From the NCBI GenBank assembly GCA_034509925.1, contig CM067532.1:7533180-7597179 (forward strand): a stretch of DNA of 64,000 nucleotides, given 5' to 3'. Source of the DNA: Hirudinaria manillensis (taxonomy: Eukaryota > Annelida > Clitellata > Hirudinida > Hirudinidae). A program made the position numbers and the translations under genes. The first letter of the stretch is position 1. Each line of letters starts with the position of its first letter. Shown in pieces: positions 1 through 64,000 of the stretch. The notes beneath the pieces are model-generated. The model searched no databases. It saw only the letters and a program-made list of their open reading frames with translations, and was not told the DNA's origin.

Positions 1-881
1 CATAGTTTGTAAGTACATAACACTGTATGTGTTACGGTAAGCCTTTAGTTCAGGTTGTTAATGTACGGATCCGGCAATAACTCTTTCAGAGGAGGTAAAT
101 ACAAGGATCACAGCCATAGTATAGTTGTAATAACAACAATAAGCTGGTTATTTGAAGAATTGTTCATGGGTTTTTCAAGCGATTATCATCAAAGACTACC
201 TGGCTCAGCGTAGGCTGTTGGTGTGGGTTTTCCCATCATTCCGATTGGTTTAGCAAAGCATAGAAAGCTTCATTGGGCTCAGAGAACAAAGAATCTTCGA
301 GATTTATATTTTTTCTGCGCGGTAACATTTTTCTCTTTATTAGATCTCTCTACAAAACACTTCCCAGCCATTGCTATGTTGCTATGTTAGTCTGTGATTA
401 TTTTAATTACGTGCAATTATCTTCACTCCATAATTATATAAAATTATTCATGTCCACAAAAGTGAACTATTCATAATTAATCGCCTGACATAATCGTGCT
501 TATGACAGGCTTGAGAAAGTAAGCAGACAACTGATGGTCGGTGATGTTGTGAGACTATGCAGACATTCGTGTTCATTGCTTTGGGGGGAAAATTTTATAA
601 ATTTGACCCAAGTACATCTGATTGATATAATTGAAATCGCATGAAGCAATTTATTATCCCATTGTGGATTCATATTTTGCCATATCTCAACAATTACCTA
701 ATTCATATTTTTTATTAATTTAAAACATTTTACGAACGAACCGAATTAAATCAATGCCGGGCTTCTCAAGACGTACAACCGAGTTAATTGCGCTATAAAA
801 TTACGACCCGCCTCGTAAATCTCTGTGGTGGACCTTAGGCTTTGCCTCTTCCCTAAAACCCGTTTTGAACAAATTTTGCAG
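1..881. other. A+T-rich sequence upstream of the first visible MMP exon
   Basis: No coding exon could be supported here. It is probably intron of the metalloproteinase gene, because the first visible exon opens in phase 0 after an acceptor (TTTTGCAG) at 874-881 and the signal-peptide exon must lie further upstream, probably outside the window. Confidence 0.5.
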
Positions 882-7583
<6,702 letters not shown>

Positions 7584-8584
7584 CTCTGTTTCTGAGTCTC
7601 TCACTTTGTTGCTTTTGTTTCTTGGAAAACTACACAAAAAACCTATCGGACGAGTTTTCCCTCAGACTTCTCTTAGCACCGAGTTACTGTGATTATTGAA
7701 TTCGTTACATCTAAACACATCAATGGCACCCCCAAAAGGTCCACGTTTACTATCCTGTTTTTTTTTTATTTTCCTTAATTTTCTTAAATGCAGCATTTAC
7801 CAGCGGACGCGCACTCGGCCGTCCTCCGCACCGACGTGCGGAAAGAGTTTCGGCGGCGTTTAGAATTTTCAGAAGTAGATTCGCAAGACGTTTGCCGGAC
7901 CTGCCAACGCATTCTATGCTTTTGTAATCTTCTGCGAACGTTTGGTTCCGACCGCTAAGCGTCTGACTATGGTTGGCCTGTCAACCACTAAATTGATTGA
8001 ATTTCATGCTGAATTTTGGTTAGTTTTATTTTTCCAAAGCATTTGTAGAGGCTCTGTTTGTTTGTTTTTTTCTTCTTTCTGTTAATTTTATAGCTTAACA
8101 GACGTTGTGGTGGTTTGTTCTGCTTCCTATTAATCAATTAACTAATTAGCCATTTGTCGGCCGACTTTGACTCCTGCTAATTAAAAGTGCTGTCGTCTGG
8201 TGCGGTCATTTAACGTCGTTTTTGGCGGAAGACGAACGAGCCTCGGGACACGTTAACGGTTTTAATTTCAAGGTTTTAATTTTTTAAGAGGGAAAAAAAT
8301 GTCACCAGAACAAGCAAAGTCGGAAGCCCATGTCACGTCATAAAGGATTCGTTGACAATTAACTGCTCCACTTATCCAACGACCTTTGACCTCGTCAGAA
8401 AGAAATGAGGGGCTTTAATCAGGTCGTACAAAAGAATAAAAATAGCGCAAAAGTGAACTGCATGATTATCATAACCGGTGTCCCTGCCCCTCTATGTTCG
8501 TGGTGGTTTGGTCTGAGCATGGCCTCTGCATGTCACGGGTCTGTCTAAGGCTAACAACTCTGTTTTCACTGATAAAGGTACTGG
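7584..8584. other. MMP 3' flank with one open segment at 7794-7958
   Basis: Mostly non-coding. At 7794-7958 a G+C-rich open segment of 54 codons follows a good acceptor (pyrimidine tract, then TTAAATGCAG) and ends at TAA. It could be an alternative last exon of the metalloproteinase or an unrelated ORF. Its C-terminal part holds a Cys cluster (VCRTCQRILCFC). The rest shows nothing I recognise before the convergent ERCC8 end. Confidence 0.4.
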
Positions 8585-10215
8585 TCATGTCTCTTCATCA
8601 CTCCAATTATCAGTCAGCAATGGGTCGACAGGTGCATTGTCAAGGGACTTATGGACTTTTGGTTCAATCAAATCTTTCTCTGTATCTTTTCCTCCTTTCT
8701 TTGACCAGTGAAGGATAGTTCTGTCCTTGGAGCCTGATATGAGCTCCTGAGAGTCTGATTTGTAAATGCAGCAGTTGACTTGGTCCAAATGACCTCGCAG
8801 GGTTTTCACTTGACAACCTTAAAAAAAAAAGTTATTAAGTTAATAAAATTAGTGATCCATTAATAAATTAATGTAAGAAGCTTATAAAATGAGTTAAGGG
8901 ATCACAACAAGCCTTTGAAAATGTCGAGTACGAGAATATTCTTGTCCGAGGGAATGAAGGCATAAGAATCTGTACAAGTGATGGTGAGATTTTTCTTGGA
9001 TGAGTTTCCAACTCTTCCATAGTTGCAGAGAACATTTTTTCCCGTTTCGACATTCCACAGCCGGACGCATTTGTCGGTTCCAAAACTCAAAAAGTGGTTG
9101 CCATCCGGCAAAATGCAGAGGGCATTCACTATGCCATCATGGGCTGTGTTAACTGAAAAGAAAGAAGCATTAAGCTGTTAAGATGGGGGTCTTCTAACAG
9201 ATTTGCCTAGTCTGAAGCATTTTAACAACTGTTGGACATCTATAAACAATGTTTTGAAGTAAATGCCAGATCTTTTCTTTTGCCAAATATTAATCCACTT
9301 GCCAGATGCTGGATTTGCTGAAGTTTGTATGTTATGCCTATCAAACATGAAGCAACAACTTCTGGCTTTCCTGATATCCCACAAAATCACCTTCCCATCC
9401 TTCCTTCATGTTTATGCAAAAATACAAATTAATAAAAGATATAAAGAATCACGTTATTAAACAACCCTGCTGATATGAGATGATAATCATTTTTTGGGGA
9501 CCAAGAGACATCCATCACTGCTTTCTTGTAATGTCCAGTCAATTTGTGCGTAGAAGAATTAGATTTTAGATCGAGCAACTGGATCTTATCATTTTCACAA
9601 GCAATGGCTATCAGCAAAAGAGACTTGGACATTTTGTGGCAGTGAACTTGATGTGGAAAACTAAATTCTGAGACAACCTTCATGAACCAGCAGAAGTTCA
9701 TTGTTAAATTGTGTGATTTTTGTTATACATTCATAAAAGAACTACAGTCTTTGCACTTACACAAGTTTCATTGGTGTTCCAGATCTTGATGGCTTTGTCC
9801 ATTCCACTGGATATGAAAACACCAGTATCTTGGGGATACCATTGAACTCTGCTGACTGCATGAGTGTGTCTTTCTTTGTGTGTTAAGTCTATATTGCTTA
9901 CAGTTTTAAACGTCTGTCGCCCATCACTTGGCAAGGACTGTAAATCGTGTATAGAAATTGTGCCATTTCCGCTTCCAGATAACAGGCTACAAAAAAGTAT
10001 TCGTAAATTCACTAGAGCACTAACTAAACAGCAAAGACTAACTATCTCTCCTCATTAACGTCTAAGTCACACGAATTGATAGTCGATGAATGAATTGGTT
10101 CAAAATCTATATTTTGGCTAAGTTCTAAATTTTCGGTGCGGAATTTCTTAACGAATTCATTAAAAGAACTCGACGAAATTAAACCAATTTCTCTGGAGAA
10201 TATCAACGGCACCAT
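8585..10215 (-). CDS. ERCC8: ERCC8/CSA, WD40 substrate receptor of the CRL4-CSA ubiquitin ligase
   Basis: Cockayne syndrome A protein: a seven-bladed WD40 propeller that links DDB1-CUL4 to stalled RNA polymerase II in transcription-coupled nucleotide excision repair. Six exons in transcription order: 10043-10215, 9761-9986, 9466-9677, 9303-9403, 8913-9152, 8585-8817, summing to 394 aa (human 396). Diagnostic matches include VQWYPQDTGVFISSGMDK, VSWSPKNDYHLIS, VILWDIRKAR, NTAHDGIVNALC, VRLWN and the acidic end NWSDEET. Two introns need non-GT donors: after 9303 the donor reads G|GCAAGT and after 8913 it reads G|GCTTGT. Both are the phase-1 choices that restore the frame and the family alignment. 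The gene is head-to-head with ABHD8, 355 bp between start codons. Identification is firm; the second GC donor is less certain than the first. Confidence 0.95.
8911..8912 (-). other. ERCC8: Probable GC splice donor, ERCC8 intron 5
   Basis: Junction reads AAAG|GCTTGT on the minus strand. GT alternatives close by are all phase 2 while the last exon needs phase 1. The context is weaker than usual for GC donors, so a gene-model or assembly error is possible. Confidence 0.5.
9301..9302 (-). other. ERCC8: GC splice donor, ERCC8 intron 4
   Basis: On the minus strand the junction reads ATCTG|GCAAGT, the textbook GC-AG donor context. The nearest GT (three bases on) would give the wrong phase for the next exon, which needs one carried base to read V-NTAHDG. 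Confidence 0.8.
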
Positions 10216-10570
10216 TTAAACTCAATATTAAAACTATAGTTTACTTTTCTTGAACAACATTATATTAAAGTAAACAAATGGCTAAAAGTGAAAATTGTGC
10301 TTAAGAAACCTTTGTTTATATAATATTTCAACTAAGACAAAATTTGAATTGTCTGAGATAAATTATACTGATTATTGCAAGCTAACTTTCATAGCAGCCA
10401 ATTTTTAAAATGGACTTCGGTCGTGTTCGGATTAAGTTTCGTACATTCATGCCTAATTTAAAGATTACAATGTAAAATTTTGGCTGCTATAGCATTTTTA
10501 ATTTAATTATGTAGTTAAAAATCATAACTTAACGAGGTAGTCATTAACTGCAGCTAGTTGCAATGCAGTA
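10216..10570. promoter_or_regulatory. Bidirectional upstream region, ERCC8 / ABHD8
   Basis: The 355 bp between the two divergent start codons must hold both 5' UTRs and both promoters unless there are distant leader exons. It is A+T-rich with no clear TATA box or CpG cluster that I can point to. Confidence 0.6.
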
Positions 10571-12345
10571 ATGGATGAAAGTAGAGGCGAGGTAAATTTC
10601 AATGAGTCTTTTGCTTCAAGCACAGCGGAGCTTCAACATACGAGCGCGATAAAATTATCAGAAACAGATAAACGTATCAATACACGAGGATGTTGCTCTC
10701 AACTGGATGAGTATTGTGAACTAGTTGAAATAAGGCCAGGGAGAAATCTAAGGATCTGTCACATTCCAGGTTCAATGAAAATTGACCCCTCAGCATCAGG
10801 ATGCTATCTGCAAAAAACGTCTAGAAATATAAATAAAGTAAGAGCAAATATGGACATCCCCATGAACTATTCCATAAATTATGCTGCTGAAACATCTCCT
10901 GAAATGAGCAGAAAAAGTCAATTGGGGCAAGATGTTTTGTTGCAAGAGAATATTATTAAGCAGACGGCCATATTTTTTCTTCATGGGGTTGGAGGAGAGT
11001 TTAAAGTCTGGTCTCCACAAATAATATATTTCAACAAGCTCGGTTTCACCGTCGTCGCCATGGACTTCATCGGACACGGCTCGAGTCGTGCACCTTCGGA
11101 GAGCGGTGCCTACCACTTTGACGAGATGTCCAGGGACGTTCTGGCAGTCTTCGACAAATACAGCATGTCCATGAACGTCCTTGCCGGACACTCTTACGGG
11201 TTCGTTAATTAACCAATTGATAACAATTTAAATTAATTAATAATTTAAAATAACTTTCAACGTATTCGTGAATGCATGTGGGCTTAGGAGCAGCTTTGCG
11301 GCCGTTGTGACGAGATCTCGATCAAACTTGGTCCACAGCCTAATCATGATCAGTGGCGGCGGACCATTTCCTCTCGGTCCTCAGGGGGGAATCTTTTGTC
11401 TTCCTCTGTGCATTCTCAATTTTCTCAGGCCTTTCATTTTACGAGGATTTTTGAGGTACGGATGGATCGGTGCTTTCCTTAACTTTTTAAAATGATGTTA
11501 TCCTGTTTTCATTACTTTAATAGCCTAAGATATTGTGCTTCCCTGATTTTTATTAATTTATGCTCCAAAAGACATGATAGGGCTTACTTTTAGAGGATGT
11601 TTTGTGTAGGGCATATATTCCTTTGAAAAATCTTTGTAACATTTGCTAGGACTTATTTTCAGGGAAGCATATTTTTATATTTTTATTAGTTATAGCTTAA
11701 TTAATATTAATTGGTTTAATATAAAATGAAATTAATTGTTATAATACTAAAATTTGTTCTACAAATGCATTTTTAGCCGGTCATTTCAAAGGCCAGACAG
11801 GCTGAATGCATGCCAGAAAGCTGCTGTGCATTGTCCGATGCATGTCCTGAAAAAAACCTTCAAAGGTCAGAAATGGGATGCAGGTGGGACCGATTATTAT
11901 TCCTGGATCACCTGTCCGACGCTTCTCGTTCACGGAAAGAGAGACAGACTCATACCTTGTTCTGATGCCCTCCTGATGGAAAATGTGAGATTTCAATGGA
12001 TTTGCATTTCTCGAATGTGATTGTGAATAATTTGTTTATCGATCGTTTGTTTACTTTGCATCTCTACGTTGATGTTTTGTCGGATTTGTTTCGTTGTTGG
12101 TCGTTTAATGAAGTTGTTCTCTGAGGGTATCTGATCTACCTTCACGCTTCACGCTTCAGACGATCCACGGATCTGAACTGGTTTTTGTGGAAGACAGTGG
12201 CCATATGGTGATGCTGGAAACTCCAGTACAGACAAACTCCATCATTTGGAACTTTCTTTCCAAGAATCTGTCAAGATTCAATTCAGCCATCAAGATAAAC
12301 TCACAACTCAGAGACAAACTGATGACTGCAGAAAGTGCAGTGTGA
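10571..12345 (+). CDS. ABHD8: ABHD8, alpha/beta-hydrolase domain protein 8
   Basis: Serine hydrolase fold of poorly defined substrate. Four exons, 10571-11199, 11288-11455, 11777-11984, 12160-12345, give 396 aa (human 439). The N-terminal block ELVEIRPGRNLRICH matches the conserved start of the ABHD8 family. Oxyanion loop FFLHGVGG; nucleophile elbow GHSYG, whose final Gly codon is split by intron 1; ISGGGP strand; catalytic Asp in LLVHGKRDRLIP; catalytic His in EDSGHMVMLE. All triad residues are present, so the enzyme should be active. The start codon chosen is the first ATG of the open exon. AATAAA signals at 12876-12881 and 12895-12900 suggest the 3' UTR runs close to the convergent TICRR end. 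Confidence 0.95.
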
Positions 12346-12945
12346 CTAACAATGACCAATCTCAGACCAGATCTCTCATTCCCATTCATTCCTACCACTA
12401 ATTTAAATCAAAATGAACGAGAATCGAGCCAGCGTTTAGGGTTGCAAGCCTTCTCTAATTGTACCCGGCACTTTTCGACTCATCAAAACTAGGAATATTT
12501 TGATGCATCTTCATCTGTTGACTGATCTCACATATTTTAGTTTTAACTTTTTTTTAACCTTTAGTTTTAACATTTTTATCTTCCTGATTTGTTTTGTTTT
12601 TGAGTCATAGGGATTTATTTTATAATTCTTTTTTGAATATCGCATTCATAGATTGTAGCTTAGTACTCATTTTAGACCATTTTTTGTTGTCTGTGATAGC
12701 TCACTAAAAGAATTTACTCGGTTCCTGTAGTAAGAGAATGTTTTGTTATAACTTGTTAACCATCAAACAAATATTCAGCTGAAGGTCATAGTGCATTTCA
12801 GATTTTAAAAGTTTATTGAAGACAATTATTTCGGCGGTTTAAAATTTACACTGGTCGTATGTGGGCGACTGCCCAAATAAATTAGATAAAATTCAATAAA
12901 CAAATCTGTTCTTGTGCTCCTTGGTCGTGCGAACTCGTTTACAAA
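12346..12945. other. Tail-to-tail region between ABHD8 and TICRR
   Basis: No exons. It contains two plus-strand AATAAA signals (12876, 12895) and a minus-strand AATAAA (plus TTTATT at 12812-12817), so the two 3' UTRs probably overlap as convergent transcripts. Confidence 0.6.
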
Positions 12946-15900
12946 CTAAGACTTCCTTGGCGTTCGGGAAGCGGTCAATTTTCGAGGACTGGGCGTCCTG
13001 ACGACGGAAGATTTTGGCGAAGTAATTTTAGGACCCGAAGATTTCCTGGTCGGACTGGGGGTCATGAGGATGGCCCTCCGAGCCTTCAGCAATTTCTCGG
13101 GAACATCTCTGGCTTTCGGCGACTTAACGTTTTCAGGAGTTTTGAAAGTTTGTTGTTGCTGTTGTCGTTGTCTCCTGGGGCTTCTGAACGGCGGACTTTG
13201 GGGCGACTTTCGAGTTTTGTTCGAGTCGTCTGCTTTCTCTTCGGCGATCGTCTTCAGGACGGACTTTTGAGGACTCGGGCTGACCGGGGACCCGAAGAGC
13301 ATGCGTGCAGTTACCCTCCTCTTAGGCGATTTCAGGGGTGGTACCACTTGGCTTAGAGGCAGCTGAACGGGAATCTGCTCCAGGAATTGAGGTCTGGTTT
13401 CGGTCATCCTCTTTTCCAAGTGGGCGAATCTTGCCGTCATGTGCTTACTGGAGTAGAACGAAGCAGAAATGTCCAGTTTGGATTCCGGTTGCGTGAACGA
13501 CACATCGACTGTAGACGTGTAGATTAATTTGACGTGTAAATGTGAAATTTATGCCAACAAATTATAATAACAAATAAAATGATTAATATAATAAAATAAG
13601 ATGTGTAGTGCTGTGACTAATAATTTTAACCAACTTTCTGATTCCTTCTCGGGCGTTTCTTCTACGAAAGTGATGTCGTTAGAACTGAGATTCTGCAGCA
13701 ACTTCTCCTGTTTCCTCAAATAGCGATTAACTCCTTGCCTGCCGACAGGAGTTTCTCTGACCTGTTTCGTCTTCAGGACGTAATGTGCAGGGATTGCTGA
13801 AGCAGAATTAGCAAGGTCAATTGAATCCATGAACTAATTGGTTTGTTGATCAATTAATCAATTATATCCTCACTCTTGGCTGGCGTTTGATGCTTCTTGG
13901 TAGGAGAAGGTTCTGGGGATCTGTCATTGAAAAGTGACCTCCTGACCTTAGACTTGTGGTCTTTTTCTGATTAACAAAAAACATGAGGATATTAATAAAT
14001 TAAATAATAATAACAATAATAATAATAAGATGTTCAAGTAGCAACCTTCAGTGTTAAGAGACTTTGCTGTGCTTGCTATCCTCTCTGACCTTCTCTGCTG
14101 TTAAAATAAAAAAAATAATAATTTAACAAATGATGAATATTTGTTGCTTGGAAATCATTATTATTATTAATGTCCTACTTGTGGTGCCTGCTTGGCTGGC
14201 AGTTCTATTTTCATGCGAGGTGCCTGTGTAAACGAAATACTCCTCTGATTCTTACTTGACAACCTGGTTAGGTAGTTAAATAATCATGGGATGTTTTTTT
14301 TTAAATCTATTTTTTATATAAATAAACTTTTAATTCAAAAAATGTTTCTTCGATCTCCTCACCTCGTCTGTCTTTCCATCTGAAGGAGTTGATCGAGTTC
14401 CATTTCCGTGCTTTCCACCTTCGGATTGGTGATCAACGACGCGATGGACTCGTTCGCGTTGACTGGGGATGCCAGGAGAAAGTCATCTTCCAGCTTGTCT
14501 GGAGACATGAGGTATTCCAGTTGAATAGGGAGAGGATAAAGGAGACTGCCATATATTTTGTACAAGAACCTTGGACTGCTCTGGTGATAGCTGGAATCAG
14601 CAAACACCAATCAGTCATAAATCATGATGTAAGACTTACACAATAAGTTAAACCTTATGTAACAACACAGCAATATAAGTTATTCCTCAATAATTAATGT
14701 TATTAATTATTAATAATAAAAATATTATTATCCTGATTTATTATTATAAATAGTTAGAAAATATGAAATCATTAGCTGCATTAAAATCCTGAAATCATGA
14801 CTAAAGAGATTAACTTTCTTACTTCTCCAAGATGGTGGTATTTAAAAACATTGATAGGAAGTCGATGTCCTTAATAAAAGACATGCTCCTCAACATGACT
14901 ACTACCTGAAGTAATAATAAAAATGAATAATGAATAACCCGAGTCAGAAACAAAATGAAGATTGAAATTAAATTATTATTATTATTATTAAAAATTATAA
15001 TTTAAAAAAGCAGCCAACATCACCTTCTTGTGCCTGGGCTCAATGGCTTCGCAACAAATCTTAGTTGAAGAGCACACTGAATCCACCTCACAATACAAAA
15101 GGCACTGCATTTGCAATCTGTGGAAAATACAAATTTGAAATACAAATCGTTGCTTTCGTATCCGATGCGTTTTTGCAGAATAATTTTTGCTTTGTTGCAA
15201 ATAATTAGTAATAATATTAATAATAAAAATAATCCGATCTAAACAACGGACGAGACTCACTCTTTCAGTTTCAATTCGTCTGCTTCGGCCGTGCTCTCCT
15301 TCACGTATTTTTCTTTGATTTGTAAATCGCTTGACAGAATGTGTTCTGTTAGTACCCTGTATGTTTCCTCCTGCAAAACATTGATAAATCAACATCGATA
15401 GATCAAAATGACTTTGATAAAAACAACGTCAACAAAGTCATACCAAAACCAATCCGGCATTGGAGGAATTTTCTCCAGAATTCGTCTGTCGAGTGAAATA
15501 TTGGACTGCCGCCCTGACGACATTTTTAGCAGAAGTTAGAGGAGCGCCCTCTTCCTCAAAAGCTTTTTTGTACATGGTCTGGAGGAACTCTAGAAATTCT
15601 TCCTTGCTCTTCAATTCTGTTTAACAATTTTGTCTCGACGTCACTTCACAGGGCAAACAAAATAACATTCGATCGAGAACTTTTCTAAAGAGGCGTGCGA
15701 ACCTGAAATCCCGTCCATGACTCGTTCGTTGCCTTCGGAGAGAGAAGTTGCGGCGGCCGCGTTTCCGGATTTTCCGAAGGAATCTCCCTGCGACACGCTG
15801 AGGCAGGAACTGGCATCGTCGTCGGCAATGAAACTCTTCTGCCTCATTTCCTTGCTCTTCTCCAGTATCAGCTGACCTCTCCAAGAAGCTGCACTTTTGG

Positions 15901-17331
15901 TCCTTGAAAGCTTCGAATGCCTCAAAGCTATAAAAAGAAATTGAATTCATCCCATGTCTTTGCATTTGATAGACATTAATCCAGATTTGCAAGAAATTAA
16001 CTCCAGAAATTTCCATTCATTGAATAGACATCGAAATTTTGTCAGAAAATATCAATATTCAGGTAGTCTTATTATTATTATTATTATTAATCCAGAATGT
16101 TTAACAAGTGATTAAAGTGTTGGGGCAGAGCATATTTAAATTGCCACAAAGAATATCAACATTTAAGTTTAATGAAGCAATTAATTAAGTTAAACAACGG
16201 ATTGAAACACCGACTCGTTTTCTTCTGAGGTGATTCGTACGACCTTTTCATCCTTTTCGGAGATTTCATTCCGTCGGGTTCTTCGAGAGCTCTCTTGGGT
16301 TTCCTAATTCCCATGGTAACACTTCCTGTTTCCAGTTGACTCGTGGTCCTTCCGATGTTACGACTGCTCTGCGTCCTTTCTAACTTTTGTATTAACGTAA
16401 ATAATTGTGATTAATCGTTAAAAGTAATTAAATTAAATTAAATTTCCATGTACTTTTACTGGTCTCTGGTTTGTTTTAACTGGATCTGCCAGTGAAACTT
16501 TAGTTTGAGATTCTGCAGTATTTTGGTTCGGTTCATGACCTTCATCTGTAAAAAGTATTGATTTTTTAAAAAAAAGAAGAAATCCATATTAAAAGCTTCA
16601 TTAAAAAACTAATTAACAACCTCGTTGAGAAATTATTGAGTTGTTTTTTAATGACATCACTTCATCCAACAAAGTGGCCACCATTTTCTTTGACAAGTGT
16701 TGAACATTCTGCAACTGAAACAAATTCTTCATCGGTCCAATGAAGGCTTCTTTGAGGCAGATTAAAGTGCCAAGCGAACAGGAAATTGGCTGAAGTATGG
16801 CCAACTCCCCATTTAAGTCGATAATCTATTATTAAAAAAATAATCGTAAGTCTAAATAAGCACAAACAAAATTACATAAGTAAATATAAACAATATCACT
16901 GACTAGATTCTGATTTATCTCGACAAGAAAATTGAGCAACTGAGAGAACTTTGCACTTGACTGATGCTTGTCCTCAGCATTTGTGTCAGAAATGACAGCA
17001 AACATCACAGATTGTTTCCAGGAAAGGGGAATTGCACCGACAGAAAATGTCGCCAAACACTTTACAATTTTTCCAACGTTTTCATCATTCTTTTTAACTA
17101 TTTGTGGCTCTTCAATCGCTTGTGAATCGTCAATTTTTAAAATATTGGGTAGTGAATTTAGAACTCTCTTTGGTAGTTGGACTCTTTCCAGATGAAGTGT
17201 AAACAAATTTGATTCGACATTCAGCAAAACACTTTCTTTCACAATTTTTTTCTTTTTGCTACAAACGTGAAGCATCACAATCACATTAGAGCTTTTGAAA
17301 TTGGTCACAAAATATTTATTAATTTTAATGC
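12946..17331 (-). CDS. TICRR: Treslin/TICRR, CDK-regulated origin-firing factor, 5' partial
   Basis: Treslin (functional counterpart of yeast Sld3) binds TopBP1 and MTBP and helps load CDC45 at origins. Fifteen exons keep frame, in order: 16904-17331, 16621-16825, 16460-16545, 16215-16383, 15703-15927, 15444-15616, 15261-15370, 15024-15117, 14823-14905, 14363-14590, 14179-14263, 14046-14097, 13874-13966, 13635-13796, 12946-13508 (about 918 aa). Family signatures: LKSKEEFLEFLQ and YGSLLYPLPIQLEYL in the Sld3/treslin domain, KVRRSLFN, and the pair VRETPVGRQ and VEETPEKE, which align with the human CDK sites T969 and S1001 that create the TopBP1 docking surface. The tail is rich in SP/TP sites and has a Gln run. 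It is about half the human length (1,910 aa). The N-terminal vWA-like part is unresolved. The 16215 donor is the weakest junction. Confidence 0.9.
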
Positions 17332-17533
17332 CTAAAAGTGGAAATTATCCCTTGCTATATGTGCAAAAGCATCAGTCCACTAATGACATTTGGTAAAATA
17401 ATGTAATAAATCTATTGTAACAAAATCTTTGCAAAATCAAATGAGATCTTTAAGTTTACACATTAATTTTTAATGATCATCAATCCCTACTTTAAAGGTG
17501 CAAAAGCTGGCAACACCTGGATTCTTATATTTA

Positions 17534-17655
17534 ATGTTGGTACATGCATCTTCTTTTTTTATAAATTACATCCAGAGTTTCATTAAGACAACACACCGCA
17601 CCACCCGCCTTGTTTTGAAGAAAGTAAACATAGATATTTATGTAGGTTGATTTAT
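17534..17655 (-). other. TICRR: Candidate upstream exon of TICRR
   Basis: A minus-strand open segment contains FLQNKAGGAVCC, which I can align loosely with the human treslin stretch just after its vWA-like region (LLHHGGGTV). It lies upstream of the first firm TICRR exon in the right orientation. Splice borders were not fixed, so this is tentative. Confidence 0.3.
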
Positions 17656-18177
17656 TAAAATAATGAGCCATTTTCATAGAATTATGTTACAAATAATTTA
17701 TATTTTATTTTATAAATGCGTTTACTTTTAAAATTTATTGTAAATGTCAATTTTGTGGATGGTTATGTTAGTTCAGTCCCATTCAAATTGCAGTTTTAAG
17801 CTAGATATAAATATTTTCAAAGCAAAATTCTAAAATGAAATTAGCTGGCCAATTTGGCGTAGGTCAATTAGGAAACACAAATACGCATTAGATGCTAAAT
17901 GGTAACCCGTGTATGTTTTAATTACAATTTAATTGTGAACCTTTTCAAAACCGAATCGGCCAGCTTATAATCTAATTCTTTAATTTGAAATGGCAAAACA
18001 AACTTAATATATTTAATTTGGTTTTGAAATTACGATTAATAAATAATTTTCATATCCGCGTTATTGTATTTAATTACTTTTGCCGTATCTGTATTTACTA
18101 GCTGGGTGGACCTGTTGTTATCGTTGTCCTTTTATAATACGTGATTCTTTTAACCTTTTAACGACATTTTATAAACG
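17656..18177. promoter_or_regulatory. Upstream region shared by TICRR and RRAGA
   Basis: About 0.5 kb of A+T-rich DNA between the divergent genes. Any remaining treslin N-terminal exon plus both promoters should lie here. No specific element recognised. Confidence 0.4.
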
Positions 18178-20344
<2,167 letters not shown>

Positions 20345-21416
20345 GCGCGCGACACTTTTAACTTATAAGTTGATCGTTGTTTATAAATTATGTTATTTGT
20401 TAATCTTGCCTGAGTTTTAGACTTTTCACTTGGTGATCTTTTTTATCCTTGTTGACTTAAAAATGGGAACAGTCATTTTAGACGCCAGTCGTGGCCGTCA
20501 TCCACCGAGCGATCATCGTATGAAATTGTCGGTGGAGTTGTTGAGAATTGGGAACAGCCTGCTTCATGTGAATTTGTTTTCTAGTTTCTATAATAGTTAA
20601 TAATAATAATGTGACTTTTTCATTCAAAGTTTAAAAAAAAAGTGATCCTTGCAAACTGAAATTTGAATTGGAGTGAATTCATCTTCAAGTTTCTACAGTA
20701 ATAATAATAATAATAATGATGTGATTTTTCTGTACAAAGTTTAAAAAAAAAGTGATCCTTGCAAACTGAGATTTTTTTTTGTTCTTATTTCGTGGAATGT
20801 CAGAAACAAAAAGCAAAAAAAAAACATGTGAGGATCAAATGAACAGAAAAATTGAGAAATTTGCATAATTCAAATGAAGCTCGTAAAAGGTTACAAAGTT
20901 ACCTGCGGAATGGTTGCAGGACCGCATACAAGAGTAAACAAGGATTTTGCACAAAAAGCATGTTAAATTTGAAAAAAAACAAACATTGTGCATTCTCTTG
21001 ATTTGCATATAAACCAAGTTGGAGTATTCCACAGTAATCAAATGGCATTATTATATCATAAATGTATTTTATCATCTAAAGAAAATAATGCTATCAATTA
21101 CATTAAAAAAAAATGTAACAGAAACATCACGTCACTGGTGGTCAGTTGGTGATAGCAACAGGACTAAAAAAAAAATAAAAACATTGTGATGCTGTACCAT
21201 CATGATAACAATACTTTGATTTCCATAACAATCCAGTCTAGAAATTAATATCATTCTTATGTTGGCCTTGGACATAAGAAAACTTAATGTCAATAATTGC
21301 ACTTTGAAATATTTGCTCAAGATTGTCGAATCTGCAGTAGAAAGTGTCTTGTATGACAAAGCCACATCTCGGTGATGATTCATTCTGGATCTTTCGTGCG
21401 ACGGACGGACGGAAGT
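20345..21416. other. RRAGA 3' flank / cytohesin 3' flank
   Basis: Convergent gene ends with no exon seen. The first part holds the direct duplication at 20585-20780; the rest is A+T-rich and probably UTR of the two neighbours. Confidence 0.5.
20585..20780. repeat. Direct tandem duplication, about 105 bp unit
   Basis: The segments starting at 20585 and 20690 share AGTTTCTA, an AAT run, and then a nearly identical stretch ending AGTGATCCTTGCAAACTGA. Divergence is mostly in the AAT run and at scattered bases. Confidence 0.85.
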
Positions 21417-24400
21417 TCAACCTTCGGAAGCTTTTTTCCGACGGCTCGCGAGCATCGCATAAAACGGATTGTCGCTGACGCTGGTCCTGAGGGAAATTTT
21501 AGTGTACAATTCATCACTAATACCTCTGTAGAATCAGTGTATTTAGACTGCTTATTTATGGCAATAAGATACAAAAAATCAATCATAAAATATTTTCTCA
21601 ATGGACTTTGTATATAAAGTTGTTGCATTCCAAACATCAATGCCAGGCAAATGTCTGCCTCATACATGAATACATCAATCTACCTTATGGCCCTGATCCA
21701 CTCATCCCTGTCCTCTGAGGTTTGGGCACTCATTTTGTATACGTTGTGTTTCCCTGAACAAGCAATTTAAATTTAAAAAAAAATCAATAAATCTCTATAG
21801 AGTTTTTAATTTAATTTATCACATTTCTTGATTAAATTCAACACACAAATCGATAAAAAAATCATCCGACAAAATTCAAAATAAAAAAAAGATGGACGAC
21901 CAAAATTACAACCTTCAACAACCTTCCCTTCAGAGTTGGTCTTGCACGCCTTGATGACATCATTGCCCTTGGAGTGAATTTCAAAGCAGTGCTGCCTGTG
22001 AGTGCTTGGCACTTCCCTCACCTGGACATTTTCCAGGGGTATGATCCCTTTTGGTTCCTTGTCCTACAAAAGACGTGCAAAACTGTCTGCATTTCGGAAC
22101 GGCACAGATCAAGCAAACAATCGACCAACCTCCATCGTCTCGAAGTAATACAAACAGTTATCATTCAGGATAAACCATCTCCATTTCCAGCTCTTAACTC
22201 GGCCACCTGTAGGATGGGCAATAGTTAAATTATCAATTAATTATCAATTAACGAAGACGTTTTTCATTCATTTCTTTCAACGTACCCTGCTTCCACAGCC
22301 AGCCAGTCTTGACAGGATTGAAAAAGGTCAGCATGAGGTCGCTGTCGCTGTCATCTATCAACTTCAGAGGCTCACTTTTTATGCTCTCGTAGATGCCCTG
22401 ACACAAATTAAACAATATAAATTCAAAAAAAAAATTCAAAAAAACATTCCGAAGAAAAAGAAGCACGAGGCAAATTCAGAAAGTTCAAGTTTTCGAGTGC
22501 TCACCCTGAGCAGTTCGTCCGGAAAGTTTCCTCCCTCCCCGATGTTTCTGTTCATGGATATGAACTGTTCGACGGTTGGCTTGTCTCTGACGTTGACGTT
22601 GTGAAGGCACGTGTTCATCATGATGATGGAGTAGCAGAGGATGTAGCAATTGTCTGAGAAATGGAGAGGAGTTTGAAACACGAGCACGTCTCAAAGTAAG
22701 TATTTCGATGCTCATAGGAATGTGGAATCGGTCGGACTTTGCTTTCCATTATGATTATCATGAAAAACGCCCTTCTATAATCATAAATCAATAACTTTGT
22801 CGATATAAGCAATTTACAAGAGGGCCTCAAATGACGAATACATTTCGAATTGATAATTGATTAACTCCCTTTTGATTAATTAACCTTTTTAATTTTAAAT
22901 TTAATTAATTTTTTTTCCAATTTAACTGACCTGGATGTTTACAGAAATCGGGATTCTGCTCGTGGTACCTTTCTGAGAATTTTTCCACGATTCTGTCAAT
23001 TTTCTGGGCCTCTCCGGGCAGTCGAAATCCTGATAAGTAATGCCTGTCGGATGACAATCGGATTACCATTAATGAGTCAATTCTCATTTAGTCAGAAAAA
23101 TTACCCCAAAAGCAATAATTAAATAGCTGATAATTAACATCTAACATGGTTATAAAACAATGAGAAAAATAACAAAAACAAATCTTCTTAATAAACCTAA
23201 AGGCATCCATTAAGGGCATTCCCTCAAAATCTGTTAGTAGGATGAACGCTTTGAGAACGTCGATGTTGAAATCGTCCCTAATTTAAAAATAATAAATAAA
23301 ATTAACAAAACAAAAATCAATAACATCTCATACAAAAACAAATCATTACTCATTTGCATTTCACGTGTGTATCAAAAGTGAAAGCCATAAATCTGTTAGT
23401 CCAGTTTAGTTTATTATATATTTTTTTTATAAATTAATCCAAAATTGATCATAAATTGATCCCTTCAGATCGCTGGAATGCTGTGGTGCTCGAGTCGGTC
23501 CGACATAACTTTTTAATGAATTACAGAAAAGTGTCTTCAAATGAGGCAATCGGATTAAAAAATCCGACCGGATAAAAAAATGCGCATCAAAGATATCAGA
23601 TACTGAAATAAATCATTCCTTCTTAATATGGTACACCATAGAAAATATTAATATGAGTTTAAATTTAATATTGCAATAAAGTAATCTATGTCTTTAAACT
23701 CCCACAAGCAAACACACTAAACCTTACTAAATGGCATCCTTTGCTATAACCTCCATACTTAATAATTCTAAAGATTCTGATAATTTATAAAGTTTTTTAT
23801 AAAATATTATTTTAATCTAACTTTTCCCCAAAATAATTTCCAATGGCCGTTTTACTTAAACCTTCCCCCTTGTACAAGAAATTTGCAATACTTTCCACCG
23901 TGTTTTCGATGATTCCGTGTTCAATCAAATAGTTGATGCCCTGTTGATAAATGTAGATGTGCTCACAAAATAATTACATATTTATTGTATTAAACGGATA
24001 ATATAAATCGATGTTTAAATTATGAGATTTTATTCTATATTATTTTTATTATTTTCGGACTTGCATGAAGTTTACAAATCACCTTCGATGGATCGATGTT
24101 AAATTTTTTCTTTCCATTGTTAGCATATCTTGCTTGAGGGTTTTCCCTACAATTATAACATTGTTAAATAATTTTATTATTATAAATTTATTCTTCAAAA
24201 GTAATGAGTTTCATGTTTAAAGAAAGTTTTTGATGTAATTAACATATGAGTTCTTCTGGAATTTAGATTCATAATTTCATGTGATGACATTCAAAAATAA
24301 GTTAGGAAAGTCAGCTAATTAAAAGTTGGATTCAGGCATCCAAAATAATTCAATGATCAAAACCTCAAGAATTTATATTACGCTTTTCCAACTGTTTTAC

Positions 24401-24855
24401 CTCCTTTAACTAATGAGGCTATTTACCAAGAAATACTTAAAGATTTGCACATTTCTTGAAAGTGAATATTCTATTAGTTTGTGTAAATGTACCTATTTTC
24501 AAGAGCATGATGGGAATAACTTACTTCTCTAACTCATTATTTTCATAAGCTTCAATTTCATTTGTGACTTGTAAGATTTCCTCCTTCAGTTGCTTGATAA
24601 TCATAATTGATAATAATTAGCTTTTAAATACTTCAAATAGTAAAGCTAATCAAATCCTAATAATAAAAATATTTTACTTCTATTTCTAAAATAAGTTGTT
24701 CTTTCCTCCTACATATTCTGGCCAATTGAGTCTTCTCTTCAAGAGATAAATCTGAATAAAAAACGCAACAAATAAACTTTCCTTCAATGGAGCTCATAAG
24801 AAAATTTAAAAAAAATTTAACTTGTATAAGGAACAGTAATATCCTCTTCGGTCAT
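21417..24855 (-). CDS. CYTH: Cytohesin (steppke-type) Arf guanine-nucleotide exchange factor
   Basis: Sec7-PH exchange factor for Arf GTPases at the plasma membrane, acting in endocytosis, adhesion and insulin-type signalling. Thirteen exons in order: 24822-24855, 24678-24751, 24525-24592, 24083-24146, 23822-23940, 23197-23277, 22931-23043, 22505-22653, 22286-22397, 22130-22206, 21913-22063, 21684-21753, 21417-21486, giving 393 aa (human CYTH1 398). Order: short coiled coil ([15 protein letters not shown]), Sec7 domain with [15 protein letters not shown] carrying the catalytic Glu, [27 protein letters not shown] domain with [36 protein letters not shown] and VIKACKT; then the C-terminal basic tail SRRKKASEG. 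The GG insertion in the first PH loop resembles the 3G type with lower phosphoinositide selectivity (inference). Complete and intact. Confidence 0.96.
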
Positions 24856-25874
24856 GTTCAAATGTGGACTAGGACTAAACTAAAGATCACCATCAACCAT
24901 ATCCTCTAACAAACAACATCCGCGTTTAAAAACATATTTGATAAACACTTCCCCCGAAAAGTACTGCGGGGAAGTTTATGATTAATGTTCATTTGATCTA
25001 CTTAACTAATTTAAAAATCAGAGAAATGTTAGGGAATTAGAAAATATGTTTGCAATTGTAAATGCTAATCTAAATGTTCAGGTTTTGAGGGAAATAAATA
25101 TGTAGTTCTATAATTACCTAATAATAAATCTTGTCCAAATAATTCCCTGTAAAGACACATTAATGTTAATTGGATAACTGCAAAGTTTCCTCCAATATAA
25201 ATTATCTTGGGAAGAGATTAATTCAGAAGTATCGTTTATAGGGTCGTGCACAATGCATACTAAGGCCTAAAATGGAATGAAATGAAAGTGAGCAACTGAT
25301 ATAAAATGAAATGCATGTATGCAATTTAGGCAATCCAATTGCACCATTGGACAGAAGGTGTTCAAAAGCCCACTTCGGAATAAGGCTATGGTGCTCCGAG
25401 TCTTTAATCTAGCGCTGAAATCACGACAAAAAATTTATTGAGGAGTTTAGCAGAAGTTGGCTTGTTGTGCTTTTTCTGAACAGAAGTTGTAACATCATTA
25501 ATATTAAAGTTTTTAAGGTTTTTAAGACATCCCTGACTCGGCGAACGAAAACTCACAACATGGCAGACGAAACATCTGTTGTAGTTTCGAAGTTAGTTTT
25601 TTGAGCAGAGTTCCGTCGTCGAATTTTTGCATTTAGTATATTTTATAAATATCCGCAAATGTCTCTTATTATTCGTTAATGTAGTACGAATGACTGTTTT
25701 CGTCCGTGATCATTTCTTGACCTTTGGGGTTACGAGCTGAGGCATCTCAAAATCCAAATATTTGGAAAATTATATTTACTAATCGGTCACCTTTTTCTGC
25801 TGTCTAAGTAATTTTGCATTTTAGTAATATTAGATATCTTACTTTTGCATATTCGTTGGAATTAGCAAAGCACG
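24856..25874. promoter_or_regulatory. Divergent upstream region, cytohesin / 25875 gene
   Basis: About 1 kb without a recognisable exon. It must contain the 5' UTR and promoter of cytohesin on the minus strand and probably those of the small gene on the plus strand. Confidence 0.4.
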
Positions 25875-26306
25875 ATGCTCAATAACTCTAGTTTTTCAGG
25901 AGAACATTACTATTACCAATTCTCTAACTGCAACAATTTAATGTTTAGGACAGAAAATGGGGAAAATCCTTTCAATATTGACGGAGTTCTTTCGCAAAAA
26001 GCAGATTACATCATATCTCACTCCACTATCACCCGGACAGAAATCCACATTGCAGATCCAGATGCTATGGACAACAACAACGTACCAAAAGATTCTTGCC
26101 AAGTAGATGACAACATACAATACAACCCTTCGAACAGCCTTGAGGGCCAGGTTCATTCCACGCAAGATGTCGTTCAGAAAGGTGAATCCCAGTCAGTTGT
26201 AGTGGAAGTTTCAAAAGTTACTAGCAGTCTAGAAACACCACAAAAAGCAGAAGAAATCAACTTGAAGAAAAAGAAGAAGTGCGGAAAGTGCTGTACGATC
26301 GCCTAA
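25875..26306 (+). CDS. Unrecognised small protein with polybasic, Cys-rich CaaX-like tail
   Basis: Single open exon of 143 aa from ATG at 25875; an in-frame upstream exon was not found. The body is hydrophilic and low in hydrophobic clusters, probably disordered, with no domain I recognise. The end reads NLKKKKKCGKCCTIA: five lysines, two upstream cysteines and a final C-T-I-A box. Such an arrangement is typical of proteins held at the inner membrane leaflet by prenylation plus palmitoylation and charge, as in Ras-type GTPases and paralemmins. This protein has no GTPase domain, so the similarity is limited to the tail. An intronless ORF of this kind may also be the last exon of a longer gene. 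AATAAA at 27582-27587 would give a 3' UTR of about 1.3 kb. Confidence 0.6.
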   Translation: MLNNSSFSGEHYYYQFSNCNNLMFRTENGENPFNIDGVLSQKADYIISHSTITRTEIHIADPDAMDNNNVPKDSCQVDDNIQYNPSNSLEGQVHSTQDVVQKGESQSVVVEVSKVTSSLETPQKAEEINLKKKKKCGKCCTIA

Positions 26307-28677
26307 TTGTCACGTATATTTTTATAGAAATCTACTTTTAACTTTATCCGAATCTGCTTTAACAATTGACTCTTTTCAAAGTAGCAAATCTTAATTTCAT
26401 TATTTCTGCTGAGATTTTTTAGATTTTATCGAGCACTTGGAGACTTAGAGAAACTGTTTACACTTTGCACATTTTACCTGCTTTCGATAAGCTGAGAGCT
26501 CGGTAGCTCTTTACGTTTCAAATCATGCTGAAAACCCTGCTTTTCGTATTCTAAATTTAAAATCACGTGAGCTTTTGTGATGTCTGCTGATCATTATGTT
26601 TTATATTTTGTGAAACATCGTTTGAATGTGGTCCTTAAAGAATATTATCTCCATGTTGTGATGTTGAAATGTTAATCATGAAAATGTTACTTAACTATGC
26701 CATGTGGAAACTCAATTTACTGATGAAGAGACTTTAAACAGGTTTTAGGGTCGCAAATCCTTTGGTGGAAAGCCTTCTGAGACAGGCAGCATTATTCTGT
26801 CGATAGAATTAACCTTTCCTTTCTTGTTGAATCATTAATTCATTTCATTCTTCGAATAGACATGTTTTGAGTTTCAATTTGATTCTGATCACGACTTCCT
26901 GCCTCTTACTTAGCAAAATATCTTCTAGCATGTCGCATCCTTTTGTGAAACTGAATTTCATTCGTTCTCCTTAAAATGCTTTTGTATTTTTTATGGCTTG
27001 CAACGTGTTTTTCTTTTTCTTGCTTTAATCAGCCACCTGGTGTTCAACCCTAGAAATTCATTGATTGACTGGAAGCAAGCTCATCTCTACTAATTTTTTA
27101 TCTGTGAATAGATCAAGTACAACCATCTTAAATTTTTTTATGTCAATCAATGAGTTGGACCTTCGTGCAGGAAACATGTTAGGTCCGAATACTATTTGTC
27201 GTTTATCAGGCCAAGTCTGTTTTGCCTAGCTTTTGATCAGCTTTAAAGTTCGGTCTACGGATATCTGTTACTTTTTGTTCTATTTTTCACGGTTTTAGAG
27301 TACCCAGACGAGTCGTCAGAGTAGATTGCACGCGTTTAGAGCAGTTACCGTAGCCCTTAACGAAGCCTCCTGCTAGCTTTTTCCTTTTTGCCAAGTCGCG
27401 GTATTTTGCATTTTAGTTCCCCGAAATTGAATGCTCGCTCCTAACCTGCTTCATTACGTTCTTGAGTTGTTTGCGAGTCTAGTTTCTCGTTCGAAATGTT
27501 ACATGTTGGGCATGCCTGGTTGCTTCGATTTTTGACCAACGGATTCGTGTTTTTTTGCTAGAATTTTCTATGCTTATTGAAAATAAAACTACATATCTTG
27601 AGTTACGTTTTGTGCTGCAAAGTTACAAATTAATACTCCTCTCTCTACCTACCCAAAATAAACTTGTACTGAGACCACTGAGCACTGTTGAATAACTTCT
27701 TGGTAATGTATCGTACTTGGCCTGAGAATGTGCAGACTTTTTTCACTCTAAAAATCTTGAATTAACTTCTTTTTAAAGATTATAAAATCAAAACGTTGGT
27801 CATCGATGTGCAATTACAAAGATAGAGAAAGAAATTTAGAGATTTCGAAATTACTAAGTTCCAGGATGTCACTTCGTCGGACGCATGTGTGACACACGTC
27901 ATGCGGAGTTCGTGTGTGACGTGGAACAAATGGAAAAGTTATCCACGCGATAATTGGAGACATGATGTTCAGAATCCAATTATGCGAGTCGTTCGCATTT
28001 ATGCTTCAAGAGGATTAGTCTGCAGATTGTTTACATTGTGGTGTGGGCGTTTACCGTTCGTCTATTTATGACAGTCATGGCGAATAAATTTGATTTATTC
28101 TAAAATTAGTTCAGTTTTACCCGCTTTAACGAGAATGAATCAGTGACTAATACAAGGACGTCTTCAAAGTCCTTAATAACTGGATCAGCACAATTACTTT
28201 CTTCACACACATTTCCGTCTTTAATCTGCCAGCATTTCAATTTTGTCTGCCGTGCAAAGAAATTATTCTTATTCTAATTAGTAATCATTCACGACCAGGC
28301 ACGGCGACATCTCGTGTACCAAAAAAAAACCGATAAGGCAAGAAGGAGGTCTGGTTTCCAAAGAACCTGAATCTAGAAAAGAACAATCGAAGCCACGAAG
28401 TAGCAAATAAGGACAAGGCTGGAGAGGGAGCCTAAAGTTTGTTTAAACTCGTTGATCCGTCTGGAGGAATAAGAATGAGCACTGCTCATTCTAGCAGTCA
28501 GTACTCGCCCCCTGCGTAAACAATTGATCAGCAGAGCCATATTTTGAAGACATGTGGAGCCTTTATGCTACGTAATGAACTTCCTTCCTCATAAAACATG
28601 GAACGCATACAACGTAATTTGTTTATTTTAAGTGTTTAATGTTTAACAAATAAATGGCTAGTGTTCAATTTATGCCA
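26307..28677. other. Probable long 3' UTR, then intergenic
   Basis: No exon seen on either strand. AATAAA at 27582 and again near 27656 are candidate poly(A) signals for the gene ending at 26306. A minus-strand AATAAA (plus TTTATT near 28623) is a candidate for ORC6. Confidence 0.45.
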
Positions 28678-29864
28678 TCATGTTTGGGCCAATGCTGCTC
28701 TGGCTTGGGAAAGAATTCTATTTTTCCAGGTCTGATAATCCTCTTCTTCTTCTTCTTCATTTATTATTTTTCCAGCACTTCCAGTTTCACCTTCAAGAGT
28801 CTCTTTAAGAATAAGCTAAAGTTTGAATCAATTATCCTCGAGATTGAAAAACATAATCAAGAACACCCACCAGACACTCGTTCTATTGCATCAGCAAGAC
28901 TTGGCTGTACTTCCAATTCAGTCGTAGTTGAAATTTCTGCAACAAAAAAAAGATTATTATTTGTGTTAGTATAAAAAAATGCAGGAGGGTTTTAGAAACC
29001 GAGCACTTTTTGTATCTAAGATGTCCGTTGCAATAGTCTCAAACTGTAAAACTAAACGGTCGAAAACTGCTTTCTTGATTCCAATGGATGCCACAATCTT
29101 GGCTTTGTCAATTTTAATCTTTAACTTCCTTTAAAACAAGAATTTGCAAATATAAAGCAAAAGATGTTGCATCCCAGAATCATTAAAGTTCGCTAACACT
29201 ACAAGGTGAACAACTTACTTGCAAGAGGCATATAAAGAAGCAGCGTTGAAAAGCTCGGCATTCAAGTCTGCAAGTTCCAGATTGCTTTGAGATGACTGGT
29301 ACCTGGCATTCACATTATTGGTACACAAATGAAACAAAATTTACAAAAAAATAAATGTCTTACCTTGAGAGAACTTGCTCTGCTAACTTTTTTGCCTCTG
29401 AGCATCCAAACTGAACAGACAGATTTGAGATGGAGTTGTCTTGTTTCATGTCCAACATTTGTTGAAAGAGTTTGAAAGCTGTCAAATATGTCTTTTTTGG
29501 CAAAGTGCTCACTCTAACTGCAGCATCCTATTTTTTTTTAAATGTCTCTGTGTTTATAGTGGAAACAAAATAAACCTATGTCATGATCATAATTTTTTTA
29601 CTCTATCAACATGCTGTGAATTTTGACCAGCTGCCAATTCTAGGCACATCACTGCTAGAGAAGTGCTGGAAATATTTAATGAAGACAGAGAACTGCTTTT
29701 GCATTTCGATTCGGCTATTCTTGCCAGTTCCGTCGCCCTCCTGAGCAAAATAAGCGAAATTAAAGAATTTGCAATTATACTATGTTAACGATTTAAAAAT
29801 ACTTTATGACTGAGTCCAACTTGACACCCAAGTTGGGGGCCAAAGCGACCACCGAAGCCTCCAT
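28678..29864 (-). CDS. ORC6: ORC6, origin recognition complex subunit 6
   Basis: TFIIB-like subunit of the origin recognition complex, needed for MCM loading and, in animals, for cytokinesis. Seven exons in order: 29803-29864, 29602-29740, 29364-29527, 29219-29302, 29007-29128, 28871-28936, 28678-28802, summing to 253 aa (human 252). Matches: SLAVMCLELAA, LPKKTYLTAFKLFQQ, LSVQFGCSEAKKLA, LNAELFNAASLYASCKKLK, IDKAKIVASIGIKKAVFDRL in the two cyclin-like folds, then an acidic linker and the short C-terminal helix EDYQTWKNRILSQA, which corresponds to the conserved helix that binds ORC3. The final exon, easily missed because it is read from a Glu-rich codon run, is supported by phase and by this helix. 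Complete. Confidence 0.95.
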
Positions 29865-30086
29865 CTCCCGCTCAACTTTATTTCTTGTTATTGTTTACGA
29901 ATAACTATAAATTTCGGGGCTGTGAATTAATAAAAAACAATGTTTATTAATAAAGTTAGCAACTTTAATAGTCGGATAACTTGAATTTTATAAAATAATT
30001 TTTTTAAAATAATTAAAAGTTAACGAAGAGTGAAGAATGTGCCGATTAAAATTTTAAGTAAACATGAAAAGGCTGGCTTTACCAGC
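29865..30086. promoter_or_regulatory. Short upstream region of ORC6, possibly bidirectional
   Basis: Only 222 bp separate the ORC6 ATG from the first ATG of a plus-strand open exon. If the latter is a gene, this is a shared promoter. A+T-rich, no named element recognised. Confidence 0.35.
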
Positions 30087-33000
30087 TCACCTGTAATGTT
30101 TTGCTCGTATAAAGAAAAGCCCTTAAGAACATCACTGTTTTCGAATTGTATTCACAATGCACTTGCTTCGCGACAACAAATGGACTTAAATCGTTCGAGG
30201 ATAATGTTTTCTCAAAAAAACTGGTAATCACATTTTACATTGAGTTTATTATTTATGCTTTACTGTTTTTAATTCTTTGAAATCAATTTAAATATCATTA
30301 TGGAGGCATTGCTTTCGCTCGAAACCGTCATTAGTACGCTATTTCTGAGTTGTTACTTTCCCCCTATAGTTGAGATGCTGGCATGCTTCGGGGCTTCTCG
30401 GATCTGACATCATTTCCCTCATGTCATTGGTAGTCAACGGTTTATTCTCCGCTAGTGTCACAACACAAACACACGCGCTCACATGGACACACCTAACATT
30501 GTATCTGACATTAGATCTATTGCTTCATCCCACACCTATTATTGAATCTTTCATCACCTTCTCTCCCTCATGGGTCTAAATCCATCTAATTCGCCATTGT
30601 CTGAGTTGGAACACGCGGAGGCATAAAACAACATTAACCACCCGGTGAATCCACTCCATGTGAAAGCGTACCACCCGGCTCATCTTTATTTGATTTGTCG
30701 CAACGACAATGGGAGGCGCTATCGTAGGCACAAGGTTTTGAATGAAAGGTCGGCCATTTTGTCTTGTTGATGACACGAGTCCAGGTTAGCTCTTCACGTT
30801 GAGTGTTTGTACAGCGTGACATCGCCGGGGACCGCTTGTCTCGCCGGTGACACGAGATGTTTAGCAGCGCCGCAAAGCAGAATCGTGCGCTAACTCATTC
30901 ATTCGGAATGCCTTAATGAGTATCAGGTGCGTTATCGGGGGTTACATGATACTTTGCCGATCTAGTTACGGGACTCCCTCGTGAGGTCAGAAAGATGTTC
31001 AGAAAGAGGCAGTGGTTGAATTATACAGCTGGGCTTTTTTTTTCCTCTCTGACGTTGTTGATGAGTGATCAACATCACGTTGCTACTGTTGTGTCTGTTA
31101 GCATAGTTCACCTTCAGTGCGCCCTTATTGCTAGGCAGTTGAGGCGCTAGCAACAACCCCACGCCTTTCTCTCTCGTTTTTTAAACATTTGAAGCTTGAA
31201 ATTCTGAAATTCTCGATTTTAAGACAATCTCTTCCTTCCCGATTGTTTACGCATTGGAGACAGTTACCTATTACGTGATCGGTTTGTTAGTACTCATAAT
31301 TATCATCGTCATCATCATCGTCGTCGTCGTCATCGTCGTCGTCATCATCATCACTATTCACGTGCACGTGTCGCGAAACTCGATAGCCATTGGTTCGCGC
31401 ACTGACATAGACACGGTGGAGCGTTCTTTCAAAAACTGCTCGTCGTCAGTTTTGAGATCTAAACGCTCGATTGTTGTCCTACTTTGAAAGTGACTTTCGC
31501 TGAAAAAAAAAGGATTGAAAAGCTGTTTTGCTTGGGGGATTGAAGGATAATTTATTATTTCATTTCAACGTTACGTATTCAAAGGTCCATCCATCCATCC
31601 GTCCATCCATTGTTCGGTTTCATTTGTTCGATGAGACGCTATTCACGTCACATGTGAGGTGAGTATTATCTATTCAATCGAGGGTTTGGCCTGGGATTTT
31701 TTGTAGTGGTCCTAGATATTTATAGCCTTGTTGTCTTAAAATGCTAATTAGCTTTTAAAACGAATAGTTCCGACCAATTGATTTACGTTTATTTTCTGTG
31801 CTAAAAAAAATCCAACTCACACACACACACACAAACACAAGCATCTTGACACGCTTCTAGCTGATCGTCCCTACCTGGCGAGTGTCAGGTGCCGTCTGAA
31901 CTCTTGACCTTTTGACCCTCCACCATTACGTTTATCTCGAAGTAGATGCGCCATGAAAACATACATCTGCTCCCTTCCACATTAATTTCCCTCTTGACAC
32001 GTGCGTTCCACAACCGTTCCGGAAAAACGGTGGAAACAATCGAATCGAATTAAGACGAATTGAAAAGCCAACGAAGGTAGATGTTTGGGTACGTTGCCAA
32101 CACCCGTTGCTAACCAAGATATAATAGTTAGAGATAATTAAATTAATTTATTTTATCGATCTGCAACTTATTAAAGGTATTAAAGGATCCATTAAAAATG
32201 TTTTTTTCTTTCTTTCCTTTTTTATGTTCGCTCACTTGGAACTCCGTCTTTAATGTGGGAAATATTTTTGGATTTTGCATTTCCTCCAATTTCTGACAAA
32301 TAATCCGTCAAACAATTAAATTTGCTTTTACGATCTGCGATGTTAAATTAACTAGAAAAAAATCCATGTTAGTTTGCATGGGTATGGAATATAATTCATT
32401 CATGCAAGCGGATAATTGCAATTTTGAAAGGCTTAAATTGTTGACATATTTCAATTACCACAGTAGCCTGCTGTCATATATAATAAAAATACTCGTAATA
32501 ATAATAATAATGATAATGATGATGATGATGATGATGATAATAAAAATATTCGTAATACTATTATTATTATTATTCATTATTACCATCAGATGTTCATCAC
32601 ACATTCATTAATTATTTCCTACTTAAAGTAAATTGTTTACTGCTCTTTGAATTGAATGTTTAAACATTGTTGTTTATTTTACAACAAATCTTTTCCTTTT
32701 TCTAAACAAGTCCCGCTCAGCACAACAAAACCAAAATGTTATGCTTCACTTTCTTCACAAATTATTCACAAAAGAAGGACAAAATATCGGTTTTAATCGA
32801 AGAACGTGGAATCAACTTCCTGCCAAATTCATCCCGAGGAATGAGACGAGACGAGCAGGTCTATCATCATTGATCGATTGTGAGCAAAGAAATTTGATTT
32901 GTCTCATCAGGATTACCGGACAACTTTTTGTTTTTAACAGAATTGCTACGAAAGATTTTTTTTTTGGGCTACCGTTAAGTGCAGCGCTGTAGTGACACGA

Positions 33001-34552
33001 ATCGGCATTAATTTGGTGGCTGAGAGAAAAAGCCTTTCTAGCCTGCTTTGTTTGTTCTCGGAATCTAGAAACCAAGCCATCAATCGATATTTTGCTGACT
33101 CATGAAAGTTATTTTAAAAGCCCAGTTTCAAAAATTTAGACTTCTTTTTCGGGGTGACGTGACCTGGAGTTCTTAGTTCTTTTATATTGTGGCAGACATT
33201 CTTTGTTGGCCATTTCCTTTGATGTAATTCATCTCGGCAGAGAGGATTTTAATGGCAGCTCTTGGAGAGAGTCTCTGATGTAATAATTTCCCTAATTACG
33301 GCGTTCATCCATTTCGTTCGTTCATTCATTCAGTAATGCGATTAGAGATGATTACAAATGGAACCTTTGAGGAGTCTAAAGCCATTACTATGTTTGCCGA
33401 GGTCAGGGTACCTTGTTATTTGAATGCGTTTAATTGAAGCGTTTTGATCGCTGGGAATCTGATGGTTCGTTTGGTTAAAAGTGGATCTCGTTAATTTTCG
33501 GAATTTAAATTCCGCTGTTTCTTCGCTCGGACGTTCTCGCTGACTGTTCTCATCGTTTAGGACCCCGCGGGTCGTAGTTTGGAGACCCCTCGGTTTAGGT
33601 GAGCAACATTTGACTTTGCAAACTTTCACGAACTGCACGAAGACAAAACACAGGGATGGCTCGAGGAGATGGAAATAAGCGACGCTATAAATTATCGAGG
33701 TCACAGCTTTAGTCACATTTGTTGATCCTCACCTGTTGCTTGCATCTTTCCACCTCTAATGGCCCTGTGAAAAGGTGAAAAGTTTAAACAACAATCAGAT
33801 TGTTGATGTTGCTGTTGTTGTTGTTTCTTGTCTTCGACGACTTTGGAAGGTTTTTAGTAACGAATTGATTTATTTATTAACAAGTCAAGCAGTTAATTTA
33901 TTGGCCAATAAGCTAAGAGATGCCTGGTTATTATATTCGTTTTTGATTGAAATGTGATCTGGACACTGCGTGGCTGTGATGTTCTCCGATGATTTACGAT
34001 TTCAACCTTTGATGTCGGGTTGTATTCCGCTTCTACTTATGATAGATTAAAATTTGCTTACAACTTACAATTGGAAAGGCTTTATGGGGGCACTTCTAAT
34101 TGAACTAATATCGAAGAAGAGTATGATCGATGTCCGATCGTGGAGTTTCTTCGATTTGAAGAATATCCTGACACTAGGAGCCTACATTAGCATCGCTTCT
34201 TAAATCTTTTTCACTACTTTTTCAGACACTTCGTCTTGTTACTAAAAAGAAAAACCAGTGCGAGAGTCACTGTTTCAAGCCATTAACGGTGGTTTGTGTT
34301 ACACCCAAGACGCATGCTTTTAGCCAGTCGCAGTGCAACGACATTAAAACTAACTGTCAACCTGTAGTCGAGTCTGAAACGTTATTTTTAAGGAGAGGCG
34401 CATCCAATCCAATGTCTCCCATTTGCAATTTTAATTCCAATCAGGCGTTTACCTACCCGAGTAGGATTTTGAAGCGTAACAAAGTAACAAAGATCTCCTC
34501 GGATCTCGCAAACTCGATTCGTTTGATCCAAAAAAAAGTTGAAAAATCCTAA
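30087..34552 (+). CDS. Possible unrecognised gene: candidate first and last exons only
   Basis: A first exon may run from ATG at 30087 to a donor at 30223 (CTG|GTAATC), open also upstream to 30024. A last exon may run from an acceptor at 34221-34225 (TTTCAG) to TAA at 34550-34552, 108 codons ending RLIQKKVEKS with a basic, Cys-containing body. Joining them directly creates a stop at the junction, so at least one intervening exon would be required and I did not find it. No family recognised. They may be two unrelated chance ORFs; the tight head-to-head position with ORC6 is the main reason to keep the first. Confidence 0.3.
30224..34225. other. 4 kb without recognisable exons
   Basis: Either a large intron or intergenic DNA. 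It holds short ATC/GTC runs near 31300-31350, ATT/ATG runs near 32490-32575, and a short G+C-rich motif at 33553-33596 that resembles a hAT transposon end (see findings). No protein family signal on either strand. Confidence 0.4.
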
Positions 34553-34651
34553 TTAGAGAAAAATGTTCGTGACGTTTCGTTGACTTCTCAAGGATGTTCT
34601 GCTATTTTTGGCTGTGAAGTCTTTTGCAGGTGGAATAATGTTTAGTACATT

Positions 34652-34707
34652 TATTATTATTATTATTATTGTTATTGTTATTATTATTATTGTTATTAGT
34701 GTTATTA

Positions 34708-34796
<89 letters not shown>
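34652..34796. repeat. (TTA)n microsatellite at the 3' junction of the retrotransposon
   Basis: About 145 bp of TTA units, pure over its right two thirds, running directly into the 3' end of the element (minus-strand element, so the sense strand reads AAT units after its last bases). Confidence 0.95.
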
Positions 34797-37700
34797 TTTC
34801 AAAACTTTTATTCAGCCCGGATTACGTCCGCAAAACCATCACGCAAATCGGAGAACCTCATCGATGTTTTTAGAGTCCTCAGACGGGCCCGGGAAAACCC
34901 ATGGACTGTTAACAGTAGCCTAAATATAATATTATAAATTAGATAAAGTACAATCAAATAAATGTTCTTCTCGGCCTTCTTCTTTTCCTTGCTTTCCAAG
35001 CGTTTGCTCTGAATGTTCTCCATATTCTATGGGTTTCTATCAGAGTCTTAATTGATGTCCACATTAAGAACCGCTTAGATATGCCAAGCCTCTTCCACGA
35101 GGTCCAAGTTTCCATGGCGATTGCTCCTCTCCAATTGATTATGTAGGCTGTGGCAATCGCCTCCATTTTGCCCTTGCCCTGATTTGGGCTGTTTGCCTTC
35201 ATCCAGCGATGAATGTCCGTGGTGTTATATTTGTCTATCTTGCTTTGGTGGACTCTATCTAGGTCCACGTTATCGGACACCACGGCCACGTCACAAATTA
35301 TGTAACGTTCATCGCTCCAGGCACAAAGATCGGGGATTCTGGTCCCGCTGACGGTTGGAATACGAGGCTCTCTTGTTGTTGAGTACCCCATCTGTGTCAA
35401 GACCGTCTCAAGCATCTTTGCTATACAATCGTGCCTTGCATGGCGGGGCCCGTCGGTACTTGGACACTTTTGGATAATGTGGGCGAGAGATTCCATCTCC
35501 CCACATCTGGCTGCGCAGGCTGTGTTGAACAGGGGTGTTTTTCTGGAAGCCCGCAATCTGTTGAAAAGTGTTGCTGAGCGGACTTTGACACAGCTTATGT
35601 ATTGGGTGGATGACATTCTGTTGATGCCATCCACCAGCCATTCACTTGGGGCTATTGCTTCCGGGAATCTCATCAGCCCGTGTCCGTCGACCGTTTTATA
35701 AAGTTCCCTCGCGGTTGATAGTCCACGAGGAACGTTCGGCTCATCTTTTTCCTTTGGCCTCCCAAATCTTTTGACTTCGCTGGCGATCATTGTGTTTTCG
35801 CGCAATGCATCCATCAGGAAGTTGTCGTTGCTCTCTTTGGCCTGCTGTAGAACTTTTGTCATTCTACGTATTCTAATTTCCGGAATCCATCGACGCAGTT
35901 GAAGGATTCCCATTCCTCCCGTTCTGATCGGGGCATGAAAGAATGCATTTGGGGTGTCTCTTGGCAGCCGGAGCCATTTTCGAACAGACCTCCTTATTGC
36001 GACATCAGCAGAATTCAAGGACTTGAGGCTGATCGCTTCGAAGGTGAGGAAGTGAACGAGACTAGGGAGAAGATGAGTCCTTAGGACATACACTCTCTGG
36101 CATGGCACGAGCGGAGCCCGCGAAATCGAGTGAAGGCCTTTTTGAATTTTATCTGCAAGCGAAGCAAATTGCATTCGAGGTCCGATTCGAACTCCTAAAT
36201 ACTTATAGGTGTCAACTATGGAGAGTGCCCTGATATCCTTATCTTGCAGTGTCAGGTATGGCTCTGGGTTGACGATCCATTGTCTTTTACGAGTGATGAC
36301 CTCAGTTCTCATCGAGGCACACTTGGATGCGTTCATGATGAGTCCAACTTTGGCCATCGACACCTCCAGTTGTCGCAACATCACTTTCATTCCAACGTCT
36401 GTGCTGGACAGTAAAAGAAGGTCGTCTGCAAAGGCGATGTAGTTGCATTTTTCGGAGGATTTGCCTCCTCCCGTAACCCCAATTGATCTGTCAATGTCAC
36501 TGACAACCATGTCAATGACAGCGTTGAACAACATCGGGGACATGGGGTCGCCCTGTCTTACTCCCCTGCCGACCTGTATGGATCTGCTGAGCTCTTTTCC
36601 CATCCTGATGTGGACCTGACAATTACTGTACATTTCTGACAGATATCTTGTTAACAGGGGTGGTGCGCCGAATCGTGAGGCTGCCCTGATGATCGATTCG
36701 TGGGAAACGGAATCGAACGCCTTAGACACGTCTACAAATGTCATGTTGAGCTTTTTTCTGTCTTGTCTACTTTGGGCGACAAGAGCCTTTACAAGCCAGA
36801 TGTTGTCGGCCAAACCGTCGCCTGATTGGAACGCCTTCTGTCTCGATGATAGTGGCCAATATACGGACATGCGTTTATTCATCACTCGATGGAAGAGGCG
36901 ACTCATGAGCGGACTCACAGTGATTGGTCTGAATTCACTTGGATCGGCTGTTCCTCTCACCTTTGGAATAAAGCTGACGACGCCAACTTTGAAGGGAGAT
37001 GGTGGCAGGCCCGTCAATAACCAGAGGGACATGTGCACAGCAAAGTCGATTGGTTTGATGTTTTCCAAGTGTTTCCTTTTCACTCCATCCAGACCGGGAG
37101 CACTGTCTTTAAGACCTCGCAGAGCCATTTTTACTTCAGTGCAGCTGACGGGAGCCTCCAAATCATGACACATACCGCAAACTGAAACCACCGATCTATC
37201 GTCTGTAATTGACTTTTGAGAAAATATTGGTTCCCAAAACTGGAGCAGTTGTTCGTGTGGTATGGGTTTAACTTCCTCGTTATATTCTTCATTCAAAACC
37301 GAACGAGCTCCTGAAGATCTATTCTTCCTGAATAACCCTTGGACCTTTGCTCGTTTCATCTTTCTGTCTTCCCTTCTTATCTCCTTCTTGGATGGTCGGA
37401 TCTTCGTTGTCCGAAATGGTCTGGTCAGATTTCCCGCTTGACTTTGGTCAGATGCAGCATAGGAAGTAGTCTCGACCTTCGGAGGCCGCTTTTCATATCT
37501 GTCAGCTCCCTTCTTTCCACTGTGCACTTTCAAACCCTCCATCCATTGTATGTATTCCTTGTCTATCAAACGGCGCTTTGAGTCCATGTCATCAACTTGA
37601 TTTCTCAACAGTTCGGAAAGTTCCTCGCATGGCAGACTTATGTATTTGTAATTTGCGAGTATAAATTGCTGCAGTTGAATGAAGCTATTCACTTCCGCTT

Positions 37701-38735
37701 CGACTGGAGATGCCGTGAGTGTGGGAATCGCAGTACATTTCGTAGGCTTGCCAGAGCAAGTTGTCTTTTCAATGATGTAGTTATTTAGATACTTGCGATA
37801 TCCTGGCTTGTTCCTAACTTTCCTAATGGTTTCAACTGGGACGGTTGGCAAGTATCGGTGAAGGGCAAGGTTGACCTGCTTTTTCTCAAGTGAATTCAGC
37901 CTCCATTCGGCGCTGGCAATCTCGTTCCATAGGCTGTCCACCCCTGAGAGAGCAGAAGTAATTTCACGGTTGGATGAACGTTCAACTTGACTCTCTGATC
38001 CACCAGATTCTATTTTAGTCTGGTATTTCTCCAAGATGATCCTATATTTGGGCTGCCTTCTGTGAGACTTAATGGCATTCAGTGACCTGTGTGGGAAACC
38101 TTTCTGTGCCTCTATGTTGATGTTTCTGATTCCTTTGCTTTTCAGTTCCAATTCAAACTTGGCTAACAGTGTGGATTCTTCCTCAGTCCAAACACACTTT
38201 GAATAACTTTTGCCAGCTCTTTCTTTGTGGTATTCCTCTGGGTGAGCATGGTTCTGATGGATTCTAAGACCTCGTACTGTTTTGAAGACAGCTTCACAAA
38301 AACAACAGGTTTCTTGCTTTTCCTCATTGCTTGTGTCTTTCACAACTGAATTTGTAACTGGAGGCACAGCAACGCTTTCGCCGGAGGAGTTCTTTTCAAA
38401 TATGGCTCGAGAACGAAGAGTTCTAACTAGGTTGTCGGAATTGGACATTCCGAAACGGTGAAAGCTACAAGTTTTCAAGAAGACTGCGAGTCCGTAAACG
38501 AAAGTCAACAGACACGACGATACGGAAGGATTTTCGTTCGCAAGTCTTCAATTTTCCCCTTTTCTTTTACAGAAACAGTAAAATGATTTCACCTTCAGAC
38601 AAAACGGAAGGTAGGGGACACGAATAAGCTAAATTCGGAGAAATTCGATAATTTCCGAGCGAAATTAACATGTATTTAACACGAAAACACGCAAGAAAAA
38701 CAAATCGACCGCTCCTTAGCTTACTCGCTCGAAAA
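34797..38735 (-). mobile_element. Non-LTR retrotransposon, RLE type (R2/R4 group, Dong-like target habit), near full length
   Basis: A 3.94 kb element bounded on both sides by TTA/AAT microsatellite: 34652-34796 at its 3' end and 38736-38793 at its 5' end. It has about 230 bp of 5' leader, one long ORF, and about 155 bp of 3' sequence ending in AATAAAAGTTTTGAAAA before the repeat. Single ORF with zinc finger, reverse transcriptase and restriction-like endonuclease is the plan of early-branching non-LTR clades (R2, R4, NeSL, Hero). Insertion inside TAA repeats is the known habit of Dong elements in the R4 clade, so that assignment is favoured, not proven. No target-site duplication can be recognised because the flanks are repetitive. 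Confidence 0.85.
34954..38508 (-). CDS. Retrotransposon polyprotein: zinc finger, reverse transcriptase, restriction-like endonuclease
   Basis: Uninterrupted 1,184 aa ORF; a second ATG at residue 21 is an alternative start. Rough positions: C2H2 finger near 68-86 (CCFCEAVF...HQNHAH); a Trp-containing Myb-like region just after it (CVWTEEESTLLAKFELEL); reverse transcriptase motifs A near 590 (FVDVSKAFDSVSH), B near 650 (GVRQGDPMSPMLFN) and C near 692 (FADDLLLL); CCHC knuckle near 998 (C-x3-C-x7-H-x4-C); endonuclease PD-D motif near 1059-1075 (IPDLCAW, then ICDVAVV). All catalytic Asp residues of the polymerase and nuclease are present and there is no frame break, so this copy may be recent and possibly competent (inference). 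It makes DNA by target-primed reverse transcription in the nucleus. Confidence 0.93.
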   Translation of the reverse strand: MTFVYGLAVFLKTCSFHRFGMSNSDNLVRTLRSRAIFEKNSSGESVAVPPVTNSVVKDTSNEEKQETCCFCEAVFKTVRGLRIHQNHAHPEEYHKERAGKSYSKCVWTEEESTLLAKFELELKSKGIRNINIEAQKGFPHRSLNAIKSHRRQPKYRIILEKYQTKIESGGSESQVERSSNREITSALSGVDSLWNEIASAEWRLNSLEKKQVNLALHRYLPTVPVETIRKVRNKPGYRKYLNNYIIEKTTCSGKPTKCTAIPTLTASPVEAEVNSFIQLQQFILANYKYISLPCEELSELLRNQVDDMDSKRRLIDKEYIQWMEGLKVHSGKKGADRYEKRPPKVETTSYAASDQSQAGNLTRPFRTTKIRPSKKEIRREDRKMKRAKVQGLFRKNRSSGARSVLNEEYNEEVKPIPHEQLLQFWEPIFSQKSITDDRSVVSVCGMCHDLEAPVSCTEVKMALRGLKDSAPGLDGVKRKHLENIKPIDFAVHMSLWLLTGLPPSPFKVGVVSFIPKVRGTADPSEFRPITVSPLMSRLFHRVMNKRMSVYWPLSSRQKAFQSGDGLADNIWLVKALVAQSRQDRKKLNMTFVDVSKAFDSVSHESIIRAASRFGAPPLLTRYLSEMYSNCQVHIRMGKELSRSIQVGRGVRQGDPMSPMLFNAVIDMVVSDIDRSIGVTGGGKSSEKCNYIAFADDLLLLSSTDVGMKVMLRQLEVSMAKVGLIMNASKCASMRTEVITRKRQWIVNPEPYLTLQDKDIRALSIVDTYKYLGVRIGPRMQFASLADKIQKGLHSISRAPLVPCQRVYVLRTHLLPSLVHFLTFEAISLKSLNSADVAIRRSVRKWLRLPRDTPNAFFHAPIRTGGMGILQLRRWIPEIRIRRMTKVLQQAKESNDNFLMDALRENTMIASEVKRFGRPKEKDEPNVPRGLSTARELYKTVDGHGLMRFPEAIAPSEWLVDGINRMSSTQYISCVKVRSATLFNRLRASRKTPLFNTACAARCGEMESLAHIIQKCPSTDGPRHARHDCIAKMLETVLTQMGYSTTREPRIPTVSGTRIPDLCAWSDERYIICDVAVVSDNVDLDRVHQSKIDKYNTTDIHRWMKANSPNQGKGKMEAIATAYIINWRGAIAMETWTSWKRLGISKRFLMWTSIKTLIETHRIWRTFRANAWKARKRRRPRRTFI

Positions 38736-38793
38736 TTATTATTATTATTATTATTATTGCTATTATTATTATTGTCATTATCATCATCACCAT
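38736..38793. repeat. TTA-rich microsatellite at the 5' junction of the retrotransposon
   Basis: TTA units interrupted by GCT and GTC, continuing into ATC units. It matches the repeat at the other end of the element, so the element appears to have split one microsatellite. Confidence 0.9.
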
Positions 38794-39942
38794 CATCATT
38801 ATTGCATTACGCTCTGATAACATCGGTCAATTATCGTTGTTGTTGTTGTTGTTGTTGTTACTGTTGAATGTTATTAGTTTTAATTGAATAGCAAACACAA
38901 ACATGCAACTAACCTGGATTGAGATTTAATCACCTGAAATAAAAGGTTTGAATGCTTCGAGGTTGAATCACCTGCTGAGAAAGGACATTTTTAATAGTTT
39001 GTCGTGGAAATGGTTCGCCAGGGGGCCGAAGGAGGGTGGGGTTTGTTAGCGGTTTTGCCGGTTCCATCGTCTGTTTACTTTTGCAATTCAATCCCTCTGT
39101 CGCTCGTTACCAACAACTACGGCGATGTTTATACAACTCGTGCTTTGTTTCTAACGTTTGGAACAAACTTATACCGTTATTAACTCAATTCTCAGGTTGA
39201 AATAACATTTATTTAGGCTAATTCTGTTGCTGGATGCTTTGAAATCAGGTGCATTGTATGTTTCATTGCTTAGAATTAATACAGGATTTCAGAGAACTGC
39301 ATCAGTTAACATTGGAATTTATTTTTTGCTGTCATCTGATCGTAACCGTCTTCGAACGAATTTAAGACGTGTTTGTAACTTAAGTCAAGTATTTACTATT
39401 AAAAAAAAGACAGGTTAGCGAAGCAAGACGAACATTTTAAAAATAGAATTTCTGCTTCTCAAGCACTTTCTTCTCGCTTAATCCAAAACCCGGACCCGCC
39501 ATTGGTCGTGGCTTTGTTGCTTTTTAAATTCTTGACGTTCCGAAGGGATTTTCTCACTACAACTTCCAGTGAACAGTACTCTTCTTCTTCTTTTGATTCT
39601 TTGTTTCTGCCTTCGATAGAGAAAATCCCAAACTTATGTCAATAAATTGTCAGTTTTCAATTGAGTGTCGCCAACAAGACGCGTTCTGTCCTTTGATTGC
39701 GCAATGTTACGTAAGCAGTGGCACCAATTCATCCGAACGTCCGTCATTGGTTCATAGTCGCCTGCTTTTCTTTTCTAACGAATGGATTCGTACGATGAAC
39801 GATGCGCTTAAATTCAAGTAAAATTAATTTAAATAAATTATCACCTGTTGAATGTTAATTTACCTGTTAATTTCTCAATTGCAGACATGCCGACACTGTC
39901 TCCGAAATGGTTGTTTTCAATGAATACTTTCTTCTAAAGAGG
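38794..39942. other. Upstream region of the LAR-type phosphatase gene
   Basis: About 1.1 kb with a GTT run at 38838-38867 and no exon that I can support. It should include 5' UTR or promoter of the downstream gene; the exon carrying the signal peptide starts with an acceptor-like CAG near 39893. Confidence 0.35.
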
Positions 39943-40561
39943 ATGAATCTTGTTAGAGTTTCTTTCCTTGTGGTTGTCGCCAGATGTCTAGTCCTTCATG
40001 TCTTCTTGTCTTCTCTACTTCCAGTCTCACAAGGTAAAAATGTCGTTTGAATATTTTGAATCGTTCGATTTTGAATGCACTTGTTGAGACGCTAAAACTG
40101 TTTTCTGTAGGAAGGTTTTAGTGAAACAGTTGCTCCGACGTTGACATTTGAAAATTCGAATCCAAAGTTTATAAGGCGATAGCTTTATTCTCTTTTATTG
40201 TCGGAATAAATTCATTTAAAATATTCCTTTTCCAGGTCTCGAGTTCACGACACTTCCCTCCAACCAAACTGTCCAGGAGCAGCGGGAGGCGCTGTTTTTC
40301 TGTGCCGTCGATGTCGCCGAAGCAGCGATCTCGTGGTACGTCAACGACCAAAAGGTGACCATGAAACGCCACAACTTTGTGGTAGCGTCTGACGGCTCCA
40401 GATCGACCCTGGAAATCCTCCAAGCCAAGAGGAAGGATCAGGGGGTCGTCGTTTGCAGAGTCTCTCTGACCAGTCACTCTGACGAATATGCACTCAGCTC
40501 TCCACCGGCCTACTTAAACGTCATAAAAGGCAGAGGTAGTATGGTCGCCGCCGCCACCGCC

Positions 40562-40652
<91 letters not shown>

Positions 40653-43600
40653 CCATCATCACCACCGTCGTCGAAGTAATAAATTAAGCGCTCTTGTCTT
40701 GAGATGTTTATCCTTGTGAACATTTTCTTGATGACTTGTCCTGGTGTTTTAAGTTTTATTATTTAATTGCATTTATTTGGGATTAAAGAATTTGCTGGTG
40801 GTTTATTTAGTTTTACGAATAAATATTGAAATTTGACACCGCCATCATCACCATCATCGTCGTCGTCGTCATCATCGTAGTCACCATCATCGTCGTCATC
40901 ATCATCGTCGTCATCATCGTCGTCATCATCATCGATATTATCCGATGAGGATAATACAAATATTGTAAAATCTCAAACGGTTTGCAAAGGCTTTGATCTG
41001 GTTGTTCTATTATGTTATTGTACATTTTAAACAGTAACTTCTTAACAGAACATTGGCAATTAGAGATAATATTAATTCAGTTATTGTTTCATAATATGCT
41101 GTGATACTATTCTTGAGATCCTATTCTTATTTCTTAACTGATTATCATAAAATTATAATAATAATTATAATAACAACGACGACAACAATAACAATTCCTC
41201 CCCAGTACCCGACGGATTTCCCCAATGTTCCATCTCATCCACGCTCCAAGTCTTCGAGGTGGAAAGGCAGATGGTCTTGTTGTTCGTCGTGGAAGGAAAT
41301 CCGCCTCCCGTCGTCTTCTTCACCAAGGATCAGATGCCACTCCATAATAGCGATTCCAGGATGAAAGTCTTCACCACCGGTGCCTAGAGTTGTTGCTGTT
41401 GTTGTTGTTGCCGTTGTTGTTGTTGCTGTTATTGTTGTTGTAGATGTTGCAGTTGTTGGTATTTTTGTAGTTGATACAATTCGTTTTACAAGTGATACAA
41501 CGAGTTTTATTAATTCAATTCGATTTTATTATTTCAGTAAATCTTTACAAATATATTTTGTAAAAATGATAAATAGATATATTAAAAATTTGTTTATCAT
41601 AATTTTGGATAAAATTCAAAAACTTATAAGACCAATGATATTGATAATAACATTATTTATTGGGGCACTCAGTGTTGCAATTATTAATGCAGTTGTTAAT
41701 CTCTTCACAGAGGAAGGCAATTACATCATCCAAGTTGACAGGACTCTCGAGATTGACTCTGGCAAGTACAGATGCGTGGCAACCAACGATTTGGGCACAT
41801 CCTATTCCCCTGTTGTGCAAGTTTATGCAAAAAGTACTTCTTGAGTGTTTTTTTCTTTTTAAATTTTTATCATTTAATTTAATCAAACTAAAAACAAAAA
41901 AAAAGAAGATAAGCTGTGACGGTGTGAAGAATGTTGTTGTTGTTCCAAGTTGTTTCTGGTTGTTGTTCTTGTTTGATGTCGTTGTTTGGAGGTCGTCAAC
42001 CGAGAGCTGAGCAAACTTTTCGAACCTCGATTTGTAGCCTGGGGCCGACAATAATCCTTGGACGAATACATCTATTATAATTTCTTAATCATTATCATCA
42101 TCGTCGCCATTGTCATTGTTGTAGTCGTCATCATCATCATCACCGCCATCAGGACCGGATTGTCGTTGCCGTTAGCTGTTAGATTCCTCATCTCCATGAT
42201 AAAGTTATCATCATCATCGTCATCATCATCATCACCACTTAGCGTTGCATTCACATCGTCAGCATTGTCGACATGTAGGTAGCGTTATCAGCATCATCGT
42301 CTTCATCATCATCATCACTAGTATCATAGCCAGTACAATCACCTGGCATCTGGTCGTCAATCAATATACGAAAAATATTTCGTTCACCAGGATGCACTCG
42401 ATTGCACTCCAGCAACAACAACATTATTAGTTCACTCCAATCACTCATCCGAAGTCATCGTTATCACCAATATCGTCATTACTATCACTATTACCACCAC
42501 CACCGTCGTCGTCGTCATCGCCATCATCATCACCACCACCTTCCACAGAGAGGCTTCTTCCACCGTTCTTCTCAATTCTGCCCCAGAACGAGGAGGTACT
42601 TCCAGGTTCAAACGTGGAGTTGACCTGCGTGGCGGTGGGGTCACCGATGCCACAGGTCAAGTGGTTGAACGGGAGCCGTGAACTCAACGAACTCCAGGAG
42701 GGCAGGAACGTCCTTGAATTGAAGAACGTACAGGTGTCTTCGAATCTCACCTGTGTGGCTTATTCTGAACTAGGGGAAATAACCCACGTGGTCCACCTCA
42801 GGGTCAAAGGTTAGTCGAATGTGGAATCGTTTGAGAACTCATTCAATGATGATGATGATTATTACTATTATTATTATTATTATTATTGTTTTGAATAATT
42901 AGTCTGTAATTGCTAATTATCCAGACGTAATTAATCGTTAGGCGTCCACTTTTATTCAGTGCTAAATTTTAAGTGTTCCGCAAAGTATTAAAAAAAATAA
43001 GTTTATCTATATAAGCGACAACAATAATAATAATAAAATAGCGATTTAAAAACAACTTAATAATGTTAATAACAACAACAACAACAATAACGATGACTGT
43101 GAAAGACAAGATCGTAACAGAAACAACAACAACAAAAAAACAACAAAAACAACAACAACAGCAACAATAAAATTCTGAACGACTGACAAATGATCATCTC
43201 AGTCTCTCAGAAAGGACCGGAGGAGTTGAGAAGTTCAGGTGTGACATCAACTTCTGTTCACCTGCAGTGGAGTTTGACGGATGGGGATTTCCAGAACGCA
43301 GTTTTCCACCTTTCCTACCAACCTATCATCAACGGTTCGCTGGTCGATGACGTCACGAAGAGGGAAACCCAGCAGACGCAAGTGAGTGTTGCTATTAGAA
43401 GTAAGAGCAACAATAACGATAATAGCAATTAAATAATAATTAATATATTATATAATATAAATATATATATTTTATAAATATATAATTATATAATATATAT
43501 ATATTATATAATAATTAATAATAATATTATTAATAATAATAATAACAACTGCAACAACAACGATAATAGCAATTAAATAATAATAATAATAAAGGATGAA

Positions 43601-44785
43601 ATAATGATATTCATTAATAACAACAAAGCTTATTTCAATCAAATGTTAATGAGTTTGCTCTGAATTTAATGTTATTAATAAAGCTTTAAAAATCAATTTT
43701 ATTAAATTAAAAACATATTCTCTATATTCCTTATAATAATAATAATGGCCTTAATAATAACCAAAACAATTATTAAAACTATTATTGAAATTTAAAAAAA
43801 AATCACATTAATATTATTGTAATTATGTCTTAAGATTAAGGGTTTCAAACCTTAGTGCCATAAATTATGTGATATGTTAATTAATTTCTTATTTATTGCA
43901 ATAATTCTTAAGAGTCAAACAATTTTTCACCTCTTTATGTCTGCAGCATGATTTCCATCTCCTGATATTACAAGAAGGACTCATATTTTGAAATTAATTT
44001 CCACAGAATTTTGATAAATGTTTTTTCGTTTCAAATCAAAAGCATTTTTTTGAAGCGCAAATCCAAATTTCCCTTCAAGAAATCATCCAAAGTATAATCC
44101 CTTTTCATCCTGTTTTGCTTTGACGAATCTAATAAGATTTGTTCTCGTGATAAGTCTTTCTGCCAATCATTATCATTACTCTAGCCTGTTGCTCCTGGAT
44201 TCCCTGCATCACTATCATCACCGGGTTATTCATTTTCTGACCTCACATGAAACAAATTCAAATAACCTGCCATCTTGGCTTTTTCGCTAAATCCACGTTT
44301 GACCCAACTTTATGGCCCCTTTGATGCCATAATTGGATTCTTTGAGACCCGAACAAGAATGGTGCCTGAAAAGAGCAATCCATGGAAGATGACGATACAG
44401 AGATAGTTTATAAAAAAAAGGCAAAAGTGTGGCACTTGAAAACAAATCATTAAACGATTCGTCGTGAATAAATTATGCAAATCAACTGAAAGATGTCCTG
44501 ATAAGAACATCCATGAACGTCGAAGACTCAGAAAATCGAGGATTGTGGCATGTCTTAGTCACCACAATTACTTACTTACTTATTTACACCACGTTCCAAT
44601 AAAAATCAAGGCCGGAATGACTGGAGTTGGCTAAAAGCAAAACCCGCCATCGTCGATATCAGCCGATTGAAGCTGGTTTGGATGGGTTGGAAATTTCAAA
44701 TGAAGAAATCCAAAGGATAGTCGCAGGCATCCACCGAAGACAATTGCATTCTTTCTCGATTTATAACTCCTCACGGTTTTTAATG

Positions 44786-44831
<46 letters not shown>

Positions 44832-47800
44832 TGCTTATTCACAAACACGGCCTCTGCCGGAAGATAGTGACCCCAGATCCCAACAAGGGATCACAGGCAG
44901 TCACAACAAGCACAAATAAAAACAGTCATATTATAATAATAATAATATTATTATTATTAATTTTCTTTTATATTTCTTTCGCGAACAAAAATTCATTCAA
45001 GGTGGCTTCTGTGTTCTTAAAAAAATTAGAACAGACTCGGTAAGGTAACGTTCGTAACAAAGACAAATTCTTCAGCTCCAGGTAGACAATGGAAACTGAC
45101 GAAGACGAATGGAACTGACACGAGAAATGGAAAAAGTTTAAAAAAAAAATTGAGTCGACTTTGCAATATGTCTAAGACAAAAAATCGCACCTTGTCAGGA
45201 AAAAAGTTTCAAGATATTTCTTTTAACACCAATTTTTCTTCTTCTCCTTCTTCTGGAAACAGGAAGAAATCCTGTTGAATATGTTCACCTGGTCTACTTA
45301 TTTTCATCTGAGGATGTGTCTAAAGAAGCCACTGAAATTCAACTTACTGAGATTAATAGTAAAAGAATATCTAGATTAAAGTCGTAAAAAATCAAATTTA
45401 ACAAAATACAGGAAACTTCAGGAGGATGAATAATTATGAACAATAATAATTAGTAATTAATGAATAATAATCTCCATCTTGATAAATTGGCGATTCCCGT
45501 TCAAACACGTGCGAATGCGTGATTCGAATCACGTCTTTTCAAGTTCTCGACGCATTAGATACGATCGAATTGTAATTTTAAAAAATAAAGATAGATAAGA
45601 AAAAATGAACCCTCAAAAAAAAAATTAAATCGAAAACATCCGTTTAAATAATGTCCTCCTCTTGACCTTTCAGATAACTTTGACTAACCTGAGGCCGGTC
45701 ACGGAGTACCTGATACGCGTGGAGCTTCACTGCGATGCCGGGGTGAGCAGGCCGACCTCGATAAAGGTCACGACCTTGGAGGCAGGTTCGTGGCACAGGA
45801 TCTAACCCATCCCCTTCCCTTCACCCACCCACTTACCCAACGTTACCTCTCATCCCAGCCGTCCTTGCTATAGAGGTCCAATTAGGGCGCGAAAGTAAAC
45901 AATGGTCCCTTTTGAAGTATTTGTTCGGAGCATGGCTATTGAAAGCTGAAGTGTGGTTCGGCTTTCTGCTCCTTGACTAATTACACCGCGATGTTTACAT
46001 TGTATTGCAAGTCGCTTATTTGCAGACGATTTATTTTTAAATAATGCGAATAATAAAAACATCTGCTCTCATTAACGCCACTCCAAGCCACCTCCGCCAT
46101 CATCAGACGCGTCGCAAACGTCTGCCCGCTCTTCGCGCCATTAAAACAGGGAAGTGTTGCAACTCCCCAGTGGGTCTCAATTATCGCCCGAGTTGAGAGG
46201 TAATGATGGCTCTCGTGATTATGGAACAATTTTCTAACCTCTGCAATTTACTATGCGATTATTCGCGCGTGTCTCACTCCACTTTACTCGTGCAATTCCA
46301 CGTCTGCCCGTTTTCCCTCCTCCACTTTTTTTATTGAAAGTGCGCCAAGCAATTATCCAATCCAGCAAGTTTATTGCCGATGGGGTATTTTTACGGCGTG
46401 GTCATTGGTTTATAAACATAGACATATATTGGCACATAATTTATTTGAAGTAATAATAATAATGATATATGAAATAATTTATTGGAGAAGATCTAACAAT
46501 TAAAAAAAATTTTTTCATGTTAATTTTAAAATTTCAGCTTTTATAATCTAAATATCATAAATAAATATTTGCAGCTCCCTCAAGTCCCCCTCGGACCGTC
46601 AGAGCAACCGCTGTCGGTCGGAACACCATTTCTGTCGTATGGGAGGAGCCATTGGTAAAGAATGGAGTCATCAGGGTACGAATGACGTCATCACATTTAT
46701 TTGGTCTTTAATCAATAGTCCAGGCATATTATGCAAGGTAATAAATTATGACCAATAAAACGATTATGGCAAATCGATAAATTATGTCGAGACGTGAGAT
46801 CCGGCAAGGTCGATACGACCCTGAAATGGGTATTTGCTCAGCCATGGATACAAACACTCATGAGATAAAAGTGACACTGAAAAAATTGATAAATTGCACC
46901 TTTTGACATAACCACCCGCAGGGCTATAAAGTTTATTACGAGGATGTTTCTGAAAAACCACCATCGTCCCCATGGACCTCAAAAACCATCACAGACACCA
47001 GCATTCTCCTCGTCAATCTCCAGCCGAACAAAACGTACAAAATCTCAGTCAAAGCTTTCACCGATGCCGGAGAAGGGCCGAGTTCAGAAGAGATTTCAAT
47101 TCTGATGCAAGAAAAAGGTGATCTGATTGATAAATGATCAAATAATAAAAAAAATAAAAATAAAAGTTATTACTTTTTGAAGCTTTATTTATCTATTTAT
47201 GAATTGATGTATAATTAAAAATATAATGGCAAATCAGCAAATAGGTGAAGCATCACCAGGAATTATTGACATCGGCTCTAAGTTGAACGGATTCATCTCC
47301 TTTTTCCAGCAACTCCAGAACCGCCAAGAGGACTCCATGTCGATTCCAAAAGTTCCAAAGCAGTCAGACTGACTTGGCTGCATTCCATCAGCTCCGACGT
47401 CACCGATTACGTCATCGACGGCAGACCGTTGGCCTACAACGACGATGACGGGGATCAGGTCTCGGTCTTCGGATCCAACTCTTCCACGTCCGTTCCTTCC
47501 TCTCTGAACTCCCACTCGGTGGAAAATCTACTTCCGGGCATCATTTACGAGTTCAAAATTGCGGCCAAATCTCAGAAGGGAATGAGTTCCTATTCTCAGC
47601 CAATCAAAGTCGAGACCGGAGAAGAAGGTGCATATTTTAACTGCTTGTGAGAGCGGGGAAATTTATTTTAAATTAATTAATTTTCAAGCACCAATGAATT
47701 CGTGTAACAATTCATTGATGCCATAAGAAATCATTTGATGATTTTTACATTTCAGTCCCCAGCTCTCCCCCTGAAAACCTACATGCAGAGGCAATTGATT

Positions 47801-50800
47801 CGACAACAGTCAGGGTCGTCTGGAAGCCAATTGGCAAAGGGAAAAGAAATGGAAAGATTTTAGGCTACAGAATCCTGCACTCTACTCCCGAATCCACAAA
47901 AAGCGACGAGGAAGGGACAGATGCCGGGGTCACCATCAACGTTCCGTATCCTGAACAAGCCTGGATCTTGAGGGACTTGCCAGTGTGGTCGAGACACAAG
48001 TTCAAGGTTACTGGATACACTAGTGCCGGGGACGGACCGTGGTCTCAGCCTGTCCTGGTCAGGACTTTCGAAGATGGCAAGTGGAAGATTTTCGAAAGAA
48101 ATTATGTTTCATAATTTTTAAAAATTAAAATTACGAAATGATTACTCATTTTTAGCTTAAATTCTACCTTAATGCTAATAATATTAATATTTAATAATAA
48201 AAGATTATTATTGCGAAAAATCATTATTATTATTATTATGCTGCTTCAAGTTGAATTTTATGTTAATTAGTATTTCTTCTAATATTTAATATCACTCACA
48301 ATCAATTGAATTAATTAATTTCTATTGCCGTGATGTAGTTCCTGGCGCTCCAAGAAGACTGAGGGCAACAGTTCAAAGTTCAACGAGTGTACTCCTCACG
48401 TGGCGCCCCCCTTTGGAACAGAATGGTCTCATCCAGGGCTACCAGGTGTTCTACCTGGAGCTGGATAGAAACGAACAAGTTGTTGGAAGTCCCATGATTA
48501 AGGATGTGGAAAGTGGTAAGATGACATCTTATAAACTAATGGTCATAAAACAGAACAGATTAAGGATATTAGACTTTATTGTTAATATTACTATTATTAC
48601 TAAAGCAAGCTTATTAAACTTCATAACTCGATTATTAAACCAAAACGATTAAACTCGTTAACTTACGGAACCAAACTAAAGTTACCAACTCGTAGCAAAA
48701 ACTCTAAATTAGGATCGAAAGATGAAATCTTCATCGACGGGCTGAAGGCAGGTACGACTTACGACTTCCAAGTTGCGGCTTACACGAGGAGAGGCGACGG
48801 TCCGAGGTCAAAACCTAAACGAATCAAAACAACAGTTCCAGGTGACCAACGTTTTCCAATTTTTGATTTCAGGAAGTAATGTTTTAATTAATGTTTAAGT
48901 AATATTTTTAATTAATTAATATGTCATTTGTATAGCGCCGTGCATGTGAGCTACAGGGGTGTTTTGTGATGGTTATGATGGCAGTTGTTCATTATTATTA
49001 TTACTGTTGTTGTTGTTTTTGTTCCTATTGTTGTCATGGCAATAATTGTGCATTGATGTATCCCTTAATCAGTAAAAGTCCTTGCAACAATTGTTCTAAT
49101 AAAAAAAGGTTAACTTCATTTAATAGTTAATTATCAACTATCTTTCAGCTTTTGGGCCTCCAGAAAATGTGCAGTTGACCCTCAAGCAACACCACCCTTC
49201 AAGGGTTCTCGCCACCTGGGATCCTCCTCTTAAAAGTTCAGGCACCACTGCCTTCGTTCAGGGGTACAAAGTTCTTTACCAGGCCAGGGATGCGAGCGAT
49301 GAAAACGTCGAAGAACTGATTCTCGGAGAGGAAAACAGAGAGGCTCTGACGAAACCGCTTTGTAAGAAATTATTGATTTGAAATTAAATTTAATGGAAAA
49401 AAAATAACTATCAGCGGGTAAAATATCCTGCAAGTAAAATATTAACTTGTTGTTTACAAATTATCTCGTCATTGTAAGCTAATTGGGTGGATTAATTCAA
49501 ATATATTTGTTTTCTTTTGAACAGCAAATGGTGTGGAATATGAATTCCAAGTCATGGCTAAAAGTTTGAACGAATATGGCCCACCTGCTCTTGCCTTTAT
49601 CTATGTACCTGAAGGAAGTAAATATTTTGTTAAAATTTAAAATATTTTATAATTTAATGATTTAATTTCTTCGGATTTGAATAGAAATTCATTTATTTAT
49701 TTATTCTTCTCCAGAACTGCCGGCATGTCCCGAGATATTGTCTTTGAAGCGTCTCAGTCCCTCGACTGCCTTTTTGGCATGGAAACCCTTGAAGCAGGAC
49801 AACTGGAACGACCAAAGAGGAGAGTACAGAGTGAAGTTGAAGGAGAAGAATGCAGTCATCGAAGAGATTTTGACGTCTCACTCGTCATCGACGGAGCTGA
49901 CTCTCAACGACTTGAAGCCGAACGTCACTTACGACGTTCAGATGTCGTCCTGCATTGATTTGGAGTGCAGCACTTGGAGCAACATCATGGAGTTGAAGCC
50001 CCTTCACTTTCATGGAAGTATGTTCTTCCTGTTTTGTTTTTTCTGGCTTTCTTTGTTTATCTTTCCATGATAAAGAGGACTTACTGTTTTTGAAAATAAT
50101 CAATTTTTACTAACTTTATGCCTTCTTAAAGCTAATTAATCTAGAGAAGCCAATTTCAATACATTTTTTTTTATGGCAAATACATTTAAAATACAAAATG
50201 TATGTTTTACACTTTACAATAATAAATTTGATTAAGTTGACAAATATTCTAAAAAAACGTTTAAAAACACTTATTTCCTAAAGTCACTTTATTTATTCAC
50301 TTTTTGTGAAAATCCTCCTAAATTGATAATTTAAATGATTTAAATTTCAGCCACAACAAAGTCTTCCACTCTTTTGGAGCCTCCGACAGCAGAAAGAATC
50401 TCCTCTGCCACGGCTTTGGTGAAACTGAAGGGGAATCAGTTGGAAATGAGAAGCGGAACTTATTATTTGGTCGTAGTGCGCGAGGACTTGGCGTCCAGAA
50501 GGAACCCGCACGGCTTTTCCACTCCCGAGGTACGTTCAGCCTTGAGCAGTGTTGACGTTTGAGAATCGATCAATCTGATGGCTTCTTAATCAATTATGCT
50601 AATGATTCTAATGAATTTGACAACAAACCCGATGACAGTTGCTGAAGGAGTCCGAGGGCATGTCGATTTGGATCTGCGGACAATTCCTGGCCTCGAGCTT
50701 CCCGACGGATTTCCTTGTCGGGGACGAAAACAGAGATCATCACTTCATCAACCACAAGCTGAATTTGGATAACTTCTCTTATCGCTTCTTTGTCCGTCTC

Positions 50801-53800
50801 AGAACTGACCATGACGAAGAATTTTCAAGCGAGTACAGCCGCCCAGTGGGGGCCTTCCTGGCCCAGGGTGCAAATCTGGGCAGCTTCGAAGACGGTGATC
50901 CAGAAAAACCAGAATCCAGTAATTACTTCATAATAATCATCTCTGTCTGCTTGACTTTGTTGCTGGCAGTGTGCGTCGTGCTGGCCATTGTCTTCATCAA
51001 GAAAAGAACCACGAGAAAGTCGTACCACGACAAGAAACCAAACGATTACAAGCTGTACAGGAACAAATCCGATGCCTGCGAAGTTCCCCTGAACCCCCGA
51101 GGACTCCTTGACTCGGACGGAAATCCCTATATGGCGACCGCATCCAGGGCTCAGAGGGTCGTCTCCATCTCCCGACTGGCAGACAAAGTTTTGGAACTGA
51201 AAAGAAACGACCGGGAACTCTTGAGGAACGAATACGAATCAATCGACTCGGAGAAGCAGTTCACGTGGCTGACCTCGAATCAGGAGCAGAACAGGCACAA
51301 GAACAGGTATGCCAACGTGGTGGCCTATGACCATTCCAGGGTCGTCCTGCAATCTCTCGGATATCCGGGAAGCGACTACATCAATGCGAACTACATCGAC
51401 GGTCTGAACAACAAGAAGATGTACATAGCCACCCAGGTAGCTGGTGCTCTATGTTCTCCTGTATTCTCAATGTTAAATGTTCTTTTATGGTGTAATTGCT
51501 ATTGTCGTCATTAATAGTGTTTCTGAACCATTTCCTGATGGTTAAATCTCAATTGTCTCTCAGGGTCCCATGCCAGAGACATTCGAAGATTTTTGGAGGA
51601 TGGTTTGGGAGTGCAATTGTTCGACTATCGTTATGATCACTAAACTCGAAGAAAGGAACAGGGTAAAGATAACTAATTATAACTAATTATCTACTAACTA
51701 ATTATCAACAAGCCTTGCAAGTGATTAACAACCTCATCCATATGTAAGATGGTCAAATTGATCCAGTTTAAGTTGGGGAGTTTATTGCACCAAGGGCCAT
51801 ACATATTGAGCTGCACATAAGTGATGCGTATAATCAAAAGAATATAAATTACAATTACAAACATAAATGAGCAAATTCTAAAATTAACTCACGGCTCTTT
51901 CAGATAAAATGCGACTGTTACTGGCCACGTCACGGATCAGAAGCTTACGGCAGGATGCAGGTCACCTTGAAGGATGTTCTTGAGTTGGCCTCTTATACCA
52001 TTCGCACCTTTGCAATTTCTGTCGTAAGTTTGAAACGAATCTTGCCAGCAATTTTAACTGTAAAAGACTTTAAAAGCAGATAACGTATTATTAGAATTAT
52101 TATTTCCACGTTAATTTAAATCGAAATGTTGTTTATTTGCCTATTTTTTTCATAATTTTTCAGAACTGGTGAAATATTTTTTAATTTGAGCAGAAAGACT
52201 TCATGGAGACAAGGGAGGTCTTTCAGCTTCAATTTACTTCGTGGCCCGACCACGGTGTGCCCGAGTACCCCACCCTGTTGCTTCAATTCATCAAAAGGGT
52301 CAGAACTGCCAACAGTATCCATGAGGGACCAGTAGTAGTGCACTGCAGGTAAGAAAAGAATTTAATTTTTGTTGATGAGTTAACATAAATTTGCTAATAT
52401 AATTGTTGGTAAGAGTAAATATTATTACTTAAAATACTAAATTCTCGCTTTTACCACAAACAGTTAAAATTATTTACAAAAAGATATCCCAATTAAAAGG
52501 GATTAAAATGAAATCTGACAAACAAATCCTTTGCTTCAGTGCTGGAGTGGGTAGGACTGGTACCATGATAGCCATTGACATCTCCTTGGATCACATGGTT
52601 CAGTTTGGCAGTGTGGACGTCCTGGGCTGCGTGACGAAGCTGAGATCGCAGAGGAACTACATGGTGCAGTCAGACGACCAATACCAGTTCATCTATGAGG
52701 CGATCCTCGAGGCAGCGTCCTCGCCAGGAGACACGGAAGTCCCGGCCGATCAGCTCTCGGCCTACATTCAGGATCTGAAGGCCATCGATGGAAAGACCGG
52801 GATTTCCAAGCTCGGTTCCGAGTATCAGGTGATTTGTATCGGATAGTTTTTTAATTTCACAAGGTTCTTTTTTTTATTACTTTTTTTTTGTAAAAATTGA
52901 GAAATTTTTGTTGTTTAAACGAGCATATTATTTATTAATGGACTGAGCAGATTAAATATCAATAAGTAAATGCACTGGAGAATAGATTAAAATATTTATT
53001 TTTTTATATTTAAATTTTTGCTTTAGAAACTCTCAATCATCCAGTACGACCATTCTCAATTTCACAATGCCAATCTGCCATTCAACAAGAATAAGAACAG
53101 AAGTACTGGGATTCAGCCATGTTGGTTCTCTTCACCTTCATTTGCATTTGCAAGCAGATGAAATTCAATTTGTTTTACTAATGTTTACAATTTCATAGTG
53201 GACTCCAACAGAGCTTGTCTTCAACCTATCAGAGGAGTGGATGGTTCCGATTACATCAACGCAAGTTTTGTTGATGTTAGTGGGATTCTTTGTTCTTATT
53301 TCACCAGGATGTTGAAGATATGCTAGCAATTTCTTAACCACTTCATTTTTTTTATTTTCCAAATTTATATGTCAGAATTATAATTGGCTCATGAAGCCTG
53401 ATGCAAAATCGCGGCAGACTCACAAGCAGCGATCTTGTTTTAATTCTAGTTCTTAACATCACAATTTTCGTTCAATTTTAACTTTAATTTGAAATACAAT
53501 TTTAATTCAACTTCAAATTCAGTATGCAATATCATAATTTTCATTCAAATTTTTCATGAGTCTATATTAATAAAAAAACTCATACAAACCTTTTATGAAA
53601 CCCAACCCAACAGGGCTACAAGCACCAACAATCCTACATAGCCACCCAATACCCCCTCGACGACACCATAAATGACTTCTGGAGAATGGTGTGGGAATAT
53701 GGCAGCTCCATCATCGTCATGCTGGCTAATCACCTTGAATCCAGCATAGTGAGAGATTTTCCTGTCGATGTTATGATGAGTTTATCTTTTTAAATTTTAT

Positions 53801-54863
53801 TTTGTTTTTATAAAAAAAAAATACTTTCTTTGTTCTCGAGCTGTTTATATGTAGCTATGAAAATTCAGATGGGCTTAATGTTTAAGTTTCTTAGTTTAGT
53901 AAAACAAATAAAAATAAATTTAAAAAAACAATTGTAATAATGGTAATAATAACAATAACAATAATAATAGTAATAACAACTTTACAGTGGTAAAGGGTAT
54001 AACAAAGACATTATTATTTCTCAGATCATTTGAAATTATTACTATTATTATCATTATGAATTATTAATTAACGATGACATCAACCTCAACGTGACAGGAC
54101 CTGAGCAACCAGTACTGGCCAGACGAAAGGTCAACGAGGTACCAATACTTTGTCCTGGACCCCATCACCACCATCAATGTCGGCCAATATTACATCAGAG
54201 AATTTAAAATGACTGACGCCAGGGTGAGAACCAGAATTCTGCACGAAGTTGATCTAATTAATTGATTCAATATTATTTATTTATTAAATCAAGTTAACAT
54301 TCACTAGAACTAAAACCTTTGAAATTCCACAGGATGGCCAATCGAGGATCATTTACCACTTCCAGTTCGTCGATTGGCTGCACACGGGACACGAATTTTC
54401 TGCCAGCGGACAGCAGTTCATAAACTTCATCGGGCAAGTCGAGAACATGAGAGGAAAAGTCGGGGGCCAAGGGCCCATCGTGGTCCACTGCCCGACCGGG
54501 GCGGGAAGGACGGGGGTGTTCGTGGCTCTGAGTTACCTCCTCGAGAGGATGAGGACGGAAGGAGTGGTCAACCTCTTCGAAACCGTAAAGATACTTCGCA
54601 CTCAAAGGCCTTTCATGATCCAAACTGAGGCGAGTTTAGAAATAACTGTTTGTATTCTGAACCATCTCTGGGTTGATTTTACTTGAAATCCTACAAAATG
54701 CATAAAACAAGTGCTAGACAAAAAGGACATCATCATGACCAATAAATGGAAAAGTATGCCTTTAATTAAAAATCATCTTTTTGATTTTAAACAGGAACAG
54801 TACAGTTTTTGTTACCAGGCCGCCTCAGAATATTTGACTTCTTTTGATCACTACACCAAGTAA
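39943..54863 (+). CDS. Lar: LAR-type receptor protein tyrosine phosphatase (type IIa)
   Basis: Synaptic and axon-guidance adhesion receptor. Twenty-eight exons all keep phase and give 1,832 aa (human LAR about 1,900): 39943-40033, 40236-40535, 41206-41379, 41711-41833, 42549-42809, 43215-43381, 45674-45785, 46575-46675, 46922-47117, 47310-47627, 47756-48076, 48339-48515, 48713-48841, 49149-49361, 49525-49617, 49715-50017, 50351-50529, 50639-51436, 51564-51662, 51904-52023, 52194-52348, 52540-52828, 53027-53102, 53199-53275, 53614-53748, 54098-54223, 54333-54629, 54795-54863. Order: signal peptide, 3 Ig ([17 protein letters not shown] in Ig3), about 7 FN3, membrane-proximal domain, TM near 1182-1206, D1 with [25 protein letters not shown] and [12 protein letters not shown]2, end SFDHYTK. 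D1 looks active. D2 keeps [10 protein letters not shown] but reads DWLHTGHEF where WPE is expected. Confidence 0.96.
40577..40652. repeat. (ATC)n microsatellite in LAR intron 2
   Basis: Uninterrupted ATC run of about 25 units shortly after the donor at 40536. Further ATC/GTC tracts occur at 40840-40930 and 42090-42540 within the same gene. Confidence 0.95.
43382..45673. other. Large LAR intron between the two halves of the first FN3 domain
   Basis: 2.3 kb, the longest intron in this gene. It contains AT-dinucleotide and AAT runs at 43430-43580, a (TTA)n run at about 44786-44829 and no exon seen on either strand. Confidence 0.7.
48077..48078 (+). other. Lar: GC splice donor, LAR intron 11
   Basis: Junction reads GATG|GCAAGT. 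The next exon needs one carried base ([10 protein letters not shown], start of an FN3 domain). The GT three bases on would shift the frame. Confidence 0.85.
54630..54631 (+). other. Lar: GC splice donor, LAR intron 27
   Basis: Junction reads ACTGAG|GCGAGT. The next exon reads [14 protein letters not shown] in phase 0, completing the D2 motif QTEEQY. The nearby GT gives phase 1 and breaks the family alignment. Confidence 0.85.
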
Positions 54864-56864
54864 ACTCTCGTGCAAATCCTTTGAGACTGAAACCAAAAAA
54901 AGTATCTGAGGTTTGAGGAGTGCACCCACCTTTTGATGTTGTTTGTTGAAACTTTTAGAGAATCAAACATTCCCGTTTTTGTTAAGAAAGTTCTTGTTTT
55001 CTGTTTTGTTGTGTCAATAATCGTGTCATCATCGCTCAGCAAGATTATCTTATTTTTAAGCATTAATGTTTGAGTGACAACATTGGTGGCCACTTTAAAA
55101 TCACTTGTAAAGGAATAGAATATCGTGGTGATCCAAAACTAAGTCACCTTGACAGCTTATTCTCTGCAGTTATTAGAGTTTTAAATGATTAATTTTTTTT
55201 TTCTAAAGTTTTACCATTAATTTTGTTGTTCACCTTTAGTTATGTTTGGATTATTTTTCTTTTTTTCTCATTAAATAACTCTTATCTCTGTAAAGTTGCT
55301 TCTTGGTGGTGAGTATTTGCGCGACAGCTTTTAATTATCCTCTCCTTTCTGTCCTTTTTCGGACGAAAAGATATGTTTTCTCCGATGCCGTGTCACACTC
55401 GTGCCTGAAGCATGCGCTTCTTTTCCACTGAGCATTCCCGAATAAATAATTTCTAGACGTCGACATTTTGACAGGCCAGATTCACGTCGGAACAACAATT
55501 CTGAAAACGGTTCTGAATTGGTCGAACGTCTAGCTATTCGATGTACAATTTGTCGGAGAAATTTGCCTTCGATCGTCGTTGTTAGACACCTTAATTCGAA
55601 ATAATTTTAAGCCTCTTTAGGTCGTAGGCCGCATTCGACGTTCATTTAATGTGTTTTTGTTCGATCATTACGCGGGCCAATCTTTCTAGGGGGTCGAGTT
55701 TTTATTCCTTAGTTTGCCAGTTGTTTCCCATTCGTTTACGACTCGCATCAACGAACAAGACAAATTCACTGATGCTCGAGATTCCTGTAATTTGAGGCCG
55801 GAGTTATCTCAACTAAACACAATGATTCAAGAGCTACGTGAAGATTTTCCAAATTACCGTGATAAGTTCCGAGCCACATATCGGTCATGTTGTGAGGATA
55901 TTTTTTTTAATCCCGACGGATTGACGAATCGGCCCCCCTTTGAATGCACCCGAGGGGTTTTTCGGGCCTATAAATCGACAGTTTTCCATGTCCGCAGTAG
56001 AACGGCGACTGTCTTTCCACTGGTCGTTTGTTGGTTTTATTTAAGTTAACACTCGTTGTAAAGCTTTTCGAAGTGCCCTTTTATGGCCGGAAATTATGCA
56101 TCCTCTCTTATTGGGGGGGCTGATTATACCGAGAGGAGAAACCCGTTCGCTTGATTTAAGTTTGATGAGGTGCCCCGGAATGAATGAATGGATGGCTCTC
56201 GCATGTTTCGACTTTAATGAGCACTCCGAGTTCATAGAGGTGTCTCTTGTTTCTTGCTCGAGGACATAAAAGAAATAAAATAGGTGATTAATTAGATACA
56301 TTCTTCTAAGACGAAGAATTGCAAGTAAAAGATCGCGTCCCTTTCGCTCAAGCTGAGCCGACGTTTGAGGAGAATGGTTTCTAATGAAATGAGCAATGTT
56401 TGCAGGCTAAACCTTCCGGAAGAAAATCCAGGAATGAAATTTCACGAGTCGTTCAACTTTTCCCTCGGACAAATTAATTTAACAGTCGTCTGCCGACGAA
56501 ACGCTTGCGAGGGACGGAGGCGGAAAAAGGACGATTCCGAACTCGTGGAGCGACTGCGAATGAATGGAGGCATCTTTATGGCTTCCTATAACACACGCAA
56601 TTTAGTGTCGAGTCTTATTTAGATTAGATCGATCCGATGATTAATACGATTCCCCAAGCGGCCAATCGTCAGCGAACGTTCTTTTCCGTTCAAGCGATTG
56701 ATCTGGAAGAATTCTGATCAAAACTAAGATTTTAATCAAGTGATAAAGATTCGGTAGCATCACTCGTGCGCTCGTTCGAATGAACTAGAATCTGTGAAGA
56801 AAATATGCCGGAACGCTTTCCGAGAATTTCTCATTTCGAGGTCCACGGTTTCAACGGTTTGAGG
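54864..56864. other. LAR 3' UTR and convergent intergenic region
   Basis: AATAAATAA at 55441 is a plausible LAR poly(A) signal. Several open stretches occur on both strands from 55700 to 56630 but show no family signal, splice context or codon pattern that convinces me. Confidence 0.45.
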
Positions 56865-59800
56865 TCAAACAGTCGCTATTTTATAACCGGCAACGAAGTT
56901 GTTCAAAGAAGTCACCGCGAGGTCTTCGTTAACTTGGGATGCATTTTGAGCGCTCTGATTAGGAGCCAAAGCTCCCGATATTTGGAGGAGCGGAGTGAAA
57001 TTCTGGAGTTGTTGTTGCTGTTGCTGCTGTTGGTCTGCCTGCTGCTGAGTCAGTTGGCGACTGAAATGTTCTGCTTCTCTTAAGGTTTGAAGCAAGGAAT
57101 GAGAAGGTTGTTGTTGACACTGAGTTGGAGGAAGTTTCAGTAAATTGGATGTTTGTTGGTGGTGTTGCTGATGGGGTGGTTGAGTTTTGTTGAGTAGTTG
57201 TACACGAGAGATGGTCATGTCCTTCGCGTCCATGATTCGAACCTGCTTCGGATGATCGGGCTTCTTGTCTGGTTGATGGTAGCCGGTTCTGTGACTAGCG
57301 CTGTTGGTGACTATTGATTTCGCAGGACTGGCGAATTCGTTGTCGAATGTCGTCGAACTTTGCCTTTGATAGTTCTGGTGGTGATTGGACACCGCTTCGG
57401 GTTTTGGGGATGATTCCCTGTTCCTCATGACCAGGAGTAGAGGGGCAGCACCTGATGAACCCTCGCCCTGTTGCTCTCTTCTCAGCAAAACCGATCTCGC
57501 TTTTGAAGCTCTCTTTCTCTTCTTCGAGGCGTTTACGGTGGAGTAGATGCCTCTGATGACGTGGGTTGCAGTCAGATATAGGCACATGGAGACTAGGAAG
57601 ATGGTTATCAAGTTTCTCGACTGTTTGGCGTTCTGATCGATGGATTCGACGACAGATTTGAGGAGAGTCAGGACTCTGTTCAACTCGTGTTCGGTGACGA
57701 GGTCAGTATCGAAAAGCCTGGTTTCGTTCTTTCTATTGTAACTACAGGGAGAATTGCTGTGTTCTGGTGGCTGTGAAGCTGAGCTCTTGGACTTAGTACC
57801 GGACATTTGGTCGATTTTAGTTTTCATGGTCTCCACGCTTGGAGGCTGAAATTCTCCGTCGTTCAATCCGCCTGTCATTATGGCATAATCGAGTTCTGAT
57901 ACGAGTTCCCTCCGACACACGTGCAGGTTTGGAAAGAACAGTCGATGATCTGCCACCCTCCACTCTCTCGGAATTCCGGGTCCACTCCACCTCCAGGGAG
58001 AAGTGACGGACGAGGATGATGATGACGATGATGATTGATCGAAGGAGGCAGTTTGCCTTTCTTCTGTCGACTGGTCCTGGATTGGAAAGCTTCCAGGTGG
58101 CGCTGGTGGCAGAGACTGGCGGTAGAAGCGAAAGAAGGCTTCTGCGGCGAACGAGAAATTGGCATAATAAAGGGTTTCCCGCCTGCTCAGGCAGACGACC
58201 GAATGGTAAACACTGCATAAAGCCTGTTCGGCTCCGAGATAATTAAGAGAAGACATGAGGTACGAATGGGATTGAAGAAGTAACCTTGCATACTCTCCAG
58301 CCTCTGGAAAAAAAATTAAAGAGGCATGAACGTATTTATTTATTTATTTATCTCGACAAATCTCAACGATTAATGATTGATTAATGACAAAGTTTTCTTT
58401 AGCTCTCGAAATGTCTTTCCTTTCAACTATGATTCACATTTATCACTTAGAAAAATGGATATTTATGACTTAAAAACCATCGACGTGATTAATAGAAATA
58501 CGCAATCAACCTTGCAATTGGCCGATGTCGCTCGAGAGCGTAAGCATCGATGGAAATAACGAAATGGCGGACGGAGGGAAGGAAAGCGAGACCGGGGAAT
58601 TGCCCCTGTTAATCCAGACGAGTACCGAGTCTATGAGGTCGGTGTAAAACTGAACCTCGTCGCAGAAATACGACCAGGTGTGAATCTGCGATCTGTGGCC
58701 GTTCAGATAGGCGAGGAACAGATGTCTCGACCTGAAGATGGACTGTGACGTCAGAGAGCTTGCCGAAGAGGAGGAGGAAGACGACGAAGATGAGGACGAA
58801 TTCGAAGAGGAACGAAAGAGCAGATCTTGTTCTTGCTGTCTTTGCTCGAACAGCGTGCCCGGCCATGCGTAAAATGAATTCAAGATGGCATCGGTCTTGG
58901 ATCTGGCCATGTCGAGATCGTACTTTGCCTCGCTTCTGGTCTCTTCGCTCCGTGCGGTCAGAAACGTTGCCGTCATTTCTGCGAGAAAATTGAAATCGAA
59001 AGAGCACCGTTAGGAAGTCATTAAACGTTTCGAAGATCAATTTGCATTCCGAACGTTCCCCACTGCCTCCTGCCGACTGAAAGTCGTCTGAAAATTTCAC
59101 CAACAGAAGACTTTGTGCTTATTTTTTTAAAAATTTCTAGTTACTGCAATTTACTGCAACATATCAGTCAGTCAGAGTGTCATAACTCTGGTCTCAGCGT
59201 AAAGAATGACCTGCCCACACTTAAATTTGACGAGCTCTTTCCACTTTCTACTCCTCATTTCGTAACTTCAAAATCTGTGAAATTGTCACGAACGTCGGTC
59301 AGCTCCAGTTAGTTTTCAAAAGTTTTTGTCGCCAGGAGGCGCGGATGAGAAACCCAAGATGCAGTACCTTTCCACCGGAGAAATAAATTCACTCCTCAAC
59401 ACGACAGAGTTTTGTTTGTTTTCATTTCTTTCAACCTCGCGGATGCTCGGATATGGAAAACCCTCGTTTTCAATCCTTCCACTTCTCCAGGGAGGCTGGA
59501 TCGTAAAATGCCGTTCACGCCGTAAACCAGGGAGCTTTACTGACTTTATAACTCAAAGTGTGGCTTTTATTTATCGCATAAAAGTCATAATTAATTAAAT
59601 TTATCCACATCGTAAAAAAATTACGAGGTCCCTCTAATATCGCTCCGGCATTTCATGATGCGGAGTTTATGAATCATCGGCGGTCGATAATTCCTAGCAA
59701 ATGAAACCCTCCTTCCCTGGGGAATTCTGGGGGATTTCCACTCCAACGTTTCGACTCTGGGGAATTCCGAGTTTCGTGTTGAAGTTGTTTTTGAGTTGAA

Positions 59801-60233
59801 CTCGAAGAGAGTCTTATTCACTTCTGGCGTTTTTGTTTTGTTCTGGTTTTTTTCTTGTTAAAAATTGTTTTTGTTTTTTTTACGAAAGTGTTTTAAGTGG
59901 TTTTCAAACTTTAACATTTTCGGTGAACATTTTAAAATATTTCAAAGGTTTTTGTCTTTTAAGAACTAAGCTTAGTCTCTATTTTGAGTGAGTAACATTT
60001 CCACTGATGAACACATAAGCATGATCCCCTTACTGACTTTGTCCTCATCATCATCATCATCAGGAGCGTCAGTAACATCACCGACCATTTTCATCAACAA
60101 ACCGATGATGATGATAATCGTGGTAATGGCGATGATGGTTACCTCTCTCCAAATTTAGACTCAAGATTAATTTTCCAGCCTGTATCGTCCTGTCCTGAAA
60201 ATTCTTCTTGCTTTTTTCCAGCTCCTCCAGCGT
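56865..60233 (-). CDS. Unrecognised protein with coiled coil, one predicted TM segment and Gln/Ser-rich tail, 5' partial
   Basis: I do not recognise the family. Firm exons are 58511-58978 and 56865-58303, joined in phase 1 (LQ|EAGEYARLLLQSH). Probable upstream exons are 60143-60233, with a heptad-like KTLEELEKSKKNFQDR, and 59008-59087, which join in phase. The link from 59008 to 58978 is off by one base, so a donor there is misplaced. Visible features: poly-Ser run near 58780-58810; conserved-looking block VQFYTDLIDSVLVWINRG; hydrophobic block LSRRETLYYANFSFAAEAFF; a likely TM helix NLITIFLVSMCLYLTATHVI followed at once by KKRKRASKARS (a cytosolic-side signature); then a His/Gln-rich disordered tail of over 150 residues with a Q run. 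The open frame of 463 codons in the last exon rules out chance. Location in an internal membrane is a guess. Confidence 0.65.
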
Positions 60234-60825
60234 CTTAAAATAAAAATAAAATATAGAATTAAATTATTTTTTCAAATAGTCACGGAAATAATTTTAATTT
60301 TGTTTAACTCTTTTGTTACAGAACAAATAAATTTCTTTGGTCGAGTTTCTACGAAATAAATAACAATTAATATCGGGTAATTGGAAGAAATAATAATAAT
60401 AATCTTACGAGTTCATTTTATTATAAATCAGGCACTTTATATCTTTATTATTTCATTTACATTTATATTTAATTTTAAATGTCTCTGAAGGCAGAACATT
60501 TTTAACGAAACGACTTTTTAAAAGCTCTGCCAGGAAGCACAATAGTTGCAAAAGAGGAGGAAAAAACAAATTGAAATTGTTATTGAAACAAATGCCAATC
60601 ATTACTAAAACGTAAAAAGCCATCGACGTCAATGACTCTTTACTGGAGAATAATTTAAAGTCAGAAAATCTCGTTTGAAAATAAAAAATAAAAATATAAA
60701 ACGAAAAACGTTTGCCCCGTTGTTGGCGTGACCGGGTTGTGATGCATAAAACAGGAGAATGAGTTCATCCAGTCGTAAGAATTGAACTGAATGTTAAACG
60801 ATGCTCGCCATTTTTTATCCTCCGT

Positions 60826-60915
60826 CACTGGAAGCATCGCGCAGCGCAGGACGGAAGCGGAGCGAATCCATTTTACGAGGCAGAGGTCCCGAGTTCGAAT
60901 CCCGCTTCGGGGCAC
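60826..60915 (+). other. tRNA-like segment, possible SINE head or tRNA pseudogene
   Basis: GAGGTCCCGAGTTCGAATCC at about 60883-60902 is a good Pol III B box in T-arm context, and GCGCAGCGCAGG near 60838-60850 resembles an A box at the right distance. No matching acceptor stem is present, so it is not a functional tRNA. No A-rich tail or second copy was seen. Confidence 0.4.
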
Positions 60916-61171
60916 GGCTGAGGCAGCGATACGATGATGGAATTTGCTGGAAGTAAACAATATTTTCAGACCACGGAGGCGATAGATGAGAGAGCGGTGA
61001 GATCGTGGAAGTAAATGAAGAATTTTTATGACGGAACGCCATCTTTCGTTCCAAGTGAAAACTGGAGCATTATTCTCCCGGCATAAATCTGGTCGCAGTC
61101 ATTAATTGGATCTGTTAATAGGATTTGTATCTGGTCTAAATTAAATAATTTACATAAAATTATTTCAAATC

Positions 61172-61176
<5 letters not shown>

Positions 61177-61225
<49 letters not shown>
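61177..61225. repeat. (AAT)n microsatellite at the 5' junction of the second retrotransposon copy
   Basis: About 16 AAT units ending exactly where sequence related to the retrotransposon begins. Confidence 0.9.
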
Positions 61226-61227
<2 letters not shown>

Positions 61228-63690
61228 CGGCTCTTTCTAGCGAAGAACTGTCCTTGCTGCCCGCAATTCTGGACAGTCAATAAAAGAACTGAGAACCATT
61301 GAAAGACAGAGACAAAGGAAAGTAATTCAAGATTTGTTCAGGAAAAATCCAGCAGCAGGGGCACGGGCAGTGTTGGCAGAGGAATTCAAAGAAAAGTCAA
61401 AGGCAACTCCAGGAAAAGAACTGATCGATTATTGGGAGCAGGTCTTCTCAAAAAAGTCAGTTGAAGACGATAGATCAGTGACAGTTGTTGGCGGAACTCT
61501 GTATGATTTAGAATTGCCAGTCACCAGCGATGAGGTGAATTCTGCTATTGGAGGTCTCCGAGATGCTGCGCCAGGACACGACAAATTAAAGAAAGAGCAC
61601 ATACAAGGGATCAAGAACATTGACTTTGCAGTTCACATGTCACTGTGGCTGTTAACTGGTTTGCCCCCGTCTTCATTCAAAATTGGGATCGTCACATGCA
61701 TTCCAAAAATAAGTGGAGCCACCAACCCAAGCGAGTTCAGACCCATCACAGTGAGTCCAATCATTGGTCGACTGTTTCATAGGATCCTGAACAGACGGAT
61801 GATCTCCTTCTTGCCGTTGTCTCCGCGCCAAAAAGCGTTTCGTCAAGGAGATGGTCTGGCCGATAATATATGGTTGGTGAAGTCACTCATCAAGAAAAAG
61901 AAGCAGGAACTGAAAAAGTTAAATTTGACTTTCGTAGACGTATCCAAAGCGTTTGATTCAGTTTCTCATCAATCAATCATGAGAGCTGCTTCTCGACTCG
62001 GGGCGCCTCCATTGTTTATCAATTACTTGACAGAACTGTACAGAAATAGTTGGGTTCAAATCAAGACTGCAGACGGAATTAGTAATCGCATTCAAGTGGG
62101 CAGAGGCGTCAAGCAAGGAGATCCAATGTCTCCTATGCTTTTCAATGCCGTTATTGACATGGTCCTTAGCGAAGTGGACAAGTCAATCGGCGTAACAGGA
62201 GACGCTGACTCCAAAATAAAATGCAACTACGTTGCCTTTGCTGACGACCTCTTGCTGATGTCTACAACAGACGTTGGAATGCAGATGATGCTTCAACAAC
62301 TTGAAGGAGGAATGTCTAAGGTGGGATTAGCGATGAATCCAATCAAGTGCGCATCTCTTCGCACCGAGATAAACATCGCAAAAAGATCGTGGATTGTTAA
62401 TCCGGAACCATATCTTGAAGTTCAACACACGAAAATCACTGCACTAAATATCATTGAAACCTACAAATATCTTGGTATTGAGATTGGGGCACGATTAAAA
62501 TATGCATCAATAGCAGAAAAAATTCAAAAAGACCTACACTCCATTTCGCGCGCCCCTTTGGAACCACATCAGCGACTCTACATTCTCAGAACTCATCTCA
62601 TGCCTGGCCTTGTACACCATCTCAGCTTCGAAAAAATAAGCCTCAAGTCTTTGAACGCCGCCGACGTCACCATTAGACGAACAGTTCGACATTGGTTGAA
62701 ATTACCGAAGGACGTCCCCAATGCATTCCTGTATGCCCCAGTCAATATAAGAATTCGTCGCATGTCACAGGTCAAGAAGCCAAGGCGAATAGAGACCAGT
62801 TCATGCTCGAATGGCTAATCGGAATTAGCAGAATGACGTCAGATCAATGGATCAACTGCGTGAAGGTTAGAGCCGCGGTCCTACACAACAGATTGCGGGA
62901 ATCGAGGTACAAGATGTATTTGAGCACTCTCTGCACTGCTGGATGCCGGACTGAGGAGTCGCTGGGCCATATCATACAGCGGTGCCATGTTACCGATGGT
63001 CCTAGACATGTTAGACACAACTCCATTTTGGCCATGTTAGGAAGCAAACTTGAGAAGATGGGGTTTACTACCAGCATCGAACCCAGAATCCCGACGATAG
63101 AAGGAACAAAAATTCCTGATTTGTGCGCATGGAAAGGCTCCACATACGTCGTGTGTGACGTGGCAGTGGCATCGGATATTGCCGACTTGAATAAAATACA
63201 TGCCTCAAAAGTCGCAAAGTATGACCTTCCGGGAATCCACCAATGGATGAAGGAAAATAATCCGATGCCAGAACAACGGAGTCAGAAAGGTACCATCACC
63301 GCCCTGGTCTTGAACTGGAGAGGAGCAATAGCAGAAGAGTCTTGGAGGGTTTGGAGAAGATTTGGGGTCTCGAGGAGGTTCCTCATGTGGACCTCCATCA
63401 AAACGTTGCAGGAGACCCATAAGATTTGGCGAACTTATAAAAATAACGCCTGGAGAAGAAGAAAAAAGAAGTTGAATTGAATGACATTTGTGAATGTACA
63501 ATGACTCGTAAGATCGACTTGAAAGTTCCTTTTTTTGAATGGTCTGACGGGATTTCCCAGACCCATTGGCGGACCTAAAATTATTGAATCGGATTATGAA
63601 TTGTATGAATTGATTGCTTTTTGTGAGTTTTTGGCTGGGCTAATAAAAGGAAAAAAAAAAAAGAAAAAAAAAAAAAAAAAAAAAAAAAAT
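61226..63690 (+). mobile_element. 5'-truncated, internally deleted copy of a related RLE-type retrotransposon
   Basis: Begins in the linker before the reverse transcriptase, lacking the zinc finger and Myb-like part, and ends at CTAATAAAAGG followed by a 40 bp A-rich tail with one G. The protein is clearly related to the element at 34797-38735 but diverged along its whole length, so it belongs to a different subfamily or is much older. The 5' side abuts an AAT microsatellite; the 3' side continues AATAATGATAG. Confidence 0.88.
61334..63480 (+). pseudogene. Degenerate reverse transcriptase / endonuclease ORF
   Basis: Two overlapping frames. The first (61334-62818) carries motifs FVDVSKAFDSVSH, GVKQGDPMSPMLFN and FADDLLLM. 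The second (from about 62756 to 63480) carries the CCHC knuckle CTAGCRTEESLGHIIQRC and nuclease motif IPDLCAW with VCDVAVA. Compared with the intact copy, about 17 residues are missing near 62746 and about 60 near 62808, with a frame change between them. The polymerase core is intact but the linker to the endonuclease is destroyed, so the copy is defective. Confidence 0.88.
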
Positions 63691-64000
63691 AATGATAGAA
63701 GTGATATTTCTCATCTAGAAATGATAATGCATGCTTATATTATAATATAATTTTTGGACATATAGTTCACACTGAATTTCTAGGAACTATTTCATAAACA
63801 AAAACATAGAATAGTGTAAATCGAGAATCTGAAAAGCTCCATCTCTAAACTCCAGAAACAGAATCGTTTCCATGGAAACACGTGGTGGCACGTGTTCCGA
63901 GTCGTCGGGTGCAAAAGGAAAGATGATGAAGAAGAAGAAGAAGATGTGACAAGCAGCTGTTTTGATTCCTGAACTGGATTCGTTGGCAGGGAACATTGGT
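63691..64000. other. Right edge of window, no feature seen
   Basis: A+T-rich flank with an AAG run near 63928-63944. No exon supported on either strand. Confidence 0.5.

Follow-up and report, generated by a model that had tools for sequence, protein, structure and literature searches.

A recently active RLE-type retrotransposon lineage of probable R2 affinity in TAA repeats of Hirudinaria manillensis

Introduction

R2-superclade members that lie off the canonical 28S site are described, in the passages of PMC5035012 and PMC7650587 that deal with them, as having lost their specificity or as using other rRNA sites. Insertion into (TAA)n is described for Dong, a member of the R4 clade, from the majority of insects, molluscs and cnidarians, in the section of PMC7998251 on these elements, and a passage of PMC4640811 states, citing a leech family, that some families of the HERO clade are microsatellite-specific. 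In the literature that we searched, with Repbase and subscription papers outside the search, no report of a TAA-specific R2-type element was found. Here we describe RLE-type elements flanked by TAA repeats in the genome of Hirudinaria manillensis, starting from one window of 64,000 nucleotides (GCA_034509925.1, contig CM067532.1, positions 7,533,180 to 7,597,179), to which all coordinates below refer.

Results

Positions 34800-38733 of the window hold, on the minus strand, a full-length RLE-type non-LTR retrotransposon between TAA arrays (element 1). The element starts with TTCGAGCGAG at 38733 and ends with ...AATAAAAGTTTTG at 34800, and the following features were assigned to it and its flanks.

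34800..38733, minus strand: element 1 (family 1), full-length body of 3,934 bp, with ends common to most family-1 copies that have that end in view
34795..34799, minus strand: A5 tail preceding the TAA array; AAAAA or AA stands at the junction in most other copies
34651..34794, minus strand: downstream (TAA)n target array, in element sense
38735..38781, minus strand: upstream TAA-rich target array
34954..38448, minus strand: single ORF of 1,164 aa and a stop codon, counted from the ATG at 38448; the frame is open from a TTG at 38508
38610..38621, minus strand: GTGTCCCCTACC in the 5' UTR, 12-14 nt being common to the 5' UTRs of families 1-3
38624..38733, minus strand: HDV-like self-cleaving ribozyme predicted by a strict model at the 5' end

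The domain order of the encoded protein is C2H2 finger, c-Myb, second Myb-like bundle, RT, CCHC and PD..D nuclease.

38242..38307, minus strand: N-terminal C2H2 zinc finger, by sequence and fold alignment to R2Bm, all Pfam matches being under the cut-off
38044..38193, minus strand: c-Myb domain 1, by sequence and fold alignment to R2Bm
37786..37932, minus strand: putative second Myb-like bundle, conserved across families 1-3 by alignment, its helices at residues 169-211
36184..36963, minus strand: reverse transcriptase domain (Pfam RVT_1, E=1.6e-32), with FADD at 36421-36432
35464..35517, minus strand: CCHC motif, by motif reading
35278..35340, minus strand: PD..D restriction-like endonuclease core, by motif reading

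The first-pass annotation had placed an element with intact polymerase and nuclease motifs inside a TAA microsatellite, and both points are borne out by these motifs and by the arrays on either side. The frame that it reported is indeed unbroken, but its 1,184 codons count from the TTG. Pfam gave no Myb match for the second bundle of element 1, whose sequence pattern and fold suggest a Myb-like domain.

For the candidate ribozyme of family 1, the score under the strict model, which was written after the sequence was seen, was reached by none of 500 shuffles and none of 3,000 150-mers from the window, and the corresponding figure for a loose model was 0/300. The strict model fits families 1 and 2 and fails family 3; in family 2 the start was re-set and 6/3,000 window 150-mers attain the score. 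The loose model found nothing in family 2, and its score for family 3 was reached by 34/300 shuffles. An Rfam search of the whole window returned no ribozyme match at the gathering score; four weak Rfam matches at the 5' end, none of them to HDV (the best, to CrcZ with E 0.0025, falls on the TAA stretch), were judged to be chance.

In the host genome, at least 40 copies of the element 1 3' end were found at 95-100% identity, along with three sister families beside family 1. Nine intact frames diverge by 0.2-2.2% with a mean pN/pS of 0.23, which argues for recent activity; near-identical copies of the kind that the first-pass annotation proposed to look for are thus present. In the 57% group, in-frame TGA recoding was considered for the single TGA inside each of 11 matches and was rejected; the three of these that were read (L028-L030) have a frame that stays open until an ordinary TGA stop, past which the alignment continues. 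Viral contigs were searched for relatives and none was found. One of the sister families shares the window, where a second related element (element 2), overlooked by the first-pass annotation, lies on the plus strand.

61227..63689, plus strand: element 2 (family 2), 5'-truncated and internally deleted, with an A-rich tail at 63651-63689
61173..61226, plus strand: (AAT)18 array adjoining the 5' end of element 2
63690..63698, plus strand: short flank on the downstream side of element 2, reading TAATGATAG

We then tabulated the flanks of the copies under one stranded TAA criterion, scanning 30 nt for the background and the family-1 3' ends, 32 nt for families 2 and 3 and 40 nt for the family-1 5' ends. 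TAA followed the 3' end in 27/30 sampled copies of family 1, in 35/38 readable copies of family 2 and in 17/18 readable sampled copies of family 3, where the rule for the tail end in families 2 and 3 was fixed after a first count (14/39 and 14/20) at the same TAA threshold. The 3' flank of element 2 is only TAATGATAG and by eye fails this criterion; the element lies outside the 39 family-2 places fetched, and counting it gives 35/39. Ten of the 40 family-1 3' places are without a locus, one of which (L100) reads TAA but is uncounted, and L093, L121, L125, L002 and L038 were left out of the counts for N at the junction. TAA preceded the 5' end at 32/36 readable family-1 junctions, including 14/16 readable junctions of truncated copies, and the upstream arrays equal the downstream ones in length. 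The exceptions were L046, L051 and L055 (family 1), L077, L078 and L094 (family 2) and L124 (family 3) at the 3' end, and L009, L016 and two L041 junctions at the 5' end; several of them sit at A/T-rich sites or at TAA sites that are short or degenerate. The stranded background ranged from 0.96% in the window to 2.9% in the outer portions of the copy loci, where some copies also lie, and since TAA recurs at most sampled copies against this background, the flanks are beyond chance. Direct repeats of 16-46 bp, interrupted and with partly non-TAA letters, were found on both sides of four insertions, and many copies are without a plain direct repeat (e.g. L011, L013, L014 and L052). The flanks are not random, and the proposal of a TAA-targeting lineage, with recently active copies, is supported by this census together with the near-identical intact copies and their low pN/pS. 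One genome hosts several families using the same target.

Element 1 matches R2Bm with E=6e-113, and R2s were the only RLE elements among the PDB matches seen. Its RT is 41% identical to that of a tubeworm 28S R2, which itself is 37% identical to R2Bm and 29% to R2Tg. A tree was built from the TAA families, R2s and outgroups, with R4/Dong, HERO and NeSL outside its rows; the contig searches yielded no R4/Dong or HERO sequence. Its references L101-L104 (R2s) and outgroups L105-L108 are eight loci with eukaryote-like elements in bacterial assemblies, which we took as contamination. The tubeworm R2s L101 and L102 end in 28S sequence, a flank that rests on their last bases, and Rfam at the gathering score found 28S in L103 only. 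Two Myb-like domains seem to be present in L103 as well, which has 28S on its upstream side. The four TAA families group with L101-L104 (support 91/97; 95/98). The rooted node leaving R2Tg outside has a support of 67/45 in a tree where long branches meet (R2Bm with the R2Tg pair), and an AU test did not reject a tree in which the 28S R2s form a clade of their own that leaves out the TAA families (p=0.119).

Among the sequences compared, with R4, HERO and NeSL outside the comparison, the element protein thus appears nearest to R2, and the evidence places the lineage nearer to R2 than to the Dong/R4 type as the literature describes it. Among the features of the R2 superclade, those found were an R2-homologous RT and RLE, CCHC plus PD..D, and a C2H2 finger followed by c-Myb. 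Insertion at the 28S R2 site, which marks R2 proper, was not found; most sampled copies are flanked by TAA repeats, and the (TAA)n target known from Dong was seen in these families by the flank census. The first-pass annotation had counted an RT placement among elements whose known target differs as evidence against its proposal. The affinity to R2 did emerge among the sequences compared, but because the same copies show both this affinity and TAA flanks, it argues for retargeting and not for a refutation.

Discussion

We observed that most sampled copies carry TAA repeats at either end and in a single orientation, that some insertion sites have direct repeats, that intact copies are near-identical with a low pN/pS, and that the protein has an R2-type architecture. 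On this basis element 1 is probably one of the intact members of an RLE-type lineage of the R2 superclade that comprises several families, was recently active and has (TAA)n as its integration target. We also favour, with less assurance, a history in which a lineage nested in the 28S-specific R2 radiation switched to (TAA)n, with a second Myb-like domain, and radiated to at least four coexisting families, converging with Dong.

The TAA arrays could have been made by the element, through an untemplated or templated tail or through slippage after insertion, and not chosen as a target. Some non-LTR elements do have simple-repeat tails, and the TAA sites of some copies here are short or degenerate (L009, L011, L049 and L051). 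We nevertheless regard this origin as very improbable, given that TAA stands upstream of the 5' end at most readable junctions, those of truncated copies included, in arrays as long as the downstream ones, and that, in the four cases with direct repeats, the letters on either side are interrupted and partly non-TAA. Random insertion in a TAA-rich genome with later loss of the copies outside repeats gains something from a TAA background that is not negligible, yet young copies (0.2-2.2% diverged) are already TAA-flanked in one orientation, and selection would have to purge nearly all others that fast and in an orientation-dependent manner, which makes this account barely credible.

The clade assignment bears on a different pair of alternatives. 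A HERO element would suit the microsatellite specificity reported for a leech family, and the statement in PMC5678591, in its passage on N-termini, that all early-branching LINEs carry finger/Myb N-termini in variable number would fit HERO as well. Both the RT identity and the position in the tree of TAA families, R2s and outgroups point instead, indirectly, to R2s with 28S sequence at their end, and we consider membership in HERO unlikely. A Dong-type element, for which TAA targeting is a Dong property and the R2 resemblance a general RLE similarity, draws on the same statement, under which a finger counts for less against R4. Dong/R4 elements are nonetheless described in the relevant section of PMC7998251 as being without N-terminal zinc fingers, whereas here a C2H2 finger and Myb align with R2Bm in sequence and fold, and the tubeworm 28S R2 is closer in its RT to element 1 than to either R2Bm or R2Tg; a Dong-type identity is accordingly quite improbable in our judgement.

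For an R2-superclade lineage targeting (TAA)n, we propose that recognition of TAA repeat DNA would fall to the zinc finger and Myb domains and that the RLE would nick the strand complementary to the element-sense TAA strand. Target-primed reverse transcription would begin at that nick from the A-rich 3' end of the RNA, second-strand cleavage about 16-46 bp downstream could give the duplications, and the predicted 5' HDV-like ribozyme may trim read-through transcripts at or near the first base of the element. Because TAA arrays stay at both ends, element copies can offer targets for more insertions. If this reading is true, R2-type machinery can take a short repeat as its new target without a change of domain plan, and in the four sister families there would be a natural data set for the N-terminal residues that set the target. 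A microsatellite-specific R2 member, if it holds, would also be of use for R2-based gene insertion work.

With R2 (R2Bm, R2Tg and the tubeworm L101 and L102) the element shares a single ORF with an N-terminal C2H2 finger and c-Myb, RT, CCHC and PD..D nuclease, as well as the N-terminal fold, the closest RT among the sequences compared and possibly a 5' HDV-like ribozyme. It differs from R2 in targeting (TAA)n rather than the 28S site, in its A-rich 3' tail, in a putative additional Myb-like bundle that follows the Myb domain and precedes the RT and, at four insertions, in direct repeats of 16-46 bp. Dong is likewise an RLE-type element in TAA repeats and, according to the passage on it in PMC3774820, has a 5' HDV-like ribozyme, that of our element being predicted; the two are set apart, by the description in PMC7998251, by the zinc finger. 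R2NS-1_SMed, R2NS-1_CSi and R8/R9 are, by their description in PMC5035012, also R2-superclade elements off the canonical 28S site, but R2NS is described as without target specificity and R8/R9 as lying at other rRNA sites, whereas our element targets a microsatellite. The BLAG1-6 elements of Blattella, R2-like and sister to R2, share an R2-like RT/RLE and N-terminal fingers, and are described in the corresponding part of PMC7650587 as lacking c-Myb and site specificity, in contrast to the c-Myb and TAA flanks seen here. To the HERO clade the element is likened, by the description in PMC4640811, through the microsatellite specificity reported for some of its families.

Two related elements in the window

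The window carries two copies of related elements, with the following features.

34800–38733, minus strand: element 1 body, with TAA arrays at both ends
34954–38508, minus strand: element 1 ORF, 1,184 codons from TTG, or 1,164 when counted from 38448, the first ATG
38610–38621: (TC)GTGTCCCCTACC block, also in the 5′ UTRs of L029 (a family 2 locus) and L131/L109 (family 3 loci)
61227–63689, plus strand: element 2, related to, yet distinct from, element 1

The first-pass annotation had described element 1 as an unbroken 1,184-codon ORF with polymerase and nuclease motifs, lying between TAA repeats. The frame is open when counted from TTG, and arrays were found at each end of the body. Reading from the N-terminus, the ORF product has a C2H2 finger, then a Myb domain and a second Myb-like bundle, followed by a reverse transcriptase (RVT_1, E=1.6e-32) that contains FADD, and lastly a CCHC motif and a PD..D nuclease core. 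Element 2 shares 62% and 55% aa identity with element 1 in two segments and is 5′-truncated, with an (AAT)18 array at its 5′ junction and a short 3′ flank of TAATGATAG. Elsewhere in the window, a 22/47-bp minisatellite (4526–4755) was found within a 155-aa open frame (4339–4806).

Copies across the host genome

The genome searched comprised 148.4 Mb in 23 contigs, with the window on contig 7, and copy counts are lower bounds throughout. The element 1 protein gave at least 40 scored matches, of which 28 belong to family 1, 11 have 57% identity and one has 54%; the three 57% loci read (L028–L030) match element 2 and represent family 2. The first 13 matches covered the whole protein at 95–100% (one alignment ends at residue 1162), and 11 of these lack internal stops. 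The 3′ end of element 1 was found in at least 40 places at 95–100% identity (40 scored of 91 candidates) and that of element 2 in at least 40 at 99–100% (40 scored of 128), while families 3 and 4 surfaced with a zebra-finch R2 query.

Nine intact, equal-length family 1 frames differ by 0.23–2.2%, with a mean pN/pS of 0.23 over 36 pairs, and element 1 differs from family 2 with pS of 0.85 and pN of 0.28. At the sequence level, the family divergence and pN/pS bear the mark of a lineage coding until recently.

Seven family 2 3′ ends lie in one orientation on contig 11 (1362539–1448890), spaced about 12.6–18.8 kb, which suggests that a large unit containing the element is arrayed in tandem there. 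On contig 12 (about 355–417 kb), family 3 and family 1 copies form a cluster, all listed copies being on the plus strand and some family 3 copies about 4.4 kb, or about one element length, apart. In one family 1 locus (L041, C6:5515414 region), the 5′ 769 nt are inverted and adjoin a truncated 3′ part, reminiscent of 5′ inversion (twin priming).

TAA arrays as the insertion target

We scored a flank as TAA when a 15-nt stretch on the element sense strand had at least 13 positions matching a TAA phase, searching 30–32 nt from the 3′ junction, past the A tail, and 40 nt from the 5′ junction. As background, 215 of the 22,451 stranded 30-mers taken from the window, both elements excluded, satisfied this (0.96%), as did 309 of 10,528 from the outermost 500 bp of loci L001–L030 (2.9%), stretches that contain some copies themselves. 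On the 3′ side, TAA was found in 27/30 sampled family 1 copies, 35/38 readable family 2 places (of 39, one unreadable), 17/18 readable family 3 places (of 20, two unreadable; the 17 include L114, where TAA was seen with the element end out of view) and after the single family 4 end read. Family 1 5′ junctions (38 sequence-distinct, two each from L020 and L041; 2 unreadable) had TAA at 32 of 36, namely 18/20 full-length and 14/16 readable truncated, as did all four full-length 5′ ends read in families 2 and 3 (L028–L030; L131). Several exceptions lay in A/T-rich sites or in TAA that was short or degenerate. The flanks of sampled copies are mostly TAA rather than random, which supports the proposed site preference in families 1–3.

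These arrays are the insertion target, not a tail made by the element. In truncated copies, TAA stands immediately 5′ of a position inside the element, a placement that a tail cannot explain, and upstream arrays were no shorter than downstream ones (median 70 nt, n=19, against 42.5 nt, n=34). Of 18 copies compared, four chosen by eye are flanked on each side by an identical interrupted repeat, giving direct repeats of 42 bp in L004, 24 bp in L008, 46 bp in L033 and 16 bp in L021; others lie in pure arrays or have no plain direct repeat. In some places TAA alone, or little beyond it, separates successive copies, as between L005 and L024 and where family 2 5′ ends follow L010 and L019; such closely successive copies are consistent with inserted elements re-offering a TAA target.

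The 5′ end and a predicted ribozyme

Most full-length family 1 copies share a start base; between it and the upstream TAA lie a few bases that vary. An HDV-like double pseudoknot (P1, P2, P4 and J4/2 with C-N-R-A) can be drawn at this end; predicted P1 can start at base 1, and the best-scoring strict version starts at base 3. The strict model, written after families 1 and 2 were seen and with the family 2 start re-set, gave scores reached by 0/500 shuffles and 0/3,000 window 150-mers for family 1 and by 0/500 and 6/3,000 for family 2; family 3 did not satisfy it. An earlier model with looser rules gave a clear result for family 1 alone (0/300 shuffles), with no fit in family 2 and a family 3 score equalled by 34/300 shuffles. 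Families 1 and 2 have different sequences in predicted P2, with pairing retained. HDV-like ribozymes have been described for R2, R4 and Dong (PMC3774820).

A 12–14 nt block, (TC)GTGTCCCCTACC, is common to the 5′ UTRs of families 1–3 and persists although the RT regions of those families are only 56–66% identical; it is possibly a protein-binding site or part of the ribozyme region.

Proposed insertion mechanism

The copies display the target, the orientation, direct repeats at some sites and the architecture. In the mechanism that we infer, the finger and Myb domains would recognise TAA DNA, the RLE would nick the complement of the element-sense (TAA) strand, target-primed reverse transcription would begin at the A-rich end of the RNA, a further cut on the downstream side would yield the duplications, and the predicted ribozyme would trim read-through RNA.

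Comparison with R2 and Dong/R4

A 33-base 28S R2-site sequence has one exact copy in the host assembly (C9:11242–11274), and a 41-base pattern across that site, four letters of which are provisional, was unmatched there; host rDNA may be collapsed, or the R2 site may be interrupted or different upstream. Three reference R2-type elements with adjoining 28S sequence (L101–L103; QGON01000020.1, QGON01000005.1, QGON01000019.1) come from an assembly labelled bacterial endosymbiont of Escarpia laminata and are probably host contamination.

Membership in Dong/R4, weighed by the description of that clade rather than by sequence, is disfavoured because Dong/R4 is described without N-terminal fingers (PMC7998251), and element 1 has a C2H2 finger; in its favour, another account ascribes finger/Myb N-termini in variable number to all early LINEs (PMC5678591). 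With R2, the element 1 lineage shares the same anatomy, and R2 is its nearest relative among the sequences compared, yet R2 proper is defined by its 28S site, a definition under which this lineage does not fall. From its anatomy, its target and a comparison with R2-type sequences, we therefore file the lineage as R2-superclade-like with a new target, and not as R2.
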